NCBI RefSeq assembly: GCF_002210345.1
Contig: NZ_MWQI01000002.1
Coordinates: 186,001 to 250,000, forward strand
Length of the DNA: 64,000 bases
Source: Fibrobacter sp. UWB4
GTDB taxonomy: Bacteria; Fibrobacterota; Fibrobacteria; Fibrobacterales; Fibrobacteraceae
Direction of reading: 5' to 3'
The translations under genes and the position numbers were made by a program. Shown piece after piece: positions 1 to 64,000 of the stretch. Every line of letters starts with the position of its first letter. Positions within the stretch are counted from its first letter, which is position 1. The notes under the pieces were generated by a model that saw only the letters and a program-made list of their open reading frames with translations, had not been told where the DNA came from and ran no database searches.

Positions 1-1539
1 CGCACCATCGGATGTAAGCGACATGAACTTGAGAAGAGCTTCACCTTGCGGAGCATCCATCACTACATAAGCGGTATCCCACTTATCCCAGCCGCCAGTC
101 GGAGGCGCACTCACATAATAATCGTGATCGAGGTACGCATTAAACATGCGGTCGCTCGTGCCACCATTAGCATAACGAACACCAAGCGTCACATAGCCAG
201 CTCCGGGGAACTTCATCTTGTAACCGGCATAAGATTCCTTGGTGTTATCCAGATTGTAGTAACCCTCGCCAGTAAATCCGGTCCACTCGTTCTGAGACCA
301 TCCAATTCCCGCTACATCAGGAGTATAGGCATCAAAGAACTTCTTGATATTTTTATCAACCTTCACACTGTCTTCCGTGCTGCCACCAATCGGCGTAAAC
401 GGTTCAAACGTCACATCGTCAAGGCTCTTCGGGGTCGTTGTCGGGAATGCGGTCAAAGCCTTGCCATCGCCCGTGTACTTCTGAGCGGTACCGCCTTCAT
501 ACACTGCAGTGAACTGCGTCGATGCAGAACCCATGACAAACGTGTGGATGTACGGAGACTTTACATTGGAGCGGCTCGGGGCGCCGACCTTGTTGCCGTT
601 ACCGTCATACCAGCCCAAGAACTTTTTGCCGGACTTCGGAATGGTCTTGAGCATAACCGTCATGCCCTTCGGGTAGTAAGCGCTAAGAGAAGTCGCTTCG
701 GCAGCGCCTTCCGGGCTCACCTTGACATCTACCTGGTACATAGGCGCCATGTAGTCGCCAAGTTTTTTCACAATCGGATCCTTGTGGGCGCGCATCTGTT
801 CTGTAATGATACGTCCAAAGGCATTCGCACCGTTCATCTGTAAATGCACCTGGTCCGTCTGGTCACTGCCCAAGTTGCTATATTCAGATTTTGTAGCATA
901 GTTGAAGATAAACTGTGCCGAATAGCGTTCGCCCACAGAAATCATGTAGTTCGCGACCATTTCGCTCATATCGATAAACGGAACGTTCAATTCCGTTGCA
1001 AGGCTCTGGTTAAGAGCCGGGTAGCCACGATAGCTGTTATGGATCTGCGTCGGAGAATCATAGTACAAGCGACGAATCGGGCTCATGATAATCGGATAAG
1101 CGCCTTTCGCCCTGACATCGCTCACAAGCTTTTTCATGTTGGAGGCAAAGAAGTCTTCCGTGCTGTAGTTCACGTCGTTAATACCGAACTGGACAACGAC
1201 ATAGTCGCCAGCCTGCAACTTGTCCGCAATGCAACCACCATTGGAGCAGCCCTTCTTAAAGAACATGTCGTAATAGCCGACCGCGGTGTTACCCTTTTTG
1301 TCCTTACCGCCGCCACCAAGCGACATGCCGCCCTGTCCACGGTTCACCACTGCCGCCTTGTTTACATCGAACCAGTAATGAAAATCCTGGCCCTGGCCCT
1401 GTTTGGGATAATAACCATCAGCCCAGTCCTGCATCGTCGAGTCACCGCACAAATAAATGGTGACCTTAGCCATCGCAAGCGGGGCCGCAATCATCGATGC
1501 CGCAACAGCACATTGCCAAACCTTAGAAAACATATTCAT
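1..1539 (-). CDS. SGNH/GDSL rhamnogalacturonan acetylesterase-like protein, 3' end cut by window edge
   Basis: Read from ATG 1539, this frame stays open to base 1 (513 codons), so the C-terminus lies outside the window. A signal peptide of about 23 residues is followed by SGNH-hydrolase blocks: the GDST nucleophile block right after it, a GIND block and a late D-x-x-H (TDQVH), as in CE12 rhamnogalacturonan acetylesterases. An InlB-like stretch with GWYDGNGN follows. From about residue 405 a CBM35/CBM6-like module carries YANGGTSDR and SLTSDG, the same module that ends the PL11 lyase upstream. The known family role is removal of acetyl groups from rhamnogalacturonan. It lies 65 nt behind the PL11 gene on the same strand, so an operon is likely. 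The exact substrate is inferred from the family and the neighbour. Confidence 0.85.
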   Translation of the reverse strand, partial: MNMFSKVWQCAVAASMIAAPLAMAKVTIYLCGDSTMQDWADGYYPKQGQGQDFHYWFDVNKAAVVNRGQGGMSLGGGGKDKKGNTAVGYYDMFFKKGCSNGGCIADKLQAGDYVVVQFGINDVNYSTEDFFASNMKKLVSDVRAKGAYPIIMSPIRRLYYDSPTQIHNSYRGYPALNQSLATELNVPFIDMSEMVANYMISVGERYSAQFIFNYATKSEYSNLGSDQTDQVHLQMNGANAFGRIITEQMRAHKDPIVKKLGDYMAPMYQVDVKVSPEGAAEATSLSAYYPKGMTVMLKTIPKSGKKFLGWYDGNGNKVGAPSRSNVKSPYIHTFVMGSASTQFTAVYEGGTAQKYTGDGKALTAFPTTTPKSLDDVTFEPFTPIGGSTEDSVKVDKNIKKFFDAYTPDVAGIGWSQNEWTGFTGEGYYNLDNTKESYAGYKMKFPGAGYVTLGVRYANGGTSDRMFNAYLDHDYYVSAPPTGGWDKWDTAYVVMDAPQGEALLKFMSLTSDGA

Positions 1540-1566
1540 TATCAAAAACCAAACCTTTTCCGAATT

Positions 1567-1596
1567 TGTTATGCCCGATTTAATCGGGCATGACAA
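1567..1596. repeat. REP-like palindrome (TTGTCATnCC family)
   Basis: Arms ATGCCCGATT (1571-1580) and AATCGGGCAT (1582-1591) sit inside outer TTGTT/GACAA. It lies between the PL11 and acetylesterase genes. The same design recurs near 19.28, 44.24-44.30 and 52.93-52.99 kb. It has no T-run, so it is not a plain intrinsic terminator; it may protect mRNA 3' ends in this operon. Confidence 0.7.
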
Positions 1597-1604
1597 GCCT
1601 ACTT

Positions 1605-4235
1605 TTAATTATTAAACACACCTTTCTGAACAAACTTACCATCCAGTTTTACCTTCACAGTGTAGGCACCCTTCGGGAGCGCATCACGGTCGATGGCAAA
1701 TTCATTCACGCCAGCAGTCACATTCTTCGAAATGCCCATACGCACTGCACCCGACATATCATAGAAATAGACTTCTGCAAAACCGGCACACGGAGTGAAC
1801 AAAGTTCCAGTCGTCACATTGAAGATTACACCACTCCTGAACGTCTGCGGCACAATCGAAATCGGCGGAACAACTTGCGTACCATCGTAAAGTTCCACGC
1901 CATCAATGCCGAACGTGAACATATCGACATTCGGGCCGCCGTCACTCGTCATCGAAGAGAGCCTGAGCGTGTTGACACCCATCTTCAAATACACATCAAT
2001 TTTTGCTTCTTTATACGTTGTCCAGCCTGTAGCCGGGAAGCTCACCGTTCCCGCAGACTTGCCATTCATGCTGAGAGCCATGTCACGGTCACTCGTTCCG
2101 CCATTTGCATAACGAATCGTAAGCGTCGTTCTGGCATCTTTTTGCGAGAAGATTTCCCAGACGCCATAGCTAGAGAGCGTATTTTCGAAATTGTAGTAGC
2201 CATTTTCGAGATAGCCCTCATTATCCTTTTCGGTCCAGCCAGCGCCTTCCTTCGGCTTGGACGCATCCATCGTTGACTTGCCATCGTTCACGACAGGAGT
2301 CGTATCGACCGGGATTTCAACGCTTTTGCCAACAACGTAAATATCCGGCTGCTTGAGCGACTTGACCATGTCCGGCAGATAGTAGCCCAAATGCGGCGGC
2401 TGGTTGTAAGCCGTATTTTCAGAGGCAACAGCAGTGCGGTACGTGGCATCGTGCATCAACGTATAAACGCGAAGCTTGCTTTCCACCGGAGTCGAAACAA
2501 TGTACATAGTCGAGGGATCCTTGTCGGAACGCACCACGAGTTCTTCGCGCCAGTCGCCAAAGAGGTCTGCAACGAGGCTAGGAGTATTCTTCGTTCCATT
2601 GCAACCGGTAACACCGAGGGCAGATGGACCATCGAAATAAGTTTCGGATTTTTTCGACGTAGAATTGAACTTGGTCACAAAAGCGCCGTCCAAGAGTTCA
2701 TCATACTCATCGCCGTCAAAATAAATGCGGAAGTTCTGAGACACTGCAGGCGTTCCAATGAGTTTGCCCTTAGCAGTCTTCATTCCACCGCCCTTTGCAG
2801 ACCACATTTCATAGCCACGATATTCAGAATCAACGTCTGCAGCCATGCCACGACCATTATCGACACCTTCGGCAGATGGCTGCGGAGTGCCCCAAATAAT
2901 CTTGCCATCATTGGCGCGCATTTCTTCGGTATACTTGGCATCCTTGTGTTCGTGCACGTCCCAGGATTCAAGACCCGGAAGATCCGGATCCAGATCACCG
3001 ATGTGATGGGCATCGCCATGGCCAAGGCCTGTGCGGTAACGCAGTGTACCATCATGATTCAAGGCTGCTGCACCGAAGAAGATTTCGTCATAGCCGTCGC
3101 CATCAAGGTCCACCGCCTGAAGGCTGTGGTTGCCTTCACCATAGAGGCCCTGACCCGGATATTCTGACTTGTGGAGCCAGCGGAGCTTCAAGTTCTTTCC
3201 GTCGAAATCGTATGCAGCCACATAAGCAGAGCTGTAATAACCACGCGCAAAAATGGCACTCGGATGAACTCCATCCAGATAGCCCGTTGCCGCCAGGTAA
3301 CGTTCGCAACGGTTACCGTAGTTATCACCCCAGTAACCATGGGCATCCTTGCCCTTCACATGCTGGTTGATATCGCGACTCGGCGTGTATTCAATCGTCG
3401 AAACAGCAGCTCCGTCAACACCGCGAAACACAGTCAAGTATTCAGGACCCTTGAGAACCAAGCCGCTAGCATCGCGATAGTCCTTGGACTTGTCGCCAAT
3501 CGCCTTGCCCGTACCGTCAATCGTACCGTCGGCGGTTTTCACGATCATTTCGGCCTTGCCGTCACCATCGTAGTCAAAAACCTGGAACTGCGTGTAATGA
3601 GCGCCCGCGCGGATGTTCTTGCCCAGGTCAATGCGCCAGAGGCGTGTGCCATCGAGCTTGTAAGCATCAATGAACACCGTACCCGTATAACCCGTTTGCG
3701 AGTTATCGTGAGCATTAGACGGATCCCACTTCAAAATGAGTTCATATTCGCCGTCGCCATCGAGGTCGGCAGCGCTCATGTCGTTAGGAGTGTAAGTGCA
3801 CTTTTCGCCATCGGGCATTGTCTGCGCCGCAGGAACTTCAAGCTTGAGAGTCTTGTACGGGAAGGATTTTCCGCTATTCGAGACCGTTTTATCCAAAACC
3901 AGCGACTGTGCAATTTGAGACTGTTCCTTGCCATCGACCACGGCAGCCACCGTGTACTTGGAAGTCGTCGAGCCGGCAGCATCTAAATAATTCGTACCCG
4001 CATTTTTCGCAACCGAAGCAATCTTTTTTCCATCGCGGTAAAGATTGAATTCCGTCGCCGGATCATCTGTTCCCAGCAAGCGCCAGCTAACAAGCATACC
4101 CTTGCCCACATTCGACGCCACAAGACCGCGCGTCAAGTTTTCCATTTGACGCGGCGCGGCAAAAGAAGGAACAGCCAAGCCCGCAGCCAACAGCGAACTT
4201 GCAAGAATCACCCTAAAATTACGGTTATATCCCAT
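1605..4235 (-). CDS. PL11 rhamnogalacturonan lyase with CBM35-like module and C-terminal sorting-type domain
   Basis: 876 aa. The first residues after the signal peptide (cleavage near SFAAP) read RQMENLTRGLVA, followed by a fibronectin-like NLYRDGKKIA segment and many DxDGDG calcium-loop repeats, the beta-propeller pattern of YesW/PL11 rhamnogalacturonan endolyases. A CBM35-like module lies around residues 660-790 (YANGGTSDR, MTSDGGPNVD). The last ~85 residues resemble a type IX secretion tail, ending in KGAYTVKVKLDGK. The enzyme cleaves the Rha-GalA backbone of rhamnogalacturonan I by beta-elimination. The start at 4235 was chosen because GGAGC precedes it at proper spacing and the signal peptide begins there; a longer frame from 4271 adds 12 unlikely residues. 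It is probably co-transcribed with the downstream acetylesterase. Confidence 0.93.
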   Translation of the reverse strand: MGYNRNFRVILASSLLAAGLAVPSFAAPRQMENLTRGLVASNVGKGMLVSWRLLGTDDPATEFNLYRDGKKIASVAKNAGTNYLDAAGSTTSKYTVAAVVDGKEQSQIAQSLVLDKTVSNSGKSFPYKTLKLEVPAAQTMPDGEKCTYTPNDMSAADLDGDGEYELILKWDPSNAHDNSQTGYTGTVFIDAYKLDGTRLWRIDLGKNIRAGAHYTQFQVFDYDGDGKAEMIVKTADGTIDGTGKAIGDKSKDYRDASGLVLKGPEYLTVFRGVDGAAVSTIEYTPSRDINQHVKGKDAHGYWGDNYGNRCERYLAATGYLDGVHPSAIFARGYYSSAYVAAYDFDGKNLKLRWLHKSEYPGQGLYGEGNHSLQAVDLDGDGYDEIFFGAAALNHDGTLRYRTGLGHGDAHHIGDLDPDLPGLESWDVHEHKDAKYTEEMRANDGKIIWGTPQPSAEGVDNGRGMAADVDSEYRGYEMWSAKGGGMKTAKGKLIGTPAVSQNFRIYFDGDEYDELLDGAFVTKFNSTSKKSETYFDGPSALGVTGCNGTKNTPSLVADLFGDWREELVVRSDKDPSTMYIVSTPVESKLRVYTLMHDATYRTAVASENTAYNQPPHLGYYLPDMVKSLKQPDIYVVGKSVEIPVDTTPVVNDGKSTMDASKPKEGAGWTEKDNEGYLENGYYNFENTLSSYGVWEIFSQKDARTTLTIRYANGGTSDRDMALSMNGKSAGTVSFPATGWTTYKEAKIDVYLKMGVNTLRLSSMTSDGGPNVDMFTFGIDGVELYDGTQVVPPISIVPQTFRSGVIFNVTTGTLFTPCAGFAEVYFYDMSGAVRMGISKNVTAGVNEFAIDRDALPKGAYTVKVKLDGKFVQKGVFNN

Positions 4236-4282
4236 AAACAACGCTCCTAACGATGTTAAAAACCAAACCATGAATCTATCTT

Positions 4283-4312
4283 AATATAATCTATTTTTTA
4301 ATAAAAAGTCCA
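4283..4312 (-). promoter_or_regulatory. Putative PL11 promoter
   Basis: On the minus strand TGGACT (4312-4307), an 18-bp spacer and TATATT (4288-4283) precede the PL11 gene, leaving a leader of about 40 nt. The -35 box lies inside one of three copies of an AGTCYACA element (plus-strand orientation). Confidence 0.45.
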
Positions 4313-4394
4313 CATTGTATATTATATTTTTATCTGTCAAACAAACATTTTTGCATTTCCAGTCCACAATTCGAATTAATTAAAAGTCTACATT
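4304..4394. repeat. Three direct AGTCYACA(A)TT elements upstream of the PL11 gene
   Basis: AAAAGTCCACATT at 4304-4316, AGTCCACAATT at 4361-4371 and AAAAGTCTACATT at 4382-4394. The outer two are 78 bp apart and extend into AT-rich similarity. They sit at and upstream of the putative PL11 -35 box, as expected for an activator or repressor array. Nothing shows what binds. Confidence 0.4.
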
Positions 4395-4511
4395 CTGCGA
4401 CCAGTTTTCAGGAAAAATCCACCAAAAAGCACCGCTTTTTTCGTAAAAAAACGAAACGATACACTCCAAAAGGTCTCGTAAGTCGTTCCTTTAACTATAT
4501 TTAATACGAGT

Positions 4512-5477
4512 ATGCCGCATTGGTGGAAAAATTTTTCGTGGGAATGGTTGTTCGATCACATCGCAGCACGTTCTCCGACATTTGTAAAAATTATGGTTGT
4601 CACGGGTAAATCATTCCTGTATTATCATGGAATGACCCGAGCAGCGTCTTTGACATACACGACTCTAGTGGCAGTTGTTCCACTGCTCATTATGCTCACC
4701 TCCATTACGCTTGCCGTTGGATTCGGAAACTTCATCTCGGATTACCTCCCCATCGTCATCGACATGCTCAACCTGGACTGGCCAACAGAGCAGATCATGG
4801 ATATTGTGGAGAACGCAGAGCACATCCCCATACGGAAGCTCGGATTTATCGGTGCCGGCGGTCTTTTTGTGACATTCATCCTCGCATTCGGAAGCCTCGA
4901 AACGAACTTCAACGTGGTCTGGGAAAACAAGACCTCCAGAACGCTGGTGCGCCAAATCAAGGTTTACACGCCGTTTCTCCTCATCGGGGCTGTCGTCGTC
5001 GGAATGTTCGCAGGCTTCGTGAACCACGTCCAGAAAGTGCTTTCGGTCATCATCGTCGATGGGTTCCATTTTTCGCCAGAAGTCATCAAGGCTTTAATTT
5101 CTGCGTTCTGGTTCTCGACATTCCACGCCGCAGTCATCCTAGTCATCTTCCTCATGTTTTACGCCCTCCCGGCACGTCCAGGTGGACACAAGCTCTACAC
5201 GCGTAAAAAGCTGTTTTTGGCATCGTTTTTATCGGCACTGATTTCGTGGCTTGCCATCAACATTTACGTAAAGATACTGATGCTCATCCAGACTGCGATG
5301 GTCACACGCATGTCCATTTTCTACGGTTCACTAGCATTTATTCCACTATTCCTCTTCTTGCTCTTTGGCGTCTGGTCTATCATTTTGTGCGGCAACAGTC
5401 TCGTGTGGACCATCTGCCACTGGCCAGCCGTTAGCACAAAGAGCTGGAGATGGGAAGGCAATACGGACGGACTATGA
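4512..5477 (+). CDS. YihY/BrkB-family inner-membrane protein
   Basis: 321 aa, the normal family length. The conserved start of the domain, GMTRAASLTYTTLVAVVPLL, is at residues 40-59. Six hydrophobic segments follow, including FSTFHAAVILVIFLMFYALP near residue 205 and SIFYGSLAFIPLFLFLLFGVW near residue 275. The family was once called ribonuclease BN, but it is a multi-pass membrane protein of uncertain function. A TATATT box lies 10 nt before the ATG. Its stop overlaps the start of the next gene as ATGA, so the two are translationally coupled. Confidence 0.88.
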   Translation: MPHWWKNFSWEWLFDHIAARSPTFVKIMVVTGKSFLYYHGMTRAASLTYTTLVAVVPLLIMLTSITLAVGFGNFISDYLPIVIDMLNLDWPTEQIMDIVENAEHIPIRKLGFIGAGGLFVTFILAFGSLETNFNVVWENKTSRTLVRQIKVYTPFLLIGAVVVGMFAGFVNHVQKVLSVIIVDGFHFSPEVIKALISAFWFSTFHAAVILVIFLMFYALPARPGGHKLYTRKKLFLASFLSALISWLAINIYVKILMLIQTAMVTRMSIFYGSLAFIPLFLFLLFGVWSIILCGNSLVWTICHWPAVSTKSWRWEGNTDGL

Positions 5478-6073
5478 AAACTAAAATTTTGACATCACTC
5501 CTTATGGCATTGACCCTTGCCGTAAGTTCCCATGCAGAACTCCAGGGTTCCGGAGACTATCAGCCCAAAGAAGAGAAATCCTCGGGCTGGAGCGCTCTTT
5601 TAGGCGTCAGCGGTGGCAATTCCTTGATCGCCCGCGACGGAACGATTTTCATGAACCTCCGCATCGGTATCGCCCTAAACCCTTACATCAGCTTGGGCGC
5701 ATACAGCTCTTCCATTTTTAGCGACGTGAAGAACCCCAAAGTGCACCATTCCCAGATGATCGACTACCACGCATTCGGCATTTTTGCTGAACCCGTCGTT
5801 TTCCGCAATGGGCTATTTTCAATATCTCTCCCTGTAAGCCTCGGGTTTGGCGAAGTCAACTTTATGGATAAGGGCGATGAAGACGGTTTCAAAGCCGAGG
5901 ACACGTTCTTCGTCTCTGACTTTTCGGCACAGTTCAACTTTCGCGTGACAAAGCTGCTCGAAGTTTCTGTGGGTGGCGGCTACAGGCTGTTTGCAGGAAT
6001 CGAAGCCAACAACCTTAAGAACAAGGATTTCCGCACACCGTTCGGTGAACTGAGATTCACGTTTAAGGAATAG
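5474..6073 (+). CDS. Small secreted beta-rich (outer-membrane-type) protein, unknown function
   Basis: 199 aa from ATG 5474, which overlaps the upstream stop (ATGA). Residues 1-20 form a signal peptide ending in SSHAE. The rest alternates hydrophobic and polar residues in strands with many Gly/aromatic turns (for example LEVSVGGGYRLFAG and a final GELRFTFKE), as in small outer-membrane beta-barrels. I recognise no named family. Coupling to the YihY-like gene suggests joint expression. It ends in a heptamer array and then an intrinsic terminator. Confidence 0.75.
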   Translation: MKTKILTSLLMALTLAVSSHAELQGSGDYQPKEEKSSGWSALLGVSGGNSLIARDGTIFMNLRIGIALNPYISLGAYSSSIFSDVKNPKVHHSQMIDYHAFGIFAEPVVFRNGLFSISLPVSLGFGEVNFMDKGDEDGFKAEDTFFVSDFSAQFNFRVTKLLEVSVGGGYRLFAGIEANNLKNKDFRTPFGELRFTFKE

Positions 6074-6105
6074 TCATTGGCCCTTGGTCAGTAGCCATTA
6101 GAAAA
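6071..6105. repeat. Heptamer array, 5 units
   Basis: Units TAGTCAT, TGGCCCT, TGGTCAG, TAGCCAT and TAGAAAA follow each other with exact 7-bp period, starting on the stop codon of the preceding gene. It belongs to the dispersed period-7 family described in the findings. Confidence 0.65.
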
Positions 6106-6139
6106 GCCCGGCAGTAAGCGAACTGCGCGGGCGATTTTT
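6106..6139 (+). terminator. Intrinsic terminator after the YihY-like/OMP-like pair
   Basis: Stem GCCCG/CGGGC extended by GCAG/CTGC with one bulged G, followed by GATTTTTG. Confidence 0.75.
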
Positions 6140-6184
6140 GATAGACGCAACAGATACACCTATGTCAAGGGGTTTAGTCTTGAA

Positions 6185-6982
6185 TTAGTGCTGCATTCTG
6201 CGCTTCTGGATTTCTTCTTTCGGAAAACCAGAAATGGAGGCAATATCTTCATCGGTAAACTTAGGATTGGCGAGCATCGCATCGACCATTTCGAGTTTGG
6301 CCTCTGCTTTTCCCTCTTCCTTGCTTTCATGAAGGTCAAATTCGAAAGTCATATACTTGTTCCTTATGAGAGTGTCGGCTTTGTAAAAGGACACCTGATC
6401 GTTAATGGTTTCTGTTTCGCGTGAATCAGCATTTCTAGTCGCAAAATACTTCATATACGCTTTTACGACTGGATTTGTGAACTCCTCGTATTTATTAAAA
6501 TTATAAAAATTTTTGAAAGTGCGATCATTTAAAGTTACACTAAAATCTTCGCGTGCCCTGTTTTCGAAATGATAGACAGGGAATCCTCGCCCAAAGATGT
6601 CCACGGTACAAAGGAAAATGATGTATTGTTCCTTGAGGCTAGTGTAATATTCACCTTTAGAAAGAGCAACACCATCGCCTACGCTTTGGTAGTATCTGGC
6701 TCGCTGCGGAAGTTCCTTTGTATCGACCATCTGCATTTCCAAATCAAAAGAACGGATCGTTTCACCATTTTCATTCGTTTCACGAGCATAAACATCGTAG
6801 CGGACACCCTTATGTTCAGCATCGATGCTTAAAACAGCTTCAGGAATAGGGGTCTCCAGGTGATCGATTTTGACACCAAGCAAATGTTCGATAAATGGTT
6901 TTGCAATGTGTTTATTGCTAAAAACGAGTCCGAACATAATTGGGTCGGTAATGTCAAGCTCGTCAAAAGACTTTATGTTCAC
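6185..6982 (-). CDS. PD-(D/E)XK nuclease of the Rpn/transposase-like family
   Basis: 265 aa from GTG 6982, chosen because GGAGG lies 7 nt upstream; the ATG at 6988 is only 1 nt from that GGAGG. The N-terminal DITDPIMFGLVFSNK is typical of PDDEXK-type (PF12784-like) proteins. The catalytic region follows: RYDVYARETNENGETIRSF then DLEMQM, giving D...(D/E)xE. A C-terminal EGKAEAKLEMVDAMLAN...EDIASISGF helix-rich tail is also typical. Rpn relatives promote RecA-independent recombination. No terminal inverted repeats or target duplications are seen, so it stands as a single gene rather than an insertion sequence. Confidence 0.87.
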   Translation of the reverse strand: MNIKSFDELDITDPIMFGLVFSNKHIAKPFIEHLLGVKIDHLETPIPEAVLSIDAEHKGVRYDVYARETNENGETIRSFDLEMQMVDTKELPQRARYYQSVGDGVALSKGEYYTSLKEQYIIFLCTVDIFGRGFPVYHFENRAREDFSVTLNDRTFKNFYNFNKYEEFTNPVVKAYMKYFATRNADSRETETINDQVSFYKADTLIRNKYMTFEFDLHESKEEGKAEAKLEMVDAMLANPKFTDEDIASISGFPKEEIQKRRMQH

Positions 6983-7150
6983 AATCATACCTCCATTAGA
7001 TTTAGAGGATATAATCTACAACAAAGATTTTTCGAAAAGAGAAACCTTGTAAATTTTGCAAACAACTGATTGCAAATTCGTTTATTTTGGTAACAACTGT
7101 TTGCAGAAGAAAGACTCTATACGAGTCTGAGCAAGAACGTTCAAATTATT
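6983..7150. other. Intergenic region with TGCAAACA palindromic arms
   Basis: Contains TGCAAACA (7057-7064) and its inverted copy TGTTTGCA (7098-7105) with a central ATTGCAAAT. It lies upstream of the nuclease gene and downstream of the lipoprotein gene. It could be an operator for the nuclease, but no regulator is known. Confidence 0.35.
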
Positions 7151-8389
7151 TCAGAAGAAATCCTTTTCGTTAGCGATAATGCGGTCTAGATTTTTCAATG
7201 GGATTTTATATAAACCTTTGTAGGTTGCTGCGTAGAGCATACCGTCTATCACATCACCTCCATATATAAGTGATGTCGGAATATGCTTCCCATTGTTGAT
7301 TTCGCCGACAATCTTTCTCCATCCTTTAGGAATATTACCATAGGGTTCTCCGTAATCACCCATATATACCTTAGGATAGGATCGATCACCAAAAGTGAAT
7401 AAGTGCACTCCATCAGACACAAGTGCGTGTTTAGCATGTATTGAATTGATGTTAATTATATAGTCCAATGAATCTTTCTCATATTTTTTATCATAAAAGG
7501 ACAGAAAAAGACTATCTATTGAAACCCAATTATTATTGGAATGATCCCATTCATATACTAAGTGACTCCATTCATTGGCGATAACCAATTTGTTTTTATG
7601 AATAAGGATGTCCATAATAGGGTTTGCAACAGTATTTTTTGTATAATGAACTTTAGGAGGAAAGGGTAACAATTTCCACGTTCTAGATCCTGATTCGAGT
7701 TCAAAAACGCCGTCTAGAGTTGCTGCATAGAATTTTCCATTCCATTCAACACCCTTATGAAATTGCAAGGGGATAATATCTGCATCATAAGTGTCATAAT
7801 GAATAGGAGGTGTTTCCAAATCTATCCATGAGTCTCCATTCTGCAATCTCAGAATAGATTTGACTTCTTTTGTGACTGTATCCTTGAATCCAGCCAGGCA
7901 AACAATCAGGTTGTTTTCAAACTTGGCAATTCCATAGACTCCATATTCTATGCCGTCAGAAGAATCGAGAACATTTATCTTTATCCACTCTTTACTATCC
8001 GGCAAATATTTCAACACATCACCCGTTGTTGTTCCAATATAGAATGCTGTTGAGTCTGAGTAAAGCGTATGCACAAAGCCTTTCGAAGGCACAGAAAGAG
8101 TATCCCAGTGATTCCCATTTACGGTAGATATAAAAAGACGTGGTGCATGCACAAGATATCCGGGTTTTCCTTCTGCAGGGATACTCCAGGCGTCTTCAAC
8201 CATAATCCAAGATCTTGAATGCAACACCTTTTGCAGACCGCTGCCTCTTGTGTTGAGAGTTTCCATGTCAGGGGTAAAAACATTTACCCATCTATCTTGC
8301 GGAGTTTCTGTAGGTCCTGGATTCACACCCGGATCAGAGCAGGCGACAAAGAAAATGAAAATAAATATAAGGTAAATAAGATTTTTCAT
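7151..8389 (-). CDS. Lipoprotein with beta-propeller-like repeats, unknown function
   Basis: 412 aa. A hydrophobic leader ends in a lipobox (FFVAC, Cys17), followed by SDPGVNPGPTETPQDRW. The body shows repeated strands such as NHWDTLSVPSKG, GDVLKYLPDSKEWI, NGKFYAATLDGVFELESGSRTW and GMLYAATYKGLYKI, which look like Kelch- or sialidase-type propeller blades. I recognise no enzyme motif. Its ATG is one base past the stop of the upstream hydrolase gene, and its GGAGA ribosome site lies inside that gene's end, so they form one operon. Confidence 0.8.
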   Translation of the reverse strand: MKNLIYLIFIFIFFVACSDPGVNPGPTETPQDRWVNVFTPDMETLNTRGSGLQKVLHSRSWIMVEDAWSIPAEGKPGYLVHAPRLFISTVNGNHWDTLSVPSKGFVHTLYSDSTAFYIGTTTGDVLKYLPDSKEWIKINVLDSSDGIEYGVYGIAKFENNLIVCLAGFKDTVTKEVKSILRLQNGDSWIDLETPPIHYDTYDADIIPLQFHKGVEWNGKFYAATLDGVFELESGSRTWKLLPFPPKVHYTKNTVANPIMDILIHKNKLVIANEWSHLVYEWDHSNNNWVSIDSLFLSFYDKKYEKDSLDYIININSIHAKHALVSDGVHLFTFGDRSYPKVYMGDYGEPYGNIPKGWRKIVGEINNGKHIPTSLIYGGDVIDGMLYAATYKGLYKIPLKNLDRIIANEKDFF

Positions 8390-8390
8390 A

Positions 8391-11300
8391 CTAGTATCTC
8401 CAAGTGTAAAGAGGTGTCAACAAGCTCGGTTCATCAAAAGACTTACAACGATCAACCGTAGGCACATTACCGAAAATAACATTATCTTCAGCATCAAGCA
8501 AAGCCATACCGCAAACAGTCTTGTCAAAAGTACTCCAATCCTTCAGATGAACGCCAACATCGCCCTCATTTACGGATTCACCTGGGTATAGAATGAACTT
8601 TTTGAAGCTCAATGCCAGTTCCCATATATTTTCACCCACATTTGCAAGTGAGGGAACAGAATTCGGTGTGTACCAATCATCTGTGGGAATATAAAGTTCC
8701 TTACCTTCGGGTACACGGAACCAAATCTTTGCCTTATAGTTCTGGAGAGATACAGAACCCGTATTCTTGATGGTGACTGCTGGTTTTAAATAATTCTTTT
8801 CATGAGGTGCTGAATCATGCCATGTCATGGTTGCTGTAACTTTAGGGATTATTCCTTCATCAACACTCTTATAAGCACTAGGTTCTATGCCCCAAATGAT
8901 ATTATCGTTTAGGTCATAAACAACAATCTTTGAGTTTTTGGCTGGGATTCCATAATTATGGTCTGCTGACCAATCATTAACAAACTTATAGTTTGTCCAG
9001 TCTTCATAATGGATACGAATCTGCCAACCGTCAACATTAGGAAGAACGCTATCAGCAGCAAGGACCTGATTACTCGCATCAAGAACGAATCTCCATTGAT
9101 CCCCTCCAAGGTTTTCCAAAGATACAGGAATCTTGGGATAGTCCACCTCGACAACAGGCTTGCGTGCAGGATCAGCCGTAAAATAATATGCAACTTTAAA
9201 ACCGACAATATCCTTTTTACTGTCATTTACAACAAGAATTCTAGGACGAGAGGTATTCTTTTCATGTTGTGCTCGTGCCTCACGATGGTACACCGTCACA
9301 GGACTATTTTTTGTAACTCTATCGATGGGAGAAACAGGGGGAGTCTGTGTAGAGGGATTTGCAGCAGTACCTTTAGCCATTACTACACTGGGAGCAACTT
9401 CACCTGCCCCAACAACAACTGCAAAAGTCGTCGTTGCGGACAAATTCGAAAGCAAATAGTCTTTTTCAAATTTTTTGCCCGACTGGTTTGCAAAAGTGAC
9501 ATGAAGAACTTGATCAACACGTTTAATAGAAGGGCTTGTAGCTATAGAACCATCAAATAATGTTTCTTGATGTTCAATTCCGTTTTCATCCGTATAACGA
9601 ACTACAGATCCTGTACCAGGAATATAGCTTGCAGTAAGAGAATAGTTTGCATCGCTAACCTTGATTTCATGGGTTCCTTGGTTCAAGAAAATCGGAGCTA
9701 CATCAAAGTCCCCTACAAAATCAACCGTTCCCATATTGAGGTAAATAATTTTCGAGGCATCATTATGTGCAACGTCGTCACAATGCTGATCTAATGCACA
9801 TACAATATCAAGTCCCTGCATCGTAGCTCCCGCAATGTTGATATTCAGTTCGTCTGAGCTAAAGGGACCATGAAGAATATCTTCCCAAGGAGCCATTGCG
9901 TCATGGAAAACAAATCGTCTAGGATCAGTAAAAGCCGGGATGTTTTTTGGAGAAAGACCTTTACTGGGATCAACAAATTTTTGGCTAAATTCCGTTACAA
10001 GAGCATCTCCTTTGCCAAACCAGGTGTCTTGAATATCTACAAGGCTTTTCCACAATTCAGAATTTACAGTTTTTATAGAAGCTTTATTAACGTCAAAGTC
10101 ATCCTCCTTACTCATTTTTACAACAACATCATTAAAATATTTACCAATAACAAAGCACCCACTTGCATCGTCATCATAATCTTCGCACAATTTTTCTGCA
10201 GTATAAGAAACAGAACCTAGTAATGAAGAGAGAACTTGTGTTGATTTCGGAGAATAAAGTGGTAGCATATTAACCAGTTCTCCATTTGGTTTCTCTGGAT
10301 AAGGAGGTTTTCCATTCATCACCATGTTAAGGTTTTCTACAAAAGTACCTCCGGGATCTAGATGAAGCCCGTTATGGCGAGAATAATAAAGATCTTCTGC
10401 AACTGGTTCGAGCTTATCAATTACTATGGTTTTAGCATTAGGATCATCATGCGGACCTTCAAGAGACACTGTTGCAACATATTTACCTATATAAGGTCCC
10501 TTAATCGTTAAATAACTTTTATCAAAAAGATAAATAAATGTCCCTCCAAACCAGCCAAGCACGTTACATGCGTTAATACCATTAATGGAAAAATTTTTAC
10601 AATAATATTTATTATGATTTTTTGCATCTTCTGTTGCAGCTGAAATATATTCTAGCCAGTCTATGTCTAATTCTGCTTTAACAAGTTCATGTTCTGGAGG
10701 ATTTGCTGTTTTAGAAGCATCTAAATCTTTAACAATCTTTTTCAAACCAGAAAATTCTTCTGAAATATCATCAGGATTTTCCGTAGCCAATTCTGAACCA
10801 AAATGAGGAGTATCTACGGTAATAACTTTACGGACATGATTTGCTGCATTTGCTGTTCCTGTACCATCTTCCCCTGGGTCTATTTTCAAACCACGAAACA
10901 TTTCTCTAATAGTAAGGCCGCCTTGACTATGTCCAATCAAGTCGATATAAGTTTTTTCATTAGTCGTCCAGTCAATATCCTTTGATCCATAAAAATCATT
11001 CAGAACCTCTTTAATTCTTTCGTATAATCTCTTGGATTGGGATGGTGTTGCATCCCAAGAGGGCCTTGCTTCTATCCAATTTCCGTCCTTATCATATTCA
11101 CCAGGCGTTTGGTAGAAATAAATACCGTTTTTATTGATTGCATCACCGGTATTAGGAATATTGTATGTTCTTGCAAGAATATCTGGTGCAGATCCGTTTT
11201 CATAGGATTTTACAAGAGCTTTCATGAATTCTGGCTGCGCTTTTTTTTCGCATCCATCGCATGGCTTTGGTGCATTTGATTTTACACCCCATATTTCATA

Positions 11301-12040
11301 ATCACTATTTAAACCATGTACAAACAAAACTGGATGAGTAAGAGTCTTTCCTGGTTCACCGGTATAGGTCCACGCAGGAAATTCAACTTGTCTTTCATTC
11401 CATGCCGTAATCAAGTCCTTTATGGGCACAACATTTTTTCCACGTACCTCGGCTTCAGGAAAAGACGTAAAGGCATTCGTTGTATAATTATATGTGTTAA
11501 TATCTAGAATATGAGGAGCCATATTATGACCGTTTTCATCGCCGCAATCCTCACAGTCCCAAAGTTGTGTTCTCCATTTAAAAACACCTTTGTACGTAAT
11601 CTTGTTTCCACAAGTTATAGTATAACCCATAGTATAATGAGCAGTCCAATGTCTGTGTATTTTAAAAATGGGCTTCACACCTATAAAGGTAAAATCAGTG
11701 TAAAACACCTCTTTATTTTTAAGTTGTCCGACTAAAGATTCTACGTGGAAAACACCTTCTTTAAAATTATCTCCTGTTGCATTAACGATGTCTCAACAAT
11801 AACCGTGTGGACGGTAATTATTTTCATCGTATGCGACAATTAAATCCTCAGTAGCCTTTACGCCCGGTCTTATAACTTTTTCTATCCAAGTTGGGTTATC
11901 CGCATTACCGGAACCCGGCAATATCTCTGCCACGGCAGAATCCCATTCTTTTAAATCATCCGCCGCGCTTAACCCAGCAAGAATTAGTAACGCGGAGACA
12001 ACAGTCCTAAGCAGTTTTTTTTCAAAACCAAATTATGCAT
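8391..12040 (-). pseudogene. Large secreted alpha/beta hydrolase (PGAP1/lipase-like) broken by a frameshift and an in-frame TGA
   Basis: From ATG 12040 (AGGAG 9 nt upstream) the frame starts MHNLVLKK and then breaks at a run of eight A's. One more A would give KKKLLRTVVSALLILAGLSAA, a good signal peptide. The same frame then meets TGA at 11795-11793 (after Gly-Tyr-Cys) and stays open for 1,105 codons from GTG 11708. That part holds a lipase fold: VLFVHGLNSD (oxyanion region), GHSQGG (nucleophile elbow, near residue 258) and TPHFGSE. Two related C-terminal beta-sandwich modules follow (VTVYHREARAQ..., ATMTWHDSAPHEKN...), which may bind polysaccharide. The two lesions could be real decay, phase variation or assembly errors. 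Its 3' end is coupled to the lipoprotein gene. Confidence 0.75.
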
Positions 12041-12406
12041 TCTAATACACTCCTAAAAATCAGCCCGTTAAAACGGGCTAGAATAACATAAATATAGAAA
12101 CATTCTTTTATGATGTCAACATATTATTATAAATAAATTTTATTATTTTCAAATAAAATTGATATTAACATTATATAAATTATTTCACAAATAAAATATT
12201 TAAAACAAACAAATCAAAAGCACAACTAAAATAAAAAAAGCTACATCAATCATAGAATTCAAATAAAAAAAATATAAGGCAGCAAAAAAAAAGACAACCT
12301 TTACTCCCACCCCACTCCTAAGAATGACATCTATTATGCAATCTAAAACCCAATCGTTAAAGGTAATTACTTATACACCGAAGCAATATTAATTATCTTT
12401 TAATCG
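12041..12406. other. AT-rich divergent intergenic region
   Basis: 366 bp between the broken hydrolase (minus) and the uvrA-like gene (plus). It contains a hairpin AGCCCG-TTAAAA-CGGGCT (12062-12079) just upstream of the hydrolase ribosome site and a promoter for the uvrA-like gene. The remainder is homopolymer-rich AT sequence in which I see no gene. Confidence 0.6.
12371..12399 (+). promoter_or_regulatory. Near-leaderless promoter of the uvrA-like gene
   Basis: TTATAC (12371-12376), 17-bp spacer, TATCTT (12394-12399), then 7 nt to ATG 12407. The predicted leader is about one nucleotide, and no Shine-Dalgarno sequence is present. Confidence 0.5.
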
Positions 12407-14791
12407 ATGCTTGATTACATTTCGATTCGCGGTTGCAGACTTCATAATTTAAAGAATGTCAACGCCCAGTTTCCGCTGGGGAAAATTACGGTTGTATGCG
12501 GACCGTCGGGTTGCGGAAAATCAACACTCGTGATGGACACGCTCCATGGCGAAAGCAAGCGACGTTATCTCGAGACGCTCTCGCCTTTTGCAGCGGACTT
12601 GCTCGGTGGCAAGCGAAGCATTCCGCTTGACAGCGCCGAAGGACTCCCGGCTAGTTTGGCGATTGCCGCCACACGCGGAGAAGCGCCCGCAAAAGCATCT
12701 GCACTTTCGATTGCCGAATGCGACAATGCATTGCGTACATTGTTTGCAACGTTTGCGAAGCCATCTTGCCCGATTTGCGGCGCTCCGATGGTGAGTCAAA
12801 GTCGCGAAGAGATCATTCGCGAAATTGCGGGAATGCCAATAGGGACAAAACTACAGTTTTTGGCGAAAATCGAGTTAAATGAAAGTCGCACGACGCTCGA
12901 CAAGCTATCGGCGGTGTTTTTGGCACAAGGTTTTACACGTGCCATTGCCGATGGCACCATGTATTCGCTTGCAGACTTGCTCCCTGGCGAAAAAGTCTTG
13001 ACGCCCAAAGAATTTTTCATCATCGTCGATAGAATCATCGTCCGCGAAAACACGCGTACGCGAATCGCAGAAGCCGTTGACGGAACATTAAAGCTGACGC
13101 ATTCCGCAATAACGCTTGACATTGCAGGTGAACGCAAGTTCTACAGCACAAAGCCGTGCTGCCCGAACGCAGGCGACGAGCAGCATCAAAAAAGCGACGT
13201 ACAAGAGGCTATCGCAAGCCTGGATGCACGGGCATTCTCGCCCTACAACCGCGCAAGCGTCTGTGAATACTGCGAGGGCACGGGACTTCTGGAATCTTCG
13301 GAAAGCGACGAGAACGAAAACACAGAATGCCCGCATTGCCAAGGACTCCGCCTCAAGAAAACATACTTGAATGCCTCTGTTGACGATGTCAGTTACAAGC
13401 AAATTCTCACAACGGAATTTGCAGAATTGCCAGAACTTTTGCACCAAATTTTTGACAATAAAGTCGGTCAAAATCTAAAGGCGACTTTCAATTCGCTCCT
13501 CGACCGCATTGAAGCTATCAACGATTTGGGAATTGGTTACCTCACGCCAGGGCGCGCGGGGCAAACGCTTTCGGGCGGCGAATTGCAAAGACTCAAGCTC
13601 GCAAGCCTCAGCACAGGGCACTTGAACGGACTTTTGATAGCGCTTGACGAACCCGCCAGCGGTCTCCACGCTAGCGATGTCACAGCACTTTGGAAAGTCC
13701 TCGAGAAAATCCGCAAGCGCGGTAACACGCTCGTACTCATCGAGCACAATCCGCAAATTATCAGCCGCGCGGACTACATCATCGAAATGGGTCCTGGCGC
13801 AGGCGAAAAGGGCGGCGAGATTTTATTCCAAGGCGCTCGCGACGAAGTACTTGAAAATCCGGGATCGCCCACGGGGAAGTGGCTCAATGAATTAGGAATT
13901 AGGAAGTCGGAATTTGGAATTAAAGGAGATTCCCGCTCGAAGGATGACACGGCAATCCTCGTCGAGAACTTCGCGAAGTTTGACATGGCGCCAGTCAACG
14001 CAGCCTTCCCCATCAACAAATTCAGCGTGATTACCGGCCAAAGCGGCAGCGGAAAATCGACACTCCTTTTCGAAAACATTGCCAAACGCGCGAAAGCAGA
14101 AGAATTCAAAAAACTCGGCATCGACGCTCTTTCGATTCTCACGACTGGCGATTTCCACGGAAGCAAGCGCAGCACGGTCTTGAGCGCCATCGGGCTTGCC
14201 ACACTATTACGCGACTTGTTCGCCAAACTTCCCGAAAGCAAAGTGCGCGGCTACACCGCCTCCAAATTCAGCATGCACACCCCCGGCGGTCGCTGCGAAA
14301 ATTGCAAAGGCGAAGGAGTCATCTACGATCCGCTCGGCTACGAAGAATCCGAATGCCCCGTTTGCCTCGGCAAGCGCTTCCGCGATGAAGTCTTGGAAAT
14401 CCGATTCAAGTCGCTTTCCATAGCCGACATCTTGGACATGGAAATCGGTAGTGCATACAAGCTCTTCACGAACATGAAACCGTTCGCCGAAAAACTGAAA
14501 CCGCTCGTAGACACTGGCCTTGACTATCTGAAGCTCGGGCAAACAACAGCGCACCTTTCCGGTGGCGAACGCGCACGACTCCGCCTTTCCATCACGCTCG
14601 CACGAGCTAAAGCACCGAACACGCTATTTCTCTTTGACGAACCTGCCCGAGGTCTCCACCAAAAGGACATCCAGCAGTTGCTCAGCCTCATTCACGGGCT
14701 TTGCAATGCAGGCCACACCGTCATTGCCATAGAACACGCCCAAGACTTCGTCGACGCCGCGGATTATGTGGTGGAACTGAAGAGAGGCTAG
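12407..14791 (+). CDS. Short UvrA-family ABC ATPase lacking the insertion domain
   Basis: 794 aa, against about 940 for canonical UvrA. Two ABC halves are present: Walker A GPSGCGKST (residues 32-40) with signature LSGGELQRLKLA, and GQSGSGKST near residue 543 with LSGGERARLRLS. CPICG and the later CENC/CPVC zinc motifs are kept. In the first zinc module the usual CPxCG reads CPNAG, and CEYCEGTG is joined to CPHCQG by only about 17 residues, so the insertion domain is missing. UvrA proteins recognise damaged DNA with UvrB; short paralogues of this kind are linked to specialised damage or drug tolerance. A heptamer array is translated at residues 495-506, in the linker between halves. Confidence 0.88.
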   Translation: MLDYISIRGCRLHNLKNVNAQFPLGKITVVCGPSGCGKSTLVMDTLHGESKRRYLETLSPFAADLLGGKRSIPLDSAEGLPASLAIAATRGEAPAKASALSIAECDNALRTLFATFAKPSCPICGAPMVSQSREEIIREIAGMPIGTKLQFLAKIELNESRTTLDKLSAVFLAQGFTRAIADGTMYSLADLLPGEKVLTPKEFFIIVDRIIVRENTRTRIAEAVDGTLKLTHSAITLDIAGERKFYSTKPCCPNAGDEQHQKSDVQEAIASLDARAFSPYNRASVCEYCEGTGLLESSESDENENTECPHCQGLRLKKTYLNASVDDVSYKQILTTEFAELPELLHQIFDNKVGQNLKATFNSLLDRIEAINDLGIGYLTPGRAGQTLSGGELQRLKLASLSTGHLNGLLIALDEPASGLHASDVTALWKVLEKIRKRGNTLVLIEHNPQIISRADYIIEMGPGAGEKGGEILFQGARDEVLENPGSPTGKWLNELGIRKSEFGIKGDSRSKDDTAILVENFAKFDMAPVNAAFPINKFSVITGQSGSGKSTLLFENIAKRAKAEEFKKLGIDALSILTTGDFHGSKRSTVLSAIGLATLLRDLFAKLPESKVRGYTASKFSMHTPGGRCENCKGEGVIYDPLGYEESECPVCLGKRFRDEVLEIRFKSLSIADILDMEIGSAYKLFTNMKPFAEKLKPLVDTGLDYLKLGQTTAHLSGGERARLRLSITLARAKAPNTLFLFDEPARGLHQKDIQQLLSLIHGLCNAGHTVIAIEHAQDFVDAADYVVELKRG
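13889..13923. repeat. Heptamer array inside the uvrA-like reading frame, 5 units
   Basis: Units GAATTAG, GAATTAG, GAAGTCG, GAATTTG and GAATTAA with exact 7-bp period. It is read without a stop as ELGIRKSEFGIK between the two ABC halves. The same words (in register AGGAATT, CGGAATT) make up the intergenic array at 53003-53037. Confidence 0.75.
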
Positions 14792-14809
14792 GAGTCGTTA
14801 ATTAGGAGT
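14789..14809. repeat. Short heptamer array, 3 units, carrying a stop codon and a ribosome site
   Basis: TAGGAGT, CGTTAAT, TAGGAGT. The first unit supplies the TAG stop of the uvrA-like gene and the last supplies the GGAG ribosome site of the GH18 gene, 7 nt before its ATG. Confidence 0.5.
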
Positions 14810-14815
14810 TTAAAG

Positions 14816-16075
14816 ATGAAGAATAGAATTTCACATGCATTTGTAGCGTTCATCGCTAGTTCTCTTTTCACTCTCGCCGGTATTAGTTCCGCATGGGCCG
14901 CCCCGCTATTTATCGGTTATTACCCCGATTGGGGCAAATGGCACAAGCCCGCCTACACTGTAGATAAAGTTCCGTACAACAAATTAACGCATGTGCTGTG
15001 GAGTTTCATTACACCAAACACGGATGGTTCATTGCGCGGAGATGCCGCAGAAGACCCAAGCGCACTCGATGAAATGGTAACACTCGCCCATGCAGCCGGT
15101 ACAAAAGTCATCGTCTCGCTCGGCGGTGGCGGACAAAGCGAAAATTTCGTACCCGTCGCATCGAACGACGCGCTCCGTCAAAAATTTGTCGCAAGCCTCG
15201 TCAAATACGTCGCCGACCACAATCTCGACGGACTCGACATGGACTGGGAATGGGAATACAATCCCGTTCCCGAAGCAGATACTATCGCCTACAGCAAATT
15301 GCTCACAGAGCTTCGCGAAGCTCTCCCCAAGGACAAAAGTCTCTCCGCAGCACTCCCCTGCTCCCCCTATTACGGCAAGTATTTCACGCCCGAAGTTCTC
15401 GTGAAAAACTTGGACTGGCTCGGATTCATGACCTACGATATGACCGGCGACTGGGATGACAAAGCCATGTTTGATTCGCCACTATACCCGCATGACGGAT
15501 ACACCACATGGTCGTGGCAAGAAACATTCGAGTACTGGAGCAAACGCGGAGTTCCCGCCGAAAAGATGGTCTTCGGAATTCCATCATTTGGCTTTGAATT
15601 CAAGGGCGCCACAGGCCCGGGCACCGACTTTACCAAAGGTACCGCCAAGCAGGTACCGTACAAGGACATTGTTGCAAACAAAGAATGGAAATTCAATTTC
15701 GATAGCGTTTCCGTAGAACCCTACGGCGTATCTTCAAATGGATACGTGACCTTCGAAGACCCGCATTCTTCCGCCGTAAAATCGCGATGGGTCAAGGAGA
15801 AAGGCTACGCAGGCATCATGGTCTGGGAAGTTTCGCACGACTACATCGAAGGCGTCGGGAATCCGATTCTCGACAGTATCGCTATTGTATTGCGCGAAGA
15901 AACTACAGGAATCCGCGACATTCACAAGAAGCGCGCGGCAAGTTCTGCTCGGCATAACACTTCACAAATGCCAAATGCACAAATCAAGCGCGTGGATGCG
16001 CTCGGGAAAAGCGTACAAAACGCAGGCCGAGAAAGCCATTTGAAGAACAAGTTTATTTTTAGAGTAGAACCGTAA
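14816..16075 (+). CDS. Secreted GH18 chitinase-like glycoside hydrolase
   Basis: 419 aa. The signal peptide ends near SSAWAA (residue 28). The GH18 barrel begins PLFIGYYPDWGKW. The catalytic DxxDxDxE is DGLDMDWE at residues 138-145, with E145 as acid/base. SLGGGG (residues 101-106) and the later GFMTYDM and IMVWEVSHD also fit the family. GH18 enzymes hydrolyse chitin, chitooligosaccharides or peptidoglycan-like glycans. No chitin-binding module is seen, and the last 50 residues are basic and low in complexity. The substrate is open; fungal chitin or bacterial wall glycans are both plausible. It follows the uvrA-like gene by 24 nt, so read-through is possible. Confidence 0.92.
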   Translation: MKNRISHAFVAFIASSLFTLAGISSAWAAPLFIGYYPDWGKWHKPAYTVDKVPYNKLTHVLWSFITPNTDGSLRGDAAEDPSALDEMVTLAHAAGTKVIVSLGGGGQSENFVPVASNDALRQKFVASLVKYVADHNLDGLDMDWEWEYNPVPEADTIAYSKLLTELREALPKDKSLSAALPCSPYYGKYFTPEVLVKNLDWLGFMTYDMTGDWDDKAMFDSPLYPHDGYTTWSWQETFEYWSKRGVPAEKMVFGIPSFGFEFKGATGPGTDFTKGTAKQVPYKDIVANKEWKFNFDSVSVEPYGVSSNGYVTFEDPHSSAVKSRWVKEKGYAGIMVWEVSHDYIEGVGNPILDSIAIVLREETTGIRDIHKKRAASSARHNTSQMPNAQIKRVDALGKSVQNAGRESHLKNKFIFRVEP

Positions 16076-16089
16076 ATATTCCTTTCCCC

Positions 16090-16118
16090 TTGCCAAATAT
16101 CTTTTACTTTAGTATAAT
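16090..16118 (+). promoter_or_regulatory. Sigma-70-type promoter of the Fur-family gene
   Basis: TTGCCA (16090-16095), 17-bp spacer, TATAAT (16113-16118). The predicted start of transcription falls inside the adjoining palindrome. Confidence 0.75.
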
Positions 16119-16136
16119 TTGATAACGATTATCAAA
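16118..16136. promoter_or_regulatory. Fur-family operator
   Basis: TTTGATAACGATTATCAAA has 8-bp perfect arms about a 3-bp centre. The inner TGATAACGATTATCA differs by one base from the 7-1-7 Fur consensus TGATAATNATTATCA. It overlaps the end of the -10 box and the start point, so binding would block initiation; autoregulation by the next gene is the natural reading. Confidence 0.75.
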
Positions 16137-16149
16137 TTTCGAGATAAGC

Positions 16150-16566
16150 ATGGGCATTATTAAATACAAAACCAAACAGCAAGAACTACTCCTATCTTGC
16201 TTTAAAGCGATGCAGGGCCGCCATTTTACCGCAGAAGATGTGTCGGCTTATTTCCAGAAGCAGAACATTTCTATCGGCATTGCGACAATCTATCGCCAGA
16301 TTGAAAAATTTGTAGCAATGGGCGTTGTTCAAAAGTATTTCCTTGGCGAACAGAACGCCGCCTGCTTCCAATACATGGGCGAAGAATGCCACAAAGAAGT
16401 TTCGCATTTTCACCTGAAGTGCGAAAAATGCGGCACGCTCATCCATCTCGAATGTCACGATCTTGAACAGCTGAGTTCGCACCTGATGGCAGAACATGGT
16501 TTTGCACTTGATCCATTCCGCACTGTTTTTTACGGACTTTGTGAGAACTGCCGCCTAGCGAGCTAA
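16150..16566 (+). CDS. Fur-family metal-responsive repressor (Zur-like by context)
   Basis: 138 aa. An N-terminal winged helix (FTAEDVSAYFQKQNISIGIATIYRQIEKFVAMGVVQKY, residues ~24-61) carries the ATIYR recognition helix. The C-terminal half has the metal-rich HFHLKCEKCGTLIHLECHDLE and the structural zinc pair CEKC...CENC. It is followed 36 nt later by a COG0523 GTPase, a family that Zur commonly controls, which favours zinc sensing; the operator itself looks more Fur-like. The sensed metal is therefore uncertain. Confidence 0.88.
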   Translation: MGIIKYKTKQQELLLSCFKAMQGRHFTAEDVSAYFQKQNISIGIATIYRQIEKFVAMGVVQKYFLGEQNAACFQYMGEECHKEVSHFHLKCEKCGTLIHLECHDLEQLSSHLMAEHGFALDPFRTVFYGLCENCRLAS

Positions 16567-16602
16567 CAACTTAATTACATAATTTTTTAACAAAGGATTC
16601 TT

Positions 16603-17760
16603 ATGAAAAAGAATAAGAAACCGGTGGTACTCATCACCGGGTATTTGGGGTCGGGTAAAACCACGCTTTTGAACAATCTTCTCAAGCAAGAAAAGAGAAA
16701 AGTCGCCCTTATCGTGAACGATATGGGAAGCATCAACGTCGATGCTGAAATTTTGAAAAAGAACGGTTCAAACGTCACCGAATGTCCGATGTTCGAACTG
16801 CAAAACGGCTGCATCTGCTGTACGCTGCGCGATGAGTTCATCCAGCAGATTGAAAAAATTTCCAACCTCGATTCCATTGAAGTCGTGTTTGTCGAAGCCT
16901 CCGGCATCAGCGACCCGGGCGCAGTCAGCGCAAGTTTCCTCGCTTACGAAGAAGACAATCCAAATACGAACGTCTACTTGACTTCTATCGTCACGGTTGT
17001 CGATGGCGACAGAATTTACCGCGAATTCCTTAGCGAATTGAAGCAGAAAAAAGAAAAAAGAGATTCTCTCGCCGAAAAATACGATTTAAGCGATGAAGAA
17101 ATTTCGACACTGATTGTAGACCAGATTGAATTCTGCAATTTCATCATTTTGAACAAGTGTGATTTACTCAGCGCAGACCAGCTCAAGGAAGTAGAATCCA
17201 TCGTTCGTGATTTCCAGCCTCGCGCTCCGATTATCCATTCCGTCAACGGCGACATCGACATCGAAAAAATCATGACGACAAAGCCGTTCAACTACGATCA
17301 AATAGATTCCTCTTCAGCTATCCAGAAGGCAACAGCGACATTAACCCAGCCAGGCCGCAAGAACAACGGTTGTGTAGACGAATACGGGATTACATCTTTC
17401 GTTTTCGAGGCAAGACAACCGTTCAACAGAGACCGCTTTATGGAATTTGTCAACAACAGATACCCATCACAGCTTATCCGTTCCAAAGGATACATCTGGT
17501 TCTCGGATGCTAGCAAGGACGTGCAGCTTTTCGAACAGGCTGGTCGCAACTCGTCTGTGATGCCAGTTTCTTACTGGATCGACGCTTTGCGCGAAGACGT
17601 CAAGCAATCGTACCTCGCCGACAATCCTGAAATAAAGGAAAACTGGGATTCCCGTTTTGGCGACCGCGAAAACCAAGTCGTGTTTATCGGAAAAGGCTAC
17701 AACAAAGACGATATCATTGTCGAGCTTGAAAAATGCCTTGACGAAAGAGCTTTTGCTTAA
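16603..17760 (+). CDS. COG0523 (CobW-family) GTPase metallochaperone
   Basis: 385 aa. Walker A GYLGSGKTT lies at residues ~13-21, and the family metal site GCICC near residue 69, preceded by ELQN. VFVEASGISDPG and the base-specificity NKCD (FIILNKCD) are GTPase motifs. A C-terminal CobW_C-like region (SFVFEARQPFNRDRF...SKGYIWFSD) follows. Family members deliver zinc, cobalt or nickel to target enzymes during metal shortage. AAAGGA stands before the ATG. Sharing the operator-controlled promoter with the Fur-family gene is likely, and the unit closes with a terminator. Confidence 0.9.
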   Translation: MKKNKKPVVLITGYLGSGKTTLLNNLLKQEKRKVALIVNDMGSINVDAEILKKNGSNVTECPMFELQNGCICCTLRDEFIQQIEKISNLDSIEVVFVEASGISDPGAVSASFLAYEEDNPNTNVYLTSIVTVVDGDRIYREFLSELKQKKEKRDSLAEKYDLSDEEISTLIVDQIEFCNFIILNKCDLLSADQLKEVESIVRDFQPRAPIIHSVNGDIDIEKIMTTKPFNYDQIDSSSAIQKATATLTQPGRKNNGCVDEYGITSFVFEARQPFNRDRFMEFVNNRYPSQLIRSKGYIWFSDASKDVQLFEQAGRNSSVMPVSYWIDALREDVKQSYLADNPEIKENWDSRFGDRENQVVFIGKGYNKDDIIVELEKCLDERAFA

Positions 17761-17809
17761 ACATAATACAGAATATTTGCATAACCGCAAAAAACGAGCT
17801 GAAATCACA

Positions 17810-17829
17810 GGGGCCTCAAGGCCCCTTTT
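17810..17829 (+). terminator. Intrinsic terminator of the Fur-family/COG0523 operon
   Basis: GGGGCCT-CA-AGGCCCC followed by TTTT. Confidence 0.85.
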
Positions 17830-17834
17830 ACGTT

Positions 17835-19250
17835 TTAGAAAAATTCCTTGAACGCATCCTTGTTGGCGTAAAGATCTTTACCGCGCCAGTCAAAAAGGCC
17901 CGGCCCCCACGCGCCACCGATTGTCGGTTCCCAGAAGAACGAGCCAATCCAGCGGTTCATCTCGCGAACAAATTCACGAGTCTTTTGGCGAGATTTGTCG
18001 AAATTGTAGTGGTTGTCAGAATCACCACCGTTGTATTCCGCAACGATAAATTCCAACTTAGAATACTTTGTCGTAATCGTATTGAACAAATTCTTCCACT
18101 TATCGGGAGTGCCGTCGCCGTATGCGGTATAAGCGGAGAAGCCCATCACGTCGGCGGGGATTTTATAGTCGTCAAAGATGACGCCCATCCACCAATTTAC
18201 GGTTTCTTCTTTGCGGATGCGTTCAATGTGAAGCACCGTTTTCGTTGATGGCGAAACTTCTTTGACGGCCTTGATGCCCGCATTGAAATACTTGGCGGCA
18301 TTTGCCTTGCCTGCGGCGGTTCCCATATCGCCATTAACTGAAGTTGCAGCCTTATCGACGCCATTTCCCCAGCAGTCTGTATTGTTATTTGGCTTATGAA
18401 TCAAGATGCCAGGCGTTGTTTCGTTGCCTATCTGCACCATGTCAGGCGTTGCGCCCGCATTCTTAAGAGCAAGCATCAAATCCTTGGTGTACGCATACAC
18501 GGAATCCGCCATCGCATTGGCATTATTCACACCACGCCAGCGTTCGGGAATAATCTGCTTGCCCGGATCTGCCCAGACGTCGCTGTAATGGATATCCACG
18601 AGAAGGCCCATACCAGCCGCTCTGACTTTCTTGGCAAACGCAACAACATGGTCCTTGTCTCCATACGCTTCGGAATCGTGACCGCAACCGCTCGCCGCAT
18701 AGCCGTACTTTGCCTTGGGCGAAACAAACGTGCGCAAGCGAATGGAATTGAATCCGTGATTTTTCAGGATTGTGAAGATGTCGCTTTCCTTGCCATCGAC
18801 ATCGTAAAACTTCGTATTATTTCGTTCGTACTCCTGGACTTCGGAAATGTCGGCACCATTATAAAAGTCAATTTTTATGGGTTGAGCGGAAGATGAACTA
18901 GGTGTTTCCGAAGAACTGATCGCTTGCGATGACGAGGATTCTTCCACCGAAGACTGAGCTTCAGACGAGGAGGAACTCTGCAACGTTTCAGACGACGTCG
19001 GTTCTACCGCAGACGATGTCGCAATGGATGAAGATGATTCTGCTTCAGGTTCGGAAAGGCTCGACGAGAAGCCACCAACATCTTGGCTAGAAGACGATAA
19101 ATTTTCTAAGGACGATGACGAAGATTCTTGCACAGACGAAGAACTCAAAGCAAAAACAGGCGACGAGGCAGGATCGTCACCGCACCCCAGCATAAACAGC
19201 GTCAACGAAGCACTAAACACACACACTGCAAGATTTTTCAAAGACTTCAT
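17835..19250 (-). CDS. GH53 endo-beta-1,4-galactanase lipoprotein
   Basis: 471 aa. Lipobox LGC (Cys23), then a Ser/Glu-rich linker to about residue 123. The GH53 barrel starts DFYNGADISEVQEYE and contains GFNSIRLRTF, LLVDIHYSDVWADPGKQ, the acid/base Glu in QIGNE (E277) and the nucleophile Glu in IVAEYNGG (E405). The enzyme cuts beta-1,4-galactan side chains of rhamnogalacturonan I. Being a surface lipoprotein with a long flexible linker, it would act on wall fragments at the cell surface. It matches the pectin genes at the left of the window although it lies 13 kb away. Confidence 0.94.
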   Translation of the reverse strand: MKSLKNLAVCVFSASLTLFMLGCGDDPASSPVFALSSSSVQESSSSSLENLSSSSQDVGGFSSSLSEPEAESSSSIATSSAVEPTSSETLQSSSSSEAQSSVEESSSSQAISSSETPSSSSAQPIKIDFYNGADISEVQEYERNNTKFYDVDGKESDIFTILKNHGFNSIRLRTFVSPKAKYGYAASGCGHDSEAYGDKDHVVAFAKKVRAAGMGLLVDIHYSDVWADPGKQIIPERWRGVNNANAMADSVYAYTKDLMLALKNAGATPDMVQIGNETTPGILIHKPNNNTDCWGNGVDKAATSVNGDMGTAAGKANAAKYFNAGIKAVKEVSPSTKTVLHIERIRKEETVNWWMGVIFDDYKIPADVMGFSAYTAYGDGTPDKWKNLFNTITTKYSKLEFIVAEYNGGDSDNHYNFDKSRQKTREFVREMNRWIGSFFWEPTIGGAWGPGLFDWRGKDLYANKDAFKEFF

Positions 19251-19276
19251 ACCAACCCAATCCTTTCTAGAAGGCG

Positions 19277-19302
19277 ATTCCCGTTCAGAGACGGGAATGA
19301 CA
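19277..19302. repeat. REP-like palindrome (TTGTCATnCC family)
   Basis: ATTCCCGT (19277-19284) / ACGGGAAT (19291-19298) followed by GACA, in the divergent region between the GH53 and methyltransferase genes. Confidence 0.6.
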
Positions 19303-19346
19303 TACTTAAAAAATACATCTTAATCGCAAATCCTCAAAATTTTAAA

Positions 19347-19375
19347 TTGTAAAATTCCTGCATAAAAATTAAATT
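19347..19375 (+). promoter_or_regulatory. Leaderless promoter of the methyltransferase gene
   Basis: TTGTAA (19347-19352), exactly 17 bp, TAAATT (19370-19375), then 6 nt to ATG 19382, placing the start codon at the predicted +1. No Shine-Dalgarno sequence. Confidence 0.55.
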
Positions 19376-19381
19376 TCTAGC

Positions 19382-20743
19382 ATGTTCAACGCGGATTTAA
19401 TTACTTCGGCTAAAGTTCAGGATTTCATCAAGCTTGCAACCAAGAAAAAATTGGATGCATTGCAAGTTTCAACGCAACTTGCCAAGGAATTCAGCAACGA
19501 AGAACGAGCCGCCATTATGGATTATATGGCGCTCGTGCCGAAATTCCGCGAAAAATTCGGAATCGAGAGTACCGCGTTTCTCCTTTGCGACAAACTAGCG
19601 CTGGAACAGAGCACCGCGCAAGATATCGGGCGCTGGAAAGCATCGCTTTGGGAAAGCGCTCGCCAAGCGAACAAGAACAGTAGCGAAAGCGCCCCCGTCG
19701 TACACGACCTTTGCTGCGGCATGGGAGGCGATTCGTTCTACTTGCCCAATGATTTTTTAGCCATTGGCGTAGACCTTGACGAAAACCGACTTGCGATGTA
19801 CCGCTACAACAGTTGCGTAATGCGAGGAGTCTCGCCAGAATCCAGCCTTGCGCACACCATACTCGGGGATGTCCGCGAAGTTGCCAAAGAAAACGATTCC
19901 GAATGTGCGACGCTCGCCCGCCTCAAAGCCGACTATTTCACGATTGACCCCGCCCGCCGCGCGATTGAAGGCGAGAACCAGCGTGACCTGCGCAACCTCA
20001 CGCCCACATTCGAAGAAGTCATCGAAATTTCGAAGCACTACAAAGGCGGCATGGCAAAAATTCCGCCCGGATACCCCATTTGCGAAATTCCCCGCGGCAC
20101 AGAAATCCTGTACATCGGCTCCCGCACGGACTGCCGAGAATGTTTGGTGCTGTTCGGCGAACTCGCCCAGAATCCCGACCACGTACGCGCTGTGATGGTC
20201 GACAAAACGGGGAACGAAATCGCCGATTGGACGTTTATCCGCGACGAAAAGCGCGAAGCCCGCAACGAGAGCGAACAATCGCAATACGACCACAACTATG
20301 AGCTCGAAGGCCGCGACCGCATTTACCGCACATCGAGCAGCGAATCCGACTTGCCTCTTGGTGGGATTTCCAAGTTCATCGCGGAACCCGCGCCGGTGTT
20401 GCTCCGCAGCCACCTCTTTGGCGTTGTCGCCCTCGCCCACGACGAAACGACGCACCTGATTTCGCCGGGTATCGCTTACGTGACGAGCGAAAAGCCGCTC
20501 CCCGCCCCCGCCTTTGCTAACTACGAGATTTTGGAATCGTCCGAGATTTCGACAGGCGCCATCCGCGCCATGCTCAAATCACACGACATCGGAAAGCTCA
20601 CGCTCAAACTCCGAGGCGTCAAAGTCGACCCCGATCAAGAAATCAAGCGCCTAAAGCCCAAAGGCAAAAACAGCGCAACGCTATTCTACACACGCCTCGA
20701 CGGCGAGAAAATCGCGATACTTACGAGGAGGAGTGAGCTATGA
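19382..20743 (+). CDS. Class I SAM-dependent methyltransferase with THUMP-like C-terminus
   Basis: 453 aa. After a helical N-terminus (~100 residues) the SAM motif I is HDLCCGMGGDSFYL with acidic GVDLDENRLAMYRYN as motif II. DYFTIDPARRA (motif IV-like) follows. The C-terminal ~80 residues (GKLTLKLRGVKVDPDQEIKRLKPKGKN...ATLFYTRLDGEKIAILTRR) match the THUMP-like domain found in this family. An RNA substrate is likely from that domain, but the exact target is unknown. Confidence 0.82.
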   Translation: MFNADLITSAKVQDFIKLATKKKLDALQVSTQLAKEFSNEERAAIMDYMALVPKFREKFGIESTAFLLCDKLALEQSTAQDIGRWKASLWESARQANKNSSESAPVVHDLCCGMGGDSFYLPNDFLAIGVDLDENRLAMYRYNSCVMRGVSPESSLAHTILGDVREVAKENDSECATLARLKADYFTIDPARRAIEGENQRDLRNLTPTFEEVIEISKHYKGGMAKIPPGYPICEIPRGTEILYIGSRTDCRECLVLFGELAQNPDHVRAVMVDKTGNEIADWTFIRDEKREARNESEQSQYDHNYELEGRDRIYRTSSSESDLPLGGISKFIAEPAPVLLRSHLFGVVALAHDETTHLISPGIAYVTSEKPLPAPAFANYEILESSEISTGAIRAMLKSHDIGKLTLKLRGVKVDPDQEIKRLKPKGKNSATLFYTRLDGEKIAILTRRSEL

Positions 20744-20746
20744 GTA

Positions 20747-20770
20747 CGCTCGTATACACTCGCTTTGAGG
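20747..20770. repeat. Dispersed repeat, copy 1 (CGCTCGTnACACTCGCTTTG)
   Basis: CGCTCGTATACACTCGCTTT shares its core with the reverse complement of 33341-33359. It lies in the 120-bp gap before ung, followed by inverted CGCCTACGGC-type words. Confidence 0.45.
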
Positions 20771-20827
20771 TCGGTCGCCTACGGCTCCCTCTGGGCATAA
20801 CAATCGCGCCTACGGCGCCATACTTAA

Positions 20828-20862
20828 ACCCCATACCCCATTACCTCACAACCCCATAGCCC
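20828..20862. repeat. Heptamer-like array before ung
   Basis: ACCCCAT, ACCCCAT, TACCTCA and related words in near 7-bp register, running up to the ung start. The phase slips once, so this is a weaker member of the family. Confidence 0.4.
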
Positions 20863-20863
20863 T

Positions 20864-21541
20864 ATGTCCGTTAAACTTGAAGAATCTTGGCTAAAACTGC
20901 TCGCCGACCAGTTCGAACAGCCATATTTTAAGCAAATCAAGGCAAAACTTTTGCAGGAACACGCGGAACATCACGTGGTGTATCCCCCCGGACCGCAGAT
21001 TTTTGCAGCCCTCGACTATTGCCCCGTCGATAAAGTCAAGGCAGTCATCATCGGACAAGACCCGTACCACAATCCGGGCCAGGCTCACGGGCTTTGCTTT
21101 TCCGTGCCGTTCGGAATCGAGCCACCGCCCTCCCTCATCAACATTTTCCAAGAACTCCACGATGACCTCGGCATCACACCTCCGCCTCACGGAAACTTGG
21201 AAGGTTGGGCCCATCAGGGAATTTTGCTTTTAAACGCCTCGCTCACGGTGCGCGCCCACATGGCTGCCAGCCACGCAGGCATTGGCTGGCAGCAGTTCAC
21301 GGACACGATCATCCAACGACTTTCGCAAGTCCGCGAGAACCTAGTCTTTTTGCTCTGGGGCAGTTTCGCCATCAAAAAGCAGGTGCTCATCGCACCCAAT
21401 CGCGGCCACCTGATTCTCACCGCTCCGCACCCGAGTCCGCTCTCGGCATACCGCGGATTCTTCGGCTGCAAGCACTTTAGCAAGGCAAACGCTTACCTTG
21501 TCAGCAAGGGGCTTGAACCCATCGACTGGAGCATTAAATAA
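20864..21541 (+). CDS. ung: Uracil-DNA glycosylase, family 1
   Basis: 225 aa, normal length. The water-activating motif GQDPYHNPGQAHGLCFSV carries the catalytic Asp. LLLNASLTV and the DNA-intercalation motif HPSPLSAYRGFFGCKHF are intact. The enzyme removes uracil from DNA in base-excision repair. No Shine-Dalgarno sequence is visible; a repeat array runs right up to the ATG. Confidence 0.97.
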   Translation: MSVKLEESWLKLLADQFEQPYFKQIKAKLLQEHAEHHVVYPPGPQIFAALDYCPVDKVKAVIIGQDPYHNPGQAHGLCFSVPFGIEPPPSLINIFQELHDDLGITPPPHGNLEGWAHQGILLLNASLTVRAHMAASHAGIGWQQFTDTIIQRLSQVRENLVFLLWGSFAIKKQVLIAPNRGHLILTAPHPSPLSAYRGFFGCKHFSKANAYLVSKGLEPIDWSIK

Positions 21542-21611
21542 AGTAGGAAGTAGACAGTAGGCTGTAGGAAGTGATTAGTGGTTAGTAAACAGTGGTTGGT
21601 GGTTTGGTTCG
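21542..21611. repeat. Heptamer array, 10 units
   Basis: AGTAGGA, AGTAGAC, AGTAGGC, TGTAGGA, AGTGATT, AGTGGTT, AGTAAAC, AGTGGTT, GGTGGTT, TGGTTCG: exact 7-bp period for 70 bp, beginning at the ung stop codon. Confidence 0.8.
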
Positions 21612-21630
21612 GTAGTCTCGCCGACCTTGT

Positions 21631-21677
21631 GTCATCCTGAGCGATGTGTAACGGAGTCGAAGGATCCAGTGAATTTA
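21631..21677. repeat. GTCATCCTGA...GGATCCAGT dispersed repeat, left of the CDF gene
   Basis: Begins GTCATCCTGAGCGA and ends GAAGGATCCAGTGAATTT. An inverted copy lies at 22858-22900, so the CDF gene is flanked by inverted repeats. Confidence 0.55.
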
Positions 21678-21713
21678 GACGAGTAAATAAAAAATATAGA
21701 AGGGAGAATATAT

Positions 21714-22853
21714 ATGTCCAAAACGGAAACACTCAACAACATTGATAAAGAAGAAAACCGCAATAAGGTCATCGTCAAAACTAGCGTTGTCGGGATTGTC
21801 ACCAACGTCATTCTCGCGAGCGTCAAGGCGGTTATCGGCCTCATGGCTAATTCCATCGCCGTCGTTCTCGATGCCGTGAACAACCTCTCGGACGCACTCT
21901 CGTCCATCATCACGATTGTCGGCAACAAGCTCTCGCGAAAATTGCCCAACGAAAAGCACCCGCTCGGTTACGGTCGCATTGAATACCTGACCGCCATGGT
22001 CATCGCCTCCATTGTGATTTACGCGGGCATCACCTCTTGTGTGGAATCCATCAAAAAAATCATCCACCCCGAAGAAGCCGACTACTCCACCGTTTCGCTT
22101 GTCATCATCGCCATAGCCGTGGTCGTGAAAGTCGTCCTCGGGCGTTACGTGAAATCGCAAGGCGAACGCGTGAATTCCGGTTCGCTCATCGCATCCGGCT
22201 CCGATGCTCTCTTTGACGCCATCCTCTCCCTTTCCGTTCTCGCCTCGGCACTCATCTTCATTTTCACGGGACTCTCGCTCGAAGCTTACGTTGGCGTTCT
22301 TATTTCCATCTTCATCGTCAAAGCAGGCTTTGAAATGTTGAAGGATACCGTCAGCGACTTGCTCGGCAAGAAAAATGATAACGAACTCACCAAGCAAATC
22401 AAGAGCCTCATCCGCAGCGAAGAAGGCGTCCACGGCGCATACGACCTCGTCATTAACGATTACGGTCCTGAAAAGAAACTCGCCTCCGTGCACGTAGAAC
22501 TCCCCGACACAATGACTGTTGCCGACCTGGATTCTCTCACGCGCAAAATTGAAAAGAAGGTCTACAGCGAAACAGGCGTCATCCTCACCGCTATCGGCGT
22601 TTACTCTTACAACACCCAAAACGACGAATCCGCCAAAATCCGCGACACGATTTTAGACAAAGTCAAGTCACACGATTGGGCGCTCCAGATGCACGGTTTT
22701 TATGTGGATATCGAAGCCAAAGAAATGCGCTTTGACGTGGTCATTAAATTCGGCGTGAACGCCCAGGAAGCTCTCGAAACCATCAAGAGCGAAGCGGCCC
22801 AACTCTACCCCGATTACAAGATTCAAGTTTCACCCGATATCGATTTGGGTTAA
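21714..22853 (+). CDS. Cation diffusion facilitator transporter (Mn-type metal site)
   Basis: 379 aa. An N-terminal six-helix domain is followed by a cytoplasmic domain from about residue 210 with an unusually long extra C-terminal segment (~80 residues, DESAKIRDTILDKVKSHDWALQMHGFYVD...), like a second ferredoxin-like fold. The transport site in helix 2 is NNLSD and in helix 5 DALFD, i.e. NxxxD and DxxxD. The His of Zn-CDFs is missing, the pattern described for manganese CDFs. HPLGYGRIEY follows helix 2. It would export Mn2+ (or Fe2+) using the proton gradient; the metal is inferred. GAAGGGAG precedes the ATG. Confidence 0.88.
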   Translation: MSKTETLNNIDKEENRNKVIVKTSVVGIVTNVILASVKAVIGLMANSIAVVLDAVNNLSDALSSIITIVGNKLSRKLPNEKHPLGYGRIEYLTAMVIASIVIYAGITSCVESIKKIIHPEEADYSTVSLVIIAIAVVVKVVLGRYVKSQGERVNSGSLIASGSDALFDAILSLSVLASALIFIFTGLSLEAYVGVLISIFIVKAGFEMLKDTVSDLLGKKNDNELTKQIKSLIRSEEGVHGAYDLVINDYGPEKKLASVHVELPDTMTVADLDSLTRKIEKKVYSETGVILTAIGVYSYNTQNDESAKIRDTILDKVKSHDWALQMHGFYVDIEAKEMRFDVVIKFGVNAQEALETIKSEAAQLYPDYKIQVSPDIDLG

Positions 22854-22857
22854 TATT

Positions 22858-22900
22858 CAAATTTTACTGGATCCTTCACCCATAAAGGGTTCAGGATGAC
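22858..22900. repeat. ACTGGATCC...TCAGGATGAC dispersed repeat, right of the CDF gene
   Basis: Inverted copy of 21631-21677 with a different middle containing an ACCC/GGGT hairpin. The downstream promoter's -35 box (TTCAGG) lies within it. Confidence 0.55.
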
Positions 22901-22912
22901 TTTGCAAAATAC

Positions 22913-22918
22913 TATATT
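22913..22918 (+). promoter_or_regulatory. Leaderless -10 element of the DUF4321-like/gatA operon
   Basis: TATATT followed by TGCGGC and ATG 22925. The 17-mer CTATATTTGCGGCATGA is identical to the one starting the LPP20-like gene near 31.41 kb. A weak TTCAGG lies 17 bp upstream. Confidence 0.5.
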
Positions 22919-22924
22919 TGCGGC

Positions 22925-23251
22925 ATGACTCACAAGAACTCATTGGCACGTGTCGTCCTCTTCATCTTTGTCGGCCTTATTTTAGGCGGCATCATGAGCG
23001 AAGCTCTCGGAGCTTTATTCGGCGAACTCGGAGTCCTCTTGAACGCTGGTGGATACGATAACAGTGTTCACCACATTTTTACAGCGGCAGCCGATTACAG
23101 TATCGGTTTTTCTGGCGATACACCGCAGCCCGTTGTTATTGATTTGTACCTTGTCAAATTTGCACTTGGATTCGGCATCAAAGTGAACTTTTTAAGTGCT
23201 ATTGGCATGTTCATCGCCCTTTACATTATGAAATGGTCCGGAGAAAGATAA
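22925..23251 (+). CDS. Small membrane protein, DUF4321-like
   Basis: 108 aa with two hydrophobic segments (VVLFIFVGLILGGIMSEALGAL near residue 10 and INFLSAIGMFIALYIMKW-like at the end). The GLILGG near the N-terminus and the terminal KFALGFGIKVNFLSAIGMFIALY fit DUF4321. Its function is unknown. Its stop overlaps the gatA start (TAATG), so gatA translation probably depends on it. Confidence 0.75.
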   Translation: MTHKNSLARVVLFIFVGLILGGIMSEALGALFGELGVLLNAGGYDNSVHHIFTAAADYSIGFSGDTPQPVVIDLYLVKFALGFGIKVNFLSAIGMFIALYIMKWSGER

Positions 23252-24669
23252 TGCAGACTATTCAGGAACTTCAAGCTCAACTTGCTAACGGCAGCACCAC
23301 TGCCGAAAAGCTTGCACAGGCTTCCCTCGAAAAAATTGAATCTACAAAGAATTTAAACGCCTATATCTCGGTGCTGAACGACCGCGCTCTCGAACGCGCT
23401 AAGGAAAGCGACAAGCGCCGCGCCGAAGGCAAGTCTCTGGGCGCCCTCGATGGCATCCCGGTCGCCGTGAAGGACAACATGTGCTTGACCGGCACACGCA
23501 CCACGGCCGCCTCCAAGATTCTCGACAACTTTGTTGCTCCGTACACTGCAACGGCACTCGAAAAGCTCGAAGCCGCAGGCGCCATCATCGTCGGCAAGAC
23601 GAACATGGACGAATTCGCCATGGGTTCCAGCAACGAAACCTCTTACTACGGCCCGGTCAAGAATCCGCTCGATGAATCCCGCGTTCCGGGTGGTTCCTCG
23701 GGTGGTTCCGCAGTCGCCGTCGCCTCTGGCACGGTTCCCTGCGCTCTCGGTTCCGACACGGGTGGATCTATCCGCCAGCCGGCTGCCTGCACAGGTGTTG
23801 TCGGTTTGAAGCCGACCTACGGCCGCGTTTCCCGTTACGGCCTCCTCGCTTACGCAAGCTCTCTTGACCAGATTGGTCCGTTCGGTGCAACCGTTCGTGA
23901 CTGTGCCACGCTCCTCGGCGCCATCTGCGGCATTGACCCGCACGACAACACCACGAGCACTCGCCCGACCGAAGACTTTACCGCAAAGCTCGGCACCGGC
24001 GTTAAGGGCAAAGTCATCGGCGTTCCGAAGGAATACTTTGGCGAAGGCCTCGATGCTGAATGCAAGGCAGCCATCGAAAACATGCTCAAGAAGATGGAAG
24101 CCGAAGGCGCCACAATCAAGGAAGTGAGCCTCCCGCACATCAGCTACGCTGTGTCCAGCTACTACATCATTGCAACGGCAGAAGCAAGCTCCAACCTCAG
24201 CCGCTACGACGGCGTGCGTTACGGCTACCGCAGCGCTGAAGCTCGTAAGCTCTTCGACCTTTACGCCAAGTCCCGCAGTGAAGGTTTCGGCAAGGAAGTG
24301 CAGCGCCGCATCCTCCTCGGAAGCTACGTCCTCTCCGCTGGTTTCTATGACGCTTACTACGTGCAGGCTCAGAAGGTCCGCCGCCTCATCACGGACGACT
24401 TCACCGAAGCATTCAAGACTTGCGACGTGATTGCAAGCCCAACGATGCCGGGTCTCCCGCTCAAGTGCGGCATGAACGAATCCGACCCGATGGCAGTTTA
24501 CCTCTCCGACATCTATACCGTTAGCTTGAACCTCGCCGGTCTCCCGGGCGTGAGCGTTCCGTGCGGTATGGCAGGCGGACTCCCGGTTGGCCTCCAGTGG
24601 ATTGGCAAGCCGTTCCAGGAAGCGGACTTGCTCGCCGTCGCTGAAGCAACGGAAAAGTTGAACAAGTAA
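23251..24669 (+). CDS. gatA: Asp-tRNA(Asn)/Glu-tRNA(Gln) amidotransferase subunit A
   Basis: 472 aa. Amidase signature with the Ser-cisSer-Lys triad: Lys in VAVKDNM, GGSSGGSAVAVASG and SDTGGSIRQPAA. It hydrolyses glutamine to supply ammonia for converting misacylated Glu-tRNA(Gln) or Asp-tRNA(Asn). Partners gatB and gatC are not in the window. The start at 23251 was chosen because GGAGAAAG lies upstream and it overlaps the previous stop. GC content and codon use are higher than in the surrounding lipoproteins, as expected for a well-expressed gene. Confidence 0.97.
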   Translation: MQTIQELQAQLANGSTTAEKLAQASLEKIESTKNLNAYISVLNDRALERAKESDKRRAEGKSLGALDGIPVAVKDNMCLTGTRTTAASKILDNFVAPYTATALEKLEAAGAIIVGKTNMDEFAMGSSNETSYYGPVKNPLDESRVPGGSSGGSAVAVASGTVPCALGSDTGGSIRQPAACTGVVGLKPTYGRVSRYGLLAYASSLDQIGPFGATVRDCATLLGAICGIDPHDNTTSTRPTEDFTAKLGTGVKGKVIGVPKEYFGEGLDAECKAAIENMLKKMEAEGATIKEVSLPHISYAVSSYYIIATAEASSNLSRYDGVRYGYRSAEARKLFDLYAKSRSEGFGKEVQRRILLGSYVLSAGFYDAYYVQAQKVRRLITDDFTEAFKTCDVIASPTMPGLPLKCGMNESDPMAVYLSDIYTVSLNLAGLPGVSVPCGMAGGLPVGLQWIGKPFQEADLLAVAEATEKLNK

Positions 24670-24702
24670 AAAAATCGCGGCTTTAAAAGCCGCGACTCTC
24701 GC

Positions 24703-24734
24703 AAAAAACGACGCCCACCAAGGCGCCGTTTTTG
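24703..24734. terminator. Terminator between convergent gatA and expansin-like genes
   Basis: AAAACGACGCC (24705-24715) / GGCGCCGTTTT (24722-24732) with one mismatch, ending in a T-run on both strands. A second hairpin TCGCGGC/GCCGCGA (24675-24695) precedes it and carries a T-run on the minus strand. Confidence 0.75.
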
Positions 24735-24767
24735 TTTCTGCAAGCATCGAAGATGCGCTGTGATTTC

Positions 24768-25784
24768 CTATTTCTTTCGATGTTCGTACAGATAAAGGTT
24801 CGCTTCCGGCACCGCCAAATCAGAACCCTTTAAAATCCATTCGTCATCCGTGCCGGTGCGGTAAGTGACGACTACGCTGTAACTTTTTTCCGATTGCAAA
24901 ATTTCCAGCGGAACGGTCCAAAAGTTTTCCGTCCCGACAACAAATTCAAGCGGATAAGTCTTGTCGCCATCCAACTCGTTGAACACAATTTTGCGGACAG
25001 CATCTTTCGGATTGCGCACTTGGATAATGCTCCAGAATTCGCTTGCGCCTTCCTTGACCCAAATGGATGTGGAATCTCCCCACACGCCTTCGACTCCTTC
25101 GCAGCTCACAAATTCCCATTCGCCATAATAGCGGCCGACCTGAATCCCCATGATGTCACTAGCGGGCGCACCGCCCAAATCCACGCCGCAGTCTGCATCC
25201 GGGCATCGGTCCGTAATGCGCACAGTCACCTCTTTCCAGCCATCCGGCGTTTTAGCCTTCACGTGAACGCAGCCGCCACAAGCCATGCCGCCATCCCACG
25301 GTCCTTTATCATCACCCGGAGAAACATTCACATGGATGGCCGCATAATACTGGATATTCGTCTGTCCGTAATTGCAGGCACCGCCGAGACTCGTTTCTTT
25401 CGCAGTGATGCTTCCGTAAGTCGTCACGGAACCCTTGCCGCCATTTTCCACAAGTATCGGATCTGCGGCCGTATAGCTATCGCAGCTCGTGCAAACACCA
25501 CTGTCCGACGATCCCGCAGGTTTCGCGGAAGAAGATGATTGCGCAGACTTTTCCGAAGACGAACTTGATAAAGCGCGATCGCTCGAAGATTCAGCAGGCT
25601 TCACCGAACTTGAACTCGCAAGCATTTCAGAAGACGAAGACTCTTGCGAAGAAGATGAATCTTCGCCCTCAGCAACAGGCAAACCATTCGGCGAATCGCC
25701 ACACGCGACAAAAGCAAACGGAACCGCAAGCGCCCCCGCGAGCACAGCCGCAAACAACCTACTAAAACTAGACTTACTGTTCAT
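24768..25784 (-). CDS. Expansin-like lipoprotein
   Basis: 338 aa. Lipobox FVAC (Cys28), Ser-rich linker (~42-93), then a double-psi beta-barrel: GSVTTYG..., GACNYG, MACGGCVHVK and TDRCPDADCGVDLGG with the conserved Asp. A C-terminal CBM63-like beta-sandwich (WSIIQVRNPKDAVRKIVFNELDG...) follows. This is the two-domain layout of bacterial expansins, which loosen plant cell walls without hydrolysis by disrupting cellulose-matrix contacts. Anchoring to the outer membrane by a flexible linker suits action at the cell-substrate interface. Confidence 0.9.
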   Translation of the reverse strand: MNSKSSFSRLFAAVLAGALAVPFAFVACGDSPNGLPVAEGEDSSSSQESSSSEMLASSSSVKPAESSSDRALSSSSSEKSAQSSSSAKPAGSSDSGVCTSCDSYTAADPILVENGGKGSVTTYGSITAKETSLGGACNYGQTNIQYYAAIHVNVSPGDDKGPWDGGMACGGCVHVKAKTPDGWKEVTVRITDRCPDADCGVDLGGAPASDIMGIQVGRYYGEWEFVSCEGVEGVWGDSTSIWVKEGASEFWSIIQVRNPKDAVRKIVFNELDGDKTYPLEFVVGTENFWTVPLEILQSEKSYSVVVTYRTGTDDEWILKGSDLAVPEANLYLYEHRKK

Positions 25785-25811
25785 AATACACTCTCATCCC
25801 TAATATATATC

Positions 25812-25841
25812 AAAAAACGCAGCCTGGCGAAGCTGCGTTTT
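25812..25841 (-). terminator. Terminator of the downstream-ending lipoprotein gene
   Basis: AAACGCAGC (25815-25823) / GCTGCGTTT (25832-25840), followed by a T-run in the minus orientation. Confidence 0.75.
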
Positions 25842-25846
25842 CTTAT

Positions 25847-26575
25847 TTAAAACTGCGCAATTGGAGTTTTATCAATCATGTGCAGAATCAGGTCTCGTAG
25901 AACATTCTGCCAGTCATGCTCAATTACATTCTGGTCCGAGCATTGCGATTCTTCCAAATAACCATAATCCAGCGGTTTTGCAGTTTTCACCTCGTAAAAA
26001 GCGTACGAAGCCGATATATGTACGCAATTATTATTTATGGTAGATCCAACACTCATGCCTACAGACACCAAATTTGTAGAAGCCCCTTCCATCACGCGGA
26101 TATTGGACTTCAGCCGAATACTATCCAAAACCATATAGACATCGGCACTGTCCGACATAGATTTCAGCACAGGAACACGAAATTTTTCACCATCAGCATC
26201 TTTTTCAGAGTAAGAAACAAGATCCTTTGAAACTTCACTGATCTTATAATGAGAACTTGAATTGAACTTAAGCGTATTATCGACATTGCTCAAGAACCAC
26301 TCCGACATCTTTTTCATTTCATCGGGCAGCATAAGAGCATCCTTCTCACATATAGTTTTTGCGCCCCCTCCTGCTACACCAGAAGCGCTATAATACCAAG
26401 GGAACATCGGGCAATTATCCTTTGCCGAATCCAAAACAACAGGTGCAGTGAACACCACCTGTAAATTTGATGGTTTCGCCGTCCACGACGGATCTTTGTG
26501 CTGCTTCGAAGCCGAACAACCGACAAGGGCTAGGCCACACAAGGCCAAGGCAACAAACAACTTAACATTTCTCAT
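25847..26575 (-). CDS. Lipoprotein of unknown function
   Basis: 242 aa from ATG 26575, chosen for the GAAGGAG upstream and because a normal lipoprotein leader (MRNVKLFVALALCGLALVGC) begins there; a longer frame adds 24 implausible residues. The mature part has short strands and helices (DSADVYMVLDSIRLKSNIRVMEGA, ASYAFYEVKTAKPLDYGYLEESQ). I recognise no named family; the overall pattern recalls periplasmic lipoproteins whose genes lie alone. Confidence 0.75.
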   Translation of the reverse strand: MRNVKLFVALALCGLALVGCSASKQHKDPSWTAKPSNLQVVFTAPVVLDSAKDNCPMFPWYYSASGVAGGGAKTICEKDALMLPDEMKKMSEWFLSNVDNTLKFNSSSHYKISEVSKDLVSYSEKDADGEKFRVPVLKSMSDSADVYMVLDSIRLKSNIRVMEGASTNLVSVGMSVGSTINNNCVHISASYAFYEVKTAKPLDYGYLEESQCSDQNVIEHDWQNVLRDLILHMIDKTPIAQF

Positions 26576-26620
26576 TTTCAACTCCTTCTTTGATATTATT
26601 CCAATTTTTTTGCAAATAAT

Positions 26621-26653
26621 AAAAAAATCCGCTGCACCTGTATGCAACGGATT
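26621..26653 (-). terminator. Terminator of guaB
   Basis: AATCCGCTGCA (26626-26636) / TGCAACGGATT (26643-26653) with one wobble pair; T-run on the minus strand and also on the plus side. Confidence 0.8.
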
Positions 26654-26683
26654 GAAGTTTTTTTTTGAGAAGGCGAAAGCGAC

Positions 26684-28212
<1,529 letters not shown>

Positions 28213-28230
28213 TGTAAAAAAGAGCGTTTT

Positions 28231-28300
28231 AGCGATGAGCCGCAAGCCTTGAACGATGAACAGCAAGCAATAAGCAGTGAGTCGTGAGCCATGAGTTTTC
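28231..28300. repeat. Heptamer array, 10 units
   Basis: AGCGATG, AGCCGCA, AGCCTTG, AACGATG, AACAGCA, AGCAATA, AGCAGTG, AGTCGTG, AGCCATG, AGTTTTC: the purine pair at positions 1-2 is kept for 70 bp. Its vocabulary differs from the array 20 bp away. Confidence 0.75.
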
Positions 28301-28347
28301 AGGAGAAAGGGGGAAGTCTCCCCCTCTCTACAGCCCCGGCTGTATGT

Positions 28348-28394
28348 GTCACCCTGAGCGAAGTGCAAAGCACGAAGTCGAACGGGTCTCCAGC
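28348..28394. repeat. GTCACCCTGAGCGAAG dispersed repeat
   Basis: Starts GTCACCCTGAGCGAAGTG and ends GTCGAACGGGTCTCCAG, the same layout as the repeats flanking the CDF gene. Confidence 0.5.
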
Positions 28395-28451
28395 CGGGTC
28401 TTCCGCTACCCCTTCGAACGGGCGCTCAGTCGCCGCCCCGTAACGCCCCGG

Positions 28452-28937
28452 CTACTTTCTATACTCCGCCAGCGTCTTGACTTCACAGCCTTTTGACGCG
28501 TAATAAGCAAGCATTTCAGGAACTTTTTTCAAGTCATAGCTAGTCACGCCGTCAGAGACAACATGAACCTTGTAGCCCGCTTTCGCCATGTTGAAACAAG
28601 TGGATTTCACGCAAGCGGTCGCATCCGCCCCTGCGATAAAGAATTCGTCAATTCCATTTCTCTGAATAAAATCTGCAAACGCCTCGCTCGTAAGCGAGTT
28701 GGATTTTGTCTTTACAAAAATATTTTTCGACACAACTTTCAATTCAGGAGCAAGTTCAGCGCCTTTTGTATCCGGCTTAAAAGTTCGCGTTCCCGCCGAA
28801 AGATTGTTATGCTTGATGTAGACAATTTCCATGCCGCACGTTTGCGCCCAATCTACCGCTTCGTTGATTTTTTCGACAATGTCCTTGTAATGCTTCGTAA
28901 TATCGTTTTGGATATCAATAATGACAAAAGCGTTCAT
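28452..28937 (-). CDS. Isochorismatase-fold cysteine hydrolase
   Basis: 161 aa. The catalytic triad of the family is readable: Asp in VIIDIQND (residue 8-10 region), Lys in NIFVKTKSNSL, and Cys in GADATACVKSTCFN. Family members hydrolyse isochorismate, nicotinamide or related amides; the short length and the TKSNSL after Lys fit nicotinamidase-like or generic amidohydrolases. The substrate cannot be fixed from sequence. It is transcribed alone from a promoter with two identical palindromes, so expression is probably tightly repressed and induced by a small molecule. Confidence 0.88.
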   Translation of the reverse strand: MNAFVIIDIQNDITKHYKDIVEKINEAVDWAQTCGMEIVYIKHNNLSAGTRTFKPDTKGAELAPELKVVSKNIFVKTKSNSLTSEAFADFIQRNGIDEFFIAGADATACVKSTCFNMAKAGYKVHVVSDGVTSYDLKKVPEMLAYYASKGCEVKTLAEYRK

Positions 28938-28984
28938 AGTTTTCCCTAATCGTTATAGCAATTCAAATTTGACATGCTCCACAA

Positions 28985-29032
28985 GCTAACATTTATTAGC
29001 CAATAAAATCAAACTAGCTAATAATCATTAGC
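28985..29032. promoter_or_regulatory. Twin operators GCTAAY-N4-ATTAGC
   Basis: GCTAAC-ATTT-ATTAGC at 28985-29000 and GCTAAT-AATC-ATTAGC at 29017-29032. Their centres are 32 bp apart, about three helical turns. The upstream one fills the promoter spacer; the other lies just after the predicted start of transcription. Confidence 0.7.
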
Positions 29033-29039
29033 CTGTCAA
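29011..29039 (-). promoter_or_regulatory. Promoter of the isochorismatase-fold gene
   Basis: Minus strand TTGACA (29039-29034), 17-bp spacer occupied by the first operator, TAGTTT (29016-29011). Confidence 0.6.
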
Positions 29040-29157
29040 GGGACTTTTAACACTTTTCGGCATTTAAATCCGAACATCACTGCAGTTCCCGCGGTGATGA
29101 TCTTAGGCAAAATGATTGAGGACTTTATAGCATTTCTATCAATGCGTTATATCGGAA

Positions 29158-29712
29158 CTACTTTCCGTTGTAGCGTTCCATGCACTTTTCGATGCCGAGT
29201 TTAAAATAGCATTCCACAAGAGCAGGGACCTTTGCAATCGCCTCATCGAATTTCGGGCGGTCCTCGGGCGAGAACTTCGCCAGGACCCAGTTGCTGAGGT
29301 CAAATTTCGGAGGGCACTTGCCCACGCCAAAGCGGATGCGCGGGAACTTGTCGCCCACATGCTCAATGATATTGCGCAGTCCGTTCTGGCCGCCGTGGCT
29401 GCCGTCCTTGCGGCAACGGATACGGCCTACATCCAAATTAATGTCATCGCTGAAAACGAGCAGGTGATCGACCTTCACCTTATACCAGGTCATGAGTGCC
29501 TGCACGGCCTCGCCAGACAAGTTCATATAAGTTTGCGGTTTAACAAGCAGGCATTCTTCACCCGCGATGTTCACCTTCATGGTAAGCGCCTTGTGTTCGC
29601 TCTTCCAGTCCTTGCTAGGATCGGCTAGCTTTTCGACCGCCATAAATCCGGCGTTATGATGAGTATTCGAGTACTGAGTACCAGGATTTCCAAGACCGAC
29701 AATTAAATACAT
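29158..29712 (-). CDS. pth: Peptidyl-tRNA hydrolase
   Basis: 184 aa. MYLIVGLGNPGTQYSNTHHNAGF carries the catalytic His. KPQTYMNLSGEAV, the Asp of FSDDINLD and RCRKDGSHGGQNGLRNI are intact. It releases tRNA from stalled peptidyl-tRNA. It sits 8 nt after the TlpA-like gene on the same strand, so it is the last gene of a three-gene operon beginning with the LPP20-like lipoprotein. Confidence 0.97.
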   Translation of the reverse strand: MYLIVGLGNPGTQYSNTHHNAGFMAVEKLADPSKDWKSEHKALTMKVNIAGEECLLVKPQTYMNLSGEAVQALMTWYKVKVDHLLVFSDDINLDVGRIRCRKDGSHGGQNGLRNIIEHVGDKFPRIRFGVGKCPPKFDLSNWVLAKFSPEDRPKFDEAIAKVPALVECYFKLGIEKCMERYNGK

Positions 29713-29720
29713 AATAAAAC

Positions 29721-30269
29721 CTATTTACTCCAAAGGACCTGAGGCCAGTCTCTTCCCTCTTCACCAAGCATGAACAAAGGTTTGATTTTTTTGTCCAATA
29801 CAATCGTGCGCGGGAGGCTGATCTTTTCGTTTTCTTTTACAAGTCCAAAACCTTCAGTAAGGCGCTTGAACGGATCACCTATGACCATAAACTTTGTCGC
29901 ATGATTTTTCTCCACCCAGTTCATAACAAGGTTTTCATCTTGTTCGCCGATATTCACAAGCACCACCGAAACCTTGTTCTTTTGCAGTTCTTCAAAATTT
30001 TCAGCAAGCCGCCTGACGCCAACCCTGCAAGGAATGCACCACGTCGCAAAATAAACCAACGCCGTACGCTCGCTTTTCCTAGCAATCTTTGCCAAATGGG
30101 AACGAGTAAACGGCAGTGAATTTTCAGAAATTTCTCGAACAGCAAACCACGGAAGCGAATCGGAAAGGGTTGCCGGCAAACTCATCCTGCGCGATTCTTG
30201 ATCTGGAGTAAAATTTCCAGCCCAGGAAAGCGAAACCATCAGCAGGACAACAAACGCTAAACGAATCAT
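29721..30269 (-). CDS. Exported TlpA-like thioredoxin-fold protein
   Basis: 182 aa from ATG 30269, which overlaps the stop of the upstream gene (ATGA) and has GTGGAG 7 nt before it. The signal peptide MIRLAFVVLLMVSLSWAG is followed by a thioredoxin fold with the redox motif ATWCIPCR at ~90 residues and a cis-Pro in SLPRTIVLD. TlpA/ResA-type proteins reduce periplasmic disulfides, often for cytochrome c maturation; no such genes are near, so the client is unknown. Confidence 0.88.
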   Translation of the reverse strand: MIRLAFVVLLMVSLSWAGNFTPDQESRRMSLPATLSDSLPWFAVREISENSLPFTRSHLAKIARKSERTALVYFATWCIPCRVGVRRLAENFEELQKNKVSVVLVNIGEQDENLVMNWVEKNHATKFMVIGDPFKRLTEGFGLVKENEKISLPRTIVLDKKIKPLFMLGEEGRDWPQVLWSK

Positions 30270-31408
30270 TTCAATCTCCACTTGTCAAGTTCGATCACCC
30301 ATTCCTTAAACCAGGCTCCCCTAGATACATTTTCCTTCAAGCGTTTTTTCGCCTCTTTTGTATCATAGCGCCCGGCCCCTTTAACCTTAGCCTGAAGACT
30401 AAAGTAAGGTTCCCCTTCGCAATTCGAACCTGACAAATACAAGTCCGACACACAGTTAATTCCAAGACTGCCTTCGGAACATTCAACAGGCGAAATATCC
30501 AATTTCAGCAAGAGGCCACTTGTACACTTTGCCGTACGCACAGGATACCTTTCCGAAATACGTTCAAAAGTACTACGATGAAGCTGAGACACCAAAGCAT
30601 CCTTACCATCTGCCAACTGATAATAAAAGGCATACTGGGAACGGAATACACTGTATTTCTGCTGAAGCGAATCGAACATCGACTTCGACTGGTCATCAAA
30701 TTCAGCGCCAATACCTTTAATCACGGAACCAATATCAGTCAAACGGACAAAAGCATCTTGCGCCGTACGGAAAGCGTCGTTTTTCACCAAGGGATGCTTT
30801 TGCTCCTCGAAAAGCTTAACCGCCAATTTCAGAGAATCCTGTAACAAATTAAATTCCTGGATAAAAGGCCTTGCCGCATCGGCTCTCCGCATGCAGGCAA
30901 CGACGCCAAACTTATCGCCAGCATTCAGTGTGGCAATCGGTTTTGCATCCTGGGCATTTTGCAGACGAGCAAGCACCTGCGTTTTAGCTTCATACGACGA
31001 CTGTACAAGCTCATTCCCGTTGGCATCGACATCAGAACGACGAACATCTTCAATCCTTGCAACAACAACGGACTGGATTTGCACGGCAATATCCTTTTGC
31101 GCAAGAACAAGAGCGGTACTTGCATCACCAGCGATACCTACGCCACGCAAATCATCATCCGGGCACGTCGAAGACTGCAACAGTTCAACAAGCGAAAACC
31201 GGGAATCCACAACTGTTTGCAATGGCAGTTCCGCATCTTGTGATATACTCGATGAAGAAGAGAGTGCGACATTGTCAAGTTCACTGTAAGCAAGTTCTGC
31301 CCTAGCACGGATATCATCAGCATCGTTATGTCCAGCCGTAGACCCAGAACCAGCGCAGCCTAGAAACGAAACAAGACCACCACAAAACAGTATCTTTAAG
31401 AATTTCAT
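30266..31408 (-). CDS. LPP20-like lipoprotein
   Basis: 380 aa. Lipobox FLGC (Cys18). The central region (ALVLAQKDIAVQIQSVVVARIEDVRRSDVDANGNELVQSSYEAKT) is typical of LPP20/FlgP-like lipoproteins, where alanine-rich helices precede a beta-domain. The C-terminal part holds four Cys (CTSG, CSEG, CVSD, CEGE), possibly two disulfides, which fits the coupled TlpA-like gene. Function unknown. Transcription starts at a leaderless promoter embedded in the rplY terminator. Confidence 0.78.
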   Translation of the reverse strand: MKFLKILFCGGLVSFLGCAGSGSTAGHNDADDIRARAELAYSELDNVALSSSSSISQDAELPLQTVVDSRFSLVELLQSSTCPDDDLRGVGIAGDASTALVLAQKDIAVQIQSVVVARIEDVRRSDVDANGNELVQSSYEAKTQVLARLQNAQDAKPIATLNAGDKFGVVACMRRADAARPFIQEFNLLQDSLKLAVKLFEEQKHPLVKNDAFRTAQDAFVRLTDIGSVIKGIGAEFDDQSKSMFDSLQQKYSVFRSQYAFYYQLADGKDALVSQLHRSTFERISERYPVRTAKCTSGLLLKLDISPVECSEGSLGINCVSDLYLSGSNCEGEPYFSLQAKVKGAGRYDTKEAKKRLKENVSRGAWFKEWVIELDKWRLK

Positions 31409-31414
31409 GCCGCA

Positions 31415-31443
31415 AATATAGGATATTATTTATAACAAATCAA
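31415..31443 (-). promoter_or_regulatory. Leaderless promoter of the LPP20-like/TlpA-like/pth operon
   Basis: Minus strand TTGATT (31443-31438), exactly 17 bp, TATATT (31420-31415), TGCGGC, ATG 31408. The start codon coincides with the predicted +1. The -35 box overlaps the T-run of the rplY terminator. Confidence 0.65.
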
Positions 31444-31471
31444 AAAGACCCGCCCCAATCGGAGCAGGTCT
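31441..31471 (-). terminator. Terminator of rplY
   Basis: Stem 31461-31471 / 31446-31456 (AGACCTGCTCC with GGGGCGGGTCT, two wobble pairs), followed by TTTTTG on the minus strand. Confidence 0.75.
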
Positions 31472-31499
31472 CTTAAAGCCTTTCAGCTTGTTGCCAGAA

Positions 31500-32123
31500 T
31501 TAGTTGGCAGCCGGAGCAGCAGCGGCAGCGGCGTCAGCAGCCGGAGCAGCAGCAGCATCCTTCTTCTTGGACTTAGAAGAAATCGTGAAGATAACGGTGC
31601 GCGGGCCAGAAGCGAGCGTAACGTTTTCCGGGAGCTTGAAATCCTTAGCGTAGAAGGTCACGTTCGTTTCGAAGTTGGAGATGTCCAATTCGAGAACAGA
31701 CGGGATGCTTGCCGGCTTAGCAGCGAGCATGAGATAACGAGCTTCCTGAGAGAAGAGACCGCCCTGAGTCTTCACGCCAACCGGGAGACCGGAAAGCTTG
31801 ACCGGGATACGAACCTTAACGAATTCGTCTTCAGCGATCTTGATGAAGTCAACGTGCGTGATCTTCTGGGTGAGAGCGTCCTTCTGGACACTGTAGACGA
31901 GAGCCGGATTGCCAGCCTTGCCGTCGATTTCGAGGTCAAGAAGCGTGTAACGCTTGCCCGGAGCAAGAACCTTGCGCAAGTCAATTTCGCTGACGCTGAT
32001 GTTCTTAGCTTCGATACCCTTACCATAATAGACGGCCGGAATCTGACCAGCCTTACGCAAACGGGCGTTGTCGCGGTTTGCACCTAGCACTCTCGAGGCA
32101 GCTTTGAGCGTTGTGAGTTCCAT
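31500..32123 (-). CDS. rplY: 50S ribosomal protein L25 (Ctc/TL5 type)
   Basis: 207 aa. Residues 1-95 are the L25 domain that binds 5S rRNA (GANRDNARLRKAGQIPAVYYGKG, THVDFIKI); residues ~100-180 are the TL5/Ctc C-terminal beta-domain. The tail is Ala/Pro-rich after a KSKKKD patch. GGAGA precedes the ATG. The gene lies 30 nt behind tRNA-Gln on the same strand with no terminator between, so both probably share one transcript. Confidence 0.96.
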   Translation of the reverse strand: MELTTLKAASRVLGANRDNARLRKAGQIPAVYYGKGIEAKNISVSEIDLRKVLAPGKRYTLLDLEIDGKAGNPALVYSVQKDALTQKITHVDFIKIAEDEFVKVRIPVKLSGLPVGVKTQGGLFSQEARYLMLAAKPASIPSVLELDISNFETNVTFYAKDFKLPENVTLASGPRTVIFTISSKSKKKDAAAAPAADAAAAAAPAAN

Positions 32124-32153
32124 TGTGTTATCTCCATTAGATAAAAAAATTCA

Positions 32154-32225
32154 TTGGGGTAGCAGGATTCGAACCTACGAATAACGGAATCAAAATCCGT
32201 TGTCTTACCACTTGACGATACCCCA
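32154..32225 (-). tRNA. tRNA-Gln (anticodon UUG)
   Basis: Acceptor TGGGGTA (32225-32219) pairs with TACCCCA (32161-32155). The anticodon stem ACGGA/TCCGT closes loop TTTTGAT with TTG at 34-36. The T arm has GGTTCGAATCC. CCA is not encoded. 72 nt. Confidence 0.96.
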
Positions 32226-32236
32226 ATGGTGCGACA

Positions 32237-32264
32237 AAGATAGTAAAAAAGTCTCTTTTGTCAA
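32237..32264 (-). promoter_or_regulatory. Promoter of tRNA-Gln/rplY
   Basis: TTGACA (32264-32259), 16-bp spacer, TATCTT (32242-32237); the tRNA 5' end lies 12 nt after the -10 box. Confidence 0.7.
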
Positions 32265-32330
32265 AGATTAACGAGCAAAAAAAGAGCTGAAAAAATTCAT
32301 TTTTCGCGCATTTTGACAAAAAAAGCCACA

Positions 32331-33239
32331 CTACCGATGCCAGAACTTGGTGACCGTCTGGTAGCGGGAAATCGGTTTCATCGCAGCGGCAGCCTTTTCA
32401 GCAAGTTCCTTGGTCCTGAAAATCCCGAAAACAGAGGCGCCCGAACCAGACATCAAGGCGACATCGGCCCCAAGTTCAATGAACTTTTGCTTCATTTCGG
32501 CGACAAGCGGGTGCGTCGGGAACACAGAAATTTCGAACGCGTTGAAACAGGAATCCGGATTCAGGAACTGCGGAATTGTAGACTTCGCGCTTTGGGATTG
32601 CGCGGCTTTGAACTGCGCGGCATCTTGAGCATTCCAAGCAGCCTTGTACTGTTCCCAACGGTCCGGGCCAGACTTCGGGACTCCCGCATAGGCATCCTTC
32701 GTCGGCACGGAATCAAGCGGGGTCGCAATGAGGAGCGCAGCCCCTTCCGGGAGATCCAGCGGATCCACAAACATCAAACGTTCGCCGATGCCTTCGGCAA
32801 AAGCGGTTCCGCCACGAACGAGGAACGGCACATCGGCGCCAAGACGGGTTCCGATAGATTCCAACGTCTCGAACGGGAGGTTCAAGTTCCACAAGTTGTT
32901 GAGCAAACGGAGCGTTGCCGCAGCATCGGCACTGCCACCGCCAAGGCCCGCCCCAAGCGGCATGACCTTCGTGAGGTGGATGTTGGCACCGAGAGCGCAA
33001 TTGGCATATTCCTTGAGAGCTTTTGCCGCCTTGAACACAAGGTCCGATTCCAGCGGATAGTTCTGCGGTTCATTGTACGTCAAATGAATTTCGCCATCTT
33101 CGCGAAGCGTCGCTTCGACCGTATCGCCAGCATCAACGGTCTGGAAAACAGTTCCAAGATCGTGGTAGCCATCTTCGCGCTTGCGGATGACATCTAAAAA
33201 CAAATTGATTTTTGCAGGAGCGTATTCTTTCATAGTCAT
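32331..33239 (-). CDS. ispE: 4-diphosphocytidyl-2-C-methylerythritol kinase
   Basis: 302 aa. APAKINLFLDVIRKREDGYH at the start and the GHMP ATP loop PLGAGLGGGSADAAA near residue 95; LGADVPFLVRGGTAFAEGIGE and a late LMSGSGASVFGIF are all conserved. It phosphorylates CDP-methylerythritol in the non-mevalonate isoprenoid pathway. A second ATG lies two codons in; no Shine-Dalgarno sequence marks either. Confidence 0.96.
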   Translation of the reverse strand: MTMKEYAPAKINLFLDVIRKREDGYHDLGTVFQTVDAGDTVEATLREDGEIHLTYNEPQNYPLESDLVFKAAKALKEYANCALGANIHLTKVMPLGAGLGGGSADAAATLRLLNNLWNLNLPFETLESIGTRLGADVPFLVRGGTAFAEGIGERLMFVDPLDLPEGAALLIATPLDSVPTKDAYAGVPKSGPDRWEQYKAAWNAQDAAQFKAAQSQSAKSTIPQFLNPDSCFNAFEISVFPTHPLVAEMKQKFIELGADVALMSGSGASVFGIFRTKELAEKAAAAMKPISRYQTVTKFWHR

Positions 33240-33289
33240 TGGTCAATAATATATAGAAATGTAGCTATGGGCACGGGCCTAACGGCCCT

Positions 33290-33366
33290 TTGAGGAATGG
33301 GGTCTGAGCAATTTCTCAAAGCGTAGCGTCCTCATAGCCCAAAGCGAGTGTAACGAGCGCGCCCAT
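33290..33366. repeat. Dispersed repeat, copy 2, inside a long imperfect palindrome
   Basis: AAAGCGAGTGTAACGAGCG (33341-33359) is the inverted form of the element before ung. Nearby words TATGGGC (33265 region) and GCCCATA (33361-33367), TTTGAG and CTCAAA are also inverted, so the 100-bp ispE-ftsK gap could fold on itself. Confidence 0.45.
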
Positions 33367-33377
33367 ACCTAACTCAC

Positions 33378-36300
33378 CTAACCAAATCTTCCGGAGCGTT
33401 CGAGTTGCATGAGTTCGTCCATTCCAATAAGCATGGCTCGCGGTTTCGAGTTGCCCTTGCTCGGACCGCACACGCCAAGGCCATAAAGCTGGTCCACAAT
33501 CTTACCTGCTCGGCTGTACCCCACGCTAAAGTGACGTTGCACAGCCGAAGTCGAAAGACCGTTCACACTAATCGCCCATTGCGCAACTTCAAACAAGAGC
33601 TTGTCGAGTTTCTCGTTCTTGAGAGAACCGCCGCCTTCTTCATCGCCCTCTTCGCCGCCCGAAACGTCGAACGATTCCACCTGCGGGTAGAACACGTTCT
33701 GGTCGGAGCAGGCATCGGCCAAGCGTTCGGCTTCTTCGTCGCTCAAGAACGCCCCATGTACGCGCACCGGATCCGGGTCATTCACGGCCTTGTAAAGCAT
33801 GTCGCCACGGCCCAAAAGTTTTTCAGCACCGGCATGGTCCATCACCGTGCGGGCGTCAATCTGCGACGCCACCTTGAAGCTGATTCGCGTCGGCAAGTTC
33901 GCCTTGATGATACCCGTAATGACCTTCACAGACGGACGCTGTGTCGCCAGCACCAAGTGGATGCCCACAGCACGAGCCTTAGCCGCCAAGCGGGCTACGG
34001 ACTTTTCAATTTCCTTGCCGGCGACCATCATGAGGTCCGCCATTTCATCGATAATCACGACGATAAACGCCATGCGGTGGCCGCGATCTTCTTCAGGAAC
34101 TTCATCCGGCAATTCACCCGCTTCGAACTTTGCGTTAAAGCCGCCGATGTTACGCACCTTTGCAGATGCCAAGACTTCCGTACGGCGGTCCATCTCGTAG
34201 CAGAGCCACTGGAGCGCCTGGATAGCAATTTCGGGCTTGGTGATGACAGGCGCCAAGAGGTGCGGGATGTTCTCGTACATCTTGAGTTCCACCGCCTTCG
34301 GGTCCACGAGAATCATGCGAAGTTCATCCGGAGTCTTGCTAAAGAGCATCGACGCCATGAGCGCGTTAATGCAAACAGACTTACCGGAACCTGTCTGACC
34401 AGCAATCAGCAAGTGCGGAGCCTTTGCCAAGTCCATCGTGAACGATTCGCCGGTGATGTCCTTCCCTAGCGCCACAAGAATTTTGTCGTGCGCAGGCTTG
34501 AACTTTTCGCTCATGAACACATCGCGGCAGAACACAGTCTGGAACTTGCGATTCGGGATTTCCACACCGACCGCCGCCTTGCCGGGAATCGGCGCCAAAA
34601 TGCGGATGGACGAAACCTTGAGCGGGAGCGCCAAGTCTTCTTGCAAAGCCGAGAAACGGCTCACTTTTACGCCCGGGCCCGGTTCCACTTCAAATCGGGT
34701 AATCATCGGGCCCGTTTCGCAACCGATCACGCGGCCCTTCACCTTGAAGTTTTCAAGCTTTTCTTCAAGCATCTTGCCGATAGCGTTCAGCTCTTCTTCG
34801 GTATAGTCAGCCGTCTGGACTTCGTGCGTGTCAAGAATCTTTGCGATTTCAGGAATCTTGTATTCGTCATAAGATGCCGTCGGAGCAGCAGGGATTGCAG
34901 CCGAATGCACCGCCGGGCGCGCATTTCCATTAGCACTCCCGCCAGCATTTCCTCCGAAATCAGCTCCGAAAGTCGGGTCTTCACCCACTTCATCAGCAGT
35001 CACGACCACCGGAGCGTACGTTTCATCATCATCGACCGCAGGGCTTCCCGGGAAATCCTCTACGTAGGCGCCATCGCCTCCCAAAAGTTCTTCGGCATGG
35101 ATAGCGGCTCGCGTTGCTACAGAATCCGAAAGTGTCGCATCACGGACAATCGTATTTGCACTTGTCGAAGATTTCGCGTCACCACCCGCAGGTTTTGCCA
35201 CCTTCGGTGCAGCCACCGTCACAGGCTTAGCAGGCTTCGGCGAAGCATTTCCGCCGGCATTTCCAGCAACAGCAGCATCTACGGTTTCAGAACCCGCCGT
35301 TCGGCGCACATCACCCTTCACCTGCATACGGCCCTTATGGCCCTTTTCCCAGTCGATCAAGTCGCGGGCACGGCGGAGCGCGCCAATGCGTTCCTTGATT
35401 TCCAGAATCTGGAGTGCATTCATGTGCCGCTCGTTCAAACGCAATTCTTCTTCCAGGCGACGGATTTCTGGATCTTCATAGACTCCATCTTCGTCAGCCC
35501 CGCCCAGCGTTGCACCAGCAGGCACATTCCCAAACTGGGCATTTTGTGCGTTTTCAACCGGAATTTCTCGCAAATCGCCCGGTTTCGCACTTCCAACCTT
35601 TTCCGGCAAGCCATAACCCGGGACATTCCTGGCCCCGTACTGAGGCAAGCCAAACGATTCACCGGCCTGAGTCTGCATATCCGAACGGCTCACGTCCAGC
35701 TCATCCGTCAACCAGTTATGGCGTCCGTTGAACGGTTCCACTTTTCCCCGGCGACGCATTTTCACAGAATCCGGGACAAAAATCATCGTTTCATCTTCCA
35801 TTACAACGCCACGGCGAAGTTGCTTTTTCTCGGAGCGTTCGTCGCGGATATTCGGCACGTATTCCGTTTTCGGTTCATCAACTTCATCTTTACGGCGACG
35901 TCCAAAAAGTCCTGCCAAATAACGCATCGTCTGGGCCACAAACTTAAAGTGTCTCGGACGTACACCAAACGAAAGCACCAGAATCAAAGCCAAAGTGGTC
36001 AACAAAATAATCAGCGGAGCCACATATGAAACGCGCCCAAACACAGGAATCGCCAAATTCTGCAAAAAGAACTCGCCCAGTACGCCACCGCTCATCGAAA
36101 GCGCATCATTCGAGACATTCCTTACGCCAAAATTCTTGAGCGACATGAGAAACGATACATTCACCGCAAGCAGGCTTAACCCAACCGCAAAGCGCAACAA
36201 CTTTGCACGGAGCGAAGCTATCGCGATAAACAGCCCCCAAAGCACAAGTGCCGCCGTAAACACGACAACGGCCACGCGCCCAAACAGGAATGTCATAAAG

Positions 36301-36515
36301 CTCGGGAACATCACGCCAAAGTAATCGCCAAGCCAGTTTTCCTGTTCGCCCACAATTGAAATTGTAACACAGCCAAGCAACAAAATGACACCAGCAAGCA
36401 AAACCAGATAGCCAACCATCATCGTCACAAAATACGAATCCGGCTGAATATCCTTTTTCGGTTCAACTTTGGGTTTCTTCAATTTCTTTACAGTTTTTTT
36501 CTTTTGAACAGCCAA
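33378..36515 (-). CDS. ftsK: DNA translocase FtsK/SpoIIIE
   Basis: 1045 aa. A basic N-terminus and four membrane segments (to ~190), a low-complexity Gly/Ala/Asn-rich linker (~240-560), then the motor: beta domain, Walker A GQTGSGKSVC near residue 705, Walker B VVIIDEMADLMMV, ATQRPSVKVITG, and a C-terminal winged-helix gamma domain (FEVAQWAISVNGLSTSAVQRHFSVGYSRA). It pumps chromosome dimers at the septum. The start is TTG 36515 with GAGGAG 7 nt before; a TATATT box lies upstream. Confidence 0.96.
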   Translation of the reverse strand: MAVQKKKTVKKLKKPKVEPKKDIQPDSYFVTMMVGYLVLLAGVILLLGCVTISIVGEQENWLGDYFGVMFPSFMTFLFGRVAVVVFTAALVLWGLFIAIASLRAKLLRFAVGLSLLAVNVSFLMSLKNFGVRNVSNDALSMSGGVLGEFFLQNLAIPVFGRVSYVAPLIILLTTLALILVLSFGVRPRHFKFVAQTMRYLAGLFGRRRKDEVDEPKTEYVPNIRDERSEKKQLRRGVVMEDETMIFVPDSVKMRRRGKVEPFNGRHNWLTDELDVSRSDMQTQAGESFGLPQYGARNVPGYGLPEKVGSAKPGDLREIPVENAQNAQFGNVPAGATLGGADEDGVYEDPEIRRLEEELRLNERHMNALQILEIKERIGALRRARDLIDWEKGHKGRMQVKGDVRRTAGSETVDAAVAGNAGGNASPKPAKPVTVAAPKVAKPAGGDAKSSTSANTIVRDATLSDSVATRAAIHAEELLGGDGAYVEDFPGSPAVDDDETYAPVVVTADEVGEDPTFGADFGGNAGGSANGNARPAVHSAAIPAAPTASYDEYKIPEIAKILDTHEVQTADYTEEELNAIGKMLEEKLENFKVKGRVIGCETGPMITRFEVEPGPGVKVSRFSALQEDLALPLKVSSIRILAPIPGKAAVGVEIPNRKFQTVFCRDVFMSEKFKPAHDKILVALGKDITGESFTMDLAKAPHLLIAGQTGSGKSVCINALMASMLFSKTPDELRMILVDPKAVELKMYENIPHLLAPVITKPEIAIQALQWLCYEMDRRTEVLASAKVRNIGGFNAKFEAGELPDEVPEEDRGHRMAFIVVIIDEMADLMMVAGKEIEKSVARLAAKARAVGIHLVLATQRPSVKVITGIIKANLPTRISFKVASQIDARTVMDHAGAEKLLGRGDMLYKAVNDPDPVRVHGAFLSDEEAERLADACSDQNVFYPQVESFDVSGGEEGDEEGGGSLKNEKLDKLLFEVAQWAISVNGLSTSAVQRHFSVGYSRAGKIVDQLYGLGVCGPSKGNSKPRAMLIGMDELMQLERSGRFG

Positions 36516-36618
36516 AAAACACGCTCCTCTATTATCCTCTTCAAATATAGTCTAATAACGGCCTTAATTTTGACACAAAAAAAGACACTATTTGCTCAAT
36601 TATTATTTTTTTGATGAC

Positions 36619-39600
36619 ATGGCACAAAAAAATTCGAAAAATCAAAGAAAACTGTATTTTGGGGTAGCATTTTCGGCAATCGCCGTTTTGCTCATTTTGA
36701 TCTTTGGCAACAGGCAAAACAACTTTACTGCGGAATCTGCAGAAAATATTTTCTACGACCAGTTTTTTAAATGGACAACTGAAGTACGGGATACGACAAG
36801 CACAAAAGACGGCATCATCATGGAAAGCAAGCCGTACAATGATCCCAGTATCCTCATTGCAGACATTGATGAAAAGTCATTGCAAAAGCTCGGGCATTAC
36901 TACGAATGGGACCGATCCATCCATGCAAAAGTCATCAAGAATTTAAGCGAAGGCGGGGCCGCAGCCATCGCTTTCGATATTCTTTTCAAAGAAGCGGACT
37001 TCGGAAAACGCAGAGGCGAGCAGTGCCGCGACATCCTTACTGCACTTGATCCAGACACAAGCCACATCGCGTTATTCTCACAAATTCAATCGTACTACAA
37101 TTACGATTCCGTTCTCGTCGAAGCGACACGCAATTCCGGCATTTGCATCGTCAGTTTCTTGATGAACAACACCTCGTACTACAAGAACAAAAGCGACTGG
37201 AATCCGTTAAGCACATGGGACCGCGCCAAAGAAATCGGATTTTCATCGACTCTGCAGTTAAACCAGGTCGATAAGCCGCAAAATATTGAATCACGACAGC
37301 TACTCGACAACGTATTCCCGGAACTTTCCAACGCAGGCGCCCGCATCGGAGCTGTTAACGCCTACCCCGACAACGACGGCACCATTCGCCGTATCAGCAT
37401 GTTGTACAAGTTCCCATTTGTCAAAGACGATAAGCTCGCCCCGCAGCGCATCTACTCGACGCTTTCCTTAATGACCATTTTGCACCTTTTCCACAAGGAT
37501 CCCAAAGACATCACCGTAAAAACGGGAAAATACATCGATATCGGGAAACCTTTTGGAATTTACCGAGACTCTGTCGGCGAATACCATACAACTTACCCCA
37601 ACTTCACCTATCCCATGTTTATCGCCTTGCGCGACAAGATGAAGCAAATCAAGGAAAGCGGCGTTGAAAAGGCAAGTCTAGTCGAGACATCATCCAAGGT
37701 TACAGCAAAAAGGAACAACGATGGACGAATAGTCTTTGACATATTCATTGACGACGACCAGCACCTAGACGAAAGACTTTCAATGCTTTTACGAAAGCTT
37801 CCTGTAAACATCTTTGACAAGCTCAAGGACAACAAATCCATTGATTTAAAGTTCGGCTATAAAATGGCAAAAAGCGAAGATGACGAAGGTGTTTACGTCA
37901 TCACAAACGAAGACGATGAAGAAATCTACATCACGCCCAACATAATCAAGACAATCCATTTTTACGAATCAAGCTATCGACGCATCAAAGTTGGCGAGCA
38001 CAAGCATTTGTCACGCCAAATGGAAATAAGCTACAACAAATCAAAAGACGAATGGTCCGCTTCAATCGCATTTTTCACAAATCAAATCTTGCGGGACATT
38101 TCCAAGGTTACAGATAAACAAATCAGTAGCCTCACGCCCGGCGAAGAATTGCGATTCGGTCCTCACAAGCGTATTCCCATCGGAGAGCACGGCGAATACC
38201 TCATCAAGTACAAAGGCCGTTTCAACCGAGTCACCCCCGAAACAAGAACTTTCAAGCACATATCTTACTACGACATTTTTAGAGACACCACAAATCTCGA
38301 CCAATACGCCGGAAAAACAATTATTCTCGGATCATCAGTATCGGCGCTCTTCGATATCGTGAACGGGCCACACGAAGAAAATGTCCCGGCAATTCTCGTG
38401 CACGCAAGCATCATCAAGAACATCCTCGAAGACGATTATCTGACCGTATTGAACGAACGCCACCAGCGTTACGCCGTAATTTTGCTCGCCTTAATCAGCA
38501 CCCTCATCGGGCTATACTTCAGAAGCTTTGCTTCACTATTCTTCACAATTACGCTTGCCATTCTATACACATTACTCGCCTACATTTGCTTCAAGCACAA
38601 TGTTTACATAGGCGTTTCCAAGCAGCTCTTCGCCATCATTGCCACAAATACACTCGCCATGGTTGTGCAAGCGTATTTTGAGAGCAAGGAAAAGAAATTT
38701 ATTACAAGTTCATTCAAGCAGTACATATCCCCGGAACTGATCGATGAAATGGTTGCAGGAGGCATCACCCCGCAACTCGGCGGTGAAGAATCAAACATCA
38801 CGGCCTACTTCACTGACATCCAAAGTTTTTCGACTTTCTCTGAACAAATTGGCAACCCGACCAAGCTCGTTGAACTTCTGAATGAATATCTGACCGCAAT
38901 GACCGAAGTTTTGACAACCAAGAACAAAGGAACGCTCGACAAGTACGAAGGGGATGCCATCATCGCCTTTTTCGGCGCCCCAATGAAATACGACGATCAC
39001 GCCAAACGCGCTTGCGACACAGCACTCGACATGCAAAGCGAACTTTTAAAGCTCCGCAAAAAATGGCACAGCGAAGAAAAAAAATGGCCAAACGTCGTAC
39101 TCAACATGCACATGCGAATCGGCATCAACACAGGTAACATCGTGACCGGAAACATGGGTTCCACCATGCGCAAGAACTACACCATGATGGGCGATGAAGT
39201 CAACCTTGCAGCTCGTCTTGAAAGTGCAGCAAAGCAGTACGGAGCCTACATTCACATTTGCAAAAACACAATCGATCAGCTCGTCGAGCAGAAAACCAAC
39301 AACCAATACATTTACCGTCCACTCGACATCATTCGCGTCGTGGGTAAAGACGAACCTGTTGAAACATACGAGCTGCTCGCTTACGCAAACGACAAGGATT
39401 CAAGCAAGCTCAAGAAGCTCTGCAAGCTCTGGGAACAGGCCCGTGCCGCTTATCTCGACATGCAATGGGACAAGGCAATAGAACTATTCACGCAATGCCT
39501 CGCGTACGAGCCGCATTTGCCCGAACGCGATCCGGGAAGCAAAACTTGCCCAAGCCAGGTCTACATCAAGCGCTGCAAAGCCTATAAACAAAATCCGCCC

Positions 39601-39651
39601 GCAAGCGCAGGCGAAAAATGGGACGGAATCTTTACCGCTACTGAGAAATAG
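36619..39651 (+). CDS. Membrane adenylate/guanylate cyclase with CHASE2 sensor
   Basis: 1010 aa from ATG 36619. TM1 is at residues ~12-30. A large extracytoplasmic CHASE2 domain follows (FYDQFFKWTTEV, ILIADIDEKSLQKLGHYYEWDR, AIAFDILFKEADF, ILGSSVSALFDIVNGPHEENVPAILVHA), with an insertion of about 200 residues. Three TM helices lie around 610-690. A class III cyclase domain starts near residue 720 (AYFTDIQSFSTFSEQ with metal Asp, KYEGDAIIAFFGAP, and NxxxR-type NLAARLESAAK). A TPR-like helical tail ends the protein. It probably makes cAMP on an unknown signal. Confidence 0.9.
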   Translation: MAQKNSKNQRKLYFGVAFSAIAVLLILIFGNRQNNFTAESAENIFYDQFFKWTTEVRDTTSTKDGIIMESKPYNDPSILIADIDEKSLQKLGHYYEWDRSIHAKVIKNLSEGGAAAIAFDILFKEADFGKRRGEQCRDILTALDPDTSHIALFSQIQSYYNYDSVLVEATRNSGICIVSFLMNNTSYYKNKSDWNPLSTWDRAKEIGFSSTLQLNQVDKPQNIESRQLLDNVFPELSNAGARIGAVNAYPDNDGTIRRISMLYKFPFVKDDKLAPQRIYSTLSLMTILHLFHKDPKDITVKTGKYIDIGKPFGIYRDSVGEYHTTYPNFTYPMFIALRDKMKQIKESGVEKASLVETSSKVTAKRNNDGRIVFDIFIDDDQHLDERLSMLLRKLPVNIFDKLKDNKSIDLKFGYKMAKSEDDEGVYVITNEDDEEIYITPNIIKTIHFYESSYRRIKVGEHKHLSRQMEISYNKSKDEWSASIAFFTNQILRDISKVTDKQISSLTPGEELRFGPHKRIPIGEHGEYLIKYKGRFNRVTPETRTFKHISYYDIFRDTTNLDQYAGKTIILGSSVSALFDIVNGPHEENVPAILVHASIIKNILEDDYLTVLNERHQRYAVILLALISTLIGLYFRSFASLFFTITLAILYTLLAYICFKHNVYIGVSKQLFAIIATNTLAMVVQAYFESKEKKFITSSFKQYISPELIDEMVAGGITPQLGGEESNITAYFTDIQSFSTFSEQIGNPTKLVELLNEYLTAMTEVLTTKNKGTLDKYEGDAIIAFFGAPMKYDDHAKRACDTALDMQSELLKLRKKWHSEEKKWPNVVLNMHMRIGINTGNIVTGNMGSTMRKNYTMMGDEVNLAARLESAAKQYGAYIHICKNTIDQLVEQKTNNQYIYRPLDIIRVVGKDEPVETYELLAYANDKDSSKLKKLCKLWEQARAAYLDMQWDKAIELFTQCLAYEPHLPERDPGSKTCPSQVYIKRCKAYKQNPPASAGEKWDGIFTATEK

Positions 39652-39663
39652 CGGCTTCGCCGC

Positions 39664-39746
39664 AGTTACTAGTTAATAGTTATTAGTTACTAGAGATTGC
39701 AATATAAACATTTCTAGTAACTAGTAACTCGGAACTTGAAACTACG
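39664..39746. repeat. Convergent heptamer array pair (hairpin-forming)
   Basis: Left arm AGTTACT, AGTTAAT, AGTTATT, AGTTACT, AGAGATT; right arm, read on the other strand, AGTTTCA, AGTTCCG, AGTTACT, AGTTACT, AGAAATG. AGTTACTAGAGA pairs with TTTCTAGTAACT at the tip. It lies between the convergent cyclase and panC genes. Confidence 0.75.
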
Positions 39747-39759
39747 CGCATCAGCGCGC

Positions 39760-40611
39760 TTAATTCAATTCCATATTGTCAATGAGGCGGGTCTTTCCGA
39801 AGAAGGCTGCTGCAAGAATCACGGCCTTGTCTTCAGCGGCAAGGGCGCCATTGCACTTCTGCAAGTTCTTCTGGTTAGCCACTTCCACATACTGCACAAC
39901 GCCACGGGCAGCCACAATCGACTTCACAACGATATCGCGAATCTTCGAGACGCTGCGTTCGCCAGCTTCATAGGCAGCCTTAGCAGCTTTCAAGCCGTTG
40001 TAAATGCCAAGTGCCTGATCGCGTTCTTCTTCCGTCAAGTATTCGTTACGGCTAGAGCGGGCAAGGCCACTTTCTTCACGCACAATCTTCACGCGGTGAA
40101 TCTTGATATTGAAGTTCAAGTCCTTCACCATTCTTTCGATCAGGAACACCTGCTGGTAATCCTTCTCGCCAAAGTAAGCGTCATTTGCGCCAGAAATGAG
40201 GAACAGCTTGGAAACGACAGTCAATACGCCACGGAAATGTCCCGGACGGTAAGCGCCACAGTACATGCCTTCGAGAGCTTCATCACGGACAAGCGTCATC
40301 GGGTCGCCATCGGGGTACATTTCAGCAACAGACGGTGCAAAGACGTAATCAGCGCCGATAGATTCAGCAAGCTTCGCATCAGCCTCCAGGCGTTTCGGGT
40401 ACTTGTCCAGGTCTTCGTTCTTGCCGAACTGAATGGGGTTCAAGAACACACTTACAACAGTCACATCGCACTCGCTCACGGATGCCTTGATAAGAGCGCC
40501 ATGACCTTCATGGAGAGCACCCATCGTTGGAACGAGACCGATTCTTTTCCCTTCCTTCGCAAGAGGAGCAAGCGTTTGACGTAGGGAATCGATAGACTTA
40601 ATAATCTGCAT
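39760..40611 (-). CDS. panC: Pantothenate synthetase
   Basis: 283 aa. The ATP-binding VPTMGALHEGHGALI contains the HxGH motif; SVFLNPIQFGKNEDLDKYP, EMYPDG, CGAYRPGHFRGVLTVVSKL and LARSSRNEYL follow. It joins pantoate and beta-alanine in pantothenate synthesis. It is the last gene of folK-deoxynucleoside kinase-panC, with a 2-nt gap to the kinase stop. Confidence 0.97.
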   Translation of the reverse strand: MQIIKSIDSLRQTLAPLAKEGKRIGLVPTMGALHEGHGALIKASVSECDVTVVSVFLNPIQFGKNEDLDKYPKRLEADAKLAESIGADYVFAPSVAEMYPDGDPMTLVRDEALEGMYCGAYRPGHFRGVLTVVSKLFLISGANDAYFGEKDYQQVFLIERMVKDLNFNIKIHRVKIVREESGLARSSRNEYLTEEERDQALGIYNGLKAAKAAYEAGERSVSKIRDIVVKSIVAARGVVQYVEVANQKNLQKCNGALAAEDKAVILAAAFFGKTRLIDNMELN

Positions 40612-40613
40612 GA

Positions 40614-41264
40614 TTAGTTACCTTCTGGAACAAAATAAGTCGTTTGACTTGGGCAAGACGCAATCGCGTTCAATACCATCTGCAAATGGCTTTCGTTATG
40701 GACAAAATCGATATTGTCAGTATTGATGATGAGCACAGGAGCATCCGTGTAGTGCCAAAAATGGTGGTCATAACGGTCCTGCAAGTCGCTCAGGTAATTG
40801 CCGTCAATGGTCTTTTCCATCGCGCGGCCACGGCCCCTGATGCGCTTTAACAGCGTCGAGACGCTCGCCTGCAAATAGACAACGTAATCCGGCTTGCGAA
40901 TATCGTGATTCAAGGCGTTCGACACCTGGTCATACATCGTAAGTTCATTTTCGGTGAGGTTCTGCGAAGCAAAGATGCGGTCTTTGTCAAACGTATAATC
41001 GCTCACCAGCAAGTCGTGGAACAAATCGCTCTGCAAGGCAGAATTCTGGAGCTGCTTAAAACGGTCGAGCAAAAAGAAGAGCTGCGTCTGGAAAGCGTAT
41101 GCCGAACGGTTCTCGTAGAATTTTGGCAAGAAAGGATTCTCTGCAAAATTCTCTTCGATGAACATTGCATTCCAGCGATCACAGATAGCACGGGCAAGTG
41201 AAGTCTTTCCAACTCCAATCACACCCTCAATAGCCATGAAATGAATGTTCTTATCAAGGAGCAT
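40614..41264 (-). CDS. Deoxynucleoside kinase
   Basis: 216 aa from ATG 41264, which overlaps the folK stop (TAATG) and has GGAGG upstream; the longer frame is folK in another phase. P-loop IEGVIGVGKTSLA, then ENFAENPFLPKFYENRSAYAFQTQLFFLLDRFKQ, SDYTFDKDRIFA and RGRAMEKTIDGNYL (lid), matching the dGK/dAK family. It salvages deoxynucleosides into dNMPs. The specificity is not evident. Confidence 0.92.
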   Translation of the reverse strand: MLLDKNIHFMAIEGVIGVGKTSLARAICDRWNAMFIEENFAENPFLPKFYENRSAYAFQTQLFFLLDRFKQLQNSALQSDLFHDLLVSDYTFDKDRIFASQNLTENELTMYDQVSNALNHDIRKPDYVVYLQASVSTLLKRIRGRGRAMEKTIDGNYLSDLQDRYDHHFWHYTDAPVLIINTDNIDFVHNESHLQMVLNAIASCPSQTTYFVPEGN

Positions 41265-41773
41265 TAAGGTTCCTCCCCATTTATAACACGGAACGGAATC
41301 TTTTCTTCTTTCGAAAGCAGTTCCGTAAGCAAGTCCTTCACCGTCTTGTTCGTCTTCGGATCCACCCAGTCCGGTGCAATGTCGCATAACGGCACAAGCA
41401 CAAACTGGCGATTATAAATCTGCGGATGCGGTATAGTCGGGCGCCCAGAACAGATTTCACGACCAAAGAAGAGCAAATCCAGGTCCACTTCCCTAGAATT
41501 CCAATGACCGCGGTCCTTGCGTCCAAGAACAAGCTCGGAACCCTTTAAATAGTATAAAAGTTTAGTCGGATCACCATCGTACCAGAAACTCACGACCTGG
41601 TTAAAATACGGTCCTTGACCCTCCGGTCCAACAGGTGGCGTTTCATAAATAGGACTTTCTACCCAGCCGCCTGCGCTTATACGGCGAAGCATGTCCCTCC
41701 CGGCATTCAAGTGGGCCGAGCGGTCTGGAAGATTGCTTCCGAGTGCTATATATACTCTATTTAAGGAATCCAC
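41264..41773 (-). CDS. folK: Hydroxymethyldihydropterin pyrophosphokinase
   Basis: 169 aa from GTG 41773. YIALGSNLPDR, YETPPVGPEGQGPYFNQVV, GRKDRGHWNSREVDLDLLFFG and TIPHPQIYNRQFVLVPLCDIAPDW are the family's signature segments. It makes the pyrophosphorylated pterin for folate. The -10 box TATATT ends 6 nt before the GTG, so the mRNA is probably leaderless with GTG as first codon. Confidence 0.96.
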   Translation of the reverse strand: MDSLNRVYIALGSNLPDRSAHLNAGRDMLRRISAGGWVESPIYETPPVGPEGQGPYFNQVVSFWYDGDPTKLLYYLKGSELVLGRKDRGHWNSREVDLDLLFFGREICSGRPTIPHPQIYNRQFVLVPLCDIAPDWVDPKTNKTVKDLLTELLSKEEKIPFRVINGEEP

Positions 41774-41795
41774 GCCCCAAATATAGTCATTTTTT

Positions 41796-41908
41796 AGTTA
41801 ATAGATACTAGTCATTGGTCGTTAGTCATTGGTCATTAGTTACTAGCGATTCAAAAAAAAGAAATTTTCTAAGAACCAATAACTAGTGACTTAGAACTAA
41901 GAACTCGC
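41796..41908. repeat. Convergent heptamer array pair, 8 plus 6 units
   Basis: Left: AGTTAAT, AGATACT, AGTCATT, GGTCGTT, AGTCATT, GGTCATT, AGTTACT, AGCGATT. Right arm on the other strand: GCGAGTT, CTTAGTT, CTAAGTC, ACTAGTT, ATTGGTT, CTTAGAA. An A-rich spacer separates the arms. Confidence 0.8.
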
Positions 41909-41936
41909 AATATTTTTCACAAAAAAAAATTTTTTT

Positions 41937-41965
41937 ATGACATTTCACAAAATTTAATGTATCTT
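41937..41965 (+). promoter_or_regulatory. Promoter of rho
   Basis: ATGACA (41937-41942), 17 bp, TATCTT (41960-41965). Transcription would start near 41972, at the base of the first leader hairpin. Confidence 0.55.
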
Positions 41966-42095
41966 TTAACCCGTTCCGCTATTTCGGAACGTAATATTAA
42001 ATCATCAATAAAATTTATGGGGCAATAAGCCCTAGTCATCATTTCACTATATCGCCTATTTCATTTTTTGAAATATCCAATTATAGGACGCAATC

Positions 42096-44159
42096 GTGCC
42101 CAGAACACCCAAGAATCAGAATTTAGAACAAAACGCTCAAGCTCCTTCTTTGACGGATCTCGTTTATCCCGAAAGCACAGGTATTCCCGTACCCGATTAT
42201 CTGGGAACACCCGACAAGCTTCCTGAAAATGCCGATGAAGTGCCTCAGCCCAAGCGCCGCGGTAGAAAGCCGGGTCAAAAAGCAAAAGTCCGCAAGGACG
42301 TTGATGTCGAAGAAAATTTCCAGGCCGATATCGAACAAAATTATCAAGAAAAAAAAGAACCGGTTGATGGCATTGCTGCCGCCGAAAAGCGCCTCGCCGA
42401 GCAGTACGGTGTAGCAAACATTGATGCCATTGCAGAACCGATTTACACGGGCGAACAAAACTACAAGCCAGCAGAACCTACCGAAGAAAGCGCATTTGTT
42501 GGCGAAAGCAACGGCGAACCCGTTATTCCGCAATCAGCCGATGCAGCACAAGGCCAGGCAGAAAATCAAGGCGATGTATCCGCCGATCCGAATGCCGATC
42601 CAAACGCCCAGCAGCAAGGTGAAGCTCAGGCACAGAACGGCGAAGGTCAGGACGACCGCCGCTTCAACAACCAGAACGGCAAGTTCAACAAGTTCAATAA
42701 GAACAACAAGTTCAACAAGAACAACCGCAATCGCAATTTCCAGCAAGAAGAATTTGTCGATGACTCCGCAACGCTCCCGGCTCCAGGTTCCGAAGCTATT
42801 TTAAAGGCTAAGGAAAACTGGCTCAAGTTCCGCAAGCTCTCCATGAGCGAACTCCAGGAACTCGCCGTGCAAAAGGAAGTGGACTTCCGCAGAATGAGGA
42901 AGCAGTCCCTCAACTACATTTTGCAGAGCCTCGAAAACGAAGGCAATATCATTTATACGGAAGGCGTCCTCGAAGTGACTCCACAAGGTCACGGATTCCT
43001 CCGCATGCCGGATCAGAACTACCAGACCAGCGCCGATGACGTTTACGTGAGCCAGAACCTTATCCGTAAATTCAATCTCAAGATTGGCGATACGATTGAA
43101 GGTCTTGTGCGCACGCCTCGCGAACAAGATAAGTACTTCTCCATGCGCCGCATCGACCGCGTGAACTTTGAAGAACCGGACAAGATGCGCCGCCGTGTGG
43201 CATTCGAATATTTAACGCCGATCCATCCGGAAGAAAAGATCCACCTCGAATGGAACGAGACGGAATACAGCACCCGCATCATGGACTTGTTCTCCCCGAT
43301 CGGTAAAGGCCAGCGCAGTATCATCCTCGCACCTCCACGTACCGGTAAGACCGTTCTCTTGCAGAACGTGACCCGCGCTATCGCAAAGAACCATCCTGAA
43401 ATCATCCTCATCACGCTCCTCATTGACGAACGTCCGGAAGAAGTCACCGAAATGCGCGACATCATCACGGACATCAAGGAAAAGGCAGCGGAAAAGGGAA
43501 TTGAAATCAAGGCTGAAGTTGTCGCCTCGACATTCGATGAACCGCCTGAGCACCACACCCGTGTTGCCAACATGGTTTTGGAAAAGGCAAAGCGCCTCGT
43601 CGAAAGCCAGAAGGACGTCGTGATTCTGCTCGACTCCATCACGCGTTTCGCTCGAGCAAACAACGTCGTGATTCCGCATTCCGGCAAGATCTTGTCTGGC
43701 GGTGTGGATGCAAACGCAATGCAGTTCCCGAAGAAATTCTTCGGTGCCGCCCGTAAGATTCAGGACAAGATCCGCACCGTGAAAAACGAAGACGGTTCCA
43801 TCACGGAAGAAGTGCAGAAGAACGGCTCTCTCACCATCATCGGCACGGCTCTTATCGAAACCGGCAGCCGCATGGACGAAGTGATCTTCGAAGAATTCAA
43901 GGGCACTGGCAACATGGAACTCGTACTTGACCGCCGCATCGCCGAAAAGCGCATCTGGCCCGCCATTGACGTGTTCAAGTCCGGCACCCGCAAGGAAGAA
44001 CGCTTGCTCACGCTCCTCGAACAGAACGCCGCCTGGAACTTCAGACGCGGCAGCCAGAACGAGACGGAAACGGGCATCATGGAGAACCTGCTCAAGCTCA
44101 TGAGCAAGCTCAAGACAAATGCCGAACTCCTGAGCGTCCTCTCCAAACCAAAAGTCTAA
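42096..44159 (+). CDS. rho: Transcription termination factor Rho with long disordered N-terminal region
   Basis: 687 aa, against about 420 in E. coli. Residues 1-235 are low in complexity: acidic/Gln-rich, then an Asn/Lys/Phe-rich tract of NGKFNKFNKNN type (~188-211). From ~240 the protein is ordinary Rho: a helix-extended N domain, RNA-binding DVYVSQNLIRKFNLK, Walker A APPRTGKTVLL, LLIDERPEEVTEM, the R-loop/Q-loop region SGGVDANAMQFPKKFFGAARK and LDRRIAEKRIWPAIDV. Rho IDRs of this kind in Bacteroides and Clostridium have been linked to condensate or prion-like behaviour. A structured leader suggests autoregulation. Confidence 0.96.
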   Translation: MPRTPKNQNLEQNAQAPSLTDLVYPESTGIPVPDYLGTPDKLPENADEVPQPKRRGRKPGQKAKVRKDVDVEENFQADIEQNYQEKKEPVDGIAAAEKRLAEQYGVANIDAIAEPIYTGEQNYKPAEPTEESAFVGESNGEPVIPQSADAAQGQAENQGDVSADPNADPNAQQQGEAQAQNGEGQDDRRFNNQNGKFNKFNKNNKFNKNNRNRNFQQEEFVDDSATLPAPGSEAILKAKENWLKFRKLSMSELQELAVQKEVDFRRMRKQSLNYILQSLENEGNIIYTEGVLEVTPQGHGFLRMPDQNYQTSADDVYVSQNLIRKFNLKIGDTIEGLVRTPREQDKYFSMRRIDRVNFEEPDKMRRRVAFEYLTPIHPEEKIHLEWNETEYSTRIMDLFSPIGKGQRSIILAPPRTGKTVLLQNVTRAIAKNHPEIILITLLIDERPEEVTEMRDIITDIKEKAAEKGIEIKAEVVASTFDEPPEHHTRVANMVLEKAKRLVESQKDVVILLDSITRFARANNVVIPHSGKILSGGVDANAMQFPKKFFGAARKIQDKIRTVKNEDGSITEEVQKNGSLTIIGTALIETGSRMDEVIFEEFKGTGNMELVLDRRIAEKRIWPAIDVFKSGTRKEERLLTLLEQNAAWNFRRGSQNETETGIMENLLKLMSKLKTNAELLSVLSKPKV

Positions 44160-44200
44160 AGCAATTTAGACAAGAAACGTCTTATTCAAATTTGACGAGA

Positions 44201-44229
44201 AGCCCGCGCATTAAAGCGCGGGCTTTTTT
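44201..44229 (+). terminator. Terminator of rho
   Basis: AGCCCGCGC-ATTAAA-GCGCGGGCT followed by a T-run. Confidence 0.9.
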
Positions 44230-44232
44230 ACG

Positions 44233-44305
44233 CTTGTCATACCGGACTTTGTTCCGGCATCGCCTTTTTTATGCTTGTCATGCCCGTCTCCGAACGGGCA
44301 TCTCC
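44233..44305. repeat. Two REP-like palindromes in tandem
   Basis: CTTGTCATACCGGA-CTTTGT-TCCGGCATC and CTTGTCATGCCCGT-CTCCGA-ACGGGCATC. The stems differ but keep complementarity, apart from one wobble-type change. Confidence 0.65.
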
Positions 44306-44343
44306 TTTTTACAAGCGAAAAATTTTTACGTTTACTACCGTAA

Positions 44344-44386
44344 CGTCATTGCGAGAACCCTGTAAGGGGCCGAAGCAATCCATAAA
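44344..44386. repeat. CGTCATTGCGAG...GAAGCAATCC dispersed repeat
   Basis: Begins CGTCATTGCGAGAACC, ends CCGAAGCAATCC, a layout common among dispersed bacterial repeats. It lies directly before the proC ribosome site. Confidence 0.45.
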
Positions 44387-44405
44387 GTTTAAAAAGGACA
44401 TAAAA

Positions 44406-45212
44406 ATGAACACTACGATTTTCTTTGCCGGTACTGGTAACATGGGCGGAGCCATCCTCCGTGGTCTTTTGAATGCAGGCACAGACGCCAAGAACATTTT
44501 CTTCTTTGACCCGAGTGACAAGGCTGCCGAAGCCGTAAGCGCCCTCGGTTGCGTCCGCGTCAAGAGCTTTGCCGAAGGCATCGAAAAGGCTAACGTCACA
44601 TTCCTCTGCGTCAAGCCGCAGATTTTCAAGCTCGTTGCCGCCGAATGGAAGGCAGCCGCATCTGCTCTCAAGAGCGAAAAGACGTTCATCAGCATCATGG
44701 CCGGTGTCGCCCGCAAGAGCCTCATCGAAGTGCTCGGTGAAAAGAATCAGGTGCTCCGCGTGATGCCGAACTTGCCGCTCACTGTTGGCAAGGGCTCCGT
44801 TGGCCTCGCCACCGACGGCGTCTCCGAAGAAACGCTCAAGCTCGCCGAAGAAATCTTTGGCAACATCGGCGTGACCTGCCGCGTTGCAGAATCCCTCATC
44901 GACGCCGTGACCGGACTTTCCGGCAGCGCCCCGGCATACGTCTTTGAATTCATCGAAGGCCTGACCCGCGGTGGCGTGAAGGCTGGCCTCACCCGCGATG
45001 TCGCCTTGAAGCTCGCTCTCGGCACCATCGAAGGTAGCGTCGAACTCGTCAAGCAGTCCGGCAAGAGCCCGAGCGACCTCTGCGCCATGGTTTGCTCTCC
45101 GGCAGGTACGACAATCGCAGGCATCGATGCCCTCGAAGAAGGCGCATTCCGCAGCACGCTTATCAAAGCTGTTGTCGCCGGTACGAACCGCAGCAAGGAA
45201 CTGGGAAAATAA
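44406..45212 (+). CDS. proC: Pyrroline-5-carboxylate reductase
   Basis: 268 aa from ATG 44406 (AAGGA 8 nt upstream; the frame upstream is repeat sequence). Rossmann motif IFFAGTGNMGGAIL, CVKPQ, RVMPNLPLTVGKG and the C-terminal dimer domain AVTGLSGSAPAYVFEFIEG...CSPAGTTIAGIDALEEGAFR. It reduces P5C to proline. Confidence 0.97.
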   Translation: MNTTIFFAGTGNMGGAILRGLLNAGTDAKNIFFFDPSDKAAEAVSALGCVRVKSFAEGIEKANVTFLCVKPQIFKLVAAEWKAAASALKSEKTFISIMAGVARKSLIEVLGEKNQVLRVMPNLPLTVGKGSVGLATDGVSEETLKLAEEIFGNIGVTCRVAESLIDAVTGLSGSAPAYVFEFIEGLTRGGVKAGLTRDVALKLALGTIEGSVELVKQSGKSPSDLCAMVCSPAGTTIAGIDALEEGAFRSTLIKAVVAGTNRSKELGK

Positions 45213-45213
45213 A

Positions 45214-45305
45214 CAAGTAGACGGTAGACAGTAGGAAGTAGACTGTAATAAGTTTGGCGGCAAAGCCGCGATTATAGACTTCCTACTTTCAACTTCCTAC
45301 TTCCA
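45214..45305. repeat. Convergent heptamer array pair directly before the sigma-54 activator gene
   Basis: Left units CAAGTAG, ACGGTAG, ACAGTAG, GAAGTAG, ACTGTAA, TAAGTTT; right units ATTATAG, ACTTCCT, ACTTTCA, ACTTCCT, ACTTCCA, inverted relative to the left. A CGGCAAAGCCG hairpin sits at the tip. The array ends 6 nt before the next ATG and takes the place of a ribosome site. Confidence 0.8.
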
Positions 45306-45311
45306 ACTAAA

Positions 45312-46679
45312 ATGCCATCCATCGACTTTTTCACAAAAGAAACTTCGACGTCCTCGTTCATCTTGGACGTCCTTTCTTCTGTGGATAACACCGTCGATGT
45401 TCACACCCCAACAAGCGACAAGGCGCCCGAAATCGCAGAAGCTTTGCGCACTCCGCTCGCCGCAATTGTCATCTGGGACCTCGATTCTTTCACTGCTAAA
45501 AATGCAGAATTGCTTTCGAGCCTTCGCGAATTCAGCCCGGATTCCATGATTCTCGCCTACGCGGAATCACCCGAACGCTACAGCGAAGTTTCAAGCAAGC
45601 TCTACGACACGATTCTCTCCGTCGAAGCGCTTCGCCTCCACCTGATGAGCAAGATTGCGAGGCTCAAGGAAATCTACAACGCAAAGCGCATTTTCCGCGA
45701 AAGAATGTCGCACCTCGTCGGCAAAAGCGAAGCCATGCAGCACCTCCGCAAAAAAGTGGAACGCGCCATCTTGCACACGGGTCCCGTCCTCATCCAAGGA
45801 GAATCGGGCGTCGGCAAAGACCTAGTCGCACGAGCCATCGCTTGCGTTTACGACAAATTCGTCACCGTCAACTGTAGCGCCATTCCAGAATCACTTTTCG
45901 AAAGTGAACTTTTCGGCCATACGCGCGGAGCATTCACAGGCGCCCAAAACGAACGCATAGGTCTTTTCGAAGATGCAAACGGCGGCGCCATCTTCCTAGA
46001 CGAAATCGGCGATATGCCACTACACGCACAAGTCAAGCTGTTGCGCGTCATCCAGAATCACGAGATCCGCCCCATCGGTGCAAACAAGACGCGACACATC
46101 GACGTGCGCATCATCGCCGCCACAAACCGAGACCTCCGCGAAGAAATCCGCGAAAAACGCTTCCGCGAAGACCTTTACTACCGCCTGAACGTAATTCCGA
46201 TGCAGCTTTCGCCGCTCCGCGACCGCAAAGAAGACATCGAAGACTTGGCGAATTACTTTATCCGCCAGTACGCCCCCGAAGGCGAGCCTTACACGCTCTC
46301 GCCAGAAGCTTTACAAAAGCTTCAGAACCACAACTGGCCAGGCAACATTCGCGAACTCGAAAACGTCATCCAGCGCGCCCTCTGCTTTACAGACCCAGGC
46401 ATTTTACGTGCCGAAGATTTGCAAATCGACGAAAGTTCCGACAGCTATTCAACAAGCTTTACTAGCGCCGATCGTGCCGCGATAAAAGCATTCAACGCGA
46501 GCAATTACGAAGAATTCCGCGACTTGCAGCTCGACGAAGAACGTGAATTTTTGAAATCGACCATCCGCAATTGCGATGGTTCCGTAAGCCTTGCCGCCGA
46601 ACGGCTCCGCATGAACCGCACGGCCCTCTACAACCGACTCACACGACTTGGCTTAAGCGTTAAAAACGTTCAATCTTAA
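45312..46679 (+). CDS. Sigma-54-dependent transcriptional activator with degenerate receiver
   Basis: 455 aa. Residues 1-120 resemble a receiver fold ([20 protein letters not shown]) but lack the usual acidic pair and the Lys context, so phosphorylation is doubtful. The AAA+ domain (~135-370) has GESGVGKD, the sigma-54 loop GAFTGA, DEIGDMP and the arginine-finger stretch [14 protein letters not shown] Fis-type helix-turn-helix ([27 protein letters not shown]) ends the protein. It would activate RpoN promoters. No Shine-Dalgarno sequence is seen; its last 20 nt overlap the convergent TraB-like gene. Confidence 0.92.
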
Positions 46680-47613
46680 AACCGCGCTTGCGAAGCGCAT
46701 CAATCACGTTGTCTTTTTCAAGCGCCAAGTGCGCTACGCCGACCACAACAAAAACATTCCTATTTTCGCGCAAGAAAGATGCAATTGATTCGGCCATTTT
46801 AGCATTGCGATTCAAATAAACACGTTGTTCGAAACCTTCCTTAAATTTCTGATCGCTAGACGACGTTTCTTCACTTTCGTCTTCTTCGTCATCTTTATTC
46901 AGCAAACTACGCAACAAATCGTCATCACCCGTTTTCCAAGCGTGAATCAAGTTTTTCACAAGCGTTTCAAATTCCGCAATTTCACGCAAAGTCGTCTTTA
47001 AGTAATACACTCCCGCCGAATCCGATTCCGTCGTATCAGCAAGCGCGCCAATCTGTTCTTCAGCTGTTTCCAGACCGACAATGGCCTTGCCGTTTGCAGC
47101 CGCTCTGTCCAAAAGCACATAGTCAATCCCGTATTCAGGATTCAATCCAGCCTGTTCAAATGCATACGCACTCAGCGTTGTCGCTACAAGCCAGGGGCGC
47201 ATTTTTTCAAATACCACCATAGGAATATCCCAGGCCGCACAAAGGCTATCCAAAGTATTCCACATTTCCGGCGGCAGAATATCACGGAGTAATCTTTCAT
47301 CAAGCATTCCCTGCGAAACTGATTCCTTGCCAATCTCTTTCACGACTTCTTCATCGTTCATGTTGAGTTCTACGGCAAGCTCCTCCGCATGGGCAAACGC
47401 AGAATCAATCACAGGAGCAAGCGGGTACAAAGTCGAATCCGCCAAATGAATGCTTCCGAGCACCCACACCGAAGAATTTTCATCGGAGACCTTCCAAAAG
47501 AAATGCTTCTGTTCCGAGGTGCCAGCCGCACTCCGGTTCCCCGCACACGATGACAAGCAAAGCGCAACACAAAACACACCAATAGCGTAAAATAAAATCA
47601 AAGAGCGTCGCAT
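46660..47613 (-). CDS. TraB/GumN-family lipoprotein
   Basis: 317 aa. Lipobox LSSC (Cys23). The family's first motif VWVLGSIHLADSTLYPL contains the GxxH, with ELNMN after it, and a distal [26 protein letters not shown] carries the second GxxH-like site. These proteins are suspected metalloproteases of the Tiki type. Its start overlaps the end of the ABC ATPase gene by 16 nt, so it is translated with the transporter. Confidence 0.88.
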   Translation of the reverse strand: MRRSLILFYAIGVFCVALCLSSCAGNRSAAGTSEQKHFFWKVSDENSSVWVLGSIHLADSTLYPLAPVIDSAFAHAEELAVELNMNDEEVVKEIGKESVSQGMLDERLLRDILPPEMWNTLDSLCAAWDIPMVVFEKMRPWLVATTLSAYAFEQAGLNPEYGIDYVLLDRAAANGKAIVGLETAEEQIGALADTTESDSAGVYYLKTTLREIAEFETLVKNLIHAWKTGDDDLLRSLLNKDDEEDESEETSSSDQKFKEGFEQRVYLNRNAKMAESIASFLRENRNVFVVVGVAHLALEKDNVIDALRKRGFKIERF

Positions 47614-48350
47614 ATTTCCGTCCAGTCTAACAAACCCGTTTTTCTCGCATCAGCCGCAGACGCCACGCGCACAGCACCACCATTCACGACCATAATCTTA
47701 TCGCAATAGCGCTCCGCATATTCCACGGAATGCGTCGAAACAACAATGCCCATTTGACGTTCCACGGCAATTTTTTTGAGCAATCTGAAAAGCGCATGGC
47801 TACGCGGAATATCCAAAAACGCATTCGGTTCATCAAGCAACAAGATTTTCACCTGCTGCGCCACAGCCTCCGCCAAAAACACACGGCTACGTTCACCATC
47901 GCTCAGTTCTGCAATCGGGCGATTCGCAAAATTTGCCACATCCAAAAGATCCATCGATTCTTTGACAATGCGGTTATCTTCATCCGTACGGCTGTCAAAA
48001 ATTCCCGAATACGGCGAACGTCCCAAGCGCACAAATTCACTCACGCTCATTCGCGGGGGCACAGCACTCGACATTCGCACGAGCGAGATTTCCTGAGCGC
48101 GTTCACGAGGCGCCCATTCCGTAAGAGATTTACCTTCAAGCGAAACCTCGCCTGCCACCGGCGCAAGCAAGCCTGCAAAAGTTTTTAACAGCGAGCTTTT
48201 ACCGCAACCATTCTCGCCCATCAAAGCCACAACCATTCCCGACGAGAGCGAAAAATCAAACGGGCTTTTCATTGTTTCAAGCGCCTTGCCATAGCCGACA
48301 AGCAAATCCTTACATTCCAACAAAGCGTTCTGCGATTCAACATTCGTCAT
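47598..48350 (-). CDS. FecE/BtuD-type ABC transporter ATPase
   Basis: 250 aa from ATG 48350, with AGGGGG before it; the open frame further upstream lies inside the permease gene. Walker A MGENGCGKSS, signature LSDGERSRVFLAEAVAQ, Walker B ILLLDEPNAFLD and switch His in VVSTHSVEYAERY. It powers uptake of siderophore, haem or cobalamin with the adjoining permease. No binding protein or TonB receptor is in the window. Confidence 0.92.
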   Translation of the reverse strand: MTNVESQNALLECKDLLVGYGKALETMKSPFDFSLSSGMVVALMGENGCGKSSLLKTFAGLLAPVAGEVSLEGKSLTEWAPRERAQEISLVRMSSAVPPRMSVSEFVRLGRSPYSGIFDSRTDEDNRIVKESMDLLDVANFANRPIAELSDGERSRVFLAEAVAQQVKILLLDEPNAFLDIPRSHALFRLLKKIAVERQMGIVVSTHSVEYAERYCDKIMVVNGGAVRVASAADARKTGLLDWTEICDAL

Positions 48351-48358
48351 AAAGCCCC

Positions 48359-49327
48359 CTAAATCCGCGAACCGGAACCGCGCACAAGCACCCACAAAAT
48401 CACAGGAACACCCACCAGCGAAAGCACCGCATTCAACGGCACCGAAGCCGGGAATAGTCCGCCCAAAAGCGCAAGCGCCACACCACACAACGCCGCCCCG
48501 GGCAAAAGTACGCGATGATTCGTCGTCTTGAAAAGCAGATAAGCTAAATGCGGCACTGCAATCCCGATGAACGCGACAGGCCCGCAAAACGCCGTTGTCG
48601 CTCCCGCCAAAAGGCTCGCCCCGAGCAACACACAAATCTTGGAACGCTTCACGTTTAACCCAAGCCCATGCGCAAAATCATCGCCCAAAAGCGCCGCATT
48701 CAAATACCGCAGCGAAACGCCAATCATCACCAATCCCACAAGCACAGCGGCCACAAAAATCCAGACATCACCGAGCGTCACGCGCCCAAAGCTACCCATG
48801 CCCCACGCCACATACACGCGCAGCGATTCCGAAGAGTTCCCAGCAATCAAGACGCTTACAATCGAATCGATAAAGTAACCTGTCAAAAGTCCGACAATCA
48901 AAAGTACGCCCGTCTGCGCAAAACGCGTCGCCGCAAACATCACGACAAGTGTCACAAGCAAAGCTCCAAGCGCCGCCGATCCCAGTACGCCGACACTTCC
49001 AAAGCCAATACCCGCCAAAAGCGCAAGCGCCACACCGAGACTAGCACCACTGCTAATGCCAAGTACAAACGGTCCCGCAAGCGGATTCCGGAATACCGTC
49101 TGTAGCGACAAGCCCGACACAGCAAGCGACGCACCCGCCAAAATCGCGGCAATCATTCGCGGAATTCTCAAGTTCCACAAGATGTTCGACGAAACATCCG
49201 CACCCGGACTAAACAGCGCCTGCACCACCGACGAAAACGGAATGTTCACCGCGCCAAAGCAAAGCGTCGCCACGCACAGCAACACAATCAAAATCACCAA
49301 CGCTATAAAACCAATCAACAACCGCCG
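48359..49327 (-). CDS. FecCD/BtuC-type ABC transporter permease
   Basis: 322 aa from TTG 49327, where GGAGG lies 6 nt upstream; a start at TTG 49357 adds ten residues without a ribosome site. About nine to ten membrane helices and the FecCD hallmarks: LRIPRMIAAILAGASLAVSGLSLQTVFRNPLAGPFVLGISSGASLG, FIGIAVPHLAYLLF. Only 8 nt separate it from the ATPase. No cobalamin riboswitch or Fur box is evident in the short upstream region. Confidence 0.92.
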   Translation of the reverse strand, partial: RRLLIGFIALVILIVLLCVATLCFGAVNIPFSSVVQALFSPGADVSSNILWNLRIPRMIAAILAGASLAVSGLSLQTVFRNPLAGPFVLGISSGASLGVALALLAGIGFGSVGVLGSAALGALLVTLVVMFAATRFAQTGVLLIVGLLTGYFIDSIVSVLIAGNSSESLRVYVAWGMGSFGRVTLGDVWIFVAAVLVGLVMIGVSLRYLNAALLGDDFAHGLGLNVKRSKICVLLGASLLAGATTAFCGPVAFIGIAVPHLAYLLFKTTNHRVLLPGAALCGVALALLGGLFPASVPLNAVLSLVGVPVILWVLVRGSGSRI

Positions 49328-49425
49328 CAAAACAATCCTCCAATTATTCAAACACAACCATAGAAAATTTCAATAAATTTATAAAAAGCTCCGATTCAAT
49401 ACATCTGAATAATACAAAAAAGCAT

Positions 49426-49454
49426 TTGAGCGACAAGACAATAATTTCTATCTT
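49426..49454 (+). promoter_or_regulatory. Near-leaderless promoter of nspC
   Basis: TTGAGC (49426-49431), exactly 17 bp, TATCTT (49449-49454), 7 nt, ATG 49462. No Shine-Dalgarno sequence. Confidence 0.6.
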
Positions 49455-49461
49455 TTTCACC

Positions 49462-50589
49462 ATGCTCGACTATTCTCAAGTTCCAAGTCCCTGTTTCGTA
49501 CTTGACGAAACACGTCTCCGCCGCAATATGGAAATCCTCGACGATATCCAGAAAAAGACCGGCGTCAAAATCATCTGCGCTCTCAAGGGTTACAGCTTCT
49601 GGCGTTCCTTCCCACTCATCGGCGAATACCTCGCCGGCGCCACCGCCTCTAGCCTCAACGAAGCCCGCCTCGCACGCGAAGAGATGAACAAGGAAGTCCA
49701 CGTCTTTGCACCCGTCTACGAAGACGACGAAATCGACGCCATCCTCGATGCAGCGGACCACATCACGTTCAACAGCTTTTCTCAGTGGCTGCGCTTCAAG
49801 GACAAGACGCTCGCCCATGGCGTGAGTGCCGGCATCCGCGTGAACCCGGAATTTTCGACAGTCGAAACCGACATTTACAACCCTTGCGGTAAGTTCTCCC
49901 GCCTCGGCGTGACCGAAAAAGAATTCAAGCCCGAACTCCTCGACGGCATTGACGGGCTACACTTCCATGCACTTTGCGAACAAGATGCCGACGCCCTAGA
50001 AGGCGTTCTCGCCGCATTTGAAAAGCACTTCGGCAAGTACCTCCCGCAAATGAAGTGGGTGAACTTCGGCGGTGGCCACCACATCACCCGCAAGGACTAC
50101 CACCGCGACGAACTCGTGCGCATCCTCAAGGATTTCTCCGCACGCTACCCGCACTTGCAGGTCATCATGGAACCGGGCGAAGCCATCGGCTGGCAGACCG
50201 GTGAACTCGTCACAAGCGTTGGCGACATCGTCCACAACGAAATGGACATTGCAATACTCAACGTATCCATCAGCGCCCACATGCCGGACTGCCTCGAAAT
50301 GCCTTACCGTCCAAGCGTCATCGGCGCCGCATTCCCGGGAGAAAAAGCTCACACGTACAAGCTCACGGGCAATTCCTGCCTCGCCGGCGACCAGCTCGGT
50401 GATTTCTCGTTCGACGAACCGCTCAAGGTCGGCGACCGCATCATCTTCGAAGACATGATCCACTACACGATGGTCAAGACCACATTCTTCAACGGTGTGC
50501 GCCATCCGAGCATTGGCAAGTTCGACGAAAACGGCAAGTTCCACCTGCTGCACAAATTCACGTACGAGCAGTTTAAGGATAAGCTGTAG
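49462..50589 (+). CDS. nspC: Carboxynorspermidine/carboxyspermidine decarboxylase
   Basis: 375 aa. PLP-binding Lys42 in CALKGY, SSLNEARLA, GIRVNPEFSTVETDIYNPCGKFSRLG, HFHALCEQDAD, NFGGGHHIT, the glycine-rich MEPGEAIGWQTGELV and HYTMVKTTFFNG match NspC, a fold III PLP enzyme. It completes (nor)spermidine synthesis by the carboxyspermidine route. The partner dehydrogenase is not nearby. The start at 49462 follows homology of MLDYSQVPSPCFVL and the promoter position. Confidence 0.95.
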   Translation: MLDYSQVPSPCFVLDETRLRRNMEILDDIQKKTGVKIICALKGYSFWRSFPLIGEYLAGATASSLNEARLAREEMNKEVHVFAPVYEDDEIDAILDAADHITFNSFSQWLRFKDKTLAHGVSAGIRVNPEFSTVETDIYNPCGKFSRLGVTEKEFKPELLDGIDGLHFHALCEQDADALEGVLAAFEKHFGKYLPQMKWVNFGGGHHITRKDYHRDELVRILKDFSARYPHLQVIMEPGEAIGWQTGELVTSVGDIVHNEMDIAILNVSISAHMPDCLEMPYRPSVIGAAFPGEKAHTYKLTGNSCLAGDQLGDFSFDEPLKVGDRIIFEDMIHYTMVKTTFFNGVRHPSIGKFDENGKFHLLHKFTYEQFKDKL

Positions 50590-50626
50590 ACTCGCAGAAA
50601 TATAAAGTCAAGCGCTCCACATTTCT

Positions 50627-52378
50627 CTATTTAACACAAACTATTCGTTTTGCGTTTCCTATTACTAAAACATAACTGCCTTGCCGAGGCACGGGCACAA
50701 CAATGTTTGTTGCGGAAACTGAGCCATTAACGACAACCTGTCCCTGCATGTCAAAAACCGCATAAGGAGTTCCTTTATGGAATCCCGAAACATATATCCT
50801 TCGGGATTCTAACTGAACTTTAATTTGAGGAATGACCTTAGAAATAAATGTTTCAGAGCCTACATGAGAGCTACTGGAAACACTATTTGAGCTACTAGAA
50901 TTGCCTTGGGAGCTAGAAGACAGCACATCCTTACCGGGTTCAACAGGAGAAACAGTGCCATCGATATATTTCCACACAGAAGGAGCCTTTGCATTTAACG
51001 TATCCGCAAAAGCCCTTGACGAAAAAATATTTAAAGGCTTGCCGATCGCCTTCCCCGGTTCTCCATACGTTCCATTGCTGTTATAATAAAGTCGCATATC
51101 AGTAGTGGCGTTCATCGCTGTAGCGTAAATATAGCGGCTATAGCAATCGCTCGAAAGTTCCGATGCCGCAGAAAAGGAATTGAACACTTTTTTTGTATTT
51201 GGTGTAATCCCCCCTACATACGCCTGACAGTCACTGTTTGCGAAAACCGGTTGCATATTGGCGACAACATTTCCCCAGTTAGCATTATTTACCAAGGAAT
51301 CCTGAGCATACCCCACCACACCGCCGGCAAAAAGCATGGCGACATCGCCCACAATACTCATTAAGATTGTCACATCTCCCTTATTGACAGATCTACTCAC
51401 CATTCCGTGGGGAGCATAGCCGACGATACCTCCGACATAGCCATCCATACCAGCAAAACTCGTCTTGTTATCGATCATAATGTTTCCATAGTTTATGGAG
51501 TTTTCAATACGAGCCGACATCCCAGAAACCTCAGCAGCTATACCACCAGCATGAAACTTAATCGAATAAGTGATGGAAACCGTACTACTAGAGCGATTAT
51601 CTTTTATAGCCTTTTCAAAATCACCTTTAACAGTAATATTTCCGCGGTTTATGCAATGGCTAACAATACCGTCTTCCATTTCACCGACAATACCACCCAT
51701 AGAAAAGACAGCCTCGTCATTTGTTCCATTGAATTCACAATAAGAAATTGTTCCTGTATTTGAACCAACAATTCCACCCAAAAACGCGGGTCCCGAAGCG
51801 TTCATCCTATCATTGAAATCTTTAAAAGAAATATTTTTTGCATATTCCAGGTAATCTCGAAAAATCGCATAGACCTGCGTTTCAGTCTCTTCCAAAGAAG
51901 CTTCTACAACGCAGTCACTGATTGAACCCTGATTTACCGCAGCAACGCCTCCACCAAAGCCACTGTTTTCCGCAACTATAAGAGAAGACGTTATTTTTAA
52001 ATTGGACACCATACCATTTGTGCCGATATAACCAAAAAGCCCTGCGATTTTACCTTTACTATAAATTCCTTGAATAGTAAAATCATCTCCATCAAAAATT
52101 CCGTCAAAGGCATGGCTTTCTTCAGAGCCAATCGGAATCCAAGAAAGTGAATTTGATGTTGCAGATTCGTTAATTACAATATTCTTTGTCAACACAGCAT
52201 TTGCATTCGTATTCCCGTCATTCACAAATTCCGCAAACCAAGCCAATTCCTGCGGTGTTGATATGAGATAATATTTTTTCCCATTTCGCATCGATTGTTG
52301 CGGCTGAATCGTAGAACCATCCCAAGTGGCCATGGCAAAAGATGCACAAAGAAAGATCGTTATAATTATTTTTTTCAT
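50627..52378 (-). CDS. Secreted GLUG-repeat surface protein (paralogue 1)
   Basis: 583 aa from ATG 52378 (signal peptide MKKIIITIFLCASFAMA). It opens WDGSTIQPQ...YYLISTPQELAWFAEFVNDG, then holds repeats of the GLUG type: GLFGYIGTNGMVSNLKI, GGIVGSNTGTISYCEF, GGIVGEMEDGIVSHC, GGIVGYAPHGMVSRSVNKG, GGVVGYAQDSLVNNA. A Ser-rich linker and a C-terminal sorting-type domain (RIYVSGFHKGTPYAVFDMQGQ...GSYVLVIG) end it. GLUG repeats form beta-helices in adhesins and proteases; the role here is probably surface attachment. It is paralogous to the gene at 58.4 kb. Confidence 0.85.
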   Translation of the reverse strand: MKKIIITIFLCASFAMATWDGSTIQPQQSMRNGKKYYLISTPQELAWFAEFVNDGNTNANAVLTKNIVINESATSNSLSWIPIGSEESHAFDGIFDGDDFTIQGIYSKGKIAGLFGYIGTNGMVSNLKITSSLIVAENSGFGGGVAAVNQGSISDCVVEASLEETETQVYAIFRDYLEYAKNISFKDFNDRMNASGPAFLGGIVGSNTGTISYCEFNGTNDEAVFSMGGIVGEMEDGIVSHCINRGNITVKGDFEKAIKDNRSSSTVSITYSIKFHAGGIAAEVSGMSARIENSINYGNIMIDNKTSFAGMDGYVGGIVGYAPHGMVSRSVNKGDVTILMSIVGDVAMLFAGGVVGYAQDSLVNNANWGNVVANMQPVFANSDCQAYVGGITPNTKKVFNSFSAASELSSDCYSRYIYATAMNATTDMRLYYNSNGTYGEPGKAIGKPLNIFSSRAFADTLNAKAPSVWKYIDGTVSPVEPGKDVLSSSSQGNSSSSNSVSSSSHVGSETFISKVIPQIKVQLESRRIYVSGFHKGTPYAVFDMQGQVVVNGSVSATNIVVPVPRQGSYVLVIGNAKRIVCVK

Positions 52379-52474
52379 TGTACTCGAACCTTTTAAGCCC
52401 CCCAAAAGTAAACCTTCCACAATAGTAATAATAGCTTTTTCAATCACTCAAAAGAAACAAGCAATATTAAAAAC

Positions 52475-52480
52475 TATATT
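52475..52480 (+). promoter_or_regulatory. -10 element of tsaE
   Basis: TATATT followed by TAGGC and GTG 52486, resembling the folK and DUF4321-like starts. No clear -35 box. Confidence 0.4.
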
Positions 52481-52485
52481 TAGGC

Positions 52486-52905
52486 GTGATTATGCGTTTC
52501 ACATCAGAACAAGACACATACAACTGGGCGCTTGGATTTGCGAAGGAACTCAAGGTCGGCGACAAAGTCGCCCTCTACGGAAACCTCGGCGCAGGCAAGA
52601 CCGTCATTAGCCGCGGCATCTGCAAAGGTCTCGGTTTCGATGGCACGGTCTGCTCCCCGACCTACACCATCCTCCACGAATACCCAAACAACCCACCCAT
52701 TTTCCACTTCGACCTGTACCGTCTCGAAGGCGGCGCAGACCTTTATGAAGTCGGCATGGACCCGGACTATCTCGAAAGCGGCATCAGCCTCATCGAATGG
52801 CCCGAGCGATTAGAAGAAAACGACGCAGGCATCACCCACGTCGTTAAAATCCAAATCATTTCCGAAACCGAACGCGAAATTTCTGTTGAGAAAATCGCGA
52901 AGTAA
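52486..52905 (+). CDS. tsaE: tRNA threonylcarbamoyladenosine biosynthesis ATPase TsaE
   Basis: 139 aa from GTG 52486, or 137 aa from ATG 52492 if the AGG at 52482-52484 acts as ribosome site; both are possible. P-loop ALYGNLGAGKTVISRGI, CSPTYTILHEYP, FHFDLYRLEGGADLYEVGMDPDYLESGISLIEWPERL are the family's motifs. It drives the TsaBDE complex that makes t6A37 in tRNAs reading ANN codons. Confidence 0.95.
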   Translation: MIMRFTSEQDTYNWALGFAKELKVGDKVALYGNLGAGKTVISRGICKGLGFDGTVCSPTYTILHEYPNNPPIFHFDLYRLEGGADLYEVGMDPDYLESGISLIEWPERLEENDAGITHVVKIQIISETEREISVEKIAK

Positions 52906-52924
52906 TACCTTTTTTCGTAGAAAT

Positions 52925-52997
52925 TGTCATTCCCGATTTAATCGGGAATCTCCATCTCGCTCATAAAAAGGCGATGCCGGAACAAGTCCGGCATGAC
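52925..52997. repeat. Two REP-like palindromes
   Basis: TTGTCATTCCCGATT/AATCGGGAATC (52925-52950) and ATGCCGGA-ACAAG-TCCGGCATGACA (52974-52997), in opposite orientation, downstream of tsaE. Confidence 0.65.
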
Positions 52998-53002
52998 ATC
53001 TT

Positions 53003-53037
53003 AATTCCTAATTCCGAAATCCTAATTCCGAATTATT
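53003..53037. repeat. Heptamer array, 5 units, abutting a stop codon
   Basis: AATTCCT, AATTCCG, AAATCCT, AATTCCG, AATTATT; on the other strand AGGAATT/CGGAATT, the same words as in the uvrA-like gene. It touches the stop codon of the gene at 53038. Confidence 0.75.
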
Positions 53038-53724
53038 TTAGACTTTTTTGCGTTTCTTACGAGCATGTTTCTTGTTCGCTTTTTCAATGGAATCAGCAAC
53101 AGCTTTTGCACGGAGTTCCGCAGCGACCTGTGCCAAAGAATCCGCAACAGCCTTAGCCTTCGCAATCGAATCGGCACGAGCAGCGGCAGCAGCGACACTA
53201 GCCTTGATGGCATCGTTTTCTGCAATGTTGTTCCAGTCCTTGCGGTCCCCCTGACTTAAAAGCATCGGCCCCTTGTAATCCTTCACGACATTGAATGCTG
53301 CAACGGTATCACGGGCAGCCATGGCACCCATAGCTTCAGCATACAGGTCCTTCTGCTGGTTGCGCAAGTCTTCAATCGCGCCCAGACGGTTCTGGCGGAG
53401 GATTTCCATGGAATCGCTCACAAAGCCCAAGTCCCACGTTTCGTTATAGCAGGCTTCGGCTTCCACATACTTAGCTGCATCCGTTTCAGCGGCTACATAC
53501 AAAGCATCGCACTTAGCAAAAGCATCCGCACTCTTTTGCTTGGCATACTGGTAGTAGTAATAACAACCGACAATCAAGCCAGCAAGCACCAGCAAGAACA
53601 CGCCGTCCTGCCAGCCCATAATCGGCGCCTGCGGAAGTTTCGGTCTCCCGTTAACGGTTTCACCGGCTTCCAGTTTTTCTTCAGCCTCGTCAAACGGGCT
53701 TTTTCCATTCAAGAAACTAAACAT
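53038..53724 (-). CDS. Single-pass membrane protein with Ala-rich helical tail, unknown function
   Basis: 228 aa. A cytoplasmic N-terminus (MFSFLNGKSPFDEAEEKLEAGETV), one membrane helix (GVFLLVLAGLIVGCYYYYQ, ~40-58), a helical region (~60-170) and a coiled-coil-like Ala/Lys tail (RADSIAKAKAVADSLAQ, LRAKAVADSIEKA) ending in a strongly basic KKHARKKRKKV. No family is recognised. It follows sufE by 9 nt on the same strand, so it is probably the last gene of that operon. Confidence 0.75.
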   Translation of the reverse strand: MFSFLNGKSPFDEAEEKLEAGETVNGRPKLPQAPIMGWQDGVFLLVLAGLIVGCYYYYQYAKQKSADAFAKCDALYVAAETDAAKYVEAEACYNETWDLGFVSDSMEILRQNRLGAIEDLRNQQKDLYAEAMGAMAARDTVAAFNVVKDYKGPMLLSQGDRKDWNNIAENDAIKASVAAAAARADSIAKAKAVADSLAQVAAELRAKAVADSIEKANKKHARKKRKKV

Positions 53725-53733
53725 AGAGTCGTC

Positions 53734-54186
53734 CTATTTTTTTGAAATTGCGTCAAAGACGCGTGCGTATAAATAAATCTGTTTCAAAAGGCTTGCAAAA
53801 CCGTTCGAGCGCGTCGGCGAAAGCCCGACATTGAGTCCAATCTGCTGGAAAAACGTCGGATCTACCGAAAGGATATCGGCAGGAGCCATGTCATTGAAAA
53901 TCTGCAAGGCAAGCGCACCGAGGCCACGGCTAATGAGCGGATTCGTCGTACCGCCTTCCACGTCCATCTCAAAATGGATTTTTGCGCCATCAAATTTCGG
54001 CACAAGATACATTGTCGAAGCACAGCCCTGAATAATGAACTTCTCCGCCTTGAGGGAAGCATCCATACCCTTGTGCTCACGGGCCAAATCCAAGAGGAAT
54101 TTCCACTTGTCATCCGGGTCTGTGAACGAAGCAAATTTTGCTCTAATCTTTTCTTGACGATCAACAATACTTTCTGACATAATCAT
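53734..54186 (-). CDS. sufE: SufE-family sulfur acceptor
   Basis: 150 aa from ATG 54186 (54180 is an alternative). The sulfur-accepting Cys lies in FIIQGCASTMYLVP (near residue 55), DPDDKWKFLLDLAREH precedes and SPTRSNGFASLLKQIYLYA ends it. SufE takes persulfide from SufS and stimulates iron-sulfur cluster assembly. SufS and SufBCD are not in the window. It starts right after the flavoprotein stop. Confidence 0.92.
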   Translation of the reverse strand: MIMSESIVDRQEKIRAKFASFTDPDDKWKFLLDLAREHKGMDASLKAEKFIIQGCASTMYLVPKFDGAKIHFEMDVEGGTTNPLISRGLGALALQIFNDMAPADILSVDPTFFQQIGLNVGLSPTRSNGFASLLKQIYLYARVFDAISKK

Positions 54187-54187
54187 A

Positions 54188-55384
54188 TTAATGCAAAAAA
54201 GAACGCATTTTCCAAATTAAAGACGGACAGGACCAAAGCACGGCCCAGAAGATTCTAAACAGTGTCTGCTTTTCGCGCGGAAGCTTCGAAAGGCTCTTTG
54301 CAGCCTTATCAAACTGTTCGTCCTTGATTTTTGCAAAGCCTGACTTGGCTCGCGAAATCTGCAAATGAGTCTTACCCAGAGCGGCCATCCAACGATCAAG
54401 GACAGACGCCTCAATACGGGCACGAGAGTCATCATCTACAGCATTCAGCCATTCATTGACCGCTTCAGCTGTAATCTTTCCGCTAAGGAGCGCTTCGACA
54501 ATGCCCGAACGGCTCATCGGATTCACGCAGCTCGCCGCATCGCCCGCCTTAAAGAGACCACACTTGGCAAGCGGCTTATCAGACTGCCCGCAAGCAATCA
54601 TACCGCCATAAATAGCCTTCACCTTGGCATCCGGGTAATGGGTAGCAATAAACTGCTTCAGTTTTTCACGTAAAGGCATATCGGGCTTTGCATTTTTCGC
54701 AAGTACAAAGCCAATATTCACTTCCTTGCCATCACGCGGGAAAATCCAGCCATAACCGCCCGGAAACTCACTCCCATAAAGCAAATCAATATGGTCGCGG
54801 TCGTGCTTGATGCCTTCGGCCACGGCAAAAATTCCAGGTTCCAAATCAGTATCGCCCGATTCAATCCCTTCAAGGCAAGGAATATCACGTGTCAGACGGC
54901 AACCAGGGCCACTTGCGTCAACAAATGCCTCTGACGAAAGCGAAACAAGTTCGCCCCCCACCTGGACATCTAAATTCCAGCCATTTTCAGTCTTTTCGAT
55001 TCTCTTGACGAGAGCATCAAAACGGCATTCCACGCCAGCCTCGACACAAGCATCGGCAATAGCGTGGTGGAACTTCGAGCGGTCGAGCAGCCGCCCGCAA
55101 TCCTTGCTATAAAATTCAGCCTTGTATCCCTTTGGCGACGTAAAATAGATGCCCGAAAGGCTTCCACGCACCCAGGACTCATCAATAGGCCATAAATCGT
55201 TCAAACGGTGGGTAGATACAGCTTCTGCACAAAAAATAGGCTCCTTCCAGGGTTCCTTTTTATCCAAAAGAAGGATTCGTCCGGCACCGCCCGTCAATTT
55301 TCCAAGCTGGAATGCCGCCATAAGACCGGCCGGACCTGCACCGCAGACCACCACTTTGTAAGAATTTGAACGAAAACAAGTCAT
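54188..55384 (-). CDS. Geranylgeranyl-reductase-family FAD oxidoreductase
   Basis: 398 aa. N-terminal dinucleotide fold KVVVCGAGPAGLMAAFQLG, ADP-ribose acidic stretch LLLDKKEPWKEPIFCAEAVS, VDASGPGCRLTRDIP, GGYGWIFPRDGKEVNIGFV (family motif) and GDAASCVNPMSRSGIVEALLSG. Members reduce prenyl chains in lipids or quinones. No prenyl-lipid genes adjoin it except ispE 21 kb away, so the substrate is unknown. A sufE link could reflect iron-sulfur or redox context. Confidence 0.88.
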   Translation of the reverse strand: MTCFRSNSYKVVVCGAGPAGLMAAFQLGKLTGGAGRILLLDKKEPWKEPIFCAEAVSTHRLNDLWPIDESWVRGSLSGIYFTSPKGYKAEFYSKDCGRLLDRSKFHHAIADACVEAGVECRFDALVKRIEKTENGWNLDVQVGGELVSLSSEAFVDASGPGCRLTRDIPCLEGIESGDTDLEPGIFAVAEGIKHDRDHIDLLYGSEFPGGYGWIFPRDGKEVNIGFVLAKNAKPDMPLREKLKQFIATHYPDAKVKAIYGGMIACGQSDKPLAKCGLFKAGDAASCVNPMSRSGIVEALLSGKITAEAVNEWLNAVDDDSRARIEASVLDRWMAALGKTHLQISRAKSGFAKIKDEQFDKAAKSLSKLPREKQTLFRIFWAVLWSCPSLIWKMRSFLH

Positions 55385-55506
55385 TTCAACGTAAAATTAG
55401 TATTTATTTGGTCACTTTTTATTTTTAGTTGTTAGTTTTGCAAATTTTTTAGTTATTTTAGGGCTATCCGTTATTTGATTTACTTTTTCATAAAGGGAAT
55501 TTGACT

Positions 55507-56826
55507 ATGAATATGAAGAACGTCTATAAATTTGGTCTTTGCCTCCTTAGTGCCCTTGCGCTCAACGTATCTGCGCAAGATTTTAGAGGTAAGGACCTGA
55601 ACACCTCCTTCCGCGACAAGCGTATCGACAACTACCAGTTCCAGAAGGCAAGGGCCATCAAGGGCGTTACGGACTTCCAGCGCTCTGCCGGCGACTCTCC
55701 GAACTTCGAAGAAGCAAACCTCGCCGAAGTTTCTTTCCGCAATGCTGTGATTAGCGGAGCCAACTTCGAAAAGGCAAACCTCAAGGGTGCAACAATTAGC
55801 GGCGCAGACATCCGCTCTGCATCCTTCGAAGGCGCAAATCTCGAAAACGCAAACCTCTATCGTGCAACGCTTCTCGATAGCAAATTCCCAAAGGCAAACC
55901 TCAAGAACGCCCGTCTCGATGCTATGAAGGTCTCTGACGAATGCGATTTCAGCAAGGCAGACCTCACCCAGGCTTCCGTGATGGACATGGACCTCACCCG
56001 TGCTGACTTCAGCAAGGCAAACCTTACCAACACGAACTTCTCCCGTTCCTTGATGGCTAACAGCGACCTCCGCAAGACCACCATGGACAAGACAGACTTT
56101 ACAGCATGTAACCTCATCGCTGCAAACTTCTCTGGCGTGAAGCTCAATAACGTGAATTTCGCCAAGGCCGGTCTTTCCCAGGCTGATTTCGACGGTGCAG
56201 ACTTCATCAACGTCAACCTTCAGGAAGCAGACCTTTCCTTGACCTACTTCAATGACGTGGATCTCTCCAGAACGCAGCTCCAGAAGGCCAAGTTCGCTCA
56301 GTCCAAGCTCAAGAACATGAAGTTCAACAACCAGGACTTGAACGGTGTCGTTTTCGACAAGGGCGAAGTTTCCAAGAGCTCTTTCGACAAGACCAAGCTC
56401 AACAAGTCTTCCTTCTTCGATGCTAGCGTCAGCAAGAACGTGTTCAACTACGCTGAACTCATGAAGGCTGTCTTCGACGGTGCCTACGTTTTCAAGGACA
56501 TCTTCGATAACGCAGACCTCACCAAGGCAAACTTTGCAAACTCCACCATCGAACGCTCTGCATTCAACAATGCCCAGCTCTCCGGTGCAAACTTCTCCGG
56601 TGCTAAGCTCATCAAGGTCACATTCATCAACGCCAAGATGGAAGGCGTCAAGATCGACGCAGATACCAAGATGGAAGACGTGGACTTCTCCGGTGCAGAC
56701 TTGACCGGTGCAAAGATCGAAAAGTTCACTGCCAAGCGTGTTCTTTATAACGAAAGAACCAAGTTCCCCAGCGGTTTTGATCCGCGCGCCTTCGGTTTCT
56801 CTAAGCCGGGCGAAAAGCGCAAATAA
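55507..56826 (+). CDS. Secreted pentapeptide-repeat protein
   Basis: 439 aa from ATG 55507 (GGGAA upstream; a second ATG two codons on is possible). Signal peptide to VSAQDF. From residue ~70 to 430 nearly all of it consists of A(N/D)LxxA-type repeats (ANFEKANLKGATISGADIRSASFEGANLENANL), predicting a long right-handed quadrilateral beta-helix of about 70 pentads. Most pentapeptide proteins are cytoplasmic; an exported one may be a structural or adhesive surface element. Codon use is biased like a highly expressed gene. Confidence 0.9.
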   Translation: MNMKNVYKFGLCLLSALALNVSAQDFRGKDLNTSFRDKRIDNYQFQKARAIKGVTDFQRSAGDSPNFEEANLAEVSFRNAVISGANFEKANLKGATISGADIRSASFEGANLENANLYRATLLDSKFPKANLKNARLDAMKVSDECDFSKADLTQASVMDMDLTRADFSKANLTNTNFSRSLMANSDLRKTTMDKTDFTACNLIAANFSGVKLNNVNFAKAGLSQADFDGADFINVNLQEADLSLTYFNDVDLSRTQLQKAKFAQSKLKNMKFNNQDLNGVVFDKGEVSKSSFDKTKLNKSSFFDASVSKNVFNYAELMKAVFDGAYVFKDIFDNADLTKANFANSTIERSAFNNAQLSGANFSGAKLIKVTFINAKMEGVKIDADTKMEDVDFSGADLTGAKIEKFTAKRVLYNERTKFPSGFDPRAFGFSKPGEKRK

Positions 56827-56849
56827 GCCTTTTTGAATAACGGAAACGA

Positions 56850-56880
56850 GGGACGCTCACAAGAGCGCCCCTTTTCTTTT
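56850..56880 (+). terminator. Terminator between pentapeptide gene and radA
   Basis: GGGACGCTC-ACAA-GAGCGCCCC with one mismatch, then TTTTCTTTT. Confidence 0.75.
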
Positions 56881-58270
56881 ATTTCTTATCCATGAGCCAG
56901 CTTATCGCTTCGGAAAGCGTATGCACGTGCACAATTTTCATCCGCCCAACATTCTCTGAAAGTTTACAGCTCGCCGGCACAACCGCTTCAGTCATTCCCA
57001 AGCGACTCGCTTCCTTGAGCCTCTGTTCCAGAAGGCTTACGCCACGCACCTCGCCCGACAGTCCAAGCTCGCCAATCGCAATAGTCTGTCGAGAAAGCGG
57101 GATTCCCAAGTGATTGCTCGCCACAGCAAGGGCAAGAGCCAAATCTGAAGAGGCGTCATTCACCTTCATGCCTCCGGCGATACTCGCAAATACGTCCGAA
57201 GCACCAATCGTCACGCCACCGAACTTTTCCAAAAGCGCAAGGATAATCGTCAGGCGCTTCGGGTCAATACCCGCCGCCACACGCTGCGGCACCGCAAAAT
57301 TCGTCTGGTTCACAAGAGCCTGCGTTTCGAACAGGAGCGCCCGCGAACCCTCCATCGTGCAACACACAGCACTCCCAGGTGTCGGCGGGACGCCTTCCTG
57401 CAAAAAGACCTTGCTCGGATTAAGCACCGGGTTCAGCCCGTGACTCGTCATCTCGAAAACGCCGATTTCATCGGTCGCTCCAAAGCGGTTCTTTATCGTG
57501 CGCAATAGCCTGTACTGGTGATTTCGGTCGCCCTCAAAATAAACAACCGTATCGACCATATGCTCCAGGATTCTCGGCCCTGCAATCTGACCATCCTTCG
57601 TCACATGCCCAATCAAGATCGTAATGCAACCGGAATTTTTCGCAAAAACCATCAAGTCTAGCGTACATTCACGCAACTGCGTCGCACACCCGGGAGTCCC
57701 AGCAAGATCGCTCTTGTAGACAGTCTGGATGGAGTCAATCACAAGCACCTGAGGCTTGACCTCTTTTGCCTGTTCCAGAATCTTTTCGAGGTTCGTTTCG
57801 CAAAGAAGCAACATATCGCTCCCTGAAACATTCAACCTTTCGCTGCGGAGCTTAACCTGACATGCGCTCTCTTCACCACTCACATACAAAGCCTTGACTC
57901 CAGCAGCGTTCATCGTCGCAAGCGTCGTGAGCACGAGCGTCGATTTGCCAATTCCAGGATCGCCCCCTATCAGCACTAAACTTCCTGGAGCAAAGCCACC
58001 ACCAAGCACACGGTCAAATTCCGTATTCGCAGTACTCAGGCGACGCGTATTCTCCGTTGCAACATCCCTCAGCGGAACAACCTTATGGACTGGACCGCCA
58101 AGCCCTCGCCCAGTACGTCCCGCCCCCTCCGTAATCCGTTCAACGACATGTTCCTTCAGCGAACTCCACGCCCCACAGAATGGACACTTACCCGCCCACT
58201 TAGGAGTCGTATTGCCACATTCTGTACAGAGATACTCGATTTCTTTCTTAGACTTGTTTACTGCCACCAT
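56879..58270 (-). CDS. radA: DNA repair protein RadA
   Basis: 463 aa from ATG 58270. C4 zinc finger (Cys 15, 18, 29, 32: CTECGNTTPKWAGKCPFC), Walker A GGDPGIGKST near residue 91, the RadA hallmark KNRFGATDE and a Lon-like C-terminal domain (GASDVFASIAGGMKVNDASSDLALALAVASN). It drives branch migration of recombination intermediates. The start was chosen over the GTG two codons upstream because ATG lies at the predicted transcription start. A 23-bp palindrome lies 22 nt upstream. Confidence 0.96.
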   Translation of the reverse strand: MVAVNKSKKEIEYLCTECGNTTPKWAGKCPFCGAWSSLKEHVVERITEGAGRTGRGLGGPVHKVVPLRDVATENTRRLSTANTEFDRVLGGGFAPGSLVLIGGDPGIGKSTLVLTTLATMNAAGVKALYVSGEESACQVKLRSERLNVSGSDMLLLCETNLEKILEQAKEVKPQVLVIDSIQTVYKSDLAGTPGCATQLRECTLDLMVFAKNSGCITILIGHVTKDGQIAGPRILEHMVDTVVYFEGDRNHQYRLLRTIKNRFGATDEIGVFEMTSHGLNPVLNPSKVFLQEGVPPTPGSAVCCTMEGSRALLFETQALVNQTNFAVPQRVAAGIDPKRLTIILALLEKFGGVTIGASDVFASIAGGMKVNDASSDLALALAVASNHLGIPLSRQTIAIGELGLSGEVRGVSLLEQRLKEASRLGMTEAVVPASCKLSENVGRMKIVHVHTLSEAISWLMDKK

Positions 58271-58277
58271 GAGCACT

Positions 58278-58283
58278 AATATA
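58278..58283 (-). promoter_or_regulatory. -10 element of radA
   Basis: TATATT (58283-58278), 7 nt before ATG 58270; near-leaderless. A TTGACA lies in the palindrome but only 12 bp upstream, so its role as -35 is doubtful. Confidence 0.4.
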
Positions 58284-58291
58284 ATAAAAAC

Positions 58292-58314
58292 AGAATGTCA
58301 AAAGGTGACATTCT
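58292..58314. promoter_or_regulatory. 23-bp perfect palindrome upstream of radA
   Basis: AGAATGTCA (58292-58300), 5-nt centre AAAGG, TGACATTCT (58306-58314). Operator-like placement just upstream of the -10 box. It lies between radA (minus) and the convergent-free left side, and contains no T-run. Confidence 0.6.
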
Positions 58315-58361
58315 GCAAAATAGTGTTCAAAAAAGCAGTTTTTGTATTTTTTTGCAGCTTA

Positions 58362-60791
58362 TTACTTGATGGAGAACTTCTTGAACCGACCCGCAGTATA
58401 AAGCAAATAGGAACCAGAAGAATTTAAAGTTACATCAATTGAGCCTGCAACTGCATAGCCGCTATGAACAAGGCTTCCCTGCATATTGAAAATCGCATAT
58501 TTTTCGCCATGAGGAACACCAGAAACATGCAAAGCCTTCCCCGAAACATCTATATGGATACTCCGATACACAATGGAGGGAATGTCTTGCTTTTGCATTG
58601 AACTTGAAGATTTCTCCGCACTGAATGACGACTTACCGACACTTGAAGAAGACTTCACAGAGCTGGATGAAGGTTTCGTTGAGCTAGACGACAATTTTTC
58701 AGAACTTGATGAAGTGCCAATGACACTAGCACTGGATTGATTTTGTGAACTGGACGAAATTATACCGCTGCTAGACAGCAACATTTCAGAGGAACTAGAT
58801 TCTTCAAAAGAACTGGAACTGATCAAAATCTCGATTGAACTTGAAGAGACTTCAAATTCAGAAGAGCTTGAAAGCAACAGACTTTCTGACGAGCTGGACA
58901 TTTCTTCTTCTGACGAGTTTGAAAGAACAGGTTCTTCCGAGGAGCTTGATTCTTCAGAAAAACAGGAACTGATCAATTCCTCGATTGAACTTGAAGAGAC
59001 TTCAATTTCAGAAGAGCTTGAAAGCAACAGATTTTCTGACGAGCTGGACATTTCTTCTTCTGACGAACTTGAAAGAACAAGTTCTTCCGAGGAACTAGAT
59101 TCCTGTTGTTCAGATGAACTAGATTCTTCAAAGGAACTGGATGAAACTTCTATTTCTAAAGAATCATAGACGGCGTAATATTTTGCATCAGCTTTCGCAG
59201 GCACAACAGCCTTATCCCACCCCTTGAACGAGTAAGAATACTTTTCTGTAGATTCTCGCAGCGGAGTCCCTTCATACACGTACGTCTTGCCATACTGAAC
59301 ACTCTGCGATTCGATCAACGTAGAATCCCAATTAAAGAACGAAATTTCATAAAAGACATTGCTCATATCCTTGAACTTTGCCGAGACAGTCTCGTTCTGC
59401 GTAAACACGCTAGAAGCACTTACTTGTGTACCACCACTCGTAAACCAGCCCTCAAATACATAATTTTCTGCAGCCGAAGGCGTTGCCGGGAACGCGACTT
59501 GCCCCTTGGCATTGGAATATTGAGTAGACAAAGTCGTGCTGCCATTCTTAAAAACAATTTTATTCGTCTTCTTATCGCTGAGCATTGCCACATAAGCATA
59601 GCCTCCATTGATAGTCCAGACTCCATTACTAGAAGTTTTGGTGCCGCAAAGCATATTCATGTCGTAAGCAAATGAACCCACTTTCATTTGTGCTGTCGTT
59701 CTTCCCTCAACCTTTTTTCCAATCGATCCGTTATTCTTGCCAACGGCACTTTTGTTTGCCAATACTGTTTTATCATAAATGACGCAATCCCCAACCGTTC
59801 CTGAATTTACGGCTACAGCACCACCTACATAATAATCGCCACTAACACTCCCTTTTACTTTACTTGTGCTTAAGGCATCCCAAAGTTTTGCACCGTTATT
59901 ACTCATACCAACAAGACCACCGGCATAAGCATACCCGTAATCTGTAGTAGACCCCGTAGATCTCGCCGACGCTTGCCCGACAACTTCGCCGTGGTTGCTC
60001 ACGTGCTTGATTTCACCATCGTTCGTTCCACTTATTCCCCCGGCGTACGATGCGGCCATCCCATCATTAGCGGTCATTTGTGCCCCAACCCAAGCGTAGT
60101 TGGCACTGTTCCAAATGAGCTTTTCATTGACTGCTGCAATGCCTCCTGCATATCCGTAAAGCATCGACAAGTTATTCGAGGTTACGCTTGCCTTCGCGCT
60201 AATAGAGGCTTTATTGAAACAGTAACGAATTTCGCCCTTGTTTTCACCAGTAATACCACCAGCATAAAGATACGCCGTTCCAGAACTTACCGTACTTGTC
60301 ACCTTGACACTGTTGTTACCGACATTGTAAATTGTTCCGTAATTATGAGCCGCCACAGCCCCCGCATATTCTGAACTTGTAACAGAGCCCACATTTAGGC
60401 GCAAATTTTTCACTGAGCCACTGCTACCGATATATCCAAACAAACCGACATTCGAACCACTCGCCTTAAGACCGTAGACGACCTTTCCGTTACCCTCGAA
60501 AATGCCATTGAACGGTTTGCTGCTTGAACCAATCGGAGTCCAGTTGGTACCACAGGTTTTCGTTTCATCGGCTCCCATGACAATATTCGCCGAAAGCACC
60601 GCATTTATCGTATTTTTTCCGCCATTCACCGTTGCGGCAAACCAAGCCAAATGATTCGGAGTGGAAATCGAGTAGTAGCTCTTGCCATTGATTGTAGTCG
60701 TTCCAGGCTGAATCTTGCCACCAGTCCATGCTGCGAATGCTTGATTAAAAAGCGAGAAAATGAGTAAAAAAACAAGGGACTTGATTTTCAT
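58362..60791 (-). CDS. Secreted GLUG-repeat surface protein with duplicated Ser-rich linker (paralogue 2)
   Basis: 809 aa from ATG 60791 (signal peptide to NQAFA). It opens WTGGKIQPGTTTINGKSYYSISTPNHLAWFA like paralogue 1, followed by GLUG repeats (GLFGYIGSSGSVKNLRL, AGGITGENKGEIRYC, AGGISGTNDGEIKHVSN, AGGLVGMSNNGA). An InlB/Listeria-Bacteroides repeat (~385-460: YVFEGWFTSGGTQVS, VSAKFKDMS) precedes a 190-residue Ser/Glu linker containing a 50-aa tandem duplication. A C-terminal sorting-type domain (ALHVSGVPHGEKYAIFNMQGS...GSYLLYTAG) ends it. Probably an outer-surface adhesin. Confidence 0.86.
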   Translation of the reverse strand: MKIKSLVFLLIFSLFNQAFAAWTGGKIQPGTTTINGKSYYSISTPNHLAWFAATVNGGKNTINAVLSANIVMGADETKTCGTNWTPIGSSSKPFNGIFEGNGKVVYGLKASGSNVGLFGYIGSSGSVKNLRLNVGSVTSSEYAGAVAAHNYGTIYNVGNNSVKVTSTVSSGTAYLYAGGITGENKGEIRYCFNKASISAKASVTSNNLSMLYGYAGGIAAVNEKLIWNSANYAWVGAQMTANDGMAASYAGGISGTNDGEIKHVSNHGEVVGQASARSTGSTTDYGYAYAGGLVGMSNNGAKLWDALSTSKVKGSVSGDYYVGGAVAVNSGTVGDCVIYDKTVLANKSAVGKNNGSIGKKVEGRTTAQMKVGSFAYDMNMLCGTKTSSNGVWTINGGYAYVAMLSDKKTNKIVFKNGSTTLSTQYSNAKGQVAFPATPSAAENYVFEGWFTSGGTQVSASSVFTQNETVSAKFKDMSNVFYEISFFNWDSTLIESQSVQYGKTYVYEGTPLRESTEKYSYSFKGWDKAVVPAKADAKYYAVYDSLEIEVSSSSFEESSSSEQQESSSSEELVLSSSSEEEMSSSSENLLLSSSSEIEVSSSSIEELISSCFSEESSSSEEPVLSNSSEEEMSSSSESLLLSSSSEFEVSSSSIEILISSSSFEESSSSEMLLSSSGIISSSSQNQSSASVIGTSSSSEKLSSSSTKPSSSSVKSSSSVGKSSFSAEKSSSSMQKQDIPSIVYRSIHIDVSGKALHVSGVPHGEKYAIFNMQGSLVHSGYAVAGSIDVTLNSSGSYLLYTAGRFKKFSIK
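58790..59089. repeat. 150-bp tandem duplication in the linker of paralogue 2
   Basis: TCGATTGAACTTGAAGAGAC begins at both 58831 and 58981, and the surrounding ~150 bp match with few changes, giving two 50-aa units (IEVSSSSIEELISS / FEVSSSSIEILISS type). Boundaries are approximate. Confidence 0.8.
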
Positions 60792-60798
60792 GCGCGCA

Positions 60799-60827
60799 AA
60801 TGTAAATATTTCGTAAGCAAAATTCAA
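60799..60827 (-). promoter_or_regulatory. Near-leaderless promoter of GLUG paralogue 2
   Basis: TTGAAT (60827-60822), exactly 17 bp, TACATT (60804-60799), 7 nt, ATG 60791. No Shine-Dalgarno sequence. Confidence 0.6.
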
Positions 60828-60950
60828 GATTCTTTTTATTATGAAATATCACATTCCAATCCGCCACACATGCCTTATTCATGGCGTTCCCTCCCCATAA
60901 ACTCCAAAATTATATATCTTAAAGGAAATAACAGCATTGAGGTGTATTAA

Positions 60951-62486
60951 ATGAAACTCAACCTATCATTGAGGATCACTTCTGAAAATGACAAGAACAT
61001 TTTCAGGACCTTTGTCGTCGAAAAGAAATTGATGTGGGATACCAGCATTTCAGTGGATTCTCCAGCTGAAGATTCTTTTGAAGTTTTACTTACCGACAAT
61101 GCAAATGAAGCCATCAATGCTGTACAGGACAAGCGCCCCCAAAGCGAAGTCATTTATATCGGCGACATGTCCGAGGTGCAAAACATCTACACCTCACTTC
61201 TTGACGTCTGGCCAAGGGCCGAATCAAGTTCCATTCGCAGGATACGCATAGAAAAATTACTCCAGAATTTGCAGACCCGCTTTGACGCCTACCATTACCA
61301 GAATCTACTCACGACAGCAATCGACAGCGTCCCAGACCTCGTGTGGTTCAAAGATAAGATCGGCGCCCACATGATGGTGAATAAAGAATTCTGCAACACA
61401 GTCCATAAGACAAAAGAAGATATTCGCGGTCGAGGGCACTATTATATTTGGAACATCTCCGAAGAGGAATACAAGAAGGGCGAATACGTCTGCATGGAAT
61501 CTGAAGAAGAGACGATGTCTTCTGGCCATACCTGCATTTTCGACGAACCGCTCAAGACAAGCGAAGGCATGAAGCAGCTCAAGACCTACAAGACCCCGCT
61601 TTACGACATGTTCGGCAATATCGAAGGTACAGTCGGGATCGCGAAAGACGTCACCGACTTTGGCAACATGGGGCTTGAGCTTTCAATTCTCGTAGAGAAC
61701 CTCCCTTTCCCGCTTATTCTTTGCGATACAAACAGGAAAGTTCTCAAGATGAACGATTCCTTTAAAAAGCTTATCGAATCGATCGACGGGACCTTCAAAA
61801 GCTTCCAATACCAAGAATGGCTACAGCACAACATGACTCCCATTGGGGAAGAAGATGTTGATTTGGAAGGCAAGTCTAGAAAGAGAGAATATGAAATAAA
61901 TCTCGCCGGACAAACGCGCTATTTTAAAGTCATCGAACAGGAAATCATTGACTACTTCAAGAATACATCTGGCTACTTCGTGATTTTCAATGACGTGACA
62001 ATGGTACGCGAATATGAAAAGATGATTCTGAACGAAGCGAACACCGACGCCCTAACAGAGCTTTACAACAGGCGTTATTTCGAGGACTTCATCCACAACA
62101 ACGCCAAAAAATCCATGACGCTCATTTACATGGACCTCGACCGCTTCAAGGAAATCAACGATAATTTCGGGCACAAGCGCGGCGACCAGATTTTGAAGGG
62201 TTCGGCAAAGTTCATCCAGGAAACATTCCCCGACGGAATTGTCGCACGCCTGGGCGGCGATGAATTTACAGTCATCTTAGAAAAAGAAATCACCGAAGAA
62301 GAAATCAAAATACGATGCGAAGAGCTGAACAAAAAGATTTGCACACTCATTCGAGCAAGCGATTTACGCATATCCATCAGCTACGGCATTTCTTCAACAG
62401 ACGGCAGTCGCAACACGGATGAGCTTTTGCGCGAAGCGGATAAACGCATGTACAAAAACAAGCGGGCAAAGCAGGGATATAAATAA
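60951..62486 (+). CDS. Diguanylate cyclase with PAS sensor domains
   Basis: 511 aa. Residues 1-100 form an uncharacterised receiver-like region (VIYIGDMSEVQNIY). Two PAS domains follow (LLTTAIDSVPDLVWFKDKIGAHMMVNKEF, ~120-240; LSILVENLPFPLILCDTNRKVLKMND, ~245-360). The GGDEF domain (~365-511) has DALTELYNRRYF, YMDLDRFKEINDNFGH and the active site RLGGDEF with GGDEF at 435-439; no RxxD inhibitory site is visible just before it. It should make c-di-GMP, possibly in response to small ligands. AAAGGAA lies upstream. Confidence 0.93.
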   Translation: MKLNLSLRITSENDKNIFRTFVVEKKLMWDTSISVDSPAEDSFEVLLTDNANEAINAVQDKRPQSEVIYIGDMSEVQNIYTSLLDVWPRAESSSIRRIRIEKLLQNLQTRFDAYHYQNLLTTAIDSVPDLVWFKDKIGAHMMVNKEFCNTVHKTKEDIRGRGHYYIWNISEEEYKKGEYVCMESEEETMSSGHTCIFDEPLKTSEGMKQLKTYKTPLYDMFGNIEGTVGIAKDVTDFGNMGLELSILVENLPFPLILCDTNRKVLKMNDSFKKLIESIDGTFKSFQYQEWLQHNMTPIGEEDVDLEGKSRKREYEINLAGQTRYFKVIEQEIIDYFKNTSGYFVIFNDVTMVREYEKMILNEANTDALTELYNRRYFEDFIHNNAKKSMTLIYMDLDRFKEINDNFGHKRGDQILKGSAKFIQETFPDGIVARLGGDEFTVILEKEITEEEIKIRCEELNKKICTLIRASDLRISISYGISSTDGSRNTDELLREADKRMYKNKRAKQGYK

Positions 62487-62509
62487 AAGGGGCATCGCCC
62501 CTTTTATTT
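62481..62509. terminator. Bidirectional terminator
   Basis: AAATAAAAGGGGC-ATC-GCCCCTTTTATTT, perfect 13-bp arms; it serves both convergent genes and includes the stop of the GGDEF gene. Confidence 0.85.
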
Positions 62510-62510
62510 A

Positions 62511-64000
62511 TCAGTCGTTATATCTCATATTCGTTATGTCCGATATGGTAACGATGTATTTTTGAGAGCCTTCGTAAAGTACTCGTCCACGAACAAATTT
62601 AATCTGCCCATTCTCGAGCTTTAGCGATTTGCCATACGGTTCTCCCGAAGCACTATACAGCTTTGCACGTTCCAAGAATTCTTCCGCAGAGCAAAGCGGT
62701 ATCTGGAAAAGCTTACAAAGGTTGTCCATAGAATTCGTAATCGTTCTCTGGACATACATAGGTTTTCCATCAACACAGGAAAGGCTCAATATTCTATCGT
62801 AATTGCCATCGATATAGATAATCTGGTCATACAGATTCAAAACAACAGCATCCGTCAATTCCTTATAGGCTTCGACATCGGTATCGTTTTCATTCTGGAG
62901 TTTCAGAATGACATCGCCTGTATCTGGATCTGCCATCATATCAAACGTGGACTTGATGGAGAACCATCCATTTTTAAAATTATAGCTCAAATTGAGCGGC
63001 GGAACAGGCCGCTTATTCACATAGTCAAGAATCAATTTTTCACGAGTGTAATCTGACACCTTTTGGACATTTACACAATCCTTTGACATAAGCCCTGTCA
63101 AATAATTGTAATGGACATCGTAAGTATAATTACCAGAAAAGCCTTCCGGAATATACGTTATGCCTTCCATTCTCAACACTGGAGAATTCTTCGTGAGGTT
63201 CCAGAACAGGAATGCCTTGTAACCCGGTTCATAAGACTTGGTATGCGAAGCTTCACCAGAAGACATGAACAATTTGAAAGCATTCTTTCGGCCAAAATAA
63301 TTCTTTAGGGCCATATCGTCTTCGGAGACAAATACTGATAAAATACGTCCATACGGAGTATCTCTATAGAATCTGCCCACATGATAAATCCGCTTAACAA
63401 CACCTTTCTTCGTCTTAATACGATATGTTGTCTGAGTCGGCATAGAGCTACCACTGCGGAAAAGCGTTTCAAGCTTTTCATCGACTCGCGCATAGTCTTC
63501 AGGGAGAACTGCACCTTCAAATTTATGCCCTGTCAACGCACGGAAATCATCCTCGTTATCGCAATCAAAAATTTCGAGCGCCTGCCCATTGACATAAAGA
63601 ATGTCTCCGCTTACGGCTTCCAAAAGAACAACTCCGCCAGGAACATATTCCATATAGTTCAAAGCAAGCTGGTGGAGCAGCTCTGTATTCTTGATGGCAC
63701 CATCAATTTTAGACTTGACCTGCTCCTTGTTTTTTATAGGCGTATGAATAAACTGATAAGCACCCAAACGGACACTTTCTTTCGCCAGTTCCATATTATC
63801 CGTCATCACCACAAACGGCATCTGGAATTCTCGCTTCTCGCCTCTAAATTTTTGAATAATCTTGAAGCCATCAATTTTCGGAAGAGCGGCATCAATCAGG
63901 GCAAGCGAGATTTTGTTACCGTACTCCAGCAAAATATTGAGGACCTGTTCACCATCATTAGCCAGCATCACGTTGTAATCCGGCCTCAAGATTTCTTCTA
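62511..64000 (-). CDS. Response regulator receiver-PAS signalling protein, 5' end cut by window edge
   Basis: Frame open to base 64000, so the N-terminus (first receiver strand with its acidic pair) is outside. What remains starts EEILRPDYNVMLANDGEQVLNILLEYGNKISLALIDAALPKIDGFKIIQKF, with the phospho-acceptor Asp in ALIDAALP, FVVMTDN and the Lys of THTPIKNK-like FIHTPIKNKEQV. A PAS domain (~100-230, GVVLLEAVSGDILYVNGQALEIF, YHVGRFY) and a second PAS-like region to the end follow. No output domain (GGDEF, kinase, HTH) is seen, so it may act by protein contact. It converges with the GGDEF gene. Confidence 0.85.
   Translation of the reverse strand, partial: EEILRPDYNVMLANDGEQVLNILLEYGNKISLALIDAALPKIDGFKIIQKFRGEKREFQMPFVVMTDNMELAKESVRLGAYQFIHTPIKNKEQVKSKIDGAIKNTELLHQLALNYMEYVPGGVVLLEAVSGDILYVNGQALEIFDCDNEDDFRALTGHKFEGAVLPEDYARVDEKLETLFRSGSSMPTQTTYRIKTKKGVVKRIYHVGRFYRDTPYGRILSVFVSEDDMALKNYFGRKNAFKLFMSSGEASHTKSYEPGYKAFLFWNLTKNSPVLRMEGITYIPEGFSGNYTYDVHYNYLTGLMSKDCVNVQKVSDYTREKLILDYVNKRPVPPLNLSYNFKNGWFSIKSTFDMMADPDTGDVILKLQNENDTDVEAYKELTDAVVLNLYDQIIYIDGNYDRILSLSCVDGKPMYVQRTITNSMDNLCKLFQIPLCSAEEFLERAKLYSASGEPYGKSLKLENGQIKFVRGRVLYEGSQKYIVTISDITNMRYND

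Follow-up and report, generated by a model that had tools for sequence, protein, structure and literature searches.

Dispersed heptamer arrays and REP-like palindromes in the variable linker of a UvrA-like ATPase of Fibrobacter

The UvrA-like gene and its heptamer array

The DNA analysed here, called the window in the following, is a stretch of 64 kb from Fibrobacter sp. UWB4 (genome G000), taken from an assembly of 18 contigs which is 99.99% complete with 2.31% contamination. Rfam yielded one tRNA in this 64-kb window and nothing else. On the plus strand, positions 12407–14791 encode a UvrA-like ATPase of 794 amino acids, which has two ABC halves and a UvrA interaction domain. The best matches of this reading frame are UvrA models, which it hits below their curated cut-offs (604 bits against 729.8 for TIGR00630), and solved UvrA structures such as PDB 2r6f are found among its matches. 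The protein is like the UvrA family (TIGR00630; 2r6f) in its two ABC halves and its UvrA interaction domain, and unlike it in the score below the cut-off, in the length of 794 residues and in that the domain search of the protein gave no match to the UvrA DNA-binding domain. A long duplicated UvrA coexists with it in the same genome, and the shorter protein is, as predicted from its sequence, an accessory UvrA-like protein.

Between the two ABC halves, positions 13889–13923 of the plus strand are made up of the units GAATTAG GAATTAG GAAGTCG GAATTTG GAATTAA, which are read as ELGIRKSEFGIK (residues 495–506, E495–K506). Five translated heptamers of exact period had been reported at this place in the initial annotation, and the sequence itself, TRF (period 7, 4.9 copies, score 47) and the in-frame reading frame bear this out. 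Directly 3' of the array follows the remnant of a REP-like palindrome, GGAGATTCCCGCTCGAAGGATGACA (13925–13949, plus strand; compare GGAGATTCCCGCTCGGAGGCGGGAATGACA in the orthologue L039). The hypervariable linker segment extends from 13886 to 13954 on the plus strand and has 23 codons here. It had been described as encoded by the array, which is indeed translated and situated between the ABC halves but accounts for only 12 of the approximately 23 linker residues. From a structure model of the protein (mean pLDDT 67, pTM 0.49) we took only the low confidence of the linker, in which residues 499–513 have a pLDDT below 50.

Since 35 nucleotides leave a remainder of 2 when divided by three, the array by itself is not enough to restore the reading frame, and the idea that the number of units does so had to be abandoned: the frame is restored by the linker as a whole. 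It had also been stated that such an array is tolerated only with all three phases open. A single frame is read through it, yet this frame walks through every phase of the unit. A pure GGAATTA array would meet TAG once per 21 nucleotides, and units 3 and 4 (GAAGTCG and GAATTTG) avoid this triplet. The adenine creating TAG is absent from 11 of 23 coding units as compared to 3 of 33 intergenic ones (p = 0.0015), a comparison in which the units are not independent of each other and which is partly circular because an open reading frame must be free of stops.

Heptamer arrays in the window and in the genome

Ten arrays of period 7 occur in the window, where first-order Markov simulations led to an expectation of 0.2, and none of the other periods from 4 to 15 gives more than four. 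The intergenic array on the minus strand at 52993–53038 (AATTCGG AATTAGG ATTTCGG AATTAGG AATTAAG) shares the unit words of the array in the gene, as had been correctly pointed out before, and it is followed by the REP-like palindrome GTCATGCCGGACTTGTTCCGGCAT, as the array in the gene is by its REP remnant. Another intergenic array with TAGGAAG and TAGACAG units is located at 21537–21586 on the plus strand. Two inverted pairs of intergenic arrays are seen at 39658–39749 (GTTACTA ... TAGTAAC) and at 45216–45313 (around a GGCGGCAAAGCCGC palindrome); such pairs, a further one of which lies at 41795–41905, are a frequent arrangement of the intergenic arrays, several more being present in the 600 kb described next. 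They are in some cases arranged around a GCCGC palindrome, and each could fold as one long hairpin. A tandem repeat at 58785–59102 with a unit of 150 bp (2.1 copies, 90% matches) is unrelated to the heptamers.

A scan of 600 kb of contig 1 of the same genome (C1:1-600000), with genes called by a simple codon-score script, found 74 arrays of period 7, the top count among periods 4 to 15, and 65 of these (about 88%) are located between called genes. Four to five units are present in 62 of the 74, the low end of this range being set, and the peak at five partly caused, by the detection window of 35 bp. Fifty of the 74 arrays contain no three GG runs and have the same unit numbers. Where an array lies between two genes of like orientation, its G-rich strand runs against the genes in 22 cases and with them in 9. 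The pattern GGAAKTM has 183 matches in this genome and 3 for the reversed-pattern control. Among 60 genomes it is essentially confined to the genus, with one match outside Fibrobacter, and four carrier genomes have a median count of 21.5 versus 1 in the rest (p = 0.004). Arrays of a second unit, GACGARA, are likewise dispersed; of 11 loci sampled, 8 have exactly four units, and TTA is often found just before the arrays.

Of the REP words accompanying arrays on the G-rich strand, 20 stand on the 3' side and 2 on the 5' side (p = 1e-4), and REPs are near 21 of the 74 arrays compared to 12% of random intergenic sites. REP families, including membership in the CGTC family, were recognised by motif only, and palindromes headed by GTCAT were seen by eye in linkers and flanks. 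Neither a target-site duplication nor a mobilising enzyme was found. Transposases of the IS200/IS605 type were considered as mobilisers and rejected, as they are present in only 12 of 41 genomes and have no evident relation to the arrays.

The linker in Fibrobacter orthologues

Forty two distinct Fibrobacter UvrA-like sequences were collected. All comparisons among them are between species, the genome collections having one genome per species, and many of the relatives are metagenome assemblies in which arrays may be misassembled. The linker ranges from 54 to 207 bp (18 to 69 codons) and is a multiple of three in every sequence. The second half of the protein has 277–278 codons in nearly all orthologues and 277–284 overall, one of the 42 records being cut by a contig end. 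When the orthologues are aligned, insertions and deletions are found at five loops and at the termini and hardly anywhere else. Frame-shifting changes in length which would switch the gene off, as in a phase-variable contingency repeat, were not seen between species, all 42 linkers keeping the frame.

At least 33 of the 42 linkers contain a dispersed repeat as judged by motif, namely GGAAKTM heptamers, GACGARA heptamers or palindromes resembling CGTC REPs, and a significant period of 7 as compared to codon shuffles is present in 14. The GGAAKTM type occurs in six linkers (L001, L015, L017, L038, L041, and L045). GACGARA arrays have four units in L023, L025, L046, and L049, a palindrome inside the array in L029, and 13 units arranged in blocks of 21 nucleotides in genome G007. 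The REP-like palindromes are of the kinds GTCATTGCGAG, GTCATCCTGAGC, GTCATCCCCGCGA, and GATTCCCG..CGGGAATGAC. Absence of the array from orthologues had been suggested as something to look for, and most of them are indeed without it and have other repeats in its position. GAATTAG, which is seen as RELDE/KELG in orthologues, or GAATTAGAC stands at the start of many array-less linkers.

On an orthologue tree built without the variable loops the linker classes are scattered. The sister species G009 and G003, whose proteins are separated by about 0.017 changes per site, have heptamers and a REP, respectively, in their linkers, and the insert has been turned over between them. A second loop of the protein, near residue 158, contains REP-like inserts in L009, L029, L039, L040, L042, L045, and L049, examples being KEIPGQAGNDK and KEIPDQVRDDK.

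Repeat-filled loops in other genes and controls

Heptamer arrays and REP-like inserts were also found in three further genes of the same genome, which we take from reading their sequences to be TruB (L146:18888-19940), DusB (L084:7865-9085), and a member of the LysE family (L162:18548-19234). One loop in each of them is short or empty in some species, with the sequences QGAALTVSRA in TruB and KGFDDP in DusB, and filled in others with the same repeat families that occur in the uvrA-like linker. The repeat families of the intergenic regions also stand in frame inside conserved genes. In uvrA, TruB, DusB, and the LysE-like gene, the G-rich strand of the arrays runs with the gene.

The LysE-like genes of G027, G015, and G002 have shared flanks and arrays of 32, 53, and 179 nucleotides, the steps between them being 21 and 126 nucleotides, or 3 and 18 units. 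As an in-frame change made by unit number alone has to be a multiple of three units, these steps show selection for frame on arrays that change in length. Length variation in steps of three units, which had been foreseen for the UvrA-like gene, is therefore seen in the LysE-like gene and fits the G007 linker (13 versus 4 units), but all six linkers of the same type as in the window have about five units, with no variation in number.

A paralogue served as a control. The UvrA of about 1774 amino acids in the same genomes consists of two UvrA copies in one chain (L095, G000:C5:124400-130100). It was read in 15 Fibrobacter genomes, in all of which it is conserved, and no insertions or deletions were found at the linkers between its halves among these 15 orthologues. 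Homologues from other families (L113 and L114) have short, unrelated linkers with no period of 7; distant homologues with the same residues as in the window but no such period were sought in these two and not found.

Origin of the linker arrays

The explanation that probably accounts best for these data is that dispersed array and REP elements enter permissive protein loops, where they are selected for frame, turned over and possibly lengthened by three units at a time. Fibrobacter genomes would contain hundreds of short dispersed elements, each of four to five degenerate heptamers and often with a CGTC-REP-like palindrome 3' on the G-rich strand. Copies consisting of an array, a REP or both would enter a few permissive loops, the linker between the ABC halves of the UvrA-like protein among them, and would do so as units. 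Survivors would be those copies which are free of stops and with which the length of the linker as a whole stays divisible by three, the others being lost. Copies in the linker, which is presumably near-neutral, would be translated and, within short evolutionary times, replaced by other copies. An array of period 7 that has entered a gene may change by units, perhaps by slippage or unequal exchange, and selection for frame would let pass steps of three units (21 nucleotides, 7 residues). The initial proposal that a repeat process acts on coding DNA is supported, and so is the reading that dispersed heptamers now form part of the translated linker.

An alternative which is unlikely, if less so than those that follow, is growth in place, by which replication slippage would have amplified a GAATTAG heptamer of the earlier linker and the same process would have produced the intergenic arrays independently. 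The many array-less linkers that already begin with GAATTAG or GAATTAGAC would be in line with this, as would the expansion in place by 21-nucleotide blocks seen in the LysE-like genes and the linker of G007, and GAATTAG may predate the array and have been the starting point of a local expansion. Growth in place would however leave unaccounted for the unrelated REPs which occupy the same loop in sister species, the four to five units found inside and outside genes alike, the position of the REP on the same side of the array in genes and between genes, and the empty sites in DusB and TruB. The arrays resemble short elements, of four to five units and accompanied by REPs, more than free-running slippage tracts.

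It is quite improbable that the repeats are adaptive, with linker length or charge tuning the UvrA-like ATPase and the repeats supplying the variation on which selection acts. The wide range of linker lengths could be taken in its favour, and an altered activity of repair genes by the REPs they contain was speculated on by Di Nocera et al. 2013 (PMC3733652), but the loops of TruB, DusB, and the LysE-family gene behave alike and the linkers of the paralogous UvrA do not vary, so that tolerance fits better than a role specific for repair. An artefact of assembly or contamination, which the many orthologues from metagenome assemblies might suggest, can practically be dismissed given the completeness of the window's own genome and the recurrence of the pattern with intact frames in about 40 independent assemblies.

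Beyond the entry of dispersed elements into permissive loops, a more far-reaching view, which we regard as possible though doubtful, is that Fibrobacter spreads composite elements, each a heptamer array of fixed number with a REP behind it, through a mechanism not yet described which sets about four to five units whatever the sequence of the unit. A defined group of proteins would repeatedly gain new linker segments from these elements, and the segments would grow later in steps of 21 nucleotides.

Relation to known repeats and significance

Related intragenic repeats are already known; in the literature searched, none of the papers found dealt with such repeats in Fibrobacter. The GGGAATC repeats of Xanthomonas and GGGGAYT repeats of Nostoc are G-rich heptamers with a preference for about four units, and in Xanthomonas the arrays are mostly intergenic with 7–11% intragenic (PMC4692102). 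The Fibrobacter arrays are likewise genome-wide, over-represented and mostly intergenic with an intragenic minority, and have a similar preference for near four units; they differ in that their units are degenerate and of several kinds and in that REPs follow the arrays. Four G-tracts for a G-quadruplex of the Xanthomonas and Nostoc type are not a general feature of the Fibrobacter arrays, and as arrays without G-runs also have four to five units, a G-quadruplex cannot be the common reason for the unit number. The TAACTGA heptamers of Beggiatoaceae form intergenic arrays of 2–6 units with some in reading frames at protein edges, and the authors of that study anticipated that modular proteins would tolerate insertions between their parts (PMC4679880). 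TAACTGA is one fixed word found mostly just upstream of start codons, whereas Fibrobacter has many related words, and here the loops bearing arrays were followed across the genus.

Small dispersed repeats inside genes, uvrA and uvrB among them, are known as the RPEs of Rickettsia and the CGTC REPs (PMC3733652, PMC2229807). The Fibrobacter elements resemble both in standing in frame in conserved proteins, and their REPs, recognised by motif, are candidates for the CGTC-tagged palindrome with a stem of 8–9 bp. Fibrobacter adds to these systems heptamer arrays, families alternating at one loop, about 40 species and a paralogue as control.

The independence of the unit number from G-runs speaks against the G-quadruplex as a general explanation of why heptamer arrays have a fixed size. 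The REP literature has raised the question why repair genes such as uvrA contain REPs, and tolerance of the loop explains this better here than repair function. Fibrobacter offers a natural series over about 40 species in which unrelated dispersed repeats have overwritten the linker of one protein, and a paralogue from these genomes serves as control.
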